From Gammaproteobacteria bacterium (GTDB taxonomy: Bacteria > Pseudomonadota > Gammaproteobacteria > S012-40): a stretch of 64,000 bases of DNA. The notes under the pieces were generated by a model. That model did no database searches. It was not told the origin of the DNA and saw nothing but the letters and a program-made list of their open reading frames with translations. The position numbers were made by a program, and so were the translations under genes. The stretch lies in NCBI GenBank assembly GCA_015487785.1, contig WFPC01000054.1, positions 1 through 64,000 on the forward strand, in the 5' to 3' direction. Below are positions 1 to 64,000 of the stretch, piece by piece (position 1 is the first letter of the stretch; each line of letters opens with the position of its first letter).

Positions 1-405
<405 letters not shown>

Positions 406-540
406 ATCTTTTACGATCGGCGAACCGATCAAATATAGCTCAGCATAAACAATCGATTACTGGTAATCTCATGCTTACGCCGAATTTTTGGTAAACCCAA
501 TCATCGACGCGAGCACCCACACAAATTACTTGGTTACTTG

Positions 541-577
541 CTTGTTAAAGAGCACTGCCGCTGGTTCTCTTCGGCAG
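541..577 (-). promoter_or_regulatory. rRNA leader boxB hairpin (555-577) and boxA (541-554) antitermination signal
   Basis: Minus strand reads CTGCCG-AAGAGAACCAG-CGGCAG (stem-loop) followed by TGCTCTTTAACAAG, matching the rrn boxA consensus. Confidence 0.85.
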
Positions 578-586
578 GGAGCGCGT

Positions 587-614
587 ATTCTACGCGACTC
601 CTTTTGTCTGTCAA
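587..614 (-). promoter_or_regulatory. sigma70-type rrn promoter (TTGACA-16-TAGAAT)
   Basis: Minus strand TTGACA GACAAAAGGAGTCGCG TAGAAT upstream of 16S. Confidence 0.7.
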
Positions 615-729
615 GACTCTTTTTCGGCTTTTTTCGCTTCCCCAACGGAGGAACGAAAACTCACCAAAACCCTCTATTTCCTTTATTATCAAGCAGTTAT
701 TAGCTGCTCAACGTCTCGACGAGGCGGCT

Positions 730-757
730 ATTATACAGCCAAAAAAGTCCTTGTCAA
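730..757 (-). promoter_or_regulatory. sigma70-type rrn promoter (TTGACA-16-TATAAT)
   Basis: Minus strand TTGACA AGGACTTTTTTGGCTG TATAAT; both hexamers match consensus. Confidence 0.8.
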
Positions 758-808
758 ACTTTTCCCCGGCCTCAACGGCTTCGCCGCTGCTCCGTGGACA
801 AGGCGCGC

Positions 809-836
809 ATTATAAATCTCGCAGAAAAAAGCGCAA
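809..836 (-). promoter_or_regulatory. sigma70-type rrn promoter (TTGCGC-16-TATAAT)
   Basis: Minus strand TTGCGC, 16-nt spacer, TATAAT, followed by GC-rich discriminator GCGCGCC. Confidence 0.65.
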
Positions 837-899
837 GCCCTGATTTCTCCCTCCCGTCGTGCCTCGCCACCAGGGCGCCGCCGAACAGGAAGGCTGCGC

Positions 900-927
900 A
901 TTATAGAGCGCTGCGCGCCAATAGCAA
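900..927 (-). promoter_or_regulatory. sigma70-type rrn promoter (TTGCTA-16-TATAAT)
   Basis: Minus strand TTGCTA TTGGCGCGCAGCGCTC TATAAT, with GCGC discriminator, just after the tyrS stop. Confidence 0.65.
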
Positions 928-930
928 CTG

Positions 931-2145
931 TTATTTTTCTTCTTCCAGGCTCACACGGGCAAAACGACGCTTGCCCACCTGGTAGACATGCGTGCTTTGC
1001 GGCGGTATCACCCGCTTGGGATCGGCTATGCGTTCGCCATCTATTCTGATCGCCCCCTGCCGGATCAGACGCATGGCCTCGGAGGTACTTGCCGTGAGCC
1101 CAGCATCGCGCAGCACATTGGCAATGGGCAAGCCCCCTGCCGGCGCACGCAATCTTCTTTCCGGAATGTCATCGGGCAGCGCGCCTCTTTGAAAACGGGC
1201 GATAAAAGCCTCTCGCGCCCTGCTCGCGACCTGTTGCGTATGGAACCGGGCCACCAACTCTTCTGCCAGCAGAAACTTGATGTCACGCGGATTCGCGCCC
1301 TCACTCACCTGGCGGCGCAATTGCTCGAGTTCACTGTTGGAGCGAAAGCTGAGCAAATCGAAATAACGCCACATGAGTTCGTCGGACAGGGACATGATCT
1401 TGCCGAACATTTCTTCCGGCGGCTCGTTGATTCCTATGTAATTGTTGAGCGACTTGGACATTTTCTGCACACCGTCCAGCCCCTCGAGAATAGGCAGGGT
1501 CATGACCACCTGGGGCCGTTGCCCATAGGCCTCTTGCAATTGGCGCCCCACCAGCAGATTGAATTTCTGATCCGTACCCCCGATTTCCACATCGGCCTTC
1601 ATGGCCACCGAGTCGTACCCCTGAATCAGAGGATAGAGAAATTCATGAATGGCGATGGGCTGGCCCGACTTGTAGCGCTTGCTGAAATCATCACGCTCCA
1701 GCATGCGTGCCACGGTATGTTTGGCCGCCAGCTTGATGAGTTCGGCACTGCTCATGGCGCTCATCCAGCTTGAGTTGAACATGACCAGGGTCTTGGCCGG
1801 GTCGAGGATCTTGAAGATCTGCTCTTCGTAGGTTCGCGCGTTCTCTATGATCTCGTCGCGCGTGAGCGGTGGCCGGGTGGCACTCTTGCCGGTGGGATCC
1901 CCGATCATGCCGGTGAAATCACCGATCAGGAACATCACTTCGTGGCCCAGTTCCTGAAACTGGCGCAGCTTGTTGATCAACACGGTGTGCCCCAGGTGCA
2001 GGTCGGGAGCGGTGGGATCAAAACCAGCTTTCACCCGCAACCGCTCACCTCGCTCCAGGCGCTGCACCAGTTCATCTTCCAACAATATTTCTTCCGTGCC
2101 CCGCTTGAGCAGGGCCAGACTTTCCCTCACCTCGGTCTTCGCCAT
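931..2145 (-). CDS. tyrS: Tyrosyl-tRNA synthetase
   Basis: [45 protein letters not shown] motif, C-terminal S4-like domain; start placed at MAKTEV. Confidence 0.97.
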
Positions 2146-2388
2146 CTTGTTCCTCGACTGTCTCGCCCGGCAGCCGGGCTGCAAATGCCGCTATTCTAGC
2201 GATTCACCGAGGCGCTGGCGACCACGACCTGGCCAAACAGATAGTGTGACGCATTTGCCTGTTCCGGCAATGCGGGCTCAACCCCGGCCGGTTTGCCGCC
2301 GATATCAGGTACTGGATATCATGGCGCAAATCCAATAGGCTTTACGGGTCACAGCGCCGAACTAACCAAACCTACTGTATTCAGACTC

Positions 2389-3714
2389 ATGCTGCTGTCG
2401 GGCTCTGCACCAAAAAAATTAGCCATGCCGAGGCGTGCCAGGCGCCTGGGCCTGCCCTTCCTGCTGCTGGTGGCATTCATCCTGCCTTTCGGCATTGCCG
2501 CAGGCAAGGCCGGCACCACCCTGGCCGGGGAAGTGGAGCACAGCATCATCACCCTGCCCCTGCCCAGCAAACCGGCCCGCGACGACAACGATAATAGCGG
2601 CTCCCGTCAGGGCCACTGGTTTCGCCACCAGGTCTCTGCGGGAGACACTCTGGCGATGATCTTCCAGCGAGCGGGGCTCTCCGCCCAGCAACTTTATCGC
2701 CTGCTAAAGCAGGACAAAAAACTGGAACGCCAACTCGCCCGGCTCAATCCCGGCCAACAGATCGCCCTGCAAATCGGCGACGATGGAGAGTTACTGCAAT
2801 TGATCCACCAGCAGGACTTGGTTACAGCTACCCGCGCCAGACGCAGCGGTGAAGGTTATGTGATCGACACCGAAGTCCGCAGTTATGAAAGGCGCATGGC
2901 CTTTGCCAAGGGGGTCATAGAAACGTCCCTATTCGAGGCGGCCCAGCAAGCTGGCCTGTCCGAGGGACTGACCATGGATCTGGCCTATATCTTCGGCTGG
3001 GACATCGATTTTGCGCTGGATATCCGACAAGGCGATCGTTTCACCGTGCTCTACGAGGAACTGTATCTCGACGGCAAGAAAATTCGTGATGGCAACATCA
3101 TCGCCGCCGAGTTCATCAACCAGGGCAAGAGTTATCAGGCCGTACGCTACCAGGATGCGCAAGGACACGCCGACTATTACACTCCCGAGGGTCGCAGCAT
3201 GCGCAAGGCCTTTCTTCGCACCCCGGTGGATTTCACCCGCATCAGCTCACGCTTCGGCCGCCGCCATCATCCCATTCTGAAATCCTGGCGTCGCCACACC
3301 GGTGTGGATTACGCGGCACCCCGCGGCACCCCCGTCAGGGCCGCCGGCGACGGCAAGATCATCTGGCGCGCTCGCAAGGGTGGTTATGGCAAAACCGTGG
3401 TGATCAGACATGGCAACCGTTACAGCACGCTCTACGCCCACCTCAACAGTTACAACCGCAAGGCGCGGCTGGGCAGCCATGTCAAGCAGGGGCAAATCAT
3501 CGGCTATGTGGGCAGCACCGGGCGTGCCACCGGACCTCATCTGCATTACGAGTTCCGAGTCAATGGCATACACAAGAATCCGTTGACCGTGAAACTGCCC
3601 AAGGCCAAATCCATCGACAAACGTCACAAGCAGGATTTTCAGCGCCAGACCCGGCCCTTGTTGGTACAACTGAATCTGATCAGCAAGACCAGTTACGCCG
3701 CGCTGGAACTGTAA
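2389..3714 (+). CDS. M23 family murein endopeptidase with LysM/OapA-like domain
   Basis: SAGDTLAMIFQRAGLS (LysM/OapA-like) and HTGVDYAAPRGTPVRAAGDG...GPHLHYEFRVNG (M23). Confidence 0.93.
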   Translation: MLLSGSAPKKLAMPRRARRLGLPFLLLVAFILPFGIAAGKAGTTLAGEVEHSIITLPLPSKPARDDNDNSGSRQGHWFRHQVSAGDTLAMIFQRAGLSAQQLYRLLKQDKKLERQLARLNPGQQIALQIGDDGELLQLIHQQDLVTATRARRSGEGYVIDTEVRSYERRMAFAKGVIETSLFEAAQQAGLSEGLTMDLAYIFGWDIDFALDIRQGDRFTVLYEELYLDGKKIRDGNIIAAEFINQGKSYQAVRYQDAQGHADYYTPEGRSMRKAFLRTPVDFTRISSRFGRRHHPILKSWRRHTGVDYAAPRGTPVRAAGDGKIIWRARKGGYGKTVVIRHGNRYSTLYAHLNSYNRKARLGSHVKQGQIIGYVGSTGRATGPHLHYEFRVNGIHKNPLTVKLPKAKSIDKRHKQDFQRQTRPLLVQLNLISKTSYAALEL

Positions 3715-3729
3715 CGCCGGACACCGGGC

Positions 3730-4872
3730 ATGGATTCCGAGACCCTTGCGGCCCGCCCCTACATTGGTCTGATGACCGGCACCAGCCTGGACGCCATAGA
3801 CGCTGTGCTGGTGGACTTTTCCCGCCACCCGCCACGCATTCTCGCCAGCGTTGCGCCCCCCTTTCCCGCGGCCACCCGGCGACGCATCGCCATGCTGTGC
3901 CAAGACGGCGCAAACGAGCTGGAACGCCTGGGCCGGCTCGATCGTGAACTGGCCTTGCTGTTCGCCGATGCCGTCGCCCAACTGCTGCGACAGGCCGGCA
4001 TGAGGGCCACGGAAATCGCCGCCATCGGCTGCCATGGTCAGACCGTGCGTCACCGTCCCCAGGGCGATTTCCCTTTCACTGTGCAGATCGGCGACCCGGC
4101 AACCCTGGCCCTGGAGAGCGGTATCACCACCGTGGCCCATTTTCGCCAGGCCGACATCGCCGCCGGGGGCCAGGGCGCGCCCCTGGTGCCCGCCTTCCAT
4201 CAGGCCATGTTGCGCCAGGCCGAGGAACATCGCGTGGTGCTCAATATCGGCGGTATCGCCAATATCAGCATCCTGCCCGCCGGGGATCTTGCGCCGAGCG
4301 GCGGTTTCGACACCGGGCCCGGCAATCTGCTGCTCGACGCCTGGGTCGCCCGCCATCGCAGCCAGGTCTTCGATGCAAATGGCCAATGGGCGCGCAGCGG
4401 CAGGGTGCATGCCGACTTGCTACAGGCCATGCTGCACGATCCTTTTTTCCGGGAAGCGCCACCCAAGAGCACGGGCCGCGAATATTTCAACCTCGCCTGG
4501 CTGGAGCACCACCTGGAAACCTTTGCGGGAGTCGAGGCCGCCGATGTGCAAGCCACGCTCACCGAACTGAGCGCTCAGAGCATGGCCCAGGCCATTCGCC
4601 AATACGCTCCGGAGTGCGAGCGAGTGCTGGTCTGTGGGGGTGGGGTACACAATGCCTTCCTATTGCAACGCCTACGCTACCACCTGCCGGACTTGCGCGT
4701 GGAAAGCACCGCCGCGCAAGGCATCGACCCCGACCTCATGGAGGCCATGGCCTTCGCCTGGCTGGCCCGACAACGTCTGCTGGGCTTGCCGGGCAATCTG
4801 CCCGCGGTGACCGGCGCCCGCCGCGCGGTGGTTCTCGGCGGGATCTATCAGCCTCTCTCCGACAGGGGCTGA
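3730..4872 (+). CDS. anmK: Anhydro-N-acetylmuramic acid kinase
   Basis: YIGLMTGTSLDAIDAVLVDF, GCHGQTVRHRP, FDTGPGN, CGGGVHN motifs. Confidence 0.96.
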   Translation: MDSETLAARPYIGLMTGTSLDAIDAVLVDFSRHPPRILASVAPPFPAATRRRIAMLCQDGANELERLGRLDRELALLFADAVAQLLRQAGMRATEIAAIGCHGQTVRHRPQGDFPFTVQIGDPATLALESGITTVAHFRQADIAAGGQGAPLVPAFHQAMLRQAEEHRVVLNIGGIANISILPAGDLAPSGGFDTGPGNLLLDAWVARHRSQVFDANGQWARSGRVHADLLQAMLHDPFFREAPPKSTGREYFNLAWLEHHLETFAGVEAADVQATLTELSAQSMAQAIRQYAPECERVLVCGGGVHNAFLLQRLRYHLPDLRVESTAAQGIDPDLMEAMAFAWLARQRLLGLPGNLPAVTGARRAVVLGGIYQPLSDRG

Positions 4873-6008
4873 TAGTCGCGCACGGGCTCTCCGATATAGA
4901 CCTGGGTGGGCCGGAAAATCCGGTTGTCGGCCAGTTGCTCGCGCCAGTGCGCCAACCAGCCGGCGGCGCGGGAAACGGCGAACAGGGAAGTGAACTGATC
5001 GGTTGGGATGCCCATCTCGGCGTAGAGAATGCCGGAATAGTAGTCCACATTGGGATAGACCCCCTTGGCCGCCAGGCGTTCCTCGGCGGCCTCCTCCAGC
5101 GCCAGGGCGATCTCGAAGCGCCGGCTGATGTTGCCACCGCGCTGGCGCACGAACTGTTCCATCAGTCCTTGCAAAATGGTCGCGCGCGGGTCCTTGACCT
5201 TGTATTCACGATGCCCCATGCCCCAGATCTTTTCCTTGCGCGCCAGCTTCCGGTCCAGCCACTGGCGCACCTGCTCGGGCGAGTGGATCTCGTCGAGCAT
5301 CTTCACCACCTTTTCGTTCGCCCCCCCATGCAGCGGGCCCGACAGGGTACCGATGGCGGCGGCGATCACGCCGGTGGGCGAAGCCAGGGTGGAGCCCGCC
5401 ACCAGGGCGGCAAAGGTGGAGGCATTGATGGTATGCTCGGCATGCAGGATCAGGCAGGCGTCCATGATGCGCGCCATCATGGGATCCGGTTCCTCGCCCA
5501 GCATCATGTAGAGAAAATTCTCGGCAAAGGTGAGGTCGGCGCGTGGCTCCACCGGATCATAACCTCGCCGGATGTGCTCCCACATGGCCACGATGACCGG
5601 CATCCGCGCCAGGATCTTCACCGTCATGTTGTGGATGTAGTCCAGGTCCTCGCACACCTGGGGATCGGTCAGGCACTCGTTGCCGGGATAGAACATGCCC
5701 AGGCTGGCCACGGCGGTCTGCAACATTTCCATCGGATGCCCGGTGGCGGGCAGAGCCTTCATCAGGGTGCGAATATTGAATTTCACCCGCCGGTTGCGTC
5801 GTAACTGGCTGTCGAACAACTCCAACTCGTCTCGGGTGGGCAGGCGGCCATCGAGCAATAGCAACGCGGTTTCCTCGAAGGTACTGTGTTCCACCAACTG
5901 CTCGATGGGATACCCCCGGTAATACAGGTGGCCGTGTTCACCATCGATGTCCGAAATATTCGACCGGGTGGCGGGAACCCCCTCCAGGCCCGGCAAGTAC
6001 TCACCCAT
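4848..6008 (-). CDS. Citrate synthase
   Basis: YRGYPIEQLVEHS, HAEHTINASTFAA, GPLHGGANE, MGHREYKVKDPRA motifs; start placed at MGEYLPGLEG. Confidence 0.92.
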   Translation of the reverse strand: MGEYLPGLEGVPATRSNISDIDGEHGHLYYRGYPIEQLVEHSTFEETALLLLDGRLPTRDELELFDSQLRRNRRVKFNIRTLMKALPATGHPMEMLQTAVASLGMFYPGNECLTDPQVCEDLDYIHNMTVKILARMPVIVAMWEHIRRGYDPVEPRADLTFAENFLYMMLGEEPDPMMARIMDACLILHAEHTINASTFAALVAGSTLASPTGVIAAAIGTLSGPLHGGANEKVVKMLDEIHSPEQVRQWLDRKLARKEKIWGMGHREYKVKDPRATILQGLMEQFVRQRGGNISRRFEIALALEEAAEERLAAKGVYPNVDYYSGILYAEMGIPTDQFTSLFAVSRAAGWLAHWREQLADNRIFRPTQVYIGEPVRDYQPLSERG

Positions 6009-6062
6009 GCCTCTTTCCCTCACAGGTTCAAACGGATGAAATCAAACAACCCGGGCGAGGCA

Positions 6063-6094
6063 GCAAAAAAGGAGGTTTTCACCTCCTTTTTTGC
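6063..6094 (-). terminator. Rho-independent terminator downstream of erpA (possibly bidirectional)
   Basis: Perfect 14-bp stem GCAAAAAAGGAGGT / ACCTCCTTTTTTGC with TTTC loop. Confidence 0.85.
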
Positions 6095-6128
6095 AAGCCT
6101 GCCTACACGGCCGCAGCCGTCGGCTCGC

Positions 6129-6482
6129 TCAGACCGAAAACGACGAGCCGCAACCGCAGGTGGTGGTGGCGTTGGGATTGCGAATCACGAACTGCGCGCC
6201 CTCCAGGCCCTCAGTGTAGTCGATCTCGGCGCCCACCAGGTATTGAAAGCTCATGGGATCGATCAACAGGGTCACGCCGTTCTTCTCCACCCGGGTGTCG
6301 CCCTCGGTTTCGGCCTCGTCGAAGGTGAAGCCGTATTGAAAACCGGAGCACCCACCCCCGGTCACGAACACCCGCAACATCAGATTGGGATTGCCCTCCT
6401 CTTCGATCAGGGCCTTGACCTTGTTTGCCGCCGCCTCGGAAAACTCCAGCGGGCTGGACATGTCTTCTGCTGCTTCCGTCAT
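6129..6482 (-). CDS. erpA: Iron-sulfur cluster insertion protein ErpA (A-type carrier)
   Basis: [13 protein letters not shown] and C-terminal CGCGSSFSV. Confidence 0.94.
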
Positions 6483-6544
6483 CGTGTGCTACCTCTCGAA
6501 ATAACCTTGCTGTCTATCCTATTATAGTCGAGTTATTCAGTCAA

Positions 6545-6961
6545 CTATTCGGCTTTCGCCTCGTCGCCATCCCGTCCCTCCAGATGGGGCAGGGCGGCTT
6601 TCTCCTTGCCGTCACTGTGGATCAGTTTACCATTGACCGCAGCGCCCATCGACATTTCCAGCAAGTGATAATAGACATTGCCCACCACCCGCGCCTCGCC
6701 GGCCAGCTCCACCCGGCGCTCGGCGTAGACATCGCCGATGACCTTGCCATTGAGCACGATGTTCGGCACCCGCACCTCGCCCTCGATCTCGCCCTGTTCG
6801 CTCACCGTCAACAGGGCTCCCTCGTCCTCGGCAAGGATATTGCCCTTGACGTGTCCGTCCACGTGCAAGCCACCGGTAAACACGATGTCGCCACGGATCT
6901 CCGTGTGCTGCCCGATCAGGGATTCGATTCTTGCCACTTGACGCTTTTTACCAAAAAACAT
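6545..6961 (-). CDS. Bactofilin family protein
   Basis: Polymer-forming repeat pattern IRGDIVFTGGLHVDGHVKGNI...GEIEGEVRVPNIVLNGKVIGDVYAERRVEL. Confidence 0.9.
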   Translation of the reverse strand: MFFGKKRQVARIESLIGQHTEIRGDIVFTGGLHVDGHVKGNILAEDEGALLTVSEQGEIEGEVRVPNIVLNGKVIGDVYAERRVELAGEARVVGNVYYHLLEMSMGAAVNGKLIHSDGKEKAALPHLEGRDGDEAKAE

Positions 6962-7244
6962 GCTTCACCTTCTTTCGTGTATTTCAGCTCGGGTTCCTCG
7001 TCTGCCGACGGCAGCGGGCTATGGGCCAGGCCCCGCCTGACGCATACTATATCGTGCCCAGGCTCGCTTCATTGAGACCATGGCACAGAGCATGGCTTGT
7101 GGCCAGGTCGATAGCTTAATATATTAACTCCACCGGCAAATCCTCTTTTTTGTTGCGATTTCGCCGACTCAACTATTTGGCCGCCCTGCCGATTGGGATG
7201 TCATCGGTAACGTATGAACACGAGAGGCCAAGCAGGGAACGACC

Positions 7245-7853
7245 ATGCTCGACACACATCCAGCACCCATCGGCCGCCGGCTGGCAGCGGCCCTGTTGCT
7301 GCTCCTGTTGCCCCCGCTGACATGGGCCGAAACCCTGTACGTGGCCGACAACCTGCGTGTGGGCGTACGTGCCACCCCTTCCAGCAAGGCTCCATCGCTG
7401 GCTGTCATCGCCACCGGCACCGAGGTGAACGTCCTCAAACGCAAAAAACAGTTCATCAAGGTGCGCATCCCCAACGGCGTGGAGGGCTGGGTGAAAAGCG
7501 CCTATTTCAGCAAGGACAAACCCGCCCGCCGGCAACTGGATGAACTCCGGCAACAATTCCGCCAACTGCGCAACGAGTTACAGACACTGCAGCAAACCCG
7601 CCAGGAGGAACAGGCGCGTCTGCTCCAACTGCAGCAACGCCTGGCCACTGCGGAACAGGAAAATCGCCTGCTCAGACGACAGGACTCATCCAGCCCGCCT
7701 CCCGGCGAACCAACACCCGCTCAGTCCAGCAATTACAAGCCAGTGGTCATCGCTGTGCTGGTGGGCCTGGGCATCCTCGGCGTGGGCTTTCTGCTAGGCG
7801 TCTGGTCGCACCGTCGCGCGGTCACCCGGCGACTGGGCGGCATCAGCCTCTAG
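7245..7853 (+). CDS. TIGR04211-type SH3 domain protein, signal peptide, coiled coil and C-terminal TM
   Basis: Signal peptide, YVADNLRVGVRATPSSKAPSLAVIATGTEVNVLKRKKQFIKVRIPNGVEGWV, C-terminal VVIAVLVGLGILGVGFLLGVW. Confidence 0.85.
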   Translation: MLDTHPAPIGRRLAAALLLLLLPPLTWAETLYVADNLRVGVRATPSSKAPSLAVIATGTEVNVLKRKKQFIKVRIPNGVEGWVKSAYFSKDKPARRQLDELRQQFRQLRNELQTLQQTRQEEQARLLQLQQRLATAEQENRLLRRQDSSSPPPGEPTPAQSSNYKPVVIAVLVGLGILGVGFLLGVWSHRRAVTRRLGGISL

Positions 7854-8711
7854 GCGGGGACGCGCCGGTTCCCGGGTATTGCGCTTGAGCCACTGTACCA
7901 GGTCCAGCCAAATGCGCCGGATTTCGTGTTTCTTCGGCATGATACCGGCATAGGGCAGCTCGATGGTCACCACCGGAATGCCTTTCTGAACACCGGCATA
8001 ATTGCCCAACGAACCGGGATAGGTACCCAGCAGGTTCAGGTGCAGATGCCCCAGCCGCCGGGGCGCCGTCTTGGGGCCGTCGAAGTCCAGAATCCCGTAG
8101 GGCGCATGTACCGACACGATGACATCCGGCTGGAATGTTTCGATGAGCTCCACCAGCCAGCGGGTTTCCGGCTCACTCAGCGCCGCGGGACCGGGATAAC
8201 GGCGAGGATTGCGGCGGGTTCTCACCTCCCAGTAATAACGGCTCTTGCGCTGCCAGTCGGGGGTGGGGAAGTTGCGATTGAGATCCACCCCGTTGTGGTT
8301 CATGCGACGGGACTTGCGTCGCAGCAGGCCATCGGGGTTGAGCAAGGGCACCACCTGCCAGTGAAACAGCCCGCTGTGGTGGCGATCGAGCGTATTCATC
8401 CACTTGAACACGATGCTCACCGAGGAATATTCGTCACCATGGATACCGCCCAGTAACAACACCCGGCCCAGGGGCTTGCGCCCGGGCAGGGGGGGATATT
8501 CCTTCACCAGGATGGGCAACCCCCGCACCGAGTGGGTAGCGACCCGCAGTCCCCGCCCGCGACACTCCCGCAGGCTCACACTGGCCAGCTTGCGCGCGAT
8601 CTTGCCGCAAACGCTCTCCACCTCGGGGGTATCCGCCCTGGTCTCGGGCAAGTCGGCCCAGGCCGGCAACGCCAGCAGCAGCCCCAGGGGCCAGACCAGC
8701 CAGCGCTTCAC
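7794..8711 (-). CDS. M14 family zinc carboxypeptidase (MpaA-like murein peptide amidase), secreted
   Basis: LLLGGIHGDEYSS (HxxE), LLNPDGLLRRKSRRMNHNGVDLNRNFP; N-terminal signal peptide. Confidence 0.85.
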   Translation of the reverse strand: MKRWLVWPLGLLLALPAWADLPETRADTPEVESVCGKIARKLASVSLRECRGRGLRVATHSVRGLPILVKEYPPLPGRKPLGRVLLLGGIHGDEYSSVSIVFKWMNTLDRHHSGLFHWQVVPLLNPDGLLRRKSRRMNHNGVDLNRNFPTPDWQRKSRYYWEVRTRRNPRRYPGPAALSEPETRWLVELIETFQPDVIVSVHAPYGILDFDGPKTAPRRLGHLHLNLLGTYPGSLGNYAGVQKGIPVVTIELPYAGIMPKKHEIRRIWLDLVQWLKRNTREPARPRLEADAAQSPGDRATVRPDA

Positions 8712-9487
8712 ACGCGCTCCTCGGGCACGGACGCATCCTCACTACTGGGCCAGGGATAGCTGCGCCGAATCTGTTTGCGCTTGCGCGGCTGGATGGTCAC
8801 CGTGACCTGGCGTGGCTGAAAGCCCTTGGGCAAGACGATATCCCCCTCGAATTTTTGGAAATAACGAAAGCGAAAGCGCAACGCTGTCTTCTTGTCGGCC
8901 GCAATATGCTTCAACTTCAGCACCCGGGGCTTGCCCGACTGCAGGCCCTCGACGCTGAAAAACGCCGTACCCCGCACCGAACGCTGGTTTTTCAACACTT
9001 GGGTCAACACCAGACGATAATGATACATACGCTCCTGTCCAGGCGCCTTTTCCAGCTCGAAGCGCTCCACCCGCAAACCGGTGGAGTTCTCCCGCGGCGA
9101 GACGATACCTCGATAGAAGTTGACTTCTTCGCGCAGCTCGGCGATTTCCCGCTGCAAGGCCTGGAATTCCTCGCCCACTCGCTCATAGGCGCGCCGGTCC
9201 ACCTCGCTGGAACGCTCCAGCACGGCTATCCGATCCCGCAACACGGTATTCTGGCGCTCGAACTCGGCCAGGGCATCGCGCAGGCCTTGTTCGGTCTGAC
9301 GGGCTTTTTCGCGCTCGTGGCCCGCATACCATTGACCGGCGAAGAACAGCCCGGCCCCCAGGCCCAGCAACAACAGGAAACCCAACACTCGTTGCCATAC
9401 GCCAGAGCCTGAGGAGCGGTGCACAATGGTGAGATTGCCGGCTTTCTTCACGATCCGGGCCGTCTCAGGGCAACAGGGCCAAACCAT
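8708..9487 (-). CDS. Membrane-anchored coiled-coil protein (DUF6776-like)
   Basis: Single TM ([21 protein letters not shown]), long coiled coil, C-terminal beta domain; start codon uncertain. Confidence 0.6.
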
Positions 9488-10508
9488 CGAGGCCGGCGCT
9501 TTCGTCCAGCCCCAGCATGATGTTCATGTTCTGCACCGCCTGGCCCGCGGCTCCCTTGACCAGGTTGTCGATCACCGCCAACACCACCACGGTGTCTCCC
9601 CCCTGGGGCAGATGCACCGCCAGGCGACAGTGGTTGGCACCCTTGACGCTACGGGTCTCGGGGTGGGAGGCCATGGGCATCACGTCCACGAAGGGTTCAT
9701 CGGCATAGCGTTGTTCGAACACCGCCTGCACGTCTTCCAGTTGCATCGGCTGGCGCAGACGGGCATAGAGTGTAGCGTGGATACCCCGAATCATGGGGAT
9801 CAAATGAGGCACGAAGGTCAACTCCACCGGCTGCCCGGCGGCCTCGCTCAAGCCCTGGCGAATCTCCGGCAAATGACGATGCCCGGAGACGGCATAGGCC
9901 TGGAAGTTTTCGCTGGCCTCGCACAACAGGCTGCCCACCTTGGCCTGGCGGCCCGCACCACTCACCCCCGACTTGGCATCCACGATCAAACCCTCGGGAT
10001 GGACCAGCGCTCGCTCCAGCAGGGGCAGCAGGCCAAGTTGGGTGGCGGTGGGATAGCAGCCGGGGTTGGCCACCAGGCGAGCCTGGCGTATGGCCTCACG
10101 GTTGCGCTCGGGCAAGCCGTAGACGGCCTGCTGCAGCAACTCGGGACAGGCGTGAGCCATGCCGTACCAATGCGCCCACTGATCGGCATCTCGCAGGCGG
10201 AAGTCCGCCGCCAAATCGATCACCCGCACACCGGCCGCCAGCAACTCCGGCACCTGTTGCATGGCCACCCCGTTGGGCGTGGCGAAAAACACCAGATCGC
10301 ACTGTTTGAGACTCTCGGCATCCGGCGCACTGAAGCACAGATCCACCTGCCCGCGCAGGCTGGGGAACAACTCCGCCACCGGCCGCCCCCGTTCCGCACG
10401 CGAGGTGATGGCTTGCAATTCGACCCCTGGGTGACGCGCCAGCAGGCGCAGCAGCTCCACGCCGGTATAGCCCGTCCCCCCCACCACTGCGATCTTGTTC
10501 ATTGGCAT
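9465..10508 (-). CDS. argC: N-acetyl-gamma-glutamyl-phosphate reductase
   Basis: [50 protein letters not shown]. Confidence 0.97.
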
Positions 10509-10575
10509 CCAAAAAATTCAGGTGATTGGAGTGGCGATTGTATGCCTTTTGGTCGCACAGAGAAACCAGCAAGCC

Positions 10576-11457
10576 TCAGGGCTCGCCCGGCAAGAAGGCC
10601 CGCCGCAGATAAGCGATGATGTCATCGATCTGCCCATCGCTCAAAACCCATTTCCAGGCCGGCATGGCGCTGCCCGGCACACCCTCACGAATCCGCTCCC
10701 GCAACGCCTCGTCGGACAACACTGCCAAATCCCTGGCATGAGTGAAATCACGCGGGCGCGGCTCCAGGTAGGCCCCTACCCAGTGTCGCCCGCTGCCATC
10801 GGGCGCATGACAAAAAGCACAATTGGCCTGATAGAGACGCTCGCCGCGACGTTCACGGTCATCGAGCCCGGTCAGTCTGGGGGGCTGTTCATGCAAGGCA
10901 TAGACCGATGCCCCGCTGATGCTGTCCGGCGCACGATGGGAATAGCCGTTGCGCGGAAACGACAACGGCCGCGCCTGCCAGATCGCCCCTTCCTCCGTCA
11001 CCCGCGCACGGTCGTGACAACTCACACAACTGCTGAGATACAAGCGCTTGCCCGCCCGCTGAGTCTCGCTCAATTGCTCCCAAGGCGTGTCCAGAGGGAT
11101 CTCGCCCAGGGCAAAGGGATAGGCGGCACGGTAACGCTGATGATCCGGCCAGCCGTTTTCCGGTGTGTGGTAACGGGTATTGGGCCGCCGCCGCAAGATG
11201 AAATTCTCGCGCACGAAATCCACCACCGCCGCGATCTCCGTTTCGCTGAGCACGCCCCCAAAGCCCATCATGGCGGTGCCGGGCCGACCATCACGCACCG
11301 CCTTTATCATGCGCTGGCGAGTCAGCACGTCAGGGTCGGCCCGAGTGAATGCCCGGGGCGGCGGATCGAGAAAACTGGCTGCCAGGGTATCACCATCACC
11401 GGCATAACCGTGACAGAAGTAACACCGGTAGTTATAGATCCGGCGCCCTTGCTCCAA
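10576..11457 (-). CDS. Trihaem c-type cytochrome without its own visible signal peptide
   Basis: Three CXXCH motifs (CYFCH, CVSCH, CAFCH); the only start seen is TTG at 11457; no ATG/GTG/TTG upstream in frame before the preceding in-frame stop. Confidence 0.8.
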   Translation of the reverse strand: MEQGRRIYNYRCYFCHGYAGDGDTLAASFLDPPPRAFTRADPDVLTRQRMIKAVRDGRPGTAMMGFGGVLSETEIAAVVDFVRENFILRRRPNTRYHTPENGWPDHQRYRAAYPFALGEIPLDTPWEQLSETQRAGKRLYLSSCVSCHDRARVTEEGAIWQARPLSFPRNGYSHRAPDSISGASVYALHEQPPRLTGLDDRERRGERLYQANCAFCHAPDGSGRHWVGAYLEPRPRDFTHARDLAVLSDEALRERIREGVPGSAMPAWKWVLSDGQIDDIIAYLRRAFLPGEP

Positions 11458-11471
11458 ACCGGCCTTCGTCG

Positions 11472-12509
11472 CTAGGACGGGCTTTTTTTTTCCGTCTCCG
11501 CCCGAATGAACGTCTGAAACACGTATTCGGCCACGTCGGCAATCTGCTGCGCATCCAGCACCCGTTGCCAGGCCGGCATCACCGAGCCCCGCTTGCCCTG
11601 GGCGATAGCGCGAAACAGACGGGGCCGGTTGAAGCGGCTGCGGCTGTCGGCACTGGTGAAATCACGCGGACGGGGATAGTTAAAATGAGCCCGCGGCCCC
11701 CGGCCGTCACCTTTGCGGCCGTGGCAGGTGAAACAATTCTGCTGGTAGAATGCCCGTCCCCGCGCCACATCACCCTGCAAACCACCAGGCATGGGCTGGT
11801 CCATGTCCACCATCGGCGGACTCTCCTGCGACGTGGCGACAGGGGCCGAAGCCGTCGCATCGCCATCCGTTCCCAGCCCCATGAAAGCTTTGCGCACATA
11901 GTCCACCACCTGCTCGATCTCCTGGCGACTCAGGCGCGAGCGAAATGGCATCATGGCAGTGCCCGGGCGTCCATAGCTCACCGAGGTGATCATGCGCTCA
12001 CGCGACAGCTCCTCCCGCGCCTCGGGACGGGTGAAGTCACGCGGAGGCGGATTGAGTCCATTGCGTGCCCACACCGCTGTGTTGCCCCTGTCACCATGGC
12101 AGGCCGCACAATGCTTCACATAGATGGCCTTGCCGGCGGCGAGGCGCGGATCCCCGGCTGCCGGCGCGGCATTCTCGGCCGGGGCCACGAACCGGGTGCG
12201 GATAAACCGCGCCAGGGCTTGGATCTCCTCCGTACTCAGCCGACGGCCATAACCCACCATGGCGGTACCCGGCTTGCCATCGCGAATGATCCGCAGCATG
12301 TATTGTTCGGTCAAGCGGGCGGGATCGGCCCGGGTGAATGCGGTGGCCGGTGGCGACAACTGCACTCCAGCCCGGCCCCGGCCATCGCCCTCGTCTCCAT
12401 GACAGGTGCCACAGTATTTCTGATAGAGCGTCTGCACCGCAACGGCTGCGACGGCCGGGCCGGCCAGCAGCCACAGGCTGGCCAACAGGACCCAATAGCG
12501 TTTTTTCAT
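11472..12509 (-). CDS. Trihaem c-type cytochrome with signal peptide
   Basis: MKKRYWVLLASLWLLAGPAVAA signal; CXXCH x3 (CGTCH, CAACH, CFTCH). Confidence 0.9.
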   Translation of the reverse strand: MKKRYWVLLASLWLLAGPAVAAVAVQTLYQKYCGTCHGDEGDGRGRAGVQLSPPATAFTRADPARLTEQYMLRIIRDGKPGTAMVGYGRRLSTEEIQALARFIRTRFVAPAENAAPAAGDPRLAAGKAIYVKHCAACHGDRGNTAVWARNGLNPPPRDFTRPEAREELSRERMITSVSYGRPGTAMMPFRSRLSRQEIEQVVDYVRKAFMGLGTDGDATASAPVATSQESPPMVDMDQPMPGGLQGDVARGRAFYQQNCFTCHGRKGDGRGPRAHFNYPRPRDFTSADSRSRFNRPRLFRAIAQGKRGSVMPAWQRVLDAQQIADVAEYVFQTFIRAETEKKSPS

Positions 12510-12671
12510 TATGTACCGCACAATAGATTTCGAAGGCGGCCCCAGAGCGGCCGCTGATTGGCTTCGTAGTGTGGCGCAAAAACAGGTTTTACGCTACCCT
12601 AAGGCCGGGTGAACCTTACCGTGCTCGACGACACGGTCAGAACCAGAACAACAATACCTTCGGAAAACAGC

Positions 12672-13523
12672 ATGCAGGTGGTAAAAACAGGTCTTCGGAA
12701 CCTCAGGCGCGCTCTGCGCTGGCCGTTGGTGGCCACGCTGGGGCTGCTCTGTGGTGCCTGGTTGCAAGCCACCCATGGCGAGGCCATCATCGGTGATCCG
12801 GTTCAGGGCGCCAATGATCCCATCCTTGGCTCCAAACACGACTTCAGCGGATTGAACCGGCGCGCTGGCGTGGTGGCCATGCCCACCGTCGCCTTCAGCG
12901 ACTACGGCAATCCCTGTGTATACTGCCATATCCCGCCGGAACAAGCCGATGTGGATGCCAGTGCCCTGGGCGCCATCGATGGTTGGAACCGTTACCAGCC
13001 CGCCACCAACGAGTTCCAGCTCTACAACAGCACCTACCTGGATTCCAAGACCCGCACACCCAGCCCCATCAGCCTGCTCTGCCTGTCCTGCCACGATGGC
13101 ACCATGGCGGTGGACATGGTGGTGTTCAAGCCGGGCAATTTCGACAATGCCGCCGACACCGCCATGCACATGCGTATCAACGGTGCCGACAACACCATTA
13201 GCTGCGGCAAATGCCACAATGGCCGGGTGGCTCACGACATTTCCATCAAGCACATCGGCCAGGATCTGCGCAACGACCATCCCATTTCCATGCGCTACGC
13301 CGGGCTGCCTCCCCATTACGCCGGTTTCCCGGATGCGCCCAAGGGCTTCGTATCCGACCCGGACTTCCGCCTGCCCCATTCCGAAAAGGGCTTCAGCAAT
13401 GGCGTGCGGCTGTATGAGGGCCGTGTGGAGTGCGCCAGTTGCCACAATGTGCATAACCCGGAAAAAGACCTGTTCCTGCGGGTCAACTCGGATCTGCTCT
13501 GTCAGACATGCCATACCAAGTAA
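12672..13523 (+). CDS. Pentahaem c-type cytochrome (doubled-CXXCH / OmcE-like)
   Basis: CXXCH x5 (CVYCH, CLSCH, CGKCH, CASCH, CQTCH); LCLSCHDGT, NDHPIS, VECASCHNVHNP, LLCQTCHTK; signal peptide at MQVVKTGLRNLRRALRWPLVATLGLLCGAWLQATHG. Confidence 0.88.
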   Translation: MQVVKTGLRNLRRALRWPLVATLGLLCGAWLQATHGEAIIGDPVQGANDPILGSKHDFSGLNRRAGVVAMPTVAFSDYGNPCVYCHIPPEQADVDASALGAIDGWNRYQPATNEFQLYNSTYLDSKTRTPSPISLLCLSCHDGTMAVDMVVFKPGNFDNAADTAMHMRINGADNTISCGKCHNGRVAHDISIKHIGQDLRNDHPISMRYAGLPPHYAGFPDAPKGFVSDPDFRLPHSEKGFSNGVRLYEGRVECASCHNVHNPEKDLFLRVNSDLLCQTCHTK

Positions 13524-14569
13524 TCGGCCTAGCCCTGCTGGGGCTGCTGCTGGCCGGCTGCGCCGCCTCGCCCGAGCATCGCGTGCCCCCCCCCGTCTTC
13601 CCGCCACCACCGGAGGAAGCCCGGCTGATCTACGATGGCAGCCTGCGCAGTAGCAAGGACATCGAGGCCCGCGGTTTCAAGGACGTACTGCAACAGGTGG
13701 CCACCGGGGTGCAGATAGACCCCGCCGGACTGGGCAAACCCTACGGGGTCGCGGTACACAAGGGACGCATCTACGTCACTGATACCCAGCAACGGGCCAT
13801 CGTGCTGTTCGACCTGTCAGCCAGGCGTTTCCGCCTGCTGGCCAGCGAAGGCGACGGACGGGTGATCAAGCCCATGGGCATAGACATCGCCCGTAACGGT
13901 GACCTCTATGTGGCCGACATCACGGCGCGCCAGATCAAGGTCTACGATGCCGAGGGACGCTTTCTGCGCAGCATCGGTGACAAACGCCTGTTGCGGCGTC
14001 CCAGCGGCGTGGCCCTGAGTCCCGACGACCGTCGACTCTATGTGGTGGATACCGGCGGCCTGGACAGTGACGAGCATCATGTCCGGGTTTTCAATCCTGT
14101 CAGCGGCGAACTGCTGCAAACCATCGGCCGCCGTGGCACCGCCAACGGTGAATTCAACATCCCTCTGCAGGCCGATACCGCGCCCGACGGCACCCTCTAC
14201 GTGGTAGACAGCGGCAACTTCCGAGTCCAGGCCTTTACCCCCGATGGCCGTTTTGCCCGCAGTTTCGGCAGCCTGGGGCGTCGCAGCGGCCAGTTCTCCC
14301 GCCCCAAGGGCATTGCCGTGGATCCCCAGGGCAATGTCTACGTGGTGGACACCGCCTTCGGCAATTTCCAGATCTTCGACCCCGAGGGCCGCTTGCTGTT
14401 GTTCGTGGGTTACCGCGGCACCAGCGGTGGCCCGGCCCGTTACATGCTCCCCGCCGGCATCGACGTGGACGAGGCAGGTCGGGTCTACGTGGTGGACCAG
14501 TTCTTCCGCAAGGTGGACATCTTTCGCCCCGCCGGGCTCGAACCGCTACCCCATATTCCCAAGTTCTGA
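13508..14569 (+). CDS. NHL-repeat beta-propeller lipoprotein
   Basis: Lipobox LLLAGC; repeated GxGxxxxPxGIAVDxxGNVYVVDT-type NHL blades. Confidence 0.88.
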   Translation: MPYQVIGLALLGLLLAGCAASPEHRVPPPVFPPPPEEARLIYDGSLRSSKDIEARGFKDVLQQVATGVQIDPAGLGKPYGVAVHKGRIYVTDTQQRAIVLFDLSARRFRLLASEGDGRVIKPMGIDIARNGDLYVADITARQIKVYDAEGRFLRSIGDKRLLRRPSGVALSPDDRRLYVVDTGGLDSDEHHVRVFNPVSGELLQTIGRRGTANGEFNIPLQADTAPDGTLYVVDSGNFRVQAFTPDGRFARSFGSLGRRSGQFSRPKGIAVDPQGNVYVVDTAFGNFQIFDPEGRLLLFVGYRGTSGGPARYMLPAGIDVDEAGRVYVVDQFFRKVDIFRPAGLEPLPHIPKF

Positions 14570-14582
14570 AACCATCCTGCTC

Positions 14583-17042
14583 TCAGGCGCGCCGCCCCAA
14601 ACGCCAACCCTGTGTCGCCAGCCACTCGTCGAAACGTTCCAAGGGCATGGGGCGCGCCACATAAAAGCCTTGGACCAGATCACAACCCAATTGCTCCAGG
14701 CGGCGATAGCTCTCCTGTGACTCCACACCCTCGGCCACCACTTCCAGACCCAACTGATGTGCCAACTCGATGGTGGAACGCACGATGACCTCGCTGTTCT
14801 CGTCCTTCAATAAGGACTGGCCGAAGGATTTGTCGATCTTGAGTTCGCTCACCGGCAACTGTTTCAGATAGGCCAGCGACGAATAGCCGGTGCCGAAGTC
14901 GTCGATGGACAAGGCGAGCCCCAGCTCACGCAACCGCTGCATGGCGCCGATGGCCTGCTCCGGCTCGTCCATCAGGGAGGTTTCGGTGATCTCCAACTTG
15001 AGTTGCACGGTGGGGCTGGCCGCATCCTCGAGCACCCGCCTGAGGCTCTCGGCGAAATCCGGATCCGCCAGGTTCAGCATGGACAAATTGATGGAAACCG
15101 GCAAGGCCTGGCCCTGCAAGTGGGCCTGGTAATCCTTCAATGCCTGACGCACCACCCATAGGGTGAGCGGTTTGATCAGACCGGTCTGTTCCGCCAGGGG
15201 CACGAATTCGTCCGGCATCAACAGGCCGTGCTTGGCATGCTGCCAGCGTACCAGGGCCTCCAGGCCAATGACCCGGTGACGCCTGAGATCCACCTTGGGC
15301 TGATAGTGCAGGCGCAACTGGCCCTTGCGAATGGCTTCCTGCAACTCGTTGCTGATCTCCAACTGCCGCAGGCTGTGGGGATCCTTGTTTTCGTTGTACA
15401 CCACCACGCCACCACCGGTGCGCTTGGCCAGATACATGGCCACATCGGCCCGCTGCATCAGTAGCGAAGCACTGGCGCCGTGTTCGGGATAGAGCGCCAC
15501 GCCCACGCTCAGGCGCGCGCTGAGAGCATGTCCTTCCACCACCACTGGCGGCTCCATGGCGGCGATGATCTTGCGCGCAATGAACACTGCCTCCTCGGCA
15601 TCGGCAAACGGCAGCAGCACGGAAAACTCGTCCCCCCCCAGGCGGGCCACGGTGTCCGATTCCCGCAGCGACGAGGTCAGGCGATGGGCAAGCTGTTGCA
15701 AGAGCTTGTCTCCCACATGATGTCCCAGGGTGTCGTTGACCTCCTTGAAACGGTCGAGATCCATCAGCAACAGGGCGAGGGGACGTTTTTCCCGTTGTGC
15801 CTCGCGCAGAGACTGCTGTAGCCGGTCGTAAAGCAGAACCCTGTTGGGCAAATCGGTCAGGGCATCGTGCAAGGCCTGGTAGCGCAACGCCGCAGTTCGC
15901 GCCTTGCGCCGGGTGATGTCGCGCACCACAGCGATATAGTAGCGAACATCGCCCAGCCACATTTCGCCGATACTGGCTTCCATGGGAAACTCTCTTCCAC
16001 CGCGCCGCCGCCCCGACATTTCGCGCGCCAGGCCCAGCACGGGCTGGAGCGGCTCCCCCTTCCCGTCCTTTCGGGGTGGGTAGATATCGGGGATGATCTC
16101 GGTGATGGACTGACCCAGCAGGGCTTGCCGGTCATGACCGAAAAGCTGCTCCACCGCCGGGTTGATCATTTCGACGATGCCGTTTTCACGAAACATCACC
16201 ACGCCGTCGATGACATGATCCATCACTGCGCGCATGCGATCTTCGCTGATGCGCAGGGCGGTCTGCATCTCGTTGAACACCCGCGCCAGCTCGCCCAATT
16301 CATCGGGCCGGGCCACCGGCAGCCGTGCCTCGCGGTCCCCTCCGGCGGCGGCCTTGATCGCCCCATGCAGGGAGGCCAGAGGCTTGAGCACCTGGATGCG
16401 CAGGGCAAACCACAGGGCCAGCGTCAACAACAGAACGAGGAAGACGCCACCGGCCAGCAGATTGAACTGCATACCCAGCAAGCGTTTTTGCAGGGTTTGC
16501 GAAGAAACCGTGAGAGTCAACACGCCGCGCAACCTGCCCGCATCGTAACCATGACACGCCAGACATTCCACCTCGGCGACAATGGGCAGGGCCACCGAAG
16601 TCAGGCCGGCACGGGCCTGCACATCATAGACGTTCTCTCCCGCCAGGGCCCGTTCGAACAGCGCCGGCGGTGGTCGGGCCGACGGCAGTTCCACCGGCTG
16701 TCGGCGGAACCGCTCCTCACCCAGGTAACGGTTGACTGCCTGCACAGTCTCCAGGTCGGTGAAGGCGGGCCGGCCGTTGCGGCGCCAGACGGCAACCTGT
16801 TCGATGCCATCTACTGCGCGCAGGCGATCCAGCCATTGCTGAGCCAAGGTGCCATTGCCATTGAGCATCAGGGTCTGCAGACTACCGAGCAGGGTCTGCG
16901 CATGCAACTCAGCCTGCTCCACCGCTTCGTCCTCGATGGCCATCGCCAGTTGACGTTCCAACCATATACCCACCAACAACACCAGCCCCAACAACACCGA
17001 CGCAATGGCCAAGGCCACACGCGCGCTCAGACTGTTGCGCAT
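14583..17042 (-). CDS. Membrane sensor diguanylate cyclase/phosphodiesterase: periplasmic haem-binding (DUF3365-like) domain, HAMP, PAS, GGDEF, EAL
   Basis: CLACHGYDAGRLRG in the periplasmic part; PAS (VIDGVVMFRENGIVEMINPAVEQLFG); RESD-x5-GGDEF; EALVRW, DDFGTGYSSLAYL, VVAEGVE. Confidence 0.92.
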   Translation of the reverse strand: MRNSLSARVALAIASVLLGLVLLVGIWLERQLAMAIEDEAVEQAELHAQTLLGSLQTLMLNGNGTLAQQWLDRLRAVDGIEQVAVWRRNGRPAFTDLETVQAVNRYLGEERFRRQPVELPSARPPPALFERALAGENVYDVQARAGLTSVALPIVAEVECLACHGYDAGRLRGVLTLTVSSQTLQKRLLGMQFNLLAGGVFLVLLLTLALWFALRIQVLKPLASLHGAIKAAAGGDREARLPVARPDELGELARVFNEMQTALRISEDRMRAVMDHVIDGVVMFRENGIVEMINPAVEQLFGHDRQALLGQSITEIIPDIYPPRKDGKGEPLQPVLGLAREMSGRRRGGREFPMEASIGEMWLGDVRYYIAVVRDITRRKARTAALRYQALHDALTDLPNRVLLYDRLQQSLREAQREKRPLALLLMDLDRFKEVNDTLGHHVGDKLLQQLAHRLTSSLRESDTVARLGGDEFSVLLPFADAEEAVFIARKIIAAMEPPVVVEGHALSARLSVGVALYPEHGASASLLMQRADVAMYLAKRTGGGVVVYNENKDPHSLRQLEISNELQEAIRKGQLRLHYQPKVDLRRHRVIGLEALVRWQHAKHGLLMPDEFVPLAEQTGLIKPLTLWVVRQALKDYQAHLQGQALPVSINLSMLNLADPDFAESLRRVLEDAASPTVQLKLEITETSLMDEPEQAIGAMQRLRELGLALSIDDFGTGYSSLAYLKQLPVSELKIDKSFGQSLLKDENSEVIVRSTIELAHQLGLEVVAEGVESQESYRRLEQLGCDLVQGFYVARPMPLERFDEWLATQGWRLGRRA

Positions 17043-17117
17043 TGCTCGTCCCTGCCTTGTCGTATCACCCGTCTACCTCACACCGGCTCACAGCTTGTGA
17101 CACTATACGACGTTCTC

Positions 17118-18512
17118 TTATTTCCCTCCACCAGTCAATGATTTGACCGTACCGACGAACAGAATACGGTCGAAATGACGCGCCAGGGTCTTGCTGTAGA
17201 AGTTCCCCATGGAAACACCCTGGCTATAGGCGATTTCCTGGCCTGGCCGCACATCTGTCACCGGTGCCGCCAGCCACTGTTCCGCGGCATCATCGGCGCG
17301 CCGCACCCGGATATAGCTGTAGGCCGGTGTCTGCAAGATCTCCATGACTCGACCACGATGGGGAAGGGAGGCCTGTTGCGACCGGGGGCGGTCCTGCTGC
17401 CGGGCAAGGCGACGCTGTTCGGCCCGGGCGGCGGGCAACAGCATACCCAGGCGGCCATCGGCGCGAATGCTGGCGCGGTAAACCCGGTTGGAATAGCGCC
17501 CCGGCCCGGCACCGCCCAGCACATAGAGGACGTCGCCCACCACCAGGGTGTTGAAATTGGACAAGGGTTCGGGCAAGGAGGTGTTGTCCCGCCAAGGGCC
17601 CACGTCACCCGACGGGCCGAGACGGGCGAACTCGACACGATCGAGATATTCGCTACCCGTGATACCCCCCAGGGCATAAAGATACTCACCCCAGCTCGCC
17701 GCCGCCAGGCCATAGCGGCCCTGTTGCAGGGGCGTGGTTTCCCGCCAACGCGGCTCGTGGTCATCCAGGGGAGCGAACTCCACTGCGGCCAGACCCACGC
17801 CGTGCTCGGCATCGTGCCCGCCAAGCACGTACACGTGATCACCGTGACGTTTCACCGCATTGACGTAGCGCGGGCGGGTCAGGGTAGGCGTCGCCAGGCG
17901 CCAGGGCTCACTGCCATCACCCCCCAGCAGGGTCCACTCCACACTGTCGAGCAGGCTGCCGGCATACCCCCCCAGGGCCAGCAGGCGGTCACCATACAGA
18001 CAGACCTTGGCGCAGCGCCGGGGCAATCGCAGGGTCTGGGGCAGGGTCTCCCATTCCCCCAGTTCGCCATCGGCCTGGATCCTGGCCCGCACCACGCTGG
18101 CGAGCAGGTTTTCGCCATGCCGTCCATTGGCGCCACCGATCACATAGAGATATCCCCCATGCACCACCGCGTCGGCAAACCCCCGCGCCTCAGGCAACAG
18201 GCGGCGGGGCCGCCAGGACGACAAACGCCCATCCTGCAGAATGCGCGCCGATTCCACCGTGCGCAGATAGATGCGTCCATCCACGCCGCCGATCATGTAG
18301 ATACGACCATCGTGCACCACCGCCGCGGCACCAGCGCGCATCACCGTCATGGGTTCGAGCGCTTCCCACTCCGGCAGCCACACCGTATCTTCCACCACCG
18401 GCGCAGCGCCGTCCTCGCCGCCGCAGGAATTCAGCAACAGAACGCACAGCAGAAGCAGGCACGACGACAACGCACGGCGCAGAGCCAAAGCGCGATCGGC
18501 TGCAAAAGGCAT
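17118..18512 (-). CDS. Kelch-like beta-propeller lipoprotein with NrfJ-like C-terminal domain
   Basis: Lipobox LLNSC; Kelch-type blades (VYVLGGHDAEHG, YLYALGGITGSE, VLYVLGGAG); C-terminus GRVMEILQTPAYSYIRV...FYSKTLARHFDRILFVGTV. Confidence 0.75.
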   Translation of the reverse strand: MPFAADRALALRRALSSCLLLLCVLLLNSCGGEDGAAPVVEDTVWLPEWEALEPMTVMRAGAAAVVHDGRIYMIGGVDGRIYLRTVESARILQDGRLSSWRPRRLLPEARGFADAVVHGGYLYVIGGANGRHGENLLASVVRARIQADGELGEWETLPQTLRLPRRCAKVCLYGDRLLALGGYAGSLLDSVEWTLLGGDGSEPWRLATPTLTRPRYVNAVKRHGDHVYVLGGHDAEHGVGLAAVEFAPLDDHEPRWRETTPLQQGRYGLAAASWGEYLYALGGITGSEYLDRVEFARLGPSGDVGPWRDNTSLPEPLSNFNTLVVGDVLYVLGGAGPGRYSNRVYRASIRADGRLGMLLPAARAEQRRLARQQDRPRSQQASLPHRGRVMEILQTPAYSYIRVRRADDAAEQWLAAPVTDVRPGQEIAYSQGVSMGNFYSKTLARHFDRILFVGTVKSLTGGGK

Positions 18513-18554
18513 TTTCAGCAGCCCCGCCGAAACGAGACCATTGCAGGACAAGAA

Positions 18555-19778
18555 TCAGTAGCGCCCATACAGGCGCGCCACCCCGCCAAAGCTGCCCACC
18601 CACAGACTACCGTCGCGGGCCACGGCCATGGAAAACACATTGTCGGCGAACAGGCCGTCATTACGGGTGAGGACGGTAAAACTCTCGCCATCGGGATTGA
18701 GCCGGGCCAAGCCACGGCTGGTGCCTATCCATAGACGCTGCTTGGGATCCACATAGACCATGAACACGTGATTGGAAGGCAGTCCGTCCTTGACCGTGAA
18801 GTTACGCCAGCTCTTGCCATCGAAACGAGCCAGGCCGCCACCCCAGGTACCACCCCACACCACGCCCTGCTCATCCACCGCCAGCGACACCACGTAATTG
18901 GGGTTATAGGCCACGTTCACCCGCGATAAACCCTGTTCCTGTTTCTGCTGGGCATGATGGCGGGACGCCTTGCCGGGGTCGGAACTGAATTCGATATCGT
19001 CCTTCACCCGTTCGAACGGCGCTCCCAGCCCGGCATCATGCTGCCAGTTCTGCCATTGGCCGTCCTTGTAGCGGGCCACGCCGTTCTCGGTGGCGAACCA
19101 CATGGCACCGTCGGGCCCTTGCTCCAGGCCGTAGACCCAGTCGTTGGGCAAGCCCCCATCGGTGTTCTCCAGGTTAAAGGTCCGCCACTGGCTGGGGTCG
19201 TCCAGCTTGCCCTGACGCACACGGTTGACCCCGGACCAGGTGGCGATCCACACATCGCCATCGGCCACCTTTTGCACATCGTAGACGAACTGGTCGGCCA
19301 GGCCCTGGGGAATATTGTAATTGGTCCAGCTATCCTTGGCCGGGTCGTAGATCGACAAGCCACCGCCATAGGTGCCCACGGCGATCTTGTCGTCGAGCTT
19401 GCTCAGGTGGAACACGCCGTTGGAGAGCAGATGACCACCGGCCACGTCGTAGAGGGTGTATTCGTCCTTGTCCAGGTCATAGCGCAACACCCCCCCGGAG
19501 GTGCCCACCCACACCCACTTGCCGTCGGCCAACATGCCCTTGACATTGCGATTGCCCACCCGGAAATGGCTGAACCGCGGCTTCTGCGCCTGACTCAGGG
19601 GGGTATCGTGCGATGTATTGTCCTCGGCCCCCGGTGCCTTGGCCGGTGCGACCGGTGCCTGGGCATCAGCGCGCGGACTCGGCGGGATTTCACCCTGGGA
19701 ACGCCCCAGCACATAGGCCAATACCACGGCCAGAACAACCGCCCCGCCTATGGCCGTTTTTTTCATTCTACTGTTCAT
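18555..19778 (-). CDS. 'Two-component regulator propeller' domain protein, N-terminally membrane anchored, no kinase domain
   Basis: Repeats such as GVVWGGTWGGGLARFDGKSWRNFTVKDGLPSNHVF, QRLWIGTSRGLARL; N-terminal TM. Confidence 0.85.
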   Translation of the reverse strand: MNSRMKKTAIGGAVVLAVVLAYVLGRSQGEIPPSPRADAQAPVAPAKAPGAEDNTSHDTPLSQAQKPRFSHFRVGNRNVKGMLADGKWVWVGTSGGVLRYDLDKDEYTLYDVAGGHLLSNGVFHLSKLDDKIAVGTYGGGLSIYDPAKDSWTNYNIPQGLADQFVYDVQKVADGDVWIATWSGVNRVRQGKLDDPSQWRTFNLENTDGGLPNDWVYGLEQGPDGAMWFATENGVARYKDGQWQNWQHDAGLGAPFERVKDDIEFSSDPGKASRHHAQQKQEQGLSRVNVAYNPNYVVSLAVDEQGVVWGGTWGGGLARFDGKSWRNFTVKDGLPSNHVFMVYVDPKQRLWIGTSRGLARLNPDGESFTVLTRNDGLFADNVFSMAVARDGSLWVGSFGGVARLYGRY

Positions 19779-20902
19779 TGTTCTCGCTTCTCTGTCGTTG
19801 CTGTCAGGCGGGCCACGCCATGACGGGTACCCACCCAGACATCACCCCGGTCGTCCAGCGCGATGGCATAGACATGTTGATCCAGCAAACCCTCGGACCT
19901 GCCGAAATGCTGCCAATGTCCTTGCCGGAAATAGCTCACGCCATGATTGGTACCGAACCACAGGCCACCATCGGCACCCTCGGCCAGGCTGTAGACGATA
20001 TTGCCGGCCAGGCCGTCGTCGGTGGTGAGATTGTGCCAGCGCTGGCCGTCGAAACGACTGGCGCCGCCGCCCCAGGTACCGGCCCAGACCTGATCCTCGT
20101 CAGTAACCAGCATGCTGAACACATAATTGGGATTGTAGGTCTCGCGGCCCGCGGCCAGCACACTGAGGTCATGGCGCGCGCGCGTGCCCAATCCGGTATT
20201 GCTGCTGAACGGCAGCTTGTCGCTATTGGGCGCGCCCAGGCCATCGGCATGGGTCCAGACATGCCAGCGCTCGCCATCGAACATATTGACCCCGCCCTCG
20301 GTGCCCAGCCAGACCCGTTGCCGGCTGTCCACCGCCAGGCCATAGACCCACTCGTTGACCAGTTCCTTCACATAGTTGCGAAAGCTGCCCGTGCGCCGAT
20401 CCAGCACGCTCACGCCCGCCCAGGTGCCTATCCAGATGCGACCATCAGCCTGCTCGGCAAAGGCATACACCCAGTAATCGGCCAGCCCGTGAAAAGGGAA
20501 ATAGGTCGTCCAGCCGCGGGCAGTCTTGTGCGACACACCGCCCCCGTTGGTGCCCAACCACAGGCCACCCTCGCTGTCCACCATGGCGGCAAACACGTAC
20601 TCGTTGGCCAGGGCGTTGTCACGGGTATAGGTATGCAGCACCTCGCCGCTGCGGGTATCCACTTCCAGGGCACCCACCGAGGTACCCACGATCAAGTGTC
20701 CGTCGCGGGCGTTGAAGGCGAGCGCCCGCACGAAGACATTGTCGCCCACGTTGAAGGTCTCGGCCACCTGGTAGTGGGGAATCACCGGAGCCGCTGGCCG
20801 GGCTGGAGGTTCGCCCCCGGCCCTTTCGTTCGCTGGGGTGCCGGCGTCACATCCCGCCAGGCCCAGTAACAGGACAAGCAGCAGGCACGCCCGCACGCTC
20901 AC
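19775..20902 (-). CDS. 'Two-component regulator propeller' domain lipoprotein, no kinase domain
   Basis: Lipobox LAGC; repeats VWAGTWGGGASRFDGQRWHNLTTDDGLAGNIVYSL, GLWFGTNHGVSYF. Confidence 0.85.
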   Translation of the reverse strand: MSVRACLLLVLLLGLAGCDAGTPANERAGGEPPARPAAPVIPHYQVAETFNVGDNVFVRALAFNARDGHLIVGTSVGALEVDTRSGEVLHTYTRDNALANEYVFAAMVDSEGGLWLGTNGGGVSHKTARGWTTYFPFHGLADYWVYAFAEQADGRIWIGTWAGVSVLDRRTGSFRNYVKELVNEWVYGLAVDSRQRVWLGTEGGVNMFDGERWHVWTHADGLGAPNSDKLPFSSNTGLGTRARHDLSVLAAGRETYNPNYVFSMLVTDEDQVWAGTWGGGASRFDGQRWHNLTTDDGLAGNIVYSLAEGADGGLWFGTNHGVSYFRQGHWQHFGRSEGLLDQHVYAIALDDRGDVWVGTRHGVARLTATTEKREQ

Positions 20903-21237
20903 AAGAAGGTCCTGATATAGGCCACCACGTTGGCAATGTCGTCGTCACTGAGCATGCCACCGAAACCCGGCATCATGCCCTTGCCCCTGCGGATGCCGTC
21001 GATCAGTTCCTGGTCGGTCTGAAACAGGCTCTCGCCGCGGGCAAAATTCGGCGTCCCCGCCATGACACCCTCACCACCGGCACCATGGCAGGACTGGCAA
21101 CGACTCAGATAGACTTCCCGGCCCTTGAACACGTCGGCGGCAAAACCTGCCGGCGGCACACACAACAAAAACAGGGCCAAGGCGAAAAACGGTGTGCTCC
21201 GCACCCTGTGCAAAGGTGATGTCATGCTCACCTCCAA
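20899..21237 (-). CDS. Monohaem c-type cytochrome, class I
   Basis: Signal peptide, GREVYLSRCQSCHGAGGEG, MMPGFGGMLSDDDIANVVAYIRTFL. Confidence 0.9.
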   Translation of the reverse strand: MEVSMTSPLHRVRSTPFFALALFLLCVPPAGFAADVFKGREVYLSRCQSCHGAGGEGVMAGTPNFARGESLFQTDQELIDGIRRGKGMMPGFGGMLSDDDIANVVAYIRTFL

Positions 21238-21350
21238 TCCAAAACGGGAAGCGGAATTTTAGCCCGGATGTTTCATGAAGGAAATGCTTTTCGACCCCTG
21301 ACCAGAACGGCCAGGGGGTGCGTGGCAACAGGCAACGAATGGGCTTCTTT

Positions 21351-22178
21351 CTACTTCAGACCAAGACGCAGGCGACGCTCCGTGAACCAGTCGTCGCTCA
21401 CACCGCCGTTGATCACCACATCGGAGACTTCGAAGAAGGAAGAATGAAAGGTCTGCACATTCTGCACGAAGACCTTGTCCCACACCCATGCCGGCCCTAC
21501 TTTTTGCCACTTGAGCATCTGCCGCTTGAGAAAGGCCCCCTTGGTGTCGAAGTAGTCCACCCGCACCTTCACACAGCCTTCCCAGTCCTGGGCTCGCTTG
21601 AACCAGGAGACACGCTTGCTGTACTGAGGATCATCTTCCTTGGGCGTGCTGACCACCACATAGTATTGCTGGCCCTGCTTGTCACGGTCGATGCGGATCA
21701 ACTCATGCTTGTCGGCCTCCACCGGGCGATAGCTGATATCGCCATAGGTCAAATCCGAGCCGAGGAAGCTGTCGCTGAGGTCCCGCACCGAGACCCGGCG
21801 AATCTTGCGCAGCACCGGCAGATAGATCCATTGCTCGGCATTCTTGTTGGCGTCGGCGGCATAGGCCCAGCGCATGAAGGCCGCCCCCTTGGCATCGGGC
21901 GGAAAAATGGTGAACAACACCATCTTGTCGAGCACATTGTCCTTGCCCTTCATGTCTTTCCAGTAGCGTGCGTAGACGGTCTTGCGCTCGTTGCCGGCCT
22001 TGTCCTTGAGCGTGATGCTCAGGGTGGAGCGTTGATCGTCACCGGGATATTTGTAATCACAATTGCGCACCACCTCGTCACCGGTGATATCAACCGCACC
22101 GGCAACCCCGGTCAACAGCAAGCTGCCAGCACATACCAGGGCGGCCAGCAACTTGCTCCGTCTCAGCACGTCATGCAT
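21351..22178 (-). CDS. Outer membrane lipoprotein-sorting protein (LolA-like superfamily), secreted
   Basis: Signal peptide (MHDVLRRSKLLAALVCAGSLLLTGVAGA) and pattern YWKDMKGKDNVLDKMVLFTIFPPDAKGAAFMRW...WIYLPVLRKIRRVS...SFLGSDLTYGDI. Confidence 0.8.
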   Translation of the reverse strand: MHDVLRRSKLLAALVCAGSLLLTGVAGAVDITGDEVVRNCDYKYPGDDQRSTLSITLKDKAGNERKTVYARYWKDMKGKDNVLDKMVLFTIFPPDAKGAAFMRWAYAADANKNAEQWIYLPVLRKIRRVSVRDLSDSFLGSDLTYGDISYRPVEADKHELIRIDRDKQGQQYYVVVSTPKEDDPQYSKRVSWFKRAQDWEGCVKVRVDYFDTKGAFLKRQMLKWQKVGPAWVWDKVFVQNVQTFHSSFFEVSDVVINGGVSDDWFTERRLRLGLK

Positions 22179-22486
22179 ATCAGATACACTCCTCACAAAT
22201 GATTCAAAACTTGGCGGCTGCCACGCATGCTTTCCTGCCAGACACGCGCAGGCCCGCACTTGGCAAAACAAAACATCTACACCTATAGCGATTGCCCACG
22301 GAAAAACTTAACCTGCCCGACGGTTACGCCAACACCGTCGCACGACCCCGCAATCGCTTGCATGAATTTCATCGCGCAAGTCCGGCGAATGGAGACATCT
22401 ACACGATAGATCCAGTAGACAGGCGGGACAGCCCCGGAGTTCACGGCGACAACACGATCCTCACAGACCGAAGAGGGATGATAAAC

Positions 22487-22516
22487 AAAAAAAAAGGAAG
22501 GGCATAGCCCTTCCTT
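22487..22516 (-). terminator. Rho-independent terminator of the downstream secreted-protein gene
   Basis: Minus strand GGAAGGGCTATGCCCTTCC followed by a T9 tract. Confidence 0.88.
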
Positions 22517-22543
22517 TGGCGTTTCGCGGTTTCGCCGGGTGGC

Positions 22544-23590
22544 TTAGATACAGCCCGCCCCGGAAGGATCGCTCAAGCAAGGCGCGGTGCCAAACTCGCC
22601 ATCCCAAAGACCATCCCAGGGACCCGCCGCATTGCCGGCGCCAAAGCCGCTGGCGGAGATCGCAGGATTGGTATCGCTCAGGTTGTCGAAGGCCACATAG
22701 CCGAAGTTGCTGGTCATGGAGTCGCCGGCATTGGTGATGTTGGGAATCACAATGCGCTGCCCCATCCAGATGGCCTTGATGTCGTCACCGGCGGCCCAGG
22801 TCATGGTGTCGGCACCGATGGTGATACCGGTGGCATTGGCCGTGGTGGTGTAGGCCACCCCGCGCTTCTCACGGAAGGCGAAGGTCTGCTTGTCGGCCTG
22901 GTCGCCACCCACGGCATAGAGACCCGCAATCTGGCCGATTTCCATCTTCATGCCACCGTTGCCGCCGGCAATGGATTCGAAGCTGAAATCGCTGAAGAAG
23001 TTGTCACCGTCGTCGTTGACCGCGGTGGGCGATACGGTGGGCGTGGGCTGCCCGGTGAAGGTGCCGCCCAGATCGACCAGGTTCTGACCGATCTTGATGT
23101 CGGCGGTGGTGTTCAGCGCCGTCTTGGCCCAACTGGAGGTGGCGATCTGAGTGGTAGACTCGAAACCACCCCCGCGCACGGCATCGGTCTCGACGATGGT
23201 CTGTACCGCGGCAATGCCCGGATTGGTCTGATTGACCGCGCCGGTGGGCGTGTTGTTGGAGAGTTTCACATAGCTCTGGTCAAAGAAGGACTTGGCAGCC
23301 GTCTGGTCGGCCACGAAGGTCATCACGTAGGTGTCCTGGCCCGGAGCGGTACCGCCCGGCACACCGGCCGTGGCACCCACCATGATCTGCAGGAAACCCT
23401 CACCGGAGGCGATTACGCTACACTGCTCGGTCCCGCCCTGGGATTGACAGTAGCTGGGCATGCTGACTGCCTTGGTGGTCGGATCAACCGCAAGCTGATC
23501 GAACGCACCCGCGGGCAGTTGCGCATTGGCCGCGGCACTCATTGCCAGCATCGCCCCTGCAACAGATGCCAAGTTAAAGCTGTTACGCAT
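22544..23590 (-). CDS. Secreted protein of unknown function
   Basis: AGGAGGT ribosome site before ATG 23590; signal peptide MRNSFNLASVAGAMLAMSAAANA; mature protein not recognised. Confidence 0.8.
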   Translation of the reverse strand: MRNSFNLASVAGAMLAMSAAANAQLPAGAFDQLAVDPTTKAVSMPSYCQSQGGTEQCSVIASGEGFLQIMVGATAGVPGGTAPGQDTYVMTFVADQTAAKSFFDQSYVKLSNNTPTGAVNQTNPGIAAVQTIVETDAVRGGGFESTTQIATSSWAKTALNTTADIKIGQNLVDLGGTFTGQPTPTVSPTAVNDDGDNFFSDFSFESIAGGNGGMKMEIGQIAGLYAVGGDQADKQTFAFREKRGVAYTTTANATGITIGADTMTWAAGDDIKAIWMGQRIVIPNITNAGDSMTSNFGYVAFDNLSDTNPAISASGFGAGNAAGPWDGLWDGEFGTAPCLSDPSGAGCI

Positions 23591-23923
23591 AGCAACCTCC
23601 TGGTTTATCTTTAATTCTGTATCCTGCGCGGTTGTCCCTTGTGACCCCGTCACGCCGCGAACATCAATGACCGCCCGGTGGCAGTCGCAATTTCGGACAA
23701 GCTATCACGCCGACATTTCCCCGTCAATACATCGGGGCTAAAGTCTGCCGGCCATCGGCCGATAATCTGGGGTTAAGCCTAACGTTTTTTTCTTACGTCT
23801 CGCTTAAACCCGCTCGACCGCCGCTCCCCTGGCCGCTGTTCCCGGCCGGATACCCAACGGCTCCCGACCTCTTCTGGGTGCTACTTTAGCGCTTCAATAT
23901 TTACTCTCGCTTAAATTTCGCCA

Positions 23924-24562
23924 TTATTTTGACGGATCCGCGCGATACTGGGTTCTATTCAGGAAAATCAGGTTGTTACGAGTTTCACCATAATCGATGC
24001 AATTGATCGAGGCATAATCGATGCGCAACTGGCGGTACATGGGCAAGGGAATATCGAAGGCGCGGGTCACCAACACCCGAATAGGTCCCACATGGGTCAC
24101 CACCACCACCGTACCTCCCGGGTGTCGCGCCACGATGTCGTCGATTGCCGCACCCACCCGCGCCACCAGTTCGGGCACGGTTTCACCCCCCGCGGGCGTG
24201 AAGTTCACCGGGTCTTGTTTCCAGCGCAGATAGTCCTCGGGATGCTCCCGTTCGATCTGGTCGAAATAGAGGCCTTCCCAGATGCCGAAGCGGCGCTCCA
24301 TGAGTTCCGGCCGGGACTGGGGCTCGACACCGGTCACCTCGGCGATCTCGGCGGCCGTCATGCGGGTGCGCCGGACCGGGCTCACATAGAGGGCGTCGAT
24401 GGCGAGATCCTGGAAGAATACCGCCGCGCTCTTGGCCTGCAGGCGTCCGCTGCGATTGAGTTGCGGATCCTCGTGCTCGTCACAATAGATGCGATCGAGC
24501 GGGAAATCGGTTTGCCCGTGGCGGACGAAGAAAATACGGGTACTGGTTTCTTTGCTGCGCAT
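23924..24562 (-). CDS. Histidine phosphatase family protein
   Basis: FFVRHGQTDF, YVSPVRRTRMTA, ERRFGIWEG, VVVTHVGPIR. Confidence 0.9.
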   Translation of the reverse strand: MRSKETSTRIFFVRHGQTDFPLDRIYCDEHEDPQLNRSGRLQAKSAAVFFQDLAIDALYVSPVRRTRMTAAEIAEVTGVEPQSRPELMERRFGIWEGLYFDQIEREHPEDYLRWKQDPVNFTPAGGETVPELVARVGAAIDDIVARHPGGTVVVVTHVGPIRVLVTRAFDIPLPMYRQLRIDYASINCIDYGETRNNLIFLNRTQYRADPSK

Positions 24563-24579
24563 GGATGACTTGTCCTGAT

Positions 24580-25329
24580 CTATTCGAGGTATTTTTCCTG
24601 CCATTGCAGGTAACACTGATAAACGTAGCGATTGTAGCTTTCCACGTCCTCAAAGCCAGCAGGATCGATGGCATCGAAGACATAGTAATTGGCTCGCTTG
24701 TTGGGCGCCGTCATGAAATGCCAAATCTTGTGCAGCAAGGTGTGGGGCGCTCGCCATTCGAAGGTTTCCTGAGCCTCGTAGTGCAAGAATACCGGCAGGA
24801 TGGGCACGCCGGTCTGCAGGGAGATGTCGAAGGCGCCATGCCGAAAGGAGCGGAACAGGCGCCGCCCCTTGCAACCGCCTTCCGGATACAACGCGATATT
24901 CTTGCCCTCGGCCAGGGCCTGGGCCAGTTGCGCCGCGGCCTGGCGACGCGACTGGCGGGATTCGCGCTTGACGTAGAGGGTACCGGCAGCCCAGCTTATA
25001 CGGCCAAACACCGGCCAGTCACGCACCTCGGCCTTGGCCAGGGAGTACACCGGAAACAGGGCCGGCACGCCGATGTCCTCGAAGGCCGAAGGATGGTTGG
25101 CGATGAGGATATAGCGCTCGGGCAGGTCGTGGCGGTTCTTCTGGTGCAGGCTCAGCTCCACACCCAGAGCATGCACGAAGGCCTTGCACCAGAAACGAAA
25201 CAACGTCGGATAGAATCGGTCCAGCCAGGCTCTGGGCAGGAAACTCAACAGGTACATAAACCCGGTCAGTACGGCGAAGTCCAGCAACAGCAGCAGCCGC
25301 AACAGAAAACGCCCGAGATAGTAAACCAT
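24580..25329 (-). CDS. Lysophospholipid acyltransferase family protein
   Basis: N-terminal TM, ILIANHPSAFED, AAGTLYVKR, ALYPEGGCKGRR, GVPILPVFLHY. Confidence 0.8.
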   Translation of the reverse strand: MVYYLGRFLLRLLLLLDFAVLTGFMYLLSFLPRAWLDRFYPTLFRFWCKAFVHALGVELSLHQKNRHDLPERYILIANHPSAFEDIGVPALFPVYSLAKAEVRDWPVFGRISWAAGTLYVKRESRQSRRQAAAQLAQALAEGKNIALYPEGGCKGRRLFRSFRHGAFDISLQTGVPILPVFLHYEAQETFEWRAPHTLLHKIWHFMTAPNKRANYYVFDAIDPAGFEDVESYNRYVYQCYLQWQEKYLE

Positions 25330-25353
25330 GGCAACCCCCTTGCGCCGGGCGCA

Positions 25354-25740
25354 TCATCCGCTGTGCCAAGCCCGCCATATCTGTCTCACCTGCTCGGACA
25401 GCGCCATGGGATCGAAGGGCTTGGCGATCACATCGGCCGCCCCCAGGGCCTGATAGCGGCTGACCTCCTCGGCCTGCACCTTGGCGGTCATGAATACCAC
25501 CGGAATATCGGCCAGATCGTCCATGGACTGTAGCCTGGCCAGGGCGGTGGGACCGTCCATCTCCGGCATCATCACATCCAGCAGGATCAGTTGCGGACGG
25601 AAATCGCGCACCATTTCCAGGGCCTGCCGGCCATTGACGGCGATGGCCACCTCGAAGCCACCCACGCTCTCCAGGGCCAGTTTGGCAATCTGGGAGATAT
25701 CGGGCTCGTCCTCCACATAAAGGATTTTTTTCAGTTCCAT
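25354..25740 (-). CDS. Single-domain response regulator (CheY-like receiver)
   Basis: ILYVEDEPDI, LILLDVMMPEMDG, VVFMTAK, DVIAKPFDP. Confidence 0.93.
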   Translation of the reverse strand: MELKKILYVEDEPDISQIAKLALESVGGFEVAIAVNGRQALEMVRDFRPQLILLDVMMPEMDGPTALARLQSMDDLADIPVVFMTAKVQAEEVSRYQALGAADVIAKPFDPMALSEQVRQIWRAWHSG

Positions 25741-25766
25741 GGCGTGTCTTCCCTGTCACGTCCTCG

Positions 25767-28700
25767 TCAACCCAGCCAGACCCGTGCATTGCGGAACAGG
25801 CGCAGCCAGGGACCGTCCTCACCCCATTCACCGGGATGCCAACTGTACTGCAGGGTACGGAATACCCGCTCCGGGTGGGGCATCATGATGGTGAAACGCC
25901 CATCTCGGTTGGTCAAGCCGGTGATGCCTTGCGGCGAACCGTTGGGGTTGGCCGGGTAACGCTCGGTGACCCGACCGTGGTTGTCCACGTAGCGCAGGGC
26001 CACCAGTCCTTGCTCGCACACCGCCTGCCGGTCCGCCTCGCTGCGGAACACTACCCGTCCCTCGCCGTGGGCCACGCTGATGGGCAGGCGCGAACCCGCC
26101 ATGCCGGCCAGAAACAGGGAGGGCGACTCGCCTACTTCCACCAGGCTGAAACGAGCCTCGAACTGTTCCGAGCGATTGCGGGCAAAACGTGGCCAGTGCT
26201 CGGCACCGGGAATCAGCTCGCGCAACTGCGACATCATCTGACAACCATTGCACACCCCCAGCCCGAAGCTGTCACCCCGCGTGAAGAAGGCGGCGAATTC
26301 GTCGCGCGCGCGCTCATGATAGAGAATGGATTTGGCCCAGCCCTGGCCTGCCCCCAATACATCGCCATAGGAAAAACCGCCGCAGGCCACCAGACCGGCA
26401 AACTCGCGCAGGGAAACCCGCCCGTGCAGGATATCGCTCATGTGCACGTCCACTGCGGCAAAACCGGCACGATCGAAGGCCGCGGCCATTTCGATCTGGC
26501 CGTTGACCCCCTGTTCGCGCAACACCGCCACCCGCGGCCGGGCACCACGCTGAATGAAGGGCGCGGCCACATCCTCCCCGGGGTCGAAAGTCAGACTCAC
26601 GTTAAGGCCGGGGTCACCGGCATCCAGCAAGGCGTCGAATTCCTCGCGGGCACACTCGGGGTTGTCGCGCAGGCTCTGCATATGGAAGCTGGTCTCGGCC
26701 CAGGCCCGCTGCAACGCCACGCGGCTCTCGCGCAGCACTTCCCGGCCTGCGTGGCGGAACACCAGTTCGCCGCCCTCGTCGGGGCGCCCCAACACATGGC
26801 TGCAACGGCCCAGACCGGCATCGCGCAACCAGCCCAGCACCTCGTCGGTGTCCTGGTGACGCACCTGGATCACCGCCCCCAGTTCCTCGCTGAACAAGGC
26901 CTTGATCGGGTCGTCGTCCACCTCGTCCAGGCTCACTTCCAGGCCGCAGTGGGCGGCAAAGGCCATTTCCGCCAGGGTCACCAGCAGACCGCCATCGGAG
27001 CGATCGTGATAGGCCAGTAACAGCCCCTTGCGGTTGAGCGCCTGAACAGTCTCGAAGAAAGCCTTGAACGCCTGAGGGTCGTCCAGGTCGGCCGGATGAT
27101 GGCCGAGCTGACGATAGACCTGGCACAGGGCGCTGGCGCCGAGACGGTTGCGGCCCTTGCCCAGGTCGATCAGGATCAGGTCGGTATCGCCACGATCCAG
27201 ACGCAGTTGCGGGGTGAGAACACGGCGCACGTCACTCACCGGGGCGAAGGCCGAGCAGATCAACGACAGCGGGGCGGTGACCGCCTTTTCTTCACCATCC
27301 TGGTGCCATACGGTCTTCATGGACATGGAGTCCTTGCCCACGGGAATGGCCAGCCCCAGGGCCGGACACAACTCCAGACCCACGGCCTTGACCGCGTCGT
27401 AGAGTCCGGCATCCTCGCCGGGATGTCCCGCCGGCGCCATCCAGTTGGCCGACAAGACCACCTGATCGAGCCGTTCGACAGGGGCCGCCACCAGGTTGGT
27501 GAGCGCCTCGCCCACCGCCATGCGCGCTGATGCGGCATGGTGCAACAGGGCCACCGGAGTGCGCTCACCCATGGCCATGGCCTCGCCGGCCACGCCCTGG
27601 AAGCCGGCACAGGTCACTCCCACGTCAGCCACCGGCACCTGCCAGGGGCCAACCATCTGGTCACGCGCCACCTGCCCGCTCACCGAGCGATCGCCAATGG
27701 TGATGAGAAAGCGCTTGTCGGCCACCGTTGGCAGGCGCAGCACGCGATAGACCGCCTCGCGGATGTCGACTCCCGCGGGGTCGAAATCATGCTTGGGAAA
27801 GGGATGATGGTGGGCCTCGCGCAGCATCTTGGGTGGCTTGCCCAACAGCACCTCCATGGGCATGTCCACCGGATAATTGTCGAAGTAGCCGTCGCCGACG
27901 ATCAGACGACGCTCTTCCTGGGCCTCGCCGATCACCGCGAAGGGGCAGCGCTCGCGCTCGCACAGGCGCTGGAACTCGGCCAGGCGCTCGCTGGCGATGG
28001 CCAGCACGTAGCGTTCCTGGGCCTCGTTGGACCACAGCTCCATGGGCGACATGCCGGGATCGTCGGTGGGTATGGCGCGCAGCTCGAAACGGGCGCCACG
28101 GTCGCTGTCGTCCACCAGCTCGGGCATGGCATTGGACAGACCACCGGCACCCACGTCGTGAATGCTGATGATGGGGTTGTTCTCGCCCTGCTGCCAGCAA
28201 CGATCGATCACTTCCTGGCAACGCCGCTGCATCTCCGGGTTGCCTCGCTGAACCGAGGCAAAATCCAGTTCCTCGTCGCTGCTGCCCGTGGCCATGGAAG
28301 AGGCGGCGCCCCCCCCCAGGCCGATCAGCAGGGCCGGCCCGCCCAGCACCACCAGTTGCGCCCCGGGTGGAATATCTCCCTTCGCCACCAGCTCCTCGAA
28401 AATGTTGCCCAGCCCCCCGGCCAGCATGATGGGCTTGTGATAACCCCGCACCTCCTCGCCGGTGGGGCCGGAAACCTTTTCCTCGAAAGTACGGAAATAG
28501 CCACAAATGGCAGGACGACCGAATTCATTGTTGAACGAAGCCGCGCCAATGGGGCCCTCGAGCATGATCTCCAGCGCGCTGGCGATGCGCTCCGGCTTGC
28601 CGAAGTCCACCTCCCAGGGTTGTTCGGCGCCGGGAATGCGCAGATTGGACACGGAGAAACCCGTCAGGCCGGCCTTGGGTTTGGCGCCACGACCAGTGGC

Positions 28701-29663
28701 CCCCTCGTCGCGGATTTCTCCGCCCGAGCCGGTGGCTGCACCGGGAAAGGGGGCGATGGCGGTGGGGTGGTTGTGGGTCTCCACCTTCATCAGAATCTGC
28801 ATGGGACGGGGGTCGTGCACGTATTCCCCCTGCTCGCCGGCGGGATAGAACCAGCTTCCGCCCACGCCGCGGGTCACCGCGGCATTGTCCTTGTAGGCCG
28901 AGAGAATATCGCCGGGATGGGCCTGATAGGTGTTGCGGATCATGCCGAACAGGGAATGGGGCTGGCGCTGGCCGTCGATCACCCAGTCGGCGTTGAAGAT
29001 CTTGTGCCGGCAGTGTTCCGAATTGGCCTGGGCGAACATCATCAGTTCCACATCGCTGGGGTTGCGCCCCAGACCGGTGAAATTCTCCACCAGATAGTCG
29101 ATCTCGTCCTCGGCCAGGGCCAGGCCCAGCTCGCCATTGGCCCGCTCCAGGGCGGCGCGGCCAGCACCGAGGATGTCCACCGTACGCATGGGCGCGGGTT
29201 CGGCCTGCAGGAACAAGGCCTCGGCCTCGTCCAGCGCGGCCAGCACCGTTTCGGTCATGCGGTCGTGGATCTCGCTGCGCACGGCTTCCAGCGCATCGTC
29301 CTCGACCACCGCCGGCGCAAACTGCAGATAATAAGCGATACCACGCTCGATGCGCCGCACCGTACCCAGGCCACAGTTATGCGCAATGTCGGTGGCCTTG
29401 CTGGACCAGGGTGAAATGGTGCCCAGGCGCGGCACCACCAGTTGCAGCAGGCCGGCGGGAGCTTGGCTGGCCACCGACTCGCCATCGTCCAGCAGGCGGT
29501 GCAGAAGCGCTTGCTCGCTCGCGCTCAGGGTTTGCTCGGGATCGACGAAGTAGACGAACTCCGCCTGCACGTCGAGCAGGCCCGCGACCCGCCTCTGCAA
29601 CCGCGCCAGCAGGCGGGAACGGCGAAAGTCTGACAGTGCCGCAGCACCACGGATGGAAAACAT
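25767..29663 (-). CDS. purL: Phosphoribosylformylglycinamidine synthase
   Basis: 1298 aa; [58 protein letters not shown]-terminal GATase GVCNGCQ. Confidence 0.98.
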
Positions 29664-29741
29664 GTCACGTCTCGCTCAAGGACCCAAAAAGGGCGCTATG
29701 ATACTGCATCCGCCGCCGGCGCGACAGCACGGGCGGACCAG

Positions 29742-30455
29742 TCAGTCCAGCTCGACGCCCAGCCGGTGGGCCACTTCCTCGTAGGCCTCCACTACCCCGC
29801 CCAGTCCCTGGCGAAAACGGTCCTTGTCCATTTTCTTGCGGGTCTCGGCATCCCACAGGCGACAACCATCGGGGGTGAACTCGTCGCCCAGCACGATCTC
29901 GCCATGATAGCGTCCGAACTCCAGCTTGTAGTCCACCAACAGCAATCCCACGTCGAGGAACAATTGCTTGAGGACATCGTTGACCTGGAAGGTGAGTTCG
30001 GTCATGCGTCGCACTTCCTCGTCGCTGGCCCAACCGAAGGAACGAATGTGGTACTCGTTGATCATGGGGTCGTGCAATTCGTCGTTCTTGAGGAAGAACT
30101 CGAAGGTGGGCGGGGTCAGGTCCATCCCCTCGGCCACCCCCAGGCGGCGGCAGATACTGCCGGCAGTGATATTGCGAATCACGCATTCCACTGGGATCAT
30201 GTCCAGTTTCTTCACCAGCGATTCCTGCGCCGACAGCACGCGTTCGTGGTGGGTGGGAATGCCCGCCTGTTCCAACCTTTCCATGATGAAAGCATTGAAC
30301 TTGTTGTTCACCATGCCCTTGCGGTCGAGCTGGTCGGTCTTTTCACCATCGAAAGCGGAGGTGTCGTTCCGAAAAAACAGGATCAGACGATCGGGATCGT
30401 CGGTGAGATAGACCGACTTGGCCTTGCCGGCATACAGTTCTGCGCCTCTGTTCAT
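29742..30455 (-). CDS. purC: Phosphoribosylaminoimidazole-succinocarboxamide synthase
   Basis: [62 protein letters not shown]. Confidence 0.97.
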
Positions 30456-30482
30456 GTCATACCCTCATCGAAGTGTAGAAAC

Positions 30483-31463
30483 TCACTGGAGCTGTTCGCG
30501 CAACCGCTGCAACAACTGATGGGCATCGCGGGAAGCCTCCGGCCGGCCCTGCGGATCTCGCACGGTAATACGCAGACGCTGTCCGGCCTCTTCCAGTTGC
30601 AAGTGATAGCGCTTGCGTTCCAGGCCCGCCATGGCAAAACCGGGCACGAAACCGCCGCCGTCACCGTTTTCGTCCAGCTCGATCAACAAGCGGCCCTGCT
30701 CGGGCTCGCGCTGCCGGGGCACATAGCCCAGACGGTCGACGGCCTGCAGCAGCAATTTCCAGCCGCGCTCACGGGTCTCCGTCAGGTACAACACCGGCAC
30801 CTTCCCTTCCTGCGCCAGCTCGGCCCGGGCCCCGGGCTTACCCGCCTCGGCCGCGATGGCGCGAGCACGCTTCTCGTCCAGCCCGAAGAACACCAGCATC
30901 TGCCCCAACAGCTCCACCTCCAGTTCCGGATCACTGGCGCGTTCAGTCCATACCGGCACGATTTCGCCGCCCACGAAGGCCTCCTGCAAGCCCCGGTGAC
31001 TCAAGTACAATTCGCTGCTACCGGGCGCGCTCCCCGGCTCGATGCGCACGCGGAATCTGTCCTTGGCAAACTCGCTGAGTTCGTAGTGCGGCAACCAGGC
31101 GGTCTCCATGATGCCCAGCCCCTTGTTCTCCCAGGCGAGATGCACGCCGTTGGCCACCCAGTAGTCTCGCACCGCGGCCCATACCGCCTCTGGCGGACGG
31201 TTGAAGACCAACCAGCGTAGGCGGCCATCGCGCACCAGCCTTACCGTGGCGCCGCCGGCCAGCAGGGCCTGTTTGTTGAGCAGGGCGCCGATCTGGGGAA
31301 TTTCGAATTCGTTCTTGACCTCGGGGCGGGTGAGATCCGGCGGCACCTCCAACAGCGGCATGCTGGGGGCGTGCTTGTAGAAACCGGTGTCCTTGCTGGC
31401 GCAGGCCGCCAGCAACAGGCTGGCCAGGGCCAGCAATACGCCCCGGGCGCGCTCGACCGCCAT
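30483..31463 (-). CDS. bamC: Outer membrane protein assembly factor BamC
   Basis: Lipoprotein signal (LLLAACAS), YKHAPSMPLLEVPPDLTRPE, position next to dapA. Confidence 0.88.
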   Translation of the reverse strand: MAVERARGVLLALASLLLAACASKDTGFYKHAPSMPLLEVPPDLTRPEVKNEFEIPQIGALLNKQALLAGGATVRLVRDGRLRWLVFNRPPEAVWAAVRDYWVANGVHLAWENKGLGIMETAWLPHYELSEFAKDRFRVRIEPGSAPGSSELYLSHRGLQEAFVGGEIVPVWTERASDPELEVELLGQMLVFFGLDEKRARAIAAEAGKPGARAELAQEGKVPVLYLTETRERGWKLLLQAVDRLGYVPRQREPEQGRLLIELDENGDGGGFVPGFAMAGLERKRYHLQLEEAGQRLRITVRDPQGRPEASRDAHQLLQRLREQLQ

Positions 31464-32338
31464 CAGATCACCCCCGCCTGGCGCATGGCCTGACGCAGGG
31501 GCTCATGGTAACGCTCGGACAGGGGCGTCAATGGCAATCGGATACCGGGCTCGATCAGGCCCATTTCCGCCAGCGCCCACTTCACCGGAATGGGATTGGC
31601 CTCCAGAAACAGATCCCGGTGCAACGCCTCCAGGGGGAGGTTGATGCGCCGGGCCTGCTCCAGGTCTCCTCCCAGGGCCGCCGCCAGGGCCTCGTGCATG
31701 GGCCCGGGCGCCACATTGGCGGTAACCGAAATCACACCCTTGCCTCCGGCCGCCACTACTTCCAGGGCCAGGGCATCGTCGCCGCTGTACACATCCAGGC
31801 GTTCGCCACAACGGGCAATCAGTTCCTGGGGCCGCTCCAGGTTGCCGCTGGCCTCTTTGATGCCGACGATATTGGGCAACTTGGAAAGGGCCTCCACCGT
31901 GTCGGGCAACATATCGCAGGCGGTGCGTCCCGGCACGTTGTAGAGAATCTGCGGAATGGGCACCGCCTCGGCCACCGCCTTGTAATGTTCGTAGAGACCG
32001 CGTTGAGTGGGCTTGTTGTAATAGGGCGTCACCAACAGGCAGGCATCGGCGCCCGCCTCCATGGCGCAGCGGGTGAGGTCGATGGCCTCGCGGGTATTAT
32101 TGGAACCGGTGCCGGCGATCACGGGCACCCGCCCCCCCACGCGCGCCACCACCTGGCGCACCACCTGGCAATGTTCAGACTCGCTCAGGGTGGCCGATTC
32201 ACCCGTGGTGCCCACCGCAACGATGGCATCGGTGCCCGCTTCCACATGAAATTCCACCAGGCGCTCCAGGGCCGCCTCGTCCACCGTGCCATCCCCGCGC
32301 ATCGGCGTGACCATGGCCACCATGCTGCCGTGAAACAT
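31463..32338 (-). CDS. dapA: 4-hydroxy-tetrahydrodipicolinate synthase
   Basis: MFHGSMVAMVTPM, GTTGESATLSESEH, YYNKPTQRGLYEHYKAVAE, YNVPGRTACD, IVGIKEASG. Confidence 0.97.
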   Translation of the reverse strand: MFHGSMVAMVTPMRGDGTVDEAALERLVEFHVEAGTDAIVAVGTTGESATLSESEHCQVVRQVVARVGGRVPVIAGTGSNNTREAIDLTRCAMEAGADACLLVTPYYNKPTQRGLYEHYKAVAEAVPIPQILYNVPGRTACDMLPDTVEALSKLPNIVGIKEASGNLERPQELIARCGERLDVYSGDDALALEVVAAGGKGVISVTANVAPGPMHEALAAALGGDLEQARRINLPLEALHRDLFLEANPIPVKWALAEMGLIEPGIRLPLTPLSERYHEPLRQAMRQAGVI

Positions 32339-32482
32339 CTGCTCTCTCCCGCAATGCAAAGCCAAACGCGAATGGTACTGAGCCAGCCCACACAAGGCAA
32401 CCGGAACACGTCCCGGCAACGTCTTGGAGCCCGCTTCGGGGTGGTGCTATGATGACCCAAACCCTCAACACAGGAGAACACG

Positions 32483-32953
32483 ATGAGCCAAGTCGCCCTG
32501 GACCAACCGGTGCCCGACTTCACCGCCGAGGCCACCGGAGGGCATACCCTTCGCCTTGCCGATCTGCGCGGACACAAGGTGGTGATCTATTTCTATCCCA
32601 GGGACAACACTCCCGGCTGCACCACCGAGGGCCAGGCCTTTCGCGATCATTATGCCGAATTCCAGGCCGCCAATACGATAATCCTCGGCGTCTCCCGCGA
32701 CAGTCTCGAAAGTCACGAAAAGTTCAAGGCCAAGCACGGCTTTCCCTTCGAGCTGATCTCCGACCCGGAAGAGAAACTCTGCCGGCTGTTCGATGTGATC
32801 AAGGAAAAGAACATGTATGGCCGCAAGGTCATGGGCATCGAGCGCAGCACCTTCCTGATCGATAGCGAGGGCGTGCTGCGCCGGCAATGGCGCAAGGTCA
32901 AGGTAAAAGGCCACGTGGAGGAGGTGCTGGAAGCCTGTCGGGCGCTGCCATGA
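32483..32953 (+). CDS. bcp: Thioredoxin-dependent peroxiredoxin Bcp
   Basis: VVIYFYPRDNTPGCTTEGQAFRD. Confidence 0.94.
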   Translation: MSQVALDQPVPDFTAEATGGHTLRLADLRGHKVVIYFYPRDNTPGCTTEGQAFRDHYAEFQAANTIILGVSRDSLESHEKFKAKHGFPFELISDPEEKLCRLFDVIKEKNMYGRKVMGIERSTFLIDSEGVLRRQWRKVKVKGHVEEVLEACRALP

Positions 32954-34344
32954 ACGCCCCCGACGGCAAGCGGTTGCTGGTGCTCGACACCAATGTGCTG
33001 ATGCACGACCCGGGATGCATTTTCCGTTTCCAGGAACACGACCTGTTCATCCCCATGGTAGTGCTGGAAGAGCTGGACAACAACAAACGCGGCCATACCG
33101 AGATCGCCCGCAATGCCCGCCAGAGCAGCCGCTTGTTCGAGGAATTGATCCGAGAGGCCACCGGCGAACACATCGAACAGGGCCTACCCCTGCCCAATCC
33201 AGCCGACAGCGGTCATGCGAGCGGCCGCTTGTTCTTCCAAACCCAGGCACTGAACTACTCCCTGCCCGCCAGCCTGCCCGGCAACAAACCCGACAACACC
33301 ATTCTCGGCATCGCCATCGCCCTGCGCGACAATCCCGGCAGCCTGCCGGTGACCCTGATCACCAAGGACATCAATCTGCGCATCAAGGCCGCCGCCCTGG
33401 GCATAGACGCCGAGGACTATTTCAACGACCGCGCCATCGAGGACGCCGACCTGCTCTACGTGGGCGCGGAACGTCTGTCGACGGATTTCTGGGAGCACCA
33501 CGGCGAGGGCATGAGTTCCTGGCAGGAAAACGGCCGCAGCTTCTACCGTATTCGCGGCGAACAGGTCCTGCAATGGCATCCCAACCAGTACATCTACAGC
33601 CCAGGGCATGACTTCAATGCCATCGTGCGCCATCTGGAGGGCGACACGGCCACCCTGGAGATCCTCACCGACTACCAACGCCAGAGCCATGCTGTGTGGG
33701 GCATCCATGCACGCAATCCGGAACAGAGCTTTGCCCTCAACATACTCACCGACCCGGACATTGACTTCGTCACCCTGCTGGGCATGGCCGGCACCGGCAA
33801 GACCTTGCTGACCCTGGCCGCCGGCCTGCAACAGACGCTGGAGGACAAGCGCTACCAGGAAATCATCATGACCCGGGTGACCATCCCGGTGGGCGAGGAT
33901 ATCGGTTTTCTGCCCGGCACCGAGGAAGAAAAGATGACACCCTGGATGGGCGCTCTGATGGACAACCTGGAAGTGCTCACCCAGCCCGGCGACGGCACTG
34001 AATGGGAGCGCGCCGCCACCAACGACCTGCTGCAGAAGCGGATCAAGATTCGCTCGCTCAACTTCATGCGCGGACGTACCTTTCTCAACCGCTTCGTAAT
34101 CATCGACGAGGCCCAAAATCTCACCTCCAAGCAGATGAAGACGCTCATCACCCGCGCTGGCCCCGGCACCAAGATCGTCTGCCTGGGCAATATCGCCCAG
34201 ATCGACAGTCCCTATCTTACCGAAACCACTTCCGGACTGAGCTACGTGGTGGACCGTTTCAAGGACTGGCCCCACGCCGCCCACATCACCCTGCAGCGGG
34301 GTGAGCGCTCGCGCCTGGCCGACTATGCCTCGGAGGTATTGTGA
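32950..34344 (+). CDS. PhoH family protein with N-terminal PIN domain
   Basis: LLVLDTNVLMHDP (PIN), GMAGTGKTLLTLAAGL (Walker A), FVIIDEAQNLTSKQMKTLITRAGPGTK. Confidence 0.93.
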   Translation: MNAPDGKRLLVLDTNVLMHDPGCIFRFQEHDLFIPMVVLEELDNNKRGHTEIARNARQSSRLFEELIREATGEHIEQGLPLPNPADSGHASGRLFFQTQALNYSLPASLPGNKPDNTILGIAIALRDNPGSLPVTLITKDINLRIKAAALGIDAEDYFNDRAIEDADLLYVGAERLSTDFWEHHGEGMSSWQENGRSFYRIRGEQVLQWHPNQYIYSPGHDFNAIVRHLEGDTATLEILTDYQRQSHAVWGIHARNPEQSFALNILTDPDIDFVTLLGMAGTGKTLLTLAAGLQQTLEDKRYQEIIMTRVTIPVGEDIGFLPGTEEEKMTPWMGALMDNLEVLTQPGDGTEWERAATNDLLQKRIKIRSLNFMRGRTFLNRFVIIDEAQNLTSKQMKTLITRAGPGTKIVCLGNIAQIDSPYLTETTSGLSYVVDRFKDWPHAAHITLQRGERSRLADYASEVL

Positions 34345-34610
34345 GCCCCGGCTTCCAACAGCGCCTCCAGTTCCAGCAGCAGACGACCACGCTCGCTTTT
34401 GGCGATCTCGGTCCAAGGTCGGTCTTCCAGCGCGCCGGCCATGGCGTAGAGGAAATTCAGGCTGGGCGGCGTAGAGGCGGCCTGACGTAACATGATGAAC
34501 GCACGCACCGGTCCGATGCGTTCCAGATCCTCCCGGGTATGAATTCCCACTTCATTGAGGCTTTTTTCCGACTTCGGACCCAGCCCCTTGAGCCTGCTCA
34601 ACTCTCCCAT
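34323..34610 (-). CDS. TfoX C-terminal-domain (helix-hairpin-helix) protein
   Basis: LKGLGPKSEKSLNEVGIHTREDLERIGPVRAFIML. Confidence 0.8.
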   Translation of the reverse strand: MGELSRLKGLGPKSEKSLNEVGIHTREDLERIGPVRAFIMLRQAASTPPSLNFLYAMAGALEDRPWTEIAKSERGRLLLELEALLEAGAHNTSEA

Positions 34611-34765
34611 GGCGAGCCCGGGCGTGGCATGAAACGGCTGGATGGATGTGTACCTGAGGTGCAGACGCCAGCCGACAACCCTTCGTCATCTGCCAATATG
34701 CGAATAATATCCACCATGAACATAGGCTGGCTTCTGATCTATAGCGGTTCCATGCAACGCTCGGG

Positions 34766-35842
34766 CTAATCCCTGTCCGTCGTCGGTGCCTGCTCTCCCC
34801 CCGCCGGCCAGGCATTGAGCACCGCCTTGACCAGGGTGGCCAGGGGGATGGCGAAGAACACGCCCCAAAACCCCCACAAGCCACCGAACACGATGATGGC
34901 GATGATGATGGCCACCGGATGCAGATTGACCGCCTCGGAAAACAACAGCGGCACCAACACGTTGCCATCCAGGGCCTGGATGATGCCGTAGGCCAGCAGC
35001 AGATAGAAGAATTCCTCGGTCCAGCCCCACTGGAAGAAAGCCACCAGGGCCACCGGCAGGGTCACCACCGTGGCGCCCACGTAGGGCACCAGCACCGACA
35101 GGCCCACCAAAAGGCCGAGCAACACGGCGTAGTCCAGCCCCATGAGAGCGAACACCAGCCAACTCACCACGCCGACGATGAGGATTTCCACGATCTTGCC
35201 GCGCACGTAGTTGCCGATCTGCAGGTCCATTTCCCGCCACACCTGTGACACCAGGGCCCGCTCGCGGGGGAAAAACCGGCTCAACCACTGAATGATGCGG
35301 TCCTTGTCCTTGAGGAAAAAGAACACCAGGATGGCGATCAGGATGAGGTACACAGCCCAGGTGAGAACGCGCTGCAGCGAAGCGATGGACAGCGACAGGA
35401 TGGTCTGGCTCCACGTGGCCAGCTCCGCCGCCACCGCCGCCATCATGTTGCGGATCTGTTCCTCGGTGATGATCTGGGGATAGAGTTCGGGCAGCGACAT
35501 CAAGGCCTGCTGGGTGCGCTTGATCATGCGCGGCAACTCCTGCAGAAACTGCACCACCTGTTCCGACAGCAGGGGGATCAGAACCAGCAGGGAAATACCC
35601 ACCACCGCCACGAACAGCAGAAACACCAGAATGGCCGCCGGAGTACGCCGCATGCCCCGCGCCTGCAACTTGAGCACAATGGCTTCCAGCAGATAGGCCA
35701 CCACGATGCTGATCAGCAAGGGCAGCAGGATGTCGCCGAAAAAAATGACAATCCCGAAACCGGCCACCAGCAATACCGCCAGGATGACCACCTGGGGATC
35801 GGAAAAATAACGCTGGAACCAGTTGCGGAACACGTCGATCAT
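34766..35842 (-). CDS. AI-2E family (PerM-like) transporter
   Basis: Multiple TM segments, VPYVGATVVTLPVALVAF, LDGNVLVPLLFSEAVNLHPVAIIIAI. Confidence 0.92.
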   Translation of the reverse strand: MIDVFRNWFQRYFSDPQVVILAVLLVAGFGIVIFFGDILLPLLISIVVAYLLEAIVLKLQARGMRRTPAAILVFLLFVAVVGISLLVLIPLLSEQVVQFLQELPRMIKRTQQALMSLPELYPQIITEEQIRNMMAAVAAELATWSQTILSLSIASLQRVLTWAVYLILIAILVFFFLKDKDRIIQWLSRFFPRERALVSQVWREMDLQIGNYVRGKIVEILIVGVVSWLVFALMGLDYAVLLGLLVGLSVLVPYVGATVVTLPVALVAFFQWGWTEEFFYLLLAYGIIQALDGNVLVPLLFSEAVNLHPVAIIIAIIVFGGLWGFWGVFFAIPLATLVKAVLNAWPAGGEQAPTTDRD

Positions 35843-36195
35843 GTGGCGCCATCCTCCCGCGCCTTCAGATCCTGGTAGTGGCGCTGGAACACCAGTTCCA
35901 GCTCTTCGATGACCTCCTTGCGATCCCGCCCCTGGACCACATGCTGGGTCATCAACACTGAGGTCTCGTTGAGCATCTTGCCACGATCCAGCATGGGGTA
36001 GGACGCCGCCAGGCGCTTGATGGCCGCCACCACGGACTCGTCCTCGGCCGCCGGCAGCAACACCGGCTCGGGCAGGGGCTCGGCCGGTTTCGGCGTGCGC
36101 TGTGCGAGAAATTCGGCGAAGTCCTGCAAGCTGCGCCGCTGGCTCTCGTCGAGCTTGCGAAAAAACGCCAGCAGTTTCTTTTCCTCGGCTTTCAT
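35839..36195 (-). CDS. Conserved hypothetical protein
   Basis: Clean 118-aa ORF overlapping both neighbours by 4 bp; no recognised domain. Confidence 0.6.
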   Translation of the reverse strand: MKAEEKKLLAFFRKLDESQRRSLQDFAEFLAQRTPKPAEPLPEPVLLPAAEDESVVAAIKRLAASYPMLDRGKMLNETSVLMTQHVVQGRDRKEVIEELELVFQRHYQDLKAREDGAT

Positions 36196-36935
36196 GGCTT
36201 TTCCACGTTCAGGCGAAACACCGGCGCCTTGCGCCGCTCCCGCATCAGATCCAGCGCCTTGACCAAGGCCACCACCACCCGGTCGGTGGTCTGCTGGCTG
36301 TCAGCCCATTCGGTGCGCGCGGTCTCCAGCAACTGTCCCATATCGTTAGGCAGGGGCCGGTCCTCTTCCATGATCATGTCTTCCAACATGCCGGGCTTGA
36401 GTTCGGGGCGAAACAGCAGGCCGTAACTCAGGCTGTTGGGACGAATGGCCAGCCAACGCCCCTGCTCGTCCACCAGCAAGGGCTCCAGCCCTGCCGGCAG
36501 GGTGGCCGAGCCGTTGTACATTACCAGCACCCGCCGACCGTCCACCGCCTCGGCCAGAGGATCGCCACTGCCGGCCGAGGTCTTGCGGGCACGGGTCCAG
36601 TAGGCATTGTGGAACGGCTCGCCGGAGAGTTCGGCACCGGCCGCGGCGGCCACCAGCAAACCGCCATAACCCAGGCCCACCACCGGCCGGCGGGCCTGCT
36701 GGAATTGGCTCAGCAGGCGCTGCTCGTCGGCCAACCAGGGGTTGCGCACTTCGTCACTGGGAGGAAACGCCCCGCCCAGCAGGAACAGGGCATCGTAATG
36801 AATCGCCGTACCCGGCACATCCTGGTCCACGAAGGGCCGGAAATAGGTGAAACCGATGTCGCGCGCTTCCAACTGGGCCTCGATGGCCCCCAGGAACTCA
36901 CTGTAACTGTGCTGGATGACAGCGTATTTCTTCAT
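36192..36935 (-). CDS. Class I glutamine amidotransferase-like protein lacking catalytic Cys and His
   Basis: ALFLLGGAFPPSDEVRNPWLADEQ fold; elbow is GLGYGG instead of GxCxGxQ; FRPE instead of FHPE. Confidence 0.75.
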   Translation of the reverse strand: MKKYAVIQHSYSEFLGAIEAQLEARDIGFTYFRPFVDQDVPGTAIHYDALFLLGGAFPPSDEVRNPWLADEQRLLSQFQQARRPVVGLGYGGLLVAAAAGAELSGEPFHNAYWTRARKTSAGSGDPLAEAVDGRRVLVMYNGSATLPAGLEPLLVDEQGRWLAIRPNSLSYGLLFRPELKPGMLEDMIMEEDRPLPNDMGQLLETARTEWADSQQTTDRVVVALVKALDLMRERRKAPVFRLNVEKP

Positions 36936-36996
36936 GTTACAGGCCCCACCATCGACGAAAGCAAAACGAGCACGCGACAGCACCGTGTCCCGGCCA

Positions 36997-37908
36997 TCAA
37001 CCTTCGATGCCGGGATGTTCGAGACAGTATTGGCGGGCGAACTCCAGCAGCTCGTCCATCGCCCGCTGACGGAATTTCTGTTTTTGGTGTACGAAAGAGA
37101 ACGGCCGTTCCAGCGGCGGATCGAGCTGGATCGCCTTCAGCGTGCCCAGCTTCAGCTCCTTGACCAAGGTCGCCCGCGACAGAATGGTAATGCCGATGCC
37201 GGCCTCCACCGCGCCCTTGATGGCCTCGGGACTACCCAGCTCCATGATTACGTCCAGCTCATTGGGGTTGAGCCCCACCTGGTGCAGATACTCGATGATG
37301 ACCTCGCGGGTACCCGAACCCTCTTCACGGCAGATATACGGATATTCCAGCAACTTGTGCGCAGGGATGACCTCTTCCCCGGCCAGCTCGTGCCCCGGCG
37401 GCACGATGGCCACCAACTGGTCTTTCTTGCACAGCTCCACCACCAGGTTCTTGTTGCCCACGGTGGCCTCCACCACACCCAGGTCGATGATGTTGTTCTC
37501 CACCATGGACACGATGCCCTCGGTGTTGGACACCTTCAGACGCACGTTGACATCGGGGTACTTGGCCTTGAAGTCCCCCAGCAAGGCCGGCAGCATGTAT
37601 TCGGCAATGGTGGTGCTCGCGCCGATCACCAACACCCCGCTGACCTCGCCGGTGAGTGCGCGCACTTCGTTCTCCATTTCCGCATAGAGTTCGAAGATAC
37701 GCCCGGCATAACTGTAGACCCGCTTGCCCGCCTCGGTGAGGCTGATGCGGTTGTGGGTGCGATCGAACAGGCGGGTATTGAAATATTCCTCCAATTGGCG
37801 CACCTGGAAGGTCACCGCGGGCTGGGTCATGTGCAGGGTTTCCGCCGCCTTGGTGAAGCTCAGCAGCTTGGCTACCGTGTGGAAAACTTGCAGTCTGCGA
37901 TCCGCCAT
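36997..37908 (-). CDS. LysR family transcriptional regulator (CysB/CbbR-like)
   Basis: LQVFHTVAKLLSFTKAAETLHMTQPAVTFQVRQLEEYFNTRLFDRTHNRISLTEAG. Confidence 0.93.
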   Translation of the reverse strand: MADRRLQVFHTVAKLLSFTKAAETLHMTQPAVTFQVRQLEEYFNTRLFDRTHNRISLTEAGKRVYSYAGRIFELYAEMENEVRALTGEVSGVLVIGASTTIAEYMLPALLGDFKAKYPDVNVRLKVSNTEGIVSMVENNIIDLGVVEATVGNKNLVVELCKKDQLVAIVPPGHELAGEEVIPAHKLLEYPYICREEGSGTREVIIEYLHQVGLNPNELDVIMELGSPEAIKGAVEAGIGITILSRATLVKELKLGTLKAIQLDPPLERPFSFVHQKQKFRQRAMDELLEFARQYCLEHPGIEG

Positions 37909-38020
37909 TCTGGTATTATTCTAATAAGTTGCTCTATCGGGCGATAATATCAGTTAATTCCCCGGGATCAAACAGCTTATCCCGGCGGCAAGCACGCAAC
38001 CCCAAGGAGTATCTTCCGGC

Positions 38021-38587
38021 ATGAGCGAGGCATGGAAACACCTGGACCTGCAGGGCGGTGGCCTGCAGACCCTCAACCTGCTGATGACCCGTCACCAGCG
38101 CCGCCGAGGCCGCGCCTACCTGTTGTGGCTGGGCTTTCCCCTGGGCCTGCATCGTTTCTACCTGCGTTCCCCCCTGGCCTGGCTCTACCCCGGCCTGAGC
38201 CTGGCGGCCGGGATCGCCGCCACCGGCCCGGGGCCGGCCTGGGCCGTGGCCCTCACGCTGCCCCTGGCCGGGTTCGCGATCTACGACCTGATCACCCTGG
38301 AGGCCCAGGTGAACGCTTTCAACAAGGCCTTGCGCATGCGACTCTACCTGGGACAGGGTGCCACGCCGCCGCCGGGGTATCGCGGCCGCTATGGCGAGGA
38401 AGAGCACATCCTGGAAGACTACCTGGAGGAAAAGGAACAGGAACGCCCCGGCCACCAGGCACCGACGGCTCCGGGCAACACGACCGTGGAAGGGAAAAAG
38501 GTGTTTTCCTTTGCCGAGCAGGAGGCCTTGCTCAGGGAAATGCAGCAGCAACGGCCGAAGCCGCGCAAGGCTCAGCCGCGGAACTGA
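38021..38587 (+). CDS. TM2 domain-like membrane protein
   Basis: RGRAYLLWLGFPLGLHRFYLRSPLAWLY...IYDLITLEAQV. Confidence 0.75.
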   Translation: MSEAWKHLDLQGGGLQTLNLLMTRHQRRRGRAYLLWLGFPLGLHRFYLRSPLAWLYPGLSLAAGIAATGPGPAWAVALTLPLAGFAIYDLITLEAQVNAFNKALRMRLYLGQGATPPPGYRGRYGEEEHILEDYLEEKEQERPGHQAPTAPGNTTVEGKKVFSFAEQEALLREMQQQRPKPRKAQPRN

Positions 38588-39000
38588 ACCGCCAGCTCGC
38601 GCAAATGGGCGGAGACCTCGCCCAGGGTATGGCGCGCCTGGGCCATGCAGCGCGCCACCTCCGTGTCGTCGGCACAGGGGTCGTCCAGACAGGCCTGCAT
38701 CCGCTGCCCGGAACGCTGCATACGCTCCACCAACTCGCTCACCCGTTCGGCCACCTGGGCCAGTTGGCGACCCGATTCGCCGGCACGGGCCGCCTCCAGG
38801 GTCACATTGAGCGCCAGCCACTGACTCTGCCGGGTCATGGCCGCGATGGCGGCCAGCACTTCCCCGGCATCGTTGCCCATGCTCACTGCTGCCTGTTTCA
38901 TCCTGCTCACCTCGAAAACATCACCCCGCCGGCCACTGCCAACGGCTTCAACCATACTCTGTTCGAGGTTTAGCAAGTTCCGCGCCGGATCACCCGGCAC
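38572..39000 (-). CDS. Short protein resembling a methyl-accepting chemotaxis protein signalling tip
   Basis: IAAMTRQSQWLALNVTLEAARAGESGRQLAQVAERVSELVERM matches the MCP hairpin tip; no sensory domain. Confidence 0.65.
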   Translation of the reverse strand: MPGDPARNLLNLEQSMVEAVGSGRRGDVFEVSRMKQAAVSMGNDAGEVLAAIAAMTRQSQWLALNVTLEAARAGESGRQLAQVAERVSELVERMQRSGQRMQACLDDPCADDTEVARCMAQARHTLGEVSAHLRELAVQFRG

Positions 39001-40138
39001 GCTGATAAAGCGCCAGATAGCTCTTTTTCGACATCACCGGCTGGCGGCAGACCGCCAGGACATCGTCCAGGTGTTGCTGGCTACGCAACCCCACCAGGGT
39101 GGTGCCCAGACCGGGCGTGGAACGGTTGCACTGTAACGCCCGCTGGGCATCGTTGGCCAGTTCGGGCAGGGCCTGGCGCAGCACATCCAGCCCCTGGCGG
39201 GCGAGATGCCCCTTCATCATGCCATGGCTGCCCATGACATAGAGCCCGAGCTGATAGGCCGCCTGCAGGGTGGAGGCGATATTGCCCTGCCCGGTGGCCT
39301 GGTTGAAGCGGGTAAAGCCCTCGTTCATCACCGCGTTGAAGGGTAGTTGAATCAATCTGAAGTGATGCTCCGCGCTCTCGCCGTCCACTTCGCGGGCCGC
39401 CTTTTCCGCCAGGCCCAGCAAAGAGGCCAGCGATTCGAACAGGGGGTGATCGGTCTCCACCCGAAACCCATTGAAGGTGGCAATGCCGTAATTGCGGATA
39501 CGCCCCTCGCGCACCGCCCGCTCCAATACCGCGAACACCGGCAACAGCTTCTGGTTGAGCCGTTCCTTGCCGATCACCGGGATATGCACTTCCGGCTGGT
39601 CGACCAAAAAGGCATCCAGGGTTTCCACCCCCATCAAGCGGCGTGACAAATCCAGTTGATAATCGATATAGGCCGGGCTGAGCAGATGTGCCTCGCCGGC
39701 CAGGTCCTGCGTCCGCCCCAGGCCGCGATCGACGATCTCGCGCTGGAACCAGGCGGCGAAATCCGTCGGCTTGCCGCCGCGAAGCGTCAAAAAACCGCCT
39801 TTCGACACCAGAAACAGGGCCTGACGCGGCACTTCCCCAGCCACCAGGGCACGCACCGCCGCGCCTACCGCCGCCAGTGAACGGCCATAGCGGTAGTGAC
39901 TGGCAGTGTCGATCACATTGATACCCTGGCGCACCGCCCGGATCAGCAACTGCCCCAGGCGGGCGTCCTGGGCGGGACTGGCCTCGCCGGGAAAGGTGCC
40001 GGCACCGATGGAGCTGAGCTGGATGCCCGTGCGCAGGAATTCGCTGTAATGCCCCTTGCCGCAGCCTGCACCCTGTTGCTCGGCATAGAGCTGGGTGGCC
40101 TGAGCCTCGGCATGCCCCGGAATCATCTGCATCATGTC
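38990..40138 (-). CDS. Aldo/keto reductase
   Basis: IGAGTFPGEAS, GINVIDTASHYRYGRSLAAVGAAVRAL, DAFLVDQPEVH. Confidence 0.85.
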   Translation of the reverse strand, partial: DMMQMIPGHAEAQATQLYAEQQGAGCGKGHYSEFLRTGIQLSSIGAGTFPGEASPAQDARLGQLLIRAVRQGINVIDTASHYRYGRSLAAVGAAVRALVAGEVPRQALFLVSKGGFLTLRGGKPTDFAAWFQREIVDRGLGRTQDLAGEAHLLSPAYIDYQLDLSRRLMGVETLDAFLVDQPEVHIPVIGKERLNQKLLPVFAVLERAVREGRIRNYGIATFNGFRVETDHPLFESLASLLGLAEKAAREVDGESAEHHFRLIQLPFNAVMNEGFTRFNQATGQGNIASTLQAAYQLGLYVMGSHGMMKGHLARQGLDVLRQALPELANDAQRALQCNRSTPGLGTTLVGLRSQQHLDDVLAVCRQPVMSKKSYLALYQRAG

Positions 40139-41298
40139 ATCCCCCGCCACAGTGGGTGCTGCTCCAGCAAGTCACCGGCCAGGCGGCGAATCGCCTCGCG
40201 CGGCGGACCGTCACCGGCGGCTTCCACACGGCGCTCGAACAGCACCGGATAATAGTCTTCATCCTCGTCCTCGTCCCAACCTACCGCCTGCAATACCCGG
40301 CGCCCTGCTTCCGGCAAGGCCTCGTCCAGCCGCCGCCCGGACAGCAACCCCCACACCCCGGTCCAGCAACGTGCCAGAGTCAGGGGATGGTAGCCACCAC
40401 CACCCAACACCGCCAGTCGAGGCACGCCATGGGGATGTCGCGGCGCACTGTGCAACACCTCTTCCACCAGCTCGAGGAAAAAGCCGGTGGAAATGGCGAA
40501 CTTGCCCAGGGGATCGGGCAACAGGATATCGGTGCCCGCCTGCAACACCACCGCATCGGGCTGGAAGGCGCGCAACACCCGGGGCCACAACTGCCCGAAA
40601 ATCCAGCGGTATTCACCATCGCGCGTTGCCTTGGGCAGGGGCACGTTGAGGGCATTGCCCAGCACCCCCCAGTCGCGCCAGCCGCCACCGATGAAGGGAT
40701 AGGCATAGGCGGTGTCCATGTGCAGGGAGAAGGTGAGCACCTGCTCGTCGTCGCGAAAGGCCAGCTCCACACCGTCGCCATGATGGGCATCGATATCCAG
40801 GTACAACACCCGCCAGCCTTCCCTGCGCAAGCGCATGATGGCCAGCACCGGGTCGTTGAAGAAACAGAAACCCCGCGCCTGGTCGGGCAAGGCATGGTGC
40901 ATGCCACCGGCGGGACTGAAGGCCAGATACCCCGCCAGCACCTGCTCGGCAGCTTGGATACTGCCACCGGTGGCAGTGGCCGGCGTGGTGAAGAAATCGT
41001 GGAAATAGGGATTTTCCAGGTTACCGATATTGTGCCGCTGACGACTGGCCCGGCTGACCTTGCCCGCCCGCTCGGCCGCCTGCATGGCCTCGATATATTC
41101 CGCCGTATGGAACCAGGCCAGCTCGTCCTCGCTGGCCCGGCGTGAAACGAGATATTCCTCCGCGCTCAGGGCCGCATAACTGTGAATGAGATCCAGGGTC
41201 AGCGACACCCGCGGGATGGCCAGGGGATGGTTGGCGGCATAGCGATGCCTGCGATAGCGCTCGGCGGCAATGAAACGGGCCGGCCAGGTCTCAGTCAA
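40132..41298 (-). CDS. Histone deacetylase / acetoin utilization (AcuC-like) family protein
   Basis: GGMHHA, GFCFFND, LDIDAHHGDGVE, LQAGTD, GGGGYHP; TTG start inferred, overlapping the upstream gene. Confidence 0.88.
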   Translation of the reverse strand: MTETWPARFIAAERYRRHRYAANHPLAIPRVSLTLDLIHSYAALSAEEYLVSRRASEDELAWFHTAEYIEAMQAAERAGKVSRASRQRHNIGNLENPYFHDFFTTPATATGGSIQAAEQVLAGYLAFSPAGGMHHALPDQARGFCFFNDPVLAIMRLRREGWRVLYLDIDAHHGDGVELAFRDDEQVLTFSLHMDTAYAYPFIGGGWRDWGVLGNALNVPLPKATRDGEYRWIFGQLWPRVLRAFQPDAVVLQAGTDILLPDPLGKFAISTGFFLELVEEVLHSAPRHPHGVPRLAVLGGGGYHPLTLARCWTGVWGLLSGRRLDEALPEAGRRVLQAVGWDEDEDEDYYPVLFERRVEAAGDGPPREAIRRLAGDLLEQHPLWRGMT

Positions 41299-41695
41299 GC
41301 CGCCCTTCCTGTTCGCACCGGGAACGCAGGTAGAGATAGATATGGCGTGCGGTACGCACCGCCATGCGCGCCGGCGCCCGGGGCAGGGCATCGAGTCGCC
41401 CAAGTTGCAGACAATTGTGGTAATAGACCAGTTCGCGCACATTGTCGCGCACGGTATTGAGGCTGGGGTCGCCCTTGACGAAAGCCTTGAACACCTCCAG
41501 CAGATCGTCACTGTCACAGGGCGACTTGCCACAGTGTGCCGCATAGGCATTGAGCAGGCCGGCCACCACCTGCTGAACCTGGGGCAGGATGTCTTCCAGT
41601 GTCGGCGCGGCCTGCTCGCTCACGGCCTGCTCCAGCCCCTGCAACTGCTCATCCAACGCCTCCAGCCGCCTGGACAAGATCGAGTTGGCATCCAT
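41291..41695 (-). CDS. Hypothetical protein, overlaps the HDAC-family gene
   Basis: 134-aa ORF overlapping the next gene; no recognised domain. Confidence 0.65.
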   Translation of the reverse strand: MDANSILSRRLEALDEQLQGLEQAVSEQAAPTLEDILPQVQQVVAGLLNAYAAHCGKSPCDSDDLLEVFKAFVKGDPSLNTVRDNVRELVYYHNCLQLGRLDALPRAPARMAVRTARHIYLYLRSRCEQEGRLD

Positions 41696-41977
41696 TCAGG
41701 CGCTCAGTACATTGTTGATGCCGCCGGCATTGTGGACCTGGTCGAAGCCCATGCTGCGCAGGATCATCTGCGCCTGGGCACTGCGTCCGCCGGTCATGCA
41801 ATACACCACCACCGGCTTGTCCCGGTCCAGTTCGGCGGCCTGCTGGGGCAGCAATTGCACCGGGATGTTCTTCGCCCCCGGCGCCGCGCCACGACTGTAC
41901 TCGGCAGGGGAACGCACATCCACCAATTGCGCCCCCTGGGCCAGCAGTTTGCGCAACTCGTTGGCGGGAATGAACAT
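41696..41977 (-). CDS. Rhodanese-like domain protein
   Basis: AQLVDVRSPAEYSRGAAPGAKNIPVQLL, VVYCMTGGRSAQAQMIL. Confidence 0.88.
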   Translation of the reverse strand: MFIPANELRKLLAQGAQLVDVRSPAEYSRGAAPGAKNIPVQLLPQQAAELDRDKPVVVYCMTGGRSAQAQMILRSMGFDQVHNAGGINNVLSA

Positions 41978-42141
41978 GGCAATCTCCTCTGGCAGAAACA
42001 TTAGTAAACTCTAATATTTTAACCGACCATTTCAGTCTTGTATAGCCCGAATCACCTCGCCTGACCGAGCTCGACGCGTCCACCTTGCCCGAAACAAGCT
42101 TATTAACTATTATTTTTGTAATGAAACGAAGGAGGCCGATC

Positions 42142-45100
42142 ATGCGTACACTCCTCCCCTGGCCCTTGATTCTGACTTGGGTGGCCATACTCCTCCCCTC
42201 CTTGACCCATGCCAACACCCCGCCTCCAGATCCTTTTGCCCTGCTGGGCTTCGTGGAGAACCGTGGGCAGGCCCCGCAAGCGGTCTTCGCCTATACGCCG
42301 ACCCGTGCCGGGTTGAGTCAGGTCACCCGGGATGGCCGCCTGATTCATCAGATCCGTACCGGAGACGGCCGGCCGGTCCGTCTCGAGGAACGCTTCTCCC
42401 GCAAGCCGCTGCGACCCCGTTCCCTGTCCAAGGCGCCGGCCCGGGTCAGCTTTTTCACCGGCGCCAAGCCCAAGGCCTGGCACCGCGACATTCCCACCCA
42501 TGGAGCCATCGAACTGGGAGAGGCGGTGCCGGGGGTGCGCGTCCAGCTCCTGGCGCGACCGGGCAACCTGGAGAAGCGCTTCCACCTCGCCCCGGGCACC
42601 AACCCCGACGCCGTCTCCATCCGCCTGCAAGGTGCCCGTAGTCTGAGCGTGGAGCAAGACGGCCGGCTGCGGGTGGAAACCGCGGAAGGCACCGTGCATT
42701 TCACCGCCCCGGTGGCCTGGCAGACCCGCCCCGGCGGCGGCCGGGATCCCGTGGAGGTGGCCTACGTGGTGCGCGGCGAGCGCTACGGCTTCCGTCTCGG
42801 GCCGCATGACCCAAAACGGGAGGTGGTCATCGACCCCCTGCTGGGAACTGCTCTGCTGCGCGAGTCCGCGGCATCGGTGGATGATCTGACCGTAGACCCC
42901 TTCGGCGACGTATTCATCGTCGGCAGCACCCACGGCTCCAACCTGCAAGCCCTGGCCTCCGGCACCTACGACACCACTGCCGACGGCGGCAACACCGGGG
43001 AAACGGCCGGTTTCATCGCCAAGTTCTCGCGCGACCTGACCCAGCTCCTTGCTCTCACTTTCCTGGGCGGCGCACGGGACAATGTCGACAAAGGTGCCTA
43101 CGATGCCTACACCCATCTCACTGCCGTGGCCACCAATACCCAGGGCGATGTCTTCGTCGCCGGTTATACCAACACCGAGGACTTCCCCATCGTGAATCCG
43201 ACTAGCAAGAGCACCATCGCCCTGAGGAAGTCTTTCGGTGGTTACGAGTTCGTCGTCGCCCGCCTCTCCAACGATCTCGACCAGCTCACCGCCAGCGCTT
43301 ATCTCTCCGGCAAAGGCAACGAGGGCTCTAACGGTCTTTCTTTTTCTCGTGATAGTTATGTCGGCCAGGTAGATATTGCTCTGGCCCCGGACGAACAGAC
43401 TCTCTATCTGGCCGGCGTCTCCAGCTCAACGGATCTGCCCACCAACCAGGGCAGCGCAGGCGACGCCAATCCGCCGGCCTACATGCCCGTGGATCCCCAT
43501 CCAGGGCAATACGGCTACGATTGTTACTTGGCACAGCTTCCCCTGGATTTCACCACAGTCAACGCCACCTGGGTCGGCAACAATAACGGGAACTGGGCCA
43601 TGAGTTGTTATCTCGTTGGAACCGACAGCATCGGTTCGGTGTTCGTGGCCGGTTATGGCCGTGGTCAGTTCGAAGACGGTATCACGGGCCACGCCACCAG
43701 CCAGAATCCCGGCGACAATGTCTATGGCGATCTGCAGGATACGATCGTAGTCCGTTTCTCCGCCGATCTGCGCACCCTGCACAACGGCACCTTCCTGGGC
43801 GCCTCCAACGGCTGCTTCGAGTGCGACAATCCCGATCGCCCCTGGGACATGGTGATCACCGATGCCGCCGAGGTCATCCTGGTGGGTGAGACCCCCATCC
43901 CGCCAGCCGACAAGCCTGAGTTGACCCTGTTCCCCACCACGCCCGGTGCCCTCATTACGCAAACTTCATCGGCCCCGTCAAATATCAACGTTGGCTACGT
44001 CGCCCGTCTGGACAACAGTCTGCAACTGCAGGCCGCCACCCTGCTGCATCTTTGCCCCACTGGCGATCAAGGAATGCCGGACTGTGAACAAGGTGGTAGC
44101 GGTTATGCCACCGCGGTGGATTTCTACAGCTATTATGATGACAACGGTCAGACCCGTCGCGATATCTTCGTCGCCTATTCACAATTTGGATTGACCGTGG
44201 GCCGTCCCGGGGCCTACATGAGTCTGCCCTGGGGTATGAAGTTTCTTGGCAATCTTAGTCTGCATCGCCTGAGCGAGGATCTCTCGAGTCGTCTCGCCGC
44301 CACTGATTTTTGGACAACCGCAGACTTTCCTCACCTGGCCTTCTCAGAGACCTACTTCGATGGCAGCAGAAACCAGAGCGATCCGCGTATCTACGCAGGG
44401 TTCAGCGCATATTATGCCCTGCAACACCCACAAGGCTTCGCCGGGCCTGATGGCACCGATGTCTTCGGCGTGCCTTTCAGGGATGCGGGTCCCTTCATCA
44501 TTGCCCTGGATCCGAATCTTTCCGCAGGGGATGCCCCCAGCCTCGTATTCGCCTCAACCGAATCCGTCGATCTCGGCTACCTGCCCGGAAGTACCACCAC
44601 GGCCCCAGCCGCCCTCCCCGCCCTTGTCAACAACAGCAACGACACCCTTACCTTGTATACGGGATACTTCGAAGACAACGGCCTGGGAGCCAGCTGGGGC
44701 TTCACCAACGGTGTCAACAGCTGTTTGCCCCAACCCTTCATCCTCAACCCCGGGGCGAGTTGCGTGATCTACGTGAATGCAATGAGCAGCGTCACCGACC
44801 CGGTCACCTTCCGGGCACGGCTGCACCTGGTCACCAATGACCCCAACGGCGCCATCCTCACCAGCCCTGACATCACCGTGCGCGCCACCCCTGTGCTCCT
44901 CACCTACAGCGGCAGTTACATCAGTGCCATCGACTACCTGGGTGAAGGGCTGGATTTCGGCATCGCGGATGTGGGCAACAGTGAGCAGCGCACCGTCACC
45001 GCCCGCTCGCGCATCGATGGCCTCCAGTTCGGCCAGATCACGCTGGGCACCTCGGGCCCCTTCTCGGTCGACACGGACACCTGTAGCGGTCAAACCCTCA

Positions 45101-45435
45101 ACGAGGGTAACCGTTGCACCGTCACTGTCCGCTACCAACCCGTCAGCGCCGGTGCCCATGAAGCCATCCTGGACTTCGCCGACACGATCGGCGGTACCTG
45201 GGTGGCCCTGCGCCTGAGCGGCAGCGGCCAAGCCGGTTCCGGTGGATCCGCTGGCCCCGGTGGCGGCAACACCAGTGGTTCCGGTGGATCCGCTGGCTCT
45301 GGCGGTGGAGGAGGTAATACCGGCGGGCCTGGTGGTAACGGCGGAGGTGGAGGTCTGTTTGGTGCCATCGGTCCCCTGCCCTTGCTGGCGGGACTGATCC
45401 TCACCATCCTCGCCCGGCGCCGACGGCGGCCGTGA
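42142..45435 (+). CDS. Large secreted SBBP-repeat / choice-of-anchor protein with GlyGly-CTERM-like sorting tail
   Basis: AAGGAGG 7 nt before ATG 42142; signal peptide; ENRGQAPQAVFAYTPTRAG; SBBP-like DVFVAGYTNTEDFP blades; C-terminal Gly-rich linker, hydrophobic helix, RRRRRP. Confidence 0.85.
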   Translation: MRTLLPWPLILTWVAILLPSLTHANTPPPDPFALLGFVENRGQAPQAVFAYTPTRAGLSQVTRDGRLIHQIRTGDGRPVRLEERFSRKPLRPRSLSKAPARVSFFTGAKPKAWHRDIPTHGAIELGEAVPGVRVQLLARPGNLEKRFHLAPGTNPDAVSIRLQGARSLSVEQDGRLRVETAEGTVHFTAPVAWQTRPGGGRDPVEVAYVVRGERYGFRLGPHDPKREVVIDPLLGTALLRESAASVDDLTVDPFGDVFIVGSTHGSNLQALASGTYDTTADGGNTGETAGFIAKFSRDLTQLLALTFLGGARDNVDKGAYDAYTHLTAVATNTQGDVFVAGYTNTEDFPIVNPTSKSTIALRKSFGGYEFVVARLSNDLDQLTASAYLSGKGNEGSNGLSFSRDSYVGQVDIALAPDEQTLYLAGVSSSTDLPTNQGSAGDANPPAYMPVDPHPGQYGYDCYLAQLPLDFTTVNATWVGNNNGNWAMSCYLVGTDSIGSVFVAGYGRGQFEDGITGHATSQNPGDNVYGDLQDTIVVRFSADLRTLHNGTFLGASNGCFECDNPDRPWDMVITDAAEVILVGETPIPPADKPELTLFPTTPGALITQTSSAPSNINVGYVARLDNSLQLQAATLLHLCPTGDQGMPDCEQGGSGYATAVDFYSYYDDNGQTRRDIFVAYSQFGLTVGRPGAYMSLPWGMKFLGNLSLHRLSEDLSSRLAATDFWTTADFPHLAFSETYFDGSRNQSDPRIYAGFSAYYALQHPQGFAGPDGTDVFGVPFRDAGPFIIALDPNLSAGDAPSLVFASTESVDLGYLPGSTTTAPAALPALVNNSNDTLTLYTGYFEDNGLGASWGFTNGVNSCLPQPFILNPGASCVIYVNAMSSVTDPVTFRARLHLVTNDPNGAILTSPDITVRATPVLLTYSGSYISAIDYLGEGLDFGIADVGNSEQRTVTARSRIDGLQFGQITLGTSGPFSVDTDTCSGQTLNEGNRCTVTVRYQPVSAGAHEAILDFADTIGGTWVALRLSGSGQAGSGGSAGPGGGNTSGSGGSAGSGGGGGNTGGPGGNGGGGGLFGAIGPLPLLAGLILTILARRRRRP
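45235..45296 (+). repeat. Two direct copies of GGTTCCGGTGGATCCGCTGG, 42 nt apart, in the Gly-rich linker
   Basis: Identical 20-mers at 45235-45254 and 45277-45296. Confidence 0.95.
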
Positions 45436-45536
45436 AACACCACCTCGGCGCCCCAACGCTTGCCGCCAAGAGCCGCGAGGGAATCTGACACTTTTGGCCC
45501 GGCAAACACTTGACAGTCCCGGGACGGGGATTTGTA

Positions 45537-46856
45537 ATGGGCCGAAGTTTCCCACTCGGAGCCGCGTCCTCCTTGAACGACATCCCCCTGAGCGTATTGT
45601 TCGGCGCCCTGATCGTGCTGCTGGTTCTGTCCGCCTTCTTTTCGAGTTCGGAAACCGGGCTGATGACTCTCAACCGTTACCGGCTGCGCCACCTCGCCCG
45701 CAACAAGCACGGCGGCGCCGTGCGCGCCCAACAACTGCTGGAGCGTCCCGACCGTCTGATCGGCTTGATCCTGCTGGGCAACAATTTCGTCAACATCCTG
45801 GCTTCCTCGCTGACCACCGTGATCGCCCTGCGCCTGGGAGGGGAGACCGCCATTGCCATCGGTGCCGGATTGCTCACCCTGGTGATCCTGATTTTCGCCG
45901 AAGTAGCTCCCAAGACCCTGGCCGCCCTGCACCCCGAGCGCATCGCCTTCCCCGCCGCCTATGTCTACCAACCGCTGCTGAAAATCAGCTATCCCCTGGT
46001 CTGGGTGATCAATGGCCTGGCCAATACCGTGCTACGCCTGTTCGGCGTGCATCCGGTCAAGGGCAACGAACAGCAACACCTCACCCGCGAGGAATTGCGC
46101 ACCCTGGTGCACGAGGCCGGCAGCCGCCTGCCCAAGCGCCATCAGGCCATGCTGCTGGGCATCCTCGACCTGGAGAAGGTCACCGTGGAAGACATCATGG
46201 TGCCTCGCAACGAGATCGTCGGCATCGACCTGGAGGACGAGCTGGAGCACATTCTGGAGCAGATGCGCCACAGCGCCCACGGCCGCCTGCCGGTGTACAA
46301 GGGCGACATCGACCACGTGGTCGGGTTCATCAACCTGCGCCATGTGCTGCACCTGGTGAGCCAGCCCGATTTCGACAAGAACATGCTCAAGGACAACCTG
46401 CGCGAGCCCTACTTCATCCCCGAGGGCACCCCGCTGACCACCCAGTTGCTGAACTTCCAGCGCCAGGAACGACGCATCGGGCTGGTGGTGAACGAGTACG
46501 GCGACATTCAGGGGCTGGTGACCCTGGAAGACATCCTGGAGGAAATTGTCGGTGAATTCACCACCGACCTGGCTTCCACCATCAAGGAGGTCCACCCCCA
46601 GCCCGACGGCAGTTTCCTGGTGGACGGCAGCGCCAACATCCGCGAACTCAACCGTCTGATGAACTGGCACCTGCCTACCGACGGCCCCAAGACCCTCAAT
46701 GGCATGATCACCGAATACATGGAGAATATTCCCAAGCCCGGCACCAGCATCAAGATCGCCGGCTATCCCATCGAAGTGGTACAGACCCAGGACAACATGG
46801 TCAAGACCGCCCGCATCACCCCCCCCGATACAGCTTCCCTGGAAGAAAACCCATAA
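45537..46856 (+). CDS. HlyC/CorC family (CNNM-CBS-CorC) transporter
   Basis: SVLFGALIVLLVLSAFFSSSETGLMTLNRYRLRHLARNK, CBS pair, C-terminal EYGDIQGLVTLEDILEEIVGEF; start could instead be TTG 45573. Confidence 0.92.
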   Translation: MGRSFPLGAASSLNDIPLSVLFGALIVLLVLSAFFSSSETGLMTLNRYRLRHLARNKHGGAVRAQQLLERPDRLIGLILLGNNFVNILASSLTTVIALRLGGETAIAIGAGLLTLVILIFAEVAPKTLAALHPERIAFPAAYVYQPLLKISYPLVWVINGLANTVLRLFGVHPVKGNEQQHLTREELRTLVHEAGSRLPKRHQAMLLGILDLEKVTVEDIMVPRNEIVGIDLEDELEHILEQMRHSAHGRLPVYKGDIDHVVGFINLRHVLHLVSQPDFDKNMLKDNLREPYFIPEGTPLTTQLLNFQRQERRIGLVVNEYGDIQGLVTLEDILEEIVGEFTTDLASTIKEVHPQPDGSFLVDGSANIRELNRLMNWHLPTDGPKTLNGMITEYMENIPKPGTSIKIAGYPIEVVQTQDNMVKTARITPPDTASLEENP

Positions 46857-46886
46857 CCCGCGCCACCCACCGGCCACACCAAGCGA

Positions 46887-47216
46887 TCAGCATACTCTGT
46901 CCCAAGCCTCCGGCCAGCACGAATACGTTCCCTTTTGTCCCGGCAACCCAGGGGAACAAAGGGAACAGAACAAAGCGGTCAGAGGAACAAAGGGGTCAGA
47001 GTAATTGATTTTTGCCCGATTCCCGATATTTCGCGGATTTCCGGTCCCCTCCCCGCCGAGAACCCAGATTTTGTTGACCGCATCCCGAATCTCCTTGAGT
47101 TTGTCCAGGTAGACCGGGTAGTCCTCTTCCGTGAAGAAACAGACCTGGCGGTTATTGCCGCGCTGGATGACGTGTTGTGCTATACCGGGTAGGCTCAGGC
47201 GAGAAAGTCGCGCCAT
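46887..47216 (-). pseudogene. RAYT (REP-associated tyrosine transposase) remnant with internal deletion
   Basis: N-terminal MARLSRLSLPGIAQHVIQRGNNRQVCFFTEEDYPVYLDKL is RAYT-like, then jumps to KEIRDAVNKIWVLG, a RAYT C-terminal-like stretch; catalytic HUH region absent. Confidence 0.8.
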
Positions 47217-47290
47217 CGTTTTGCCCTTTCAACTGAGTTTCCCCTACCCTACTGCGGGCAGATAGCAAATCAATTACTCTGACCCCTTTG
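46988..47290. mobile_element. Mini-element bounded by a perfect 24-bp inverted repeat around the RAYT remnant
   Basis: CAAAGGGGTCAGAGTAATTGATTT at 46988-47011 and its exact reverse complement at 47267-47290. Confidence 0.8.
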
Positions 47291-47449
47291 ATACTGACCC
47301 CTTTGATAAAGAGGGCGTCGCCCATCGGGCAGGTCCGGCGTTCGATCCAACCCCCGCGCAATGGCTCGAAACCCTCCATCCACCATCCCCAAACACCACA
47401 ACAGCCGAGAATTGCGCCGGTTCTCGGGATGCGAGCAAACCGGGCAGAT

Positions 47450-48238
47450 TCAATGCAAGGTGGAATGCGCCAGAAAGATCACCAACACCCCCAGCAATAT
47501 CAACAGGATCTGCTGAGCGCTGACGCGCAGCTCGGTGCGCTGGTGCAAGGTGGGAATGAGATCCGCCACCGCCACGTAGATGAAACTGGAGGCCGCAATG
47601 GCCAGCACATAGGGCAGCCAGGCCTGCACCAGGGCCAGCGCGAAATAGGCCAGCAGGGCGCCCAGCACCGTGGTCATGCTCGACAGCACGTTGAACACAA
47701 ACGCCTTGCGACGTGAAAAGCCACTATGCAGCAGAATGGCGAAATCCCCCACTTCCTGCGGGATCTCGTGGGCCGCTACCGCCAGCGCGGTGACCACGCC
47801 CAGGTGCACGTCGGTGAGAAAGGCCGCGGCGATCAGCACACCGTCGATGAAATTGTGGAAGGCATCACCCAGCAACACCAGATGGCCGGCCGGCGCGGGT
47901 GTGTGCGCGTGTGCTTCCTCCGCCGCGCCATGCACCTCGCAGTGGTTGGTATGGCAATGGCGCCACAAGACCATTTTCTCCAACAGGAAAAAGCCCAAGA
48001 GTCCCAGCAGCACGGTGGCACTGAGGGTGTGCGCATCCTCCACTGCGGGTGACTCCAGAGCATGGGGCAAAAGCCCCAGAAAGGCTGCTCCCAGCAAGGC
48101 GCCAATGGCAAAACTCACCAAGTGGGGCAGGGTTCTCTGACGCAGCCTCTCCGGCAGCACCAGAAACAGCGCCGCGGCCAGCACGCTCAGCACACCGCCC
48201 AGCAGGCTGAACAACAGGATCCAGGCAAATAAGCTCAT
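47450..48238 (-). CDS. ZIP family metal transporter
   Basis: LVLLGDAFHNFIDGVLIAAAF, VTALAVAAHEIPQEVGDFAILLHSGFSRRKA. Confidence 0.93.
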   Translation of the reverse strand: MSLFAWILLFSLLGGVLSVLAAALFLVLPERLRQRTLPHLVSFAIGALLGAAFLGLLPHALESPAVEDAHTLSATVLLGLLGFFLLEKMVLWRHCHTNHCEVHGAAEEAHAHTPAPAGHLVLLGDAFHNFIDGVLIAAAFLTDVHLGVVTALAVAAHEIPQEVGDFAILLHSGFSRRKAFVFNVLSSMTTVLGALLAYFALALVQAWLPYVLAIAASSFIYVAVADLIPTLHQRTELRVSAQQILLILLGVLVIFLAHSTLH

Positions 48239-48296
48239 AAGTCCTCCGGCCGCGCATCATACGGCATTCGCTCCATGCTTGCACCCGGATGCCACA

Positions 48297-49028
48297 TCAC
48301 TCCAGCCAGATCAGGCTGGCATTGCGCCCGCAGATGCCGTCGCGCCGATGGGAAAAAAAACGTTCCGGCTCATCATGGGTGCAATACGTCCCGCCATAGA
48401 CCGCGCCCACGCCGGCACGCAACAAGCGGCGCCGCGCCAGGGCGGGCAAATCGGCCAACCAGCGATCGGCCCGCCCGGGCCGGAAGGCCGAATACGCGCC
48501 CTCATCCCCCTCCAGCAGAGCCTGGCGTACCTCCGGCCCCACTTCGAAGCGCGCCGGCCCGATGGTCGGGCCCAGCCAGGCCAGCAAGGCCGCCGGTTCG
48601 CCGGGCCAGGCCGCCACGCCTCGCTCCAGCACACCCGCCGCCAAGCCACGCCAGCCCGCATGCAGGGCCGCCACCCAGCGACCCGCCTCATCACACAGCA
48701 ACACCGGCAGACAATCGGCGGTGAGTACCGCGCACACCACACCCACTGCCTCGCTGAAACTGCCGTCGGCCCGTGCCCCGGCCGTGGCCGTCACCACCTC
48801 GGCTCCGTGCACTTGCCGCAACCAGCAAGGTTCGGCGGGTAACGCCAGCGCCTGGCGCAGGCGGCGGCGATTCTCGGCCACAGCCTGCGGCGCATCCCCC
48901 ACGTGGTCACCCAGGTTGAGACTGGCATAAGCCCCCCGGCTGACACCGCCCCGGCGAGTCGTGGTCAAGGCCTGCACGCGCGTGGGCGCGGGCCAGTCCG
49001 GACGAATGATCTCTATCTCAGTCGTCAT
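48297..49028 (-). CDS. pgeF: Peptidoglycan editing factor PgeF (YfiH / laccase-domain)
   Basis: TTRRGGVSRGAYASLNLGDHVGD, ADCLPVLLCDEAGRWVAALHAGWRGLAAGV, CTHDEPERFFSHRRDG. Confidence 0.94.
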   Translation of the reverse strand: MTTEIEIIRPDWPAPTRVQALTTTRRGGVSRGAYASLNLGDHVGDAPQAVAENRRRLRQALALPAEPCWLRQVHGAEVVTATAGARADGSFSEAVGVVCAVLTADCLPVLLCDEAGRWVAALHAGWRGLAAGVLERGVAAWPGEPAALLAWLGPTIGPARFEVGPEVRQALLEGDEGAYSAFRPGRADRWLADLPALARRRLLRAGVGAVYGGTYCTHDEPERFFSHRRDGICGRNASLIWLE

Positions 49029-49995
49029 GCTGCCGCTCGCTGTCCTCGCGCAATGCACCGAGCAAGGCCACCATGTCCGCCGGACAGGGCGACTCCCATT
49101 GCAGGACTTCGCCGCTCAGGGGGTGGATCAGGCCCAGCAGGCGGGCATGCAGGGCCTGGCGCCGAAAACCTTGCAAAGCCAGGCGCAAGCCCTCCGAACA
49201 ACCGGCCGGCAGGCGCGGACGACCGCCGTAGACCGGATCCCCCACGATGGGATGATGGATATGGCTCATGTGCACCCGGATCTGGTGGGTACGCCCAGTC
49301 TCCAGGCGCAGATCCAGCAGGCTGTGGCCACGAAAACGCTGTGCCACCCGGTAATGGGTACGCGCCGGCCTGCCCCCCGCCACCACGGCCATGCGGGTGC
49401 GCTGGCGGGGATGCCGGCCCAGGGGAGCGTCCACCACGCCGCCGGCGCTCATCACGCCCACCACCACCGCCTGGTAGCGGCGTTCGAAACGGCGCTCCTG
49501 GAGCTGGCGCACCAGTTCGGCATGGGCGGCCAGGCTGCGCGCCACCACCAACAACCCGGTGGTGTCCTTGTCCAGGCGATGCACCACCCCGGCCCGGGGC
49601 AGGGCCTCCAGCTCCGGCGCATGATGCAACAGGGCATTGACCAGGGTACCGTCGGGCGTGCCGGCACCGGGATGCACCACCAGGCCAGCGGGCTTGTCGA
49701 TCACCAGGAGAGCCTCGTCCTCGTAGACGATATTCAGCGGCAAGGCCTGGGCCGCCCATTCGCCGGTGGCCGCCTCCGCCAGGGCCTGGCCCTGGCAAAA
49801 CACGACACGCTCGCCACCGAACACCCGGTCCTTGGCCCGGGCCGGGCGCCTATCCAGCGTGATGAGCCCCTGCTTGAGCCACTGCTGCAGGCGGCTGCGG
49901 GAATATTCGGGAAACAGCTCCACCAACGCCTGATCCAGCCGGCGGCTGCCGCCCGCGGGCACCCACCTGACGATCTCGTCTTGCTCTCGCGACAT
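49018..49995 (-). CDS. rluD: 23S rRNA pseudouridine synthase RluD
   Basis: S4-like N-terminus, GVVHRLDKDTTGLLVVARS, LETGRTHQIRVHMSHIHHPIVGDPVYGG. Confidence 0.94.
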   Translation of the reverse strand: MSREQDEIVRWVPAGGSRRLDQALVELFPEYSRSRLQQWLKQGLITLDRRPARAKDRVFGGERVVFCQGQALAEAATGEWAAQALPLNIVYEDEALLVIDKPAGLVVHPGAGTPDGTLVNALLHHAPELEALPRAGVVHRLDKDTTGLLVVARSLAAHAELVRQLQERRFERRYQAVVVGVMSAGGVVDAPLGRHPRQRTRMAVVAGGRPARTHYRVAQRFRGHSLLDLRLETGRTHQIRVHMSHIHHPIVGDPVYGGRPRLPAGCSEGLRLALQGFRRQALHARLLGLIHPLSGEVLQWESPCPADMVALLGALREDSERQHDD

Positions 49996-50076
49996 ATTTT
50001 GTGCTCACCTGATCGAAATCGGAGCAGAACAGTTTATACTATGGCCTGTTTAGCAACGAAGCCGATTTCCCATCCC

Positions 50077-50868
50077 ATGACCCGAGCCCTTCTGCTGCTG
50101 TTGACCCTGGCGCTGCTCGCCGGCTGCGCCACCACCGGCGACGAACACGAAGACGATGAACGCACCGCCGCCAGCCTCTACCGTGATGCCAAGGAAGCCC
50201 TGGATGCCGGCGACTACGAAACCGCCATCTCGCGGCTGGAATCACTGGAGGCCCGCTTTCCCTTCGGTCGCTTCGCCCAGCAGGCCCAGCTCGACATCGC
50301 CTACGCCTATTACAAGTTCGAGGAACCGGAATCCGCCATCGCCGCCGCCGACCGTTTCATCAAGCTCTATCCACGCCACCCGCGAGTGGACTACGCCTAC
50401 TACATTCGCGGTGTGATCAAGTTCAACCAGGGCCGCAGTGTATTCGACAAGCTACCCTCGCAGGATCCGGCCAAGCGTGACCCCGGTGCCGCGCGCCAAG
50501 CCTTCGCCTATTTTTCCGAGTTGGTACAACGCTTCCCCGACAGCGACTATGCCGAAGACGCCATCCAGCGCATGATCTACCTGCGCAACCAACTCGCCCG
50601 GCACGAACTCTACGTGGCCGAGTTCTACATGAAACGCGAAGCCTATCTGGCCGCGGCCAACCGAGCCAAATATGTCATCGAAACCTTTCAGCGCGCACCG
50701 GCCACCGCCGATGCCCTGGCCCTGCTGGTGCGCGCCTACCGCAAGCTGGAACTGCCGCGCTTGGCCGCCGACAGCCTGCGGGTGCTAGAATTGAACTACC
50801 CCGACAGTCCGCAACTGGCCCGCCTGACCCGGACCCTGCCAGACGACAGCGGCGACGACATACTCTGA
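50077..50868 (+). CDS. bamD: Outer membrane protein assembly factor BamD
   Basis: Lipobox LLAGC; RDAKEALDAGDYETAISRLESLEARFPFGRFAQQAQLDIAYAYYKFEEPESAIAAADRFIKLYPRHP. Confidence 0.95.
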   Translation: MTRALLLLLTLALLAGCATTGDEHEDDERTAASLYRDAKEALDAGDYETAISRLESLEARFPFGRFAQQAQLDIAYAYYKFEEPESAIAAADRFIKLYPRHPRVDYAYYIRGVIKFNQGRSVFDKLPSQDPAKRDPGAARQAFAYFSELVQRFPDSDYAEDAIQRMIYLRNQLARHELYVAEFYMKREAYLAAANRAKYVIETFQRAPATADALALLVRAYRKLELPRLAADSLRVLELNYPDSPQLARLTRTLPDDSGDDIL

Positions 50869-50878
50869 GGAACACCCT

Positions 50879-51400
50879 ATGTGGGATTTTTTCGCCACCG
50901 TGCGCAACCGCCACTCCATTCGTAAATACCAGGCCGACATGCCGGTGGAGGAGGAGAAACTCCACGCCATCTGGGAAATGGCCTGCGCCGCCCCTTCGGC
51001 CGGCGACCTGCAGTCCTATCAACTGATCTCGGTGGAAGACCAAGGCCTGCGCAACGCCCTGTGCGAAGCGGCGGAAAATCAGAGCTTCATCGCCGAGGCA
51101 CCGGTCTGCCTGGTGTTCTGCAGCGATGGCGAGCGTTCGGCACGCCAGTTCGGCGAACGCGGCCGCACCCTCTATGCCCTGCAAGACGCCACCATCGCCG
51201 CGGCCTACGCGCAACTGGCCATCGTGGCCGCCGGCCTGGGTTCCACCTGGGTGGGCTATTTCGATGAAGACAAGGTACGCCAGGCCCTGGAGCTGCCCAC
51301 GCACCTCACACCGGTGGCCCTGCTGAGCCTGGGTTATCCCGCCGAGCTGCCAGAGCAGACCCCGCGCCGCCCCATCACGGAAATGGTCATCAGAAAATAA
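50879..51400 (+). CDS. Nitroreductase family protein
   Basis: VRNRHSIRKYQADMPVEEEKL, APSAGDLQSY, LGSTWVGYFDEDKVRQAL. Confidence 0.9.
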   Translation: MWDFFATVRNRHSIRKYQADMPVEEEKLHAIWEMACAAPSAGDLQSYQLISVEDQGLRNALCEAAENQSFIAEAPVCLVFCSDGERSARQFGERGRTLYALQDATIAAAYAQLAIVAAGLGSTWVGYFDEDKVRQALELPTHLTPVALLSLGYPAELPEQTPRRPITEMVIRK

Positions 51401-51402
51401 AT

Positions 51403-51987
51403 GTGATGAGGGCCTACCTCGCCTCCAGCGACATCATCGACTGGCAACATCCTGGCATCCAGGCCCTGGCCCGGGAGCTGGCCGACGGAGCATCGGGACC
51501 CGCAGCCATCGCCCGCGCCTGCTTCACCTATGTGCGTGACGAAATAAAGCACAGCAGCGATCATGGACTGAACCCGGTCACCTGCAAGGCCTCCGAGGTG
51601 TTGCGATACAAGACGGGCTTTTGCTATGCCAAGAGCCACCTGCTTACGGCACTGTTGCGCGCCAACGGCATTCCCGCCGGACTATGCTACCAACGCCTGA
51701 GCATGGACGACGAGCAGCAGTCCTTCTGTCTGCATGGCCTCAACGCCGTCCATCTCCCTGGCCACGGCTGGTATCGCATGGACGCCCGCGGCAACAGGCC
51801 CGGCATCGATGCCCAATTCACTCCGCCAGTGGAGCGGCTGGCCTTTGCCATCACTATCGCCGGCGAGGCCGACCTACCGGAAGTCTGGCCCGAGCCCTTG
51901 CCCGTCGTCACGGAGGTATTGCAAACGGCTGGCAGCTACCAGGCGGTATTGGACAGGCTACCCGATATCGAGCTCGTCACGCGCTGA
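51403..51987 (+). CDS. Transglutaminase-like domain protein
   Basis: GFCYAKSHLLTALLRANGIPAGLCYQRL, HGWYRMDARGNRPGIDAQF. Confidence 0.88.
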   Translation: MMRAYLASSDIIDWQHPGIQALARELADGASGPAAIARACFTYVRDEIKHSSDHGLNPVTCKASEVLRYKTGFCYAKSHLLTALLRANGIPAGLCYQRLSMDDEQQSFCLHGLNAVHLPGHGWYRMDARGNRPGIDAQFTPPVERLAFAITIAGEADLPEVWPEPLPVVTEVLQTAGSYQAVLDRLPDIELVTR

Positions 51988-52070
51988 AAACGCCAACCAA
52001 TCGAAGCGCAGAGGTGGGCTCTCTTTAATTCATGCTCATGGCCTCCTGCCATGAATCGATCAAAGCGCTT

Positions 52071-54094
<2,024 letters not shown>

Positions 54095-54096
54095 TG

Positions 54097-54969
54097 CTAA
54101 CCCCTGAAATATTCCAGCATCTTGGCGCCCATGAGCGCCGGATTGAACACCACCATCACCCCGGCTTCTTCCAGCGCGGCGTACTTGCTGCGCGCCGAGC
54201 CCTGGGCTCGCGAGACGATGGCGCCGGCATGCCCCATGCGCCGGTTGCGCGGCGCGCTGATACCGGCCACATAGGCCACCACCGGCTTGCGCACATGGCG
54301 CTGGATATAGGCAGCGGCTTCCTCTTCTTCGCTGCCACCGATCTCGCCCACCAGGATGATACCCTTGGTCTTGCGGTCGGCCTCGAACATCTCCAGGCAA
54401 TCGATGAAACCCAGGCCATGCACCGGATCACCGCCTATCCCCACCACCGTGCTCTGGCCCAGGCCCACCTTGCTGGTCTGTTGCACCGCTTCGTAGGTGA
54501 GCGTGCCCGAACGCGAAACGATGCCGATGATACCCGGCTGGTGAATCTGCCCCGGCATGATGCCCATCTTGCACTCACCGGGGGTGATAATGCCCGGCGA
54601 ATTGGGCCCGATCAGACGGGTATTGTAGAAACTCAATGCCGCCTTGAGCCTCAGCATATCCTGCACCGGAATGCCTTCGGTGATGCACACGACCAGGCCG
54701 ATACCGGCCTTGGCGGCTTCCATGATGGCATCCACCGCCGAGGCCGGTGGCACGAAGATGATGCTGGCATCGGCATCGGTTTCGTCGACGGCATCCTGCA
54801 CCAGGTCGTATATCGGCAGGCCCAACACCTCGCTGCCACCCTTTCCGGGCGTCACCCCGGCCACCAATTGGGTGCCGTAGCGCAACATGCGTTCGGCATG
54901 ATAACGCCCCTGGCGGCCGGTCAGTCCCTGGCAGATGACCCGGGTCTTGCGACCGACCAGGATGCTCAC
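54097..54969 (-). CDS. Succinyl-CoA synthetase (succinate/malate-CoA ligase type) alpha subunit
   Basis: VICQGLTGRQGRYHAERMLRYGTQLVAGVTPGKGG, GHAGAIVS. Confidence 0.9.
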   Translation of the reverse strand: MSILVGRKTRVICQGLTGRQGRYHAERMLRYGTQLVAGVTPGKGGSEVLGLPIYDLVQDAVDETDADASIIFVPPASAVDAIMEAAKAGIGLVVCITEGIPVQDMLRLKAALSFYNTRLIGPNSPGIITPGECKMGIMPGQIHQPGIIGIVSRSGTLTYEAVQQTSKVGLGQSTVVGIGGDPVHGLGFIDCLEMFEADRKTKGIILVGEIGGSEEEEAAAYIQRHVRKPVVAYVAGISAPRNRRMGHAGAIVSRAQGSARSKYAALEEAGVMVVFNPALMGAKMLEYFRG

Positions 54970-56141
54970 GCCGCCACTCCTGCGCGCGCCGCCTCCACCG
55001 CCAGCCTGGCGGCATCTTCCAGCTTGTGGGTGGTGATGAAACCCAGGTCGCTGGCGGCCAGGGCCTGCAGGCCGGCGTAGGCCTCGGTGCCCTGCATGCG
55101 CACCACCACCGGCACGCGCAGGCCTTGCCCCCCGGCCGCCTCGATCATGCCCTGGGCAATGAGGTCACAACGCACGATGCCGCCGAAGATGTTCACCAGC
55201 ACGGCCTTGACCTGCCCGTCGGAAAGAATCAGCCGCAAGGCCTTGGCAACTTGTTCCGGGCCATAGACATGCCCTCCCACGTCGAGAAAATTGGCCGGCT
55301 CGCCACCGTGCAGCTTGAGCAGGTCCATGGTAGCCATGGCCAGGCCCGCACCATTGACCATGCAACCGATATCACCGTCCAGGCGCACATAATGCAGCCC
55401 ATGTTCTTCCGCTGCGCGTTCGATCGCGTCCACTTGTTCGGCATCGTGCAAGGCCCGCAGATCGGGCTGTCGGTCGAGAGCATTGTCGTCCACCGTGAGC
55501 TTGGCGTCCAAAGCCACCAGTTCACCCGCGCCGGTGAGCGCCAGCGGGTTGATACGCAGCATCACCAGGTCCTTGTCGCGGAACAGACGATAGGCGTTCT
55601 GCATCAGCTCGGCCAGGCGGCGACGGGCCTGCCGGCTCAGATCCAGTTCCAGGCTGAGCTGACGATAGTGAAACGGCATGAATCCCAGCACCGCATCGGC
55701 CTCTACCTGGACGATTTCAATCTCGCCCCCGGCTCGCTCCGCACCGGTGCTGCCACCCGATTGCGATACCCGGCACACCACTCTCTCCAGGCTGCGATCC
55801 ACCTGCATGACGAAATAGATTTCCTGCTCCAGTTGCACCGGAGCCTCCAGCAACAGTCTGTCGACCCGCTGACCGCCAGGCCCCCCGTAACCGGTATGCA
55901 GGCGCTGGCCCAGCAGAGCCTCGCCGGCCTTGCGCAGCTCATCCATGCCATGGGCCCAGCGTACGCCTCCAACCTGGGAGCGCTCACTGGCATGCACCTG
56001 GGCCTTGACGATCCACTCGTCCCCACCCAGACTGCGCGCGGCCTGCTCCAGCTTGTCCAGCGCGTCCACTAGCACACCCTTGGGAGTGGGAATACCGTAT
56101 TCCCGGAACAGGGCCTTGGCCTGGTATTCGTGCAGCTTCAT
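54966..56141 (-). CDS. Succinyl-CoA synthetase (succinate/malate-CoA ligase type) beta subunit
   Basis: MKLHEYQAKALFREYGIPTPKG ATP-grasp; NGAGLAMATMDLLKLHGGEPANFLDVGG. Confidence 0.92.
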   Translation of the reverse strand: MKLHEYQAKALFREYGIPTPKGVLVDALDKLEQAARSLGGDEWIVKAQVHASERSQVGGVRWAHGMDELRKAGEALLGQRLHTGYGGPGGQRVDRLLLEAPVQLEQEIYFVMQVDRSLERVVCRVSQSGGSTGAERAGGEIEIVQVEADAVLGFMPFHYRQLSLELDLSRQARRRLAELMQNAYRLFRDKDLVMLRINPLALTGAGELVALDAKLTVDDNALDRQPDLRALHDAEQVDAIERAAEEHGLHYVRLDGDIGCMVNGAGLAMATMDLLKLHGGEPANFLDVGGHVYGPEQVAKALRLILSDGQVKAVLVNIFGGIVRCDLIAQGMIEAAGGQGLRVPVVVRMQGTEAYAGLQALAASDLGFITTHKLEDAARLAVEAARAGVAA

Positions 56142-56536
56142 CAGTGAGCACTGAAAACGATACGCGCGAGCCGCCCATCGGCACCGAAGAAAATATCGAA
56201 GGTGTCGATGCGGCCCCGGTTGTGGCTCCACATACCCAGGTGGTAGCTGAGCCGGTCCGGCTCGTCGGCCAGGTCGGCCGGCCCCAGCAGCTCGATCACC
56301 TGCTCACGTGTGGGCCGTTCGGCAAGCAGTTTCTGCCGCAGGTCGTTGGCCATCAGCCCGCGGGGACTGTCGCGGTCTTGGGTCTGATGATAACTCTGCC
56401 ATATTTTCTGGTCGAAGCGTTGCTTGTTGAACACCGATTGCTGCAACGAGTCCTTGGCGCTGCCGATGACGAGCATGGCCGCCACCGCAGTGATGAGGGT
56501 AAAACCGAAAAACAGGAAGAACAAGCGTTTGCCCAT
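56141..56536 (-). CDS. Hypothetical single-TM protein
   Basis: N-terminal TM, 131 aa, clean ORF; no recognised domain. Confidence 0.65.
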   Translation of the reverse strand: MGKRLFFLFFGFTLITAVAAMLVIGSAKDSLQQSVFNKQRFDQKIWQSYHQTQDRDSPRGLMANDLRQKLLAERPTREQVIELLGPADLADEPDRLSYHLGMWSHNRGRIDTFDIFFGADGRLARIVFSAH

Positions 56537-56546
56537 GGTCTGCTCC

Positions 56547-58205
56547 TTACTTTGCCGCCATGCCATTGCGTGGCAGCGGCCTGAACCAGATCAGTGTCGC
56601 CACGCCGCCGAGCAACAGGGCCCAGGGCAGTAGCGGCGGCACGGCCAGGGTATAGCTCAAACCGGAGGCCAGAACCAGACCCACACCCAGCACCACGCCA
56701 TAGGCTTGGCGACCGGCCCGGCGGATCTCCAACACCAGTTGTTCCTGTTGTTGGCGCTGGCGCAACCGGTGACCGTAATAATCCCGTTGTGCCTGCAACA
56801 CATCGTCCAGCAAGGCGGGCAATTCGGGCAGGCGCTCGAGCAAGTCGGGCGCCTGCTGACGCAGGCGGCGCCACAGCGCGGCGGGGCTCATACGCTGGCG
56901 CATCCAGTCTTCCAGAAAAGGCTTGGCGGTGCGCCACAGATCCAGATCCGGATTCAGTTCCCGGCCCAGCCCCTCGATATTGAGCAGAGTCTTCTGCAAC
57001 AACACCAGTTGGGGTTGCACTTCCATGTTGAAACGGCGCGCGGTCTGGAACAGGCGCAACAGCAGTTGCCCGAAGGAGATTTCCTTCAGCGGCTTCTCGA
57101 AAATGGGTTCGCAGACGGTGCGAATGGCCGACTCGAATTCGTCCACCCGGGTGTCCTCGGGCACCCAGCCGGATTCCACGTGCAACTGGGCCACACGGCG
57201 GTAGTCGCGGTTGAAGAAGGCGAGAAAGTTCTCTGCCAGATAACGCTGGTCCTGCGGGGTGAGGCTGCCGACGATGCCGAAATCCACCGCGATATATTGC
57301 CCCTGGGGTGAAACGAAGATATTGCCCGGGTGCATGTCGGCATGAAAAAAGTTGAATTTGAACACCTGGGTGAAAAAAATCTCCACCCCGCGTTCGGACA
57401 GGGTCACCAGGTCGATACCCGCCTGCCTGAGCCCCTCGATATCGCTGATGGGAATACCATGGATGCGTTCCATCACCATCACGTTGGGGCGGGTCAGCGG
57501 CCAGTGGACCTCGGGAATGTAGAGCAACTCGGAGCCTTCGAAGTCCCGCCGGATCTGCGAAGCCGAGGCAGCCTCGCGTTGCAGGTCCAACTCGTCGAAA
57601 ATGGTTTTTTCGTATTCGCGCACCACCTCCACCGCGCGCAGGCGCTTACCCTCGGACCAGTAGCGCTCGGCCAGCTCGGCCAGGGTATAGAGCAGAGCGA
57701 TGTCGCGCCGGATGATCCTGTCGATGCCGGGCCGCACCACTTTGACGATCACCGCGCGACCGTCGTGCAGGCGCGCCGGGTGTACCTGGGCTATGGACGC
57801 CGAGGCCAGGGGTTCGGCATCGAATTCGGCGAACAATTCATCCACCCCCTGCCCCAAAGCCTTTTCGATGATGGCCTGGGCCTGGCTGCCGGGAAACGGG
57901 GGCACCTGGTCCTGCAACAGGGCCAACTCACGGGCGATGTCCGGTGGCAACAGGTCGGGACGGGTGGAGAGCATCTGGCCGAACTTGACGAAGATGGGAC
58001 CGAGATCTTCCAGCGCACGGCGGATGCGCTCGCCACGGGGACGCTGGCGGGGCTTGCGGCCCCAGTTCCAGGGCAGCAGATGGATGAGGAAACGCAACGG
58101 CCGGAACAGGTGGGTGGCGAGGATGATCTCGTCCAGTCCGTGGCGCACCAGCACCCGGTTGATGTGTACCAGGCGCAGCAATTGCCGCCCCGAACGCACG
58201 ATCAT
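56547..58205 (-). CDS. ubiB: Ubiquinone biosynthesis kinase-like protein UbiB
   Basis: [38 protein letters not shown]-terminal TM pair. Confidence 0.96.
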
Positions 58206-58810
58206 GCCTGTCGCTCCTGCAGCCGCCGCAAGCGCTGCTCCAGGCGCTCCACGGCGTCGCGGAAATCGTCCACCCCGCGCATGAAGTACTCCAATTCGTA
58301 AGGCGAAGGCAGTTCACGGCGCTCTTCCTGCAGGTATTCTGCGCCATCACGGACGAGGGTGTCGGCCGCCCGCTTCAGCCAGGCGAACAGCTCGCGCCCC
58401 GCTTGCCCGAGCTGGTGAGCCGGCACCTCGCCCAGCAGTCGCGCCAGGGGTTCTTCCCAATCGGGCTGCAACCGGTTGAGCAGGCGCTGCACCCGCTGGC
58501 CCAGCTCCATGTCGCCCTCGATTTCCACCGCGCCCTCGAACAAACGGCTGCGCTCGCCGGTGAGCGCGGTGTGCAACAGGGAAAACGGCCCCCCGCGAAT
58601 CACCGCATCCGGCCGCCCCTCGATCTCGTCGGCCAATTGTACGCCATCGAGCGCCGGCAGCAGGTAGAACACCAGTTCCAGGCCACGAATTTCGATGGCA
58701 ATGGTCTTGCCGCTGAGGGCGATCATGCGTTCCAGGGCATCGGGATCCAGTTGCAGGGCACGATTGAGTCCCACTTCCAGCAACCCCAGCAAAGATGACG
58801 GCAACTTCAT
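58202..58810 (-). CDS. ubiJ: Ubiquinone biosynthesis accessory factor UbiJ (SCP2-like)
   Basis: SCP2-like domain between ubiB and ubiE genes; start [23 protein letters not shown]. Confidence 0.88.
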
Positions 58811-59304
58811 CGCAATTCCTCTAGCAGTTGCCGCAGGCTCTTGTTCTCTTCGCCGCCCGGCCAGTGGGGCTCCTGCCCCAGCACCACCACGCTGCCCGCC
58901 AGCTTGTCGTGAAAACCCTGCTTGCGGCGATCCCAGGCGATCCAGAGAAAACCCAGGCCCAAGGGAAGCAGCGAGGCTAGATAGGCCAGGTAGCGCAATA
59001 CCGCCTGCCACAATCGCAGGGGACGGCCACTGCGGGCGTCCACCACGTGGCAGCCCAATAACAGTTTGCCCGGGGTGCCCATGAAACGCATCCACATGAA
59101 CACCGTGAGTGCCAGCGCCAGCAGGTTGTGCAGTGCATCGATGCGCGCGGACAGCCACAGCGTACCTTCGCCCGCATTCAGCCTCAGCCCCCCGGCGCCC
59201 AGCACGCCCTGCAACAGCCCCAGCAGCAGGGTGAACAGCAGGGCATCGAGCAAACAGGCGCCCAGGCGGCGCCAGAAACCGGCATAGCGGGGCACAACCT
59301 GCAT
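58807..59304 (-). CDS. RDD family membrane protein
   Basis: RYAGFWRRLGACLLDALLFTLLLGLLQ, MRFMGTPGKLLLGCHVVDARSGRP. Confidence 0.9.
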   Translation of the reverse strand: MQVVPRYAGFWRRLGACLLDALLFTLLLGLLQGVLGAGGLRLNAGEGTLWLSARIDALHNLLALALTVFMWMRFMGTPGKLLLGCHVVDARSGRPLRLWQAVLRYLAYLASLLPLGLGFLWIAWDRRKQGFHDKLAGSVVVLGQEPHWPGGEENKSLRQLLEELR

Positions 59305-60068
59305 CAGAACTTGTAGCCCCGGTGCAGAGCGACGATGCCGCCAGAGAGGTTGAAGAAGTCGCAACGGGAGAACCCGGCCTCGCACATCATCTGGCGCAGG
59401 CTTTCCTGGTCGGGATGCATGCGGATGGACTCGGCCAGGTAGCGGTAGCTGGCCTCGTCATCGGCGATCCACTTGCCCAGGCGCGGCAACAGGCGAAAGG
59501 AATAGGCATCGTAGACCGGCTTGAGTCCGGGCAACACCGGCTTGGAGAATTCCAGCACCAAGGCCTTGCCACCGGGCTTGAGCACCCGCAGCATGGAGGC
59601 CAGGGCGCGCGACTTGTCGGTGACATTGCGCAGGCCGAATGCGATGGTGACGGCATCGAAGTGGTTGTCGGGAAAGGGCAGACACTGGGCATCGGCCTGC
59701 ACGTATTCCACGTTGCCGACGATACCCCGGTCGATCAGGCGTTCGCGCCCCACCTCCAGCATGGAGCTGTTGATGTCGGCCAGCACCACCTGGCCATTGT
59801 CGCCCACCGCTTGCGACAGACGCGCCGCCAGGTCACCGGTGCCACCGGCCAGGTCGAGGATGCGCTGGCCCGGGCGGGCACGCACGAACTCGATGGCGAT
59901 GCGCTTCCAGATGCGATGAATGCCCAGCGACATCAGGTCGTTCATGAGATCGTACTTTTCCGCCACCGAGTGGAACACCTCGGCCACCTTGCGGGCCTTC
60001 TGTTCCACCGCCACCTTCTGGTAGCCGAAGTGGGTGAGGGCATCCTGTTTGTCCTGTTCTTGGCTCAT
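59304..60068 (-). CDS. ubiE: Bifunctional demethylmenaquinone/ubiquinone C-methyltransferase
   Basis: [56 protein letters not shown]. Confidence 0.97.
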
Positions 60069-60090
60069 GTTCGCTGCCTTGGGTTCGGAG

Positions 60091-60450
60091 TCAGTCCTGG
60101 CGGGTATGTCCCGCCTGGGCCAGTTTGTCCAGATACGCCTGCCACAGCTCCTGCTGGCGCAGTCCCATGTCGTAGAGGGTGTCCCAGTCGTAGATGCCGG
60201 TGTCGTGGCCATCGTCGAAAATCGGCTTGATACCGTAGTTGCCCACCGGCTCGATCTGCACGATGTTGACCTCTTCCTTGCCCACCTGCAGGGTCTCCTG
60301 ACCGGGCCCGTGACCACGCACCTCGGCCGAGGGGGAATACACTCGCAGGAATTCGCAACTGAACGTGAAACGAGCGCCATCGTCGAAACGGATCTCCAAT
60401 TGGCGCGATTTCTGGTGTAGCTTGATCTCCGTGGGCATGTGCTTGCTCAT
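60091..60450 (-). CDS. DUF971 family protein (gamma-butyrobetaine hydroxylase-like N-terminal domain)
   Basis: [68 protein letters not shown]. Confidence 0.9.
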
Positions 60451-60463
60451 CGGCTTCCTCGCA

Positions 60464-61798
60464 TTACAGGATATAACGGCTGAGATCCTCGTCCTGGGCC
60501 AACTCGGCCAGGTGCCGGTCCACATAGGCACGATCCACCGTGACCTTCTCCCCGGAACGGTCGGAAGCCTCGAAGGAGATGTTCTCCAGCAGGCGCTCCA
60601 TCACCGTGTGCAGACGCCGGGCACCGATGTTCTCGGTGCGCTCGTTGACTTCCCAAGCCACCTCGGCGATACGCGCCACGCCGTCGTCGGTAAACTCCAG
60701 CTCGACGCCCTCGGTCTTCATCAAGGCCACGTATTGTTCGGTGAGCGAGGCATCGGGCTCGGTGAGAATGCGCACGAAATCCTCCACCCCCAGGGCATTG
60801 AGTTCCACCCGGATGGGCAGGCGGCCCTGCAGCTCGGGGATCAGATCGGAGGGCTTGGCCAGGTGGAAGGCACCGGAGGCGATAAACAGGATGTGGTCGG
60901 TCTTGACCATGCCGTGCTTGGTGGTGACGGTACACCCCTCCACCAGGGGCAACAGGTCACGCTGCACCCCCTCGCGGGAGACATCGGCGCCACTGTGTTC
61001 GGTGCGCTTGCAGATCTTGTCCATTTCATCGAGAAACACGATGCCGTTCTGCTCCACCGCCTTGAGTGCCTGGGCCTTGAGTTCGTCGCCGTTGATCATT
61101 TTCTCGGCTTCCTCGTCGGTGAGCAGCTTCATGGCTTCCCTGACCGACACCTTCTTGGCCTTGCGCCGGCCACTGGCGAGGTTCTGGAACAAGCTCTGCA
61201 ACTGGCTGCTCATGTCCTCCATGCCCGGCGGGCTCATGATCTCCACGCCCACGCCGGGTTCGCTGACCTCGATCTCGATTTCCTTGTCATCGAGCTTGCC
61301 TTCACGCAACATCTTGCGGAACCGCTGCCGGGTGGCCGAACTCTCGCCCTGGTCCGGCCCCTGGGAATAGAAATCGCCCCGCGCCGGGCGTAGCAGGGCA
61401 TCGAGCACCCGTTCCTCGGCGGCCTCCTCAGCACGGTGTCGCACCTGTTTGATGGCGTTCTCGCGGGTGAGCTTGATGGCCACGTCCACCAGGTCGCGGA
61501 TGATGGATTCCACGTCGCGCCCCACATACCCCACCTCGGTGAACTTGGTGGCCTCCACCTTGACGAAGGGCGCATTGGCCAGGCGCGCCAGACGGCGGGC
61601 AATCTCGGTCTTGCCCACGCCGGTGGGACCGATCATGAGGATGTTCTTGGGCGTGATCTCGTTGCGCAGGGTCTCGTCGAGCTGGCTGCGGCGCCAGCGG
61701 TTGCGCAGAGCGATGGCCACTGCACGCTTGGCCTCGCTCTGGCCGATGATGTGCTTGTCCAGTTCCTGCACGATTTCGCGGGGAGTCATTTGCGACAT
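60464..61798 (-). CDS. hslU: HslU ATPase subunit of HslVU protease
   Basis: [52 protein letters not shown]. Confidence 0.98.
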
Positions 61799-61815
61799 AG
61801 GCGATCCTGTGTTGT

Positions 61816-62364
61816 TCAGTCCTCGAGATCCAGGCTCTCGATGGTGAGATGGTGATTGGTGTAGATGCACACGTCGCCAGCGATCTGCAAGCCCTTCTCC
61901 ACGATGGCCCGGGCATCGAGCTCCGTGTTATCGAGCAGGGCGCGGGCCGCCGACTGGGCGAAGGGACCACCAGAGCCAATGGCAATCAGACCGTCGCGCT
62001 CGGGCTCGATCACGTCACCATTGCCGGTGATGATCAGCGAAGCCGTCTTGTCGGCCACTGCCAACAGGGCTTCCAGACGCCGCAGGGCGCGATCGGTGCG
62101 CCAGTCCTTGGCCAGCTCCACTGCCGCGCGCACTAGATTGCCGGAGTGCTTCTCCAGCTTGCCCTCGAAGCGTTCGAACAGGGTGAAGGCATCGGCGGTG
62201 CCGCCGGCAAAGCCCGCCAGCACGCGCTCGTGATAGAGCCGGCGCACCTTGCGCGCATTGCCCTTCATCACCGTGTTGCCCAGGGTCACCTGGCCATCAC
62301 CGCCGATGACCACTTGGCCTCCACGGCGCACGGAAAGAATGGTGGTGCCTCGAAACTGGTCCAA
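61816..62364 (-). CDS. hslV: HslV peptidase subunit
   Basis: [38 protein letters not shown]. Confidence 0.98.
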
Positions 62365-62433
62365 AGAAACACTCCTCGCCTCGTAAAAGCGGCAATTCTA
62401 CACCATACGGGAGCCGGCGACAGCCGCGCCCGC

Positions 62434-63348
62434 TCACTGGTCGCGGGATTTCTTGCGCGCCCGGGGATGGGCCTGATCGTATACCGCGGCCAGATGCTGA
62501 AAATCCAGTTGGGTGTAGACCTGGGTGGTGCCGAGATTGGCATGGCCCAGCAACTCCTGCACCGCGCGGATATCACCGCTGGATTCCAGCAGATGGCTGG
62601 CGAAGGAATGCCGCAGGCGGTGGGGGTGCAGACGCCCCATCCCCGCCACCCGGTTCTCCCAGCGCCGCAAGCGGGCCGCCACCGCCCGCCGGCCCAGGCG
62701 GCCGCCGCCGCGACCCACGAATACCGCGGGCTCGTCGGGCGCGGCCAGCTCCGGCCGTACCTGCAACCAGGCCCGCAGCGCCGTCACCGCCCGTCGCCCC
62801 ACAGGTACCTCGCGTTGCTTGTTCCCTTTGCCGGTGACCCGCACCAACCCCTCGTCCAGGCGCAGTTGTGCCAGCTCCAGGCCCACCAGCTCGGCCAGGC
62901 GCAGCCCGGAGGAATAGAACAGTTCCAGCATGGCCAGATCACGCACCTCCAGGGGCCCGCTGACCGGCTGCTCCAGCAGTTGCTGCACCTGGTCCACATC
63001 CAACACCGCCGGCAGACGACGTTCGGCACGTGGCGCCGCCACCTGCTCGGCCGGGTTGGCCTGCAACTGTCCTTCGCGCAGGAGATAACGAAAAAAGGCG
63101 CGCAGGGCCGAGAGATTGCGCTGGATGCTGCGGCCGGAAATCCCCGCCTGGTGACGGGCCGCCACATAGCGCCGAAGATGCCGGGCCTGGACTTCTGACC
63201 ATCGACTCACCTCACCCTCTCGGTCGAGGAAGATCACCAGGGCCAGCAGATCGCGCCGGTAGCCGTCACAGGTGTGAGGCGAGAGCGAGCGCTCACTGCG
63301 AAGGTGCCGATGGAAACGCTCCAGCCAACCCAGCGCCTCCGCCTGCAT
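62434..63348 (-). CDS. xerC: Tyrosine recombinase XerC
   Basis: ELFYSSGLRLAELVGL, LRHSFASHLLESSGDIRAVQELLGHANLGTTQVYTQLD. Confidence 0.95.
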   Translation of the reverse strand: MQAEALGWLERFHRHLRSERSLSPHTCDGYRRDLLALVIFLDREGEVSRWSEVQARHLRRYVAARHQAGISGRSIQRNLSALRAFFRYLLREGQLQANPAEQVAAPRAERRLPAVLDVDQVQQLLEQPVSGPLEVRDLAMLELFYSSGLRLAELVGLELAQLRLDEGLVRVTGKGNKQREVPVGRRAVTALRAWLQVRPELAAPDEPAVFVGRGGGRLGRRAVAARLRRWENRVAGMGRLHPHRLRHSFASHLLESSGDIRAVQELLGHANLGTTQVYTQLDFQHLAAVYDQAHPRARKKSRDQ

Positions 63349-63354
63349 GACCGT

Positions 63355-64000
63355 TCAGACCACCCGCTTGAGCACCGCCGAGACCACCTCGCCCAGATAG
63401 CCGAGGAATACCGTGCTCATGCCGGCGCGAAAACGCTCGGCATCGCTGCTGGCGATGGCCACCAGCCCCCGGCTTTCCATGTCGAACAGAGGCACCAAGG
63501 CCACCGAGCCCACCTGGCCGGCCCGCTCGCCAAACAGGAATTCACGCTGCTGGCGGTTGAAACGCCCACAGACCGGCTTGCGCCGCGCGAGAATGGATTC
63601 GAACAATTCCAGTCCCTCGGCGTCGCGCGTGATCAGCTCGGGCCGTCCACACAGACACTCCGGGGCCACCAGCAATCGCACCGCCACCATATCGGCTTCG
63701 AAGTCCTGCTCCAGGCGCTCGCTGAGCAGCTCGATGAAGCTGTCGCGGCAATCCGCTTCCAACAGGGCGATGGACAGCTTGTGCAACCGGGCCATCAGGG
63801 CATCGTTCTCCCGCGCGATATCCACCAGTTCGCGAATCTTCTGCCGCAACTCCCGCGCCTCCTGGCGCAGCACCGCCACTTGACGCTCGATCAGGGAAAC
63901 CGCGCCGGCGGTCTGGTGCGCGATGTTGAGCCGGCTCAGCACATCGGGGTGGCGCTCGAAGAAGTCCGGATGGCTGCGCAGGTACTCGGCCACCTCCTCG
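63355..64000 (-). CDS. DUF484 family protein (GAF-like), 5' end outside window
   Basis: VAEYLRSHPDFFERHPDVLSRLNIAHQTAGAVSLIERQVAVLRQ; adjacent to xerC; frame open to the edge. Confidence 0.9.
   Translation of the reverse strand, partial: EEVAEYLRSHPDFFERHPDVLSRLNIAHQTAGAVSLIERQVAVLRQEARELRQKIRELVDIARENDALMARLHKLSIALLEADCRDSFIELLSERLEQDFEADMVAVRLLVAPECLCGRPELITRDAEGLELFESILARRKPVCGRFNRQQREFLFGERAGQVGSVALVPLFDMESRGLVAIASSDAERFRAGMSTVFLGYLGEVVSAVLKRVV

Follow-up and report, generated by a model that had tools for sequence, protein, structure and literature searches.

Among filament-forming multihaem cytochromes, the contact between subunits has been described down to single ligands. In OmcS, haem V is coordinated by His-16 of the adjacent monomer (PMC13319180), and inter-subunit histidine coordination is also reported for OmcE (PMC9473688; PMC12307469), the four-haem filament subunit of Geobacter sulfurreducens (7TFS). 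A second related setting is the Uet-type system with its tetrahaem UetA and undecahaem UetJ, which is described in cathode-oxidising Tenderiales and some Gallionella (PMC10734462). Lists of "nanowire" homologues rest on sequence similarity to OmcE.

The window analysed here, a stretch of 64,000 nucleotides from the gammaproteobacterial contig WFPC01000054.1, encodes on its forward strand a pentahaem cytochrome, P0001, that is placed in the OmcE superfamily by homology, motif and alignment evidence. Its reading frame runs from an ATG at 12672 to the stop at 13523, the interval already named in the preliminary description, and specifies 283 residues; a longer in-frame alternative begins with a GTG at 12609. 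The N-terminus is hydrophobic and, by eye, carries an apparent Sec signal peptide of about residues 1-38 without a lipobox, the mature protein comprising about residues 39-283. The five CxxCH motifs are CVYCH (His86; 12915-12929), CLSCH (His141; 13080-13094, continued by DG), CGKCH (His182; 13203-13217), CASCH (His258) and CQTCH (His281; 13500-13514, the last residues of the C-terminal CQTCHTK lying at 13512-13520). That P0001 has five haems is near certain.

Searches against Pfam and NCBIfam returned generic multihaem matches only. Of the solved structures, P0001 matches the filament chain of OmcE, 7TFS, best (phmmer E=6.1e-13, residues 51-283), followed by 9YUQ, a "putative multiheme cytochrome c" with 16 copies of one chain. 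A profile of P0001 relatives, which matched 13 PDB sequences at E<=1, gave 6.8e-35 for 7TFS, 8.6e-27 for 9YUQ and only 0.0017 for OmcS. As 7TFS is the best solved match, it is right to file P0001 near OmcE, and judged by sequence its homology to OmcE is near certain. The contrary outcome, in which soluble c3/NapB-like cytochromes would be the best matches, did not occur in the Pfam, NCBIfam and PDB profile searches. Neither the archaeal AvECN/PcECN nor the cytochrome c552/ExtKL pentahaem group is among the 13 PDB sequences; the ExtKL-type pentahaems of cable bacteria (PMC11976967), which were also considered, are without sequence match. AlphaFold2 models built without haems reached a pLDDT of 43 (44 rows) and of 65 (72 rows; medium confidence), and a Foldseek search against the PDB gave chance matches only, so that the models speak neither for nor against an OmcE-like fold. 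Fold matches are likewise reported to be lacking for OmcE and OmcS, except to their own homologues (PMC9473688).

P0001 and OmcE share, along the whole mature length, the elements SKHD, CVxCH, WNR, CxSCHDG, NDHP, CxxCHxVH and a C-terminal CxxCH. The OmcE motif order recognised in the preliminary description therefore holds for WNR, SCHDG, NDHP and CHNVH, but it breaks after the first CxxCH, where P0001 has "IPP" and the template "TPH"; the histidine absent here proves to be the difference that matters. P0001 differs from OmcE in having five haems and not four, in lacking the histidine three residues past the first CxxCH (CxxCH+3), and in possessing His166 and His188.

When genomes of bacteria and archaea were scanned, 49 loci emerged, of which two encode Nitrospirota tetrahaems and 47 belong to the P0001 subfamily, the latter all from gammaproteobacterial or proteobacterial MAGs. 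Forty-six intact copies were aligned together with that of the window. The copy left out, L051:7440-8188, is an orthologue split into two ORFs with three and two haem motifs, which is either an assembly error or a broken gene. All 47 aligned sequences, at 52-80% identity, are pentahaem and keep every CxxCH, so that the extra CGKCH is a genuine fifth haem motif, as had been supposed. With two whole-genome copies, the fuller subfamily set comprises 49 loci and 47 distinct sequences. Exactly ten histidines are invariant in the subfamily: the proximal ones at 86, 141, 182, 258 and 281, and five outside the CxxCH motifs at 56, 166, 188, 203 and 261. These are enough for five bis-His haems, in agreement with the earlier estimate, and in 11 of 49 members the mature part contains no spare histidine beyond them. 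Since the five CxxCH motifs and the five other histidines are invariant across all the aligned sequences despite this divergence, the motif pattern is not a product of chance. The tree joins the P0001 subfamily in one clade (99/99) and the pentahaems that keep TPH in a separate one (98/97); the fork that decides between one and two gains of the fifth haem has a support of 88/82, and long branches meet there. Within the OmcE superfamily, the P0001 subfamily represents a conserved variant that is new.

In OmcE, in the Nitrospirota relatives and in the Uet-type tetrahaems, the histidines outside the CxxCH motifs stand at columns 56, 89, 203 and 261, and often there are no others. As such tetrahaems often possess exactly four of these histidines, all four, column 89 included, must be ligands in them, provided that their haems are bis-His. 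Of this set, P0001 keeps His56 (in SKHD; 12837-12839), which is invariant in 47 of 47 sequences and present in all OmcE-like sequences aligned, as well as His203 (in NDHP; 13278-13280) and His261 (in CASCHNVH together with the fourth CxxCH; 13431-13454), both common to OmcE according to the alignment. Column 89, the third residue past the first CxxCH, is lost: Pro89 (12936-12938) takes the place of the CHTPH histidine in P0001, and proline or aspartate occupies the column in all 49 subfamily members, whereas each of the 49 OmcE-like sequences from outside the subfamily has histidine there (16 of 16 in a second pentahaem subfamily and 33 of 33 in the rest). His166 (13167-13169), a putative new distal ligand, is invariant in the P0001 subfamily and in the TPH-keeping pentahaems and absent from the tetrahaems. 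His188 (13233-13235), a candidate replacement for the lost histidine, is invariant too and occurs in the P0001 subfamily only, which is therefore the only one among the OmcE-like sequences compared to combine the loss of column 89 with the gain of His188. As a change in sequence, this exchange of ligands is certain.

Column 89 coincides with the place of His16 in OmcS, as checked with the numbering of chain 6EF8, and from this position we infer that the CHTPH histidine would be the trans ligand of OmcE. Because the CxxCH+3 histidine is missing in 49 of 49 members, an OmcE-type polymerisation of P0001 is unsupported; the filament envisaged in the preliminary description retains the homology to OmcE but loses the sequence support for its polymerisation. 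Ligation within one subunit is possible, as is a linkage via His188, and we consider it reasonably probable that the ligand change results in cis ligation and in the absence of an OmcE-type polymer. P0001 might instead polymerise in an OmcE-like manner with five haems per subunit, using His188 at the interface or dispensing with a trans histidine altogether, as OmcZ polymerises without trans ligation (PMC9473688). In line with this, a filament subunit and the 16-copy 9YUQ are the closest solved relatives, and an association with NHL proteins is common to OmcE-like tetrahaems. We nevertheless regard such a filament as unlikely, as the sole sequence feature tied to OmcS polymerisation, which is identically placed in OmcE, is absent throughout the subfamily. 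A filament joined specifically via His188, which would be particular to lithoautotrophs of the Uet type and would amount to a new interface chemistry among OmcE-related proteins, seems quite unlikely to us. P0001 is not to be called a nanowire yet.

The gene order around P0001 is mostly conserved across the orthologous loci. The cytochrome gene overlaps by 16 nt with a gene on the same strand (13508-14569) for an NHL-repeat beta-propeller lipoprotein with the lipobox LLLAGC. An NHL gene adjoins the cytochrome in 48 of 48 orthologous loci, usually with an overlap, and a lipobox-like motif is present in 43. Most of the remaining OmcE-like and undecahaem cytochromes in the collection likewise have an NHL gene beside them. 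In the Nitrospirota, the tetrahaem OmcE-like genes are directly followed by an NHL gene as well (L053:7878-9744; L054:7935-9661). Upstream and divergent, on the reverse strand, lie cytB (11472-12521), with three class-I cytochrome c domains, and cytA (10576-11457), a class-I cytochrome c protein with three CxxCH motifs, and both are conserved beside P0001 in the orthologous loci.

Of the 13 genomes of the order, 11 carry the subfamily, among them all 9 of high quality, and in the class it occurs in 32 of 369 genomes, always as one copy; a sample of 399 genomes of the phylum contained none at subfamily level besides the window's own genome, the other matches having E values of 1e-19 or weaker. 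Relatives of the undecahaem cytochrome, searched with that of the Uet-type cluster in the same genome, occur in 42 of the 369 class genomes, including all 32 carriers of P0001. This co-occurrence, which extends over 13 families, has a hypergeometric P of ~1e-37 if the genomes are treated as independent although they are kin, and it may partly reflect shared ancestry. The cytochrome and undecahaem genes share a contig in G034, G048, G082, G181, G252, G310 and G347, with a spacing of ~26-37 kb in several genomes; two inspected intervals contain, by eye and size, genes resembling ccm genes for cytochrome c maturation.

In the window's own genome (G000), the Uet-type cluster is found at about 97-110 kb of contig C55 (L055 and L056), just after a RuBisCO gene, and consists of NHL, OmcE-like tetrahaem, SurA-like PPIase, a porin-sized ORF, trihaem, NHL and undecahaem. 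It matches the Uet inventory of PMC10734462 in its undecahaem, tetrahaem, trihaem, PPIase and NHL genes, whereas Pfam gave no match for the porin candidate of 592 aa. Its tetrahaem keeps CHTPH (E=2.4e-20 to OmcE) and would be a better filament candidate than P0001. P0001 itself lies outside this cluster on a separate contig, and no pentahaem is named in the list of Uet parts in PMC10734462. The two clusters resemble each other in combining OmcE-like cytochromes with neighbouring NHL proteins, and they share the same genomes; they differ in that the UetA-like protein is a tetrahaem with CHTPH kept, whereas the cluster of P0001 stands apart and includes cytA and cytB, a GGDEF-EAL protein and propellers.

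With moderate confidence we think that P0001 is an accessory outer-surface cytochrome, a carrier or connector, of the Uet-type electron-transfer system, and that it is self-contained and not an OmcE-type polymer. P0001 would be secreted and would act at the outer surface together with the NHL-propeller lipoprotein with which it is co-translated, carrying or connecting electrons in an accessory role in Uet-type extracellular electron transfer. All five haems would be bis-His. Relative to OmcE, a third haem with the distal ligand His166 would have been gained, the CxxCH+3 histidine lost, and His188 gained beside haem 3, so that, most simply, the haem that was formerly ligated across the interface would now be ligated by its own chain. 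On this reading P0001 acts as a self-contained carrier or a terminal or bridging unit, although His188 could instead act across an interface. The homology to OmcE, the number of haems, the conserved ligands, the arrangement of the genes and the co-occurrence with the undecahaem are observed; to these the account adds what we infer of the outer-surface location of P0001, its cis ligation, its partner and the direction of electron flow. That P0001 is a periplasmic shuttle linking redox partners of the inner membrane to those of the outer membrane, with no role at the cell surface, would suit the apparent signal peptide without a lipobox and the conserved triple-domain cytochromes cytA and cytB, but we hold it to be improbable, given the lipoprotein-like NHL partner with paralogues adjoining OmcE-like and undecahaem cytochromes, and a best match other than the soluble c3/NapB families.

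The second pentahaem subfamily (~345 aa) resembles P0001 in the inserted haem 3 and the distal histidine at column 166, and differs from it in keeping the CxxCH+3 histidine and lacking His188. In 16 related loci a member comes directly after the NHL gene (about 10000-11200 in L013-L034, L046 and L050), in L028 partly so, and the window's own genome has one at L004:1207-2451 on contig C55. One copy, L021:10097-11113, has a CX4CH (CANSACH) as its haem 3 motif. As relatives in the same genome keep the CxxCH+3 histidine, they offer a clean natural test of the role of the linking ligand. The P0001 subfamily preserves the OmcE core without the residue at the OmcS-linking position, and homology alone is therefore no predictor of polymerisation. 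In addition, the gene for the cytochrome and that for the NHL lipoprotein form a pair, new, conserved and present in single copy, that is tied to Uet-type electron transfer in at least 13 gammaproteobacterial families.

Further downstream on the reverse strand, the conserved neighbours at 17118-22271 encode a kelch protein, two Reg_prop propellers, a monohaem cytochrome c and a LolA-like protein; beyond them, a secreted-looking protein of 369 aa without a Pfam match is encoded at 22544-23653 (reverse strand). Immediately downstream of the NHL gene lies the gene for the GGDEF-EAL protein with HAMP and PAS domains and an N-terminal CxxCH (14583-17042, reverse strand). This protein is possibly a haem redox sensor tied to c-di-GMP, and its periplasmic-looking N-terminal CxxCH is kept in 14 of 18 homologues.
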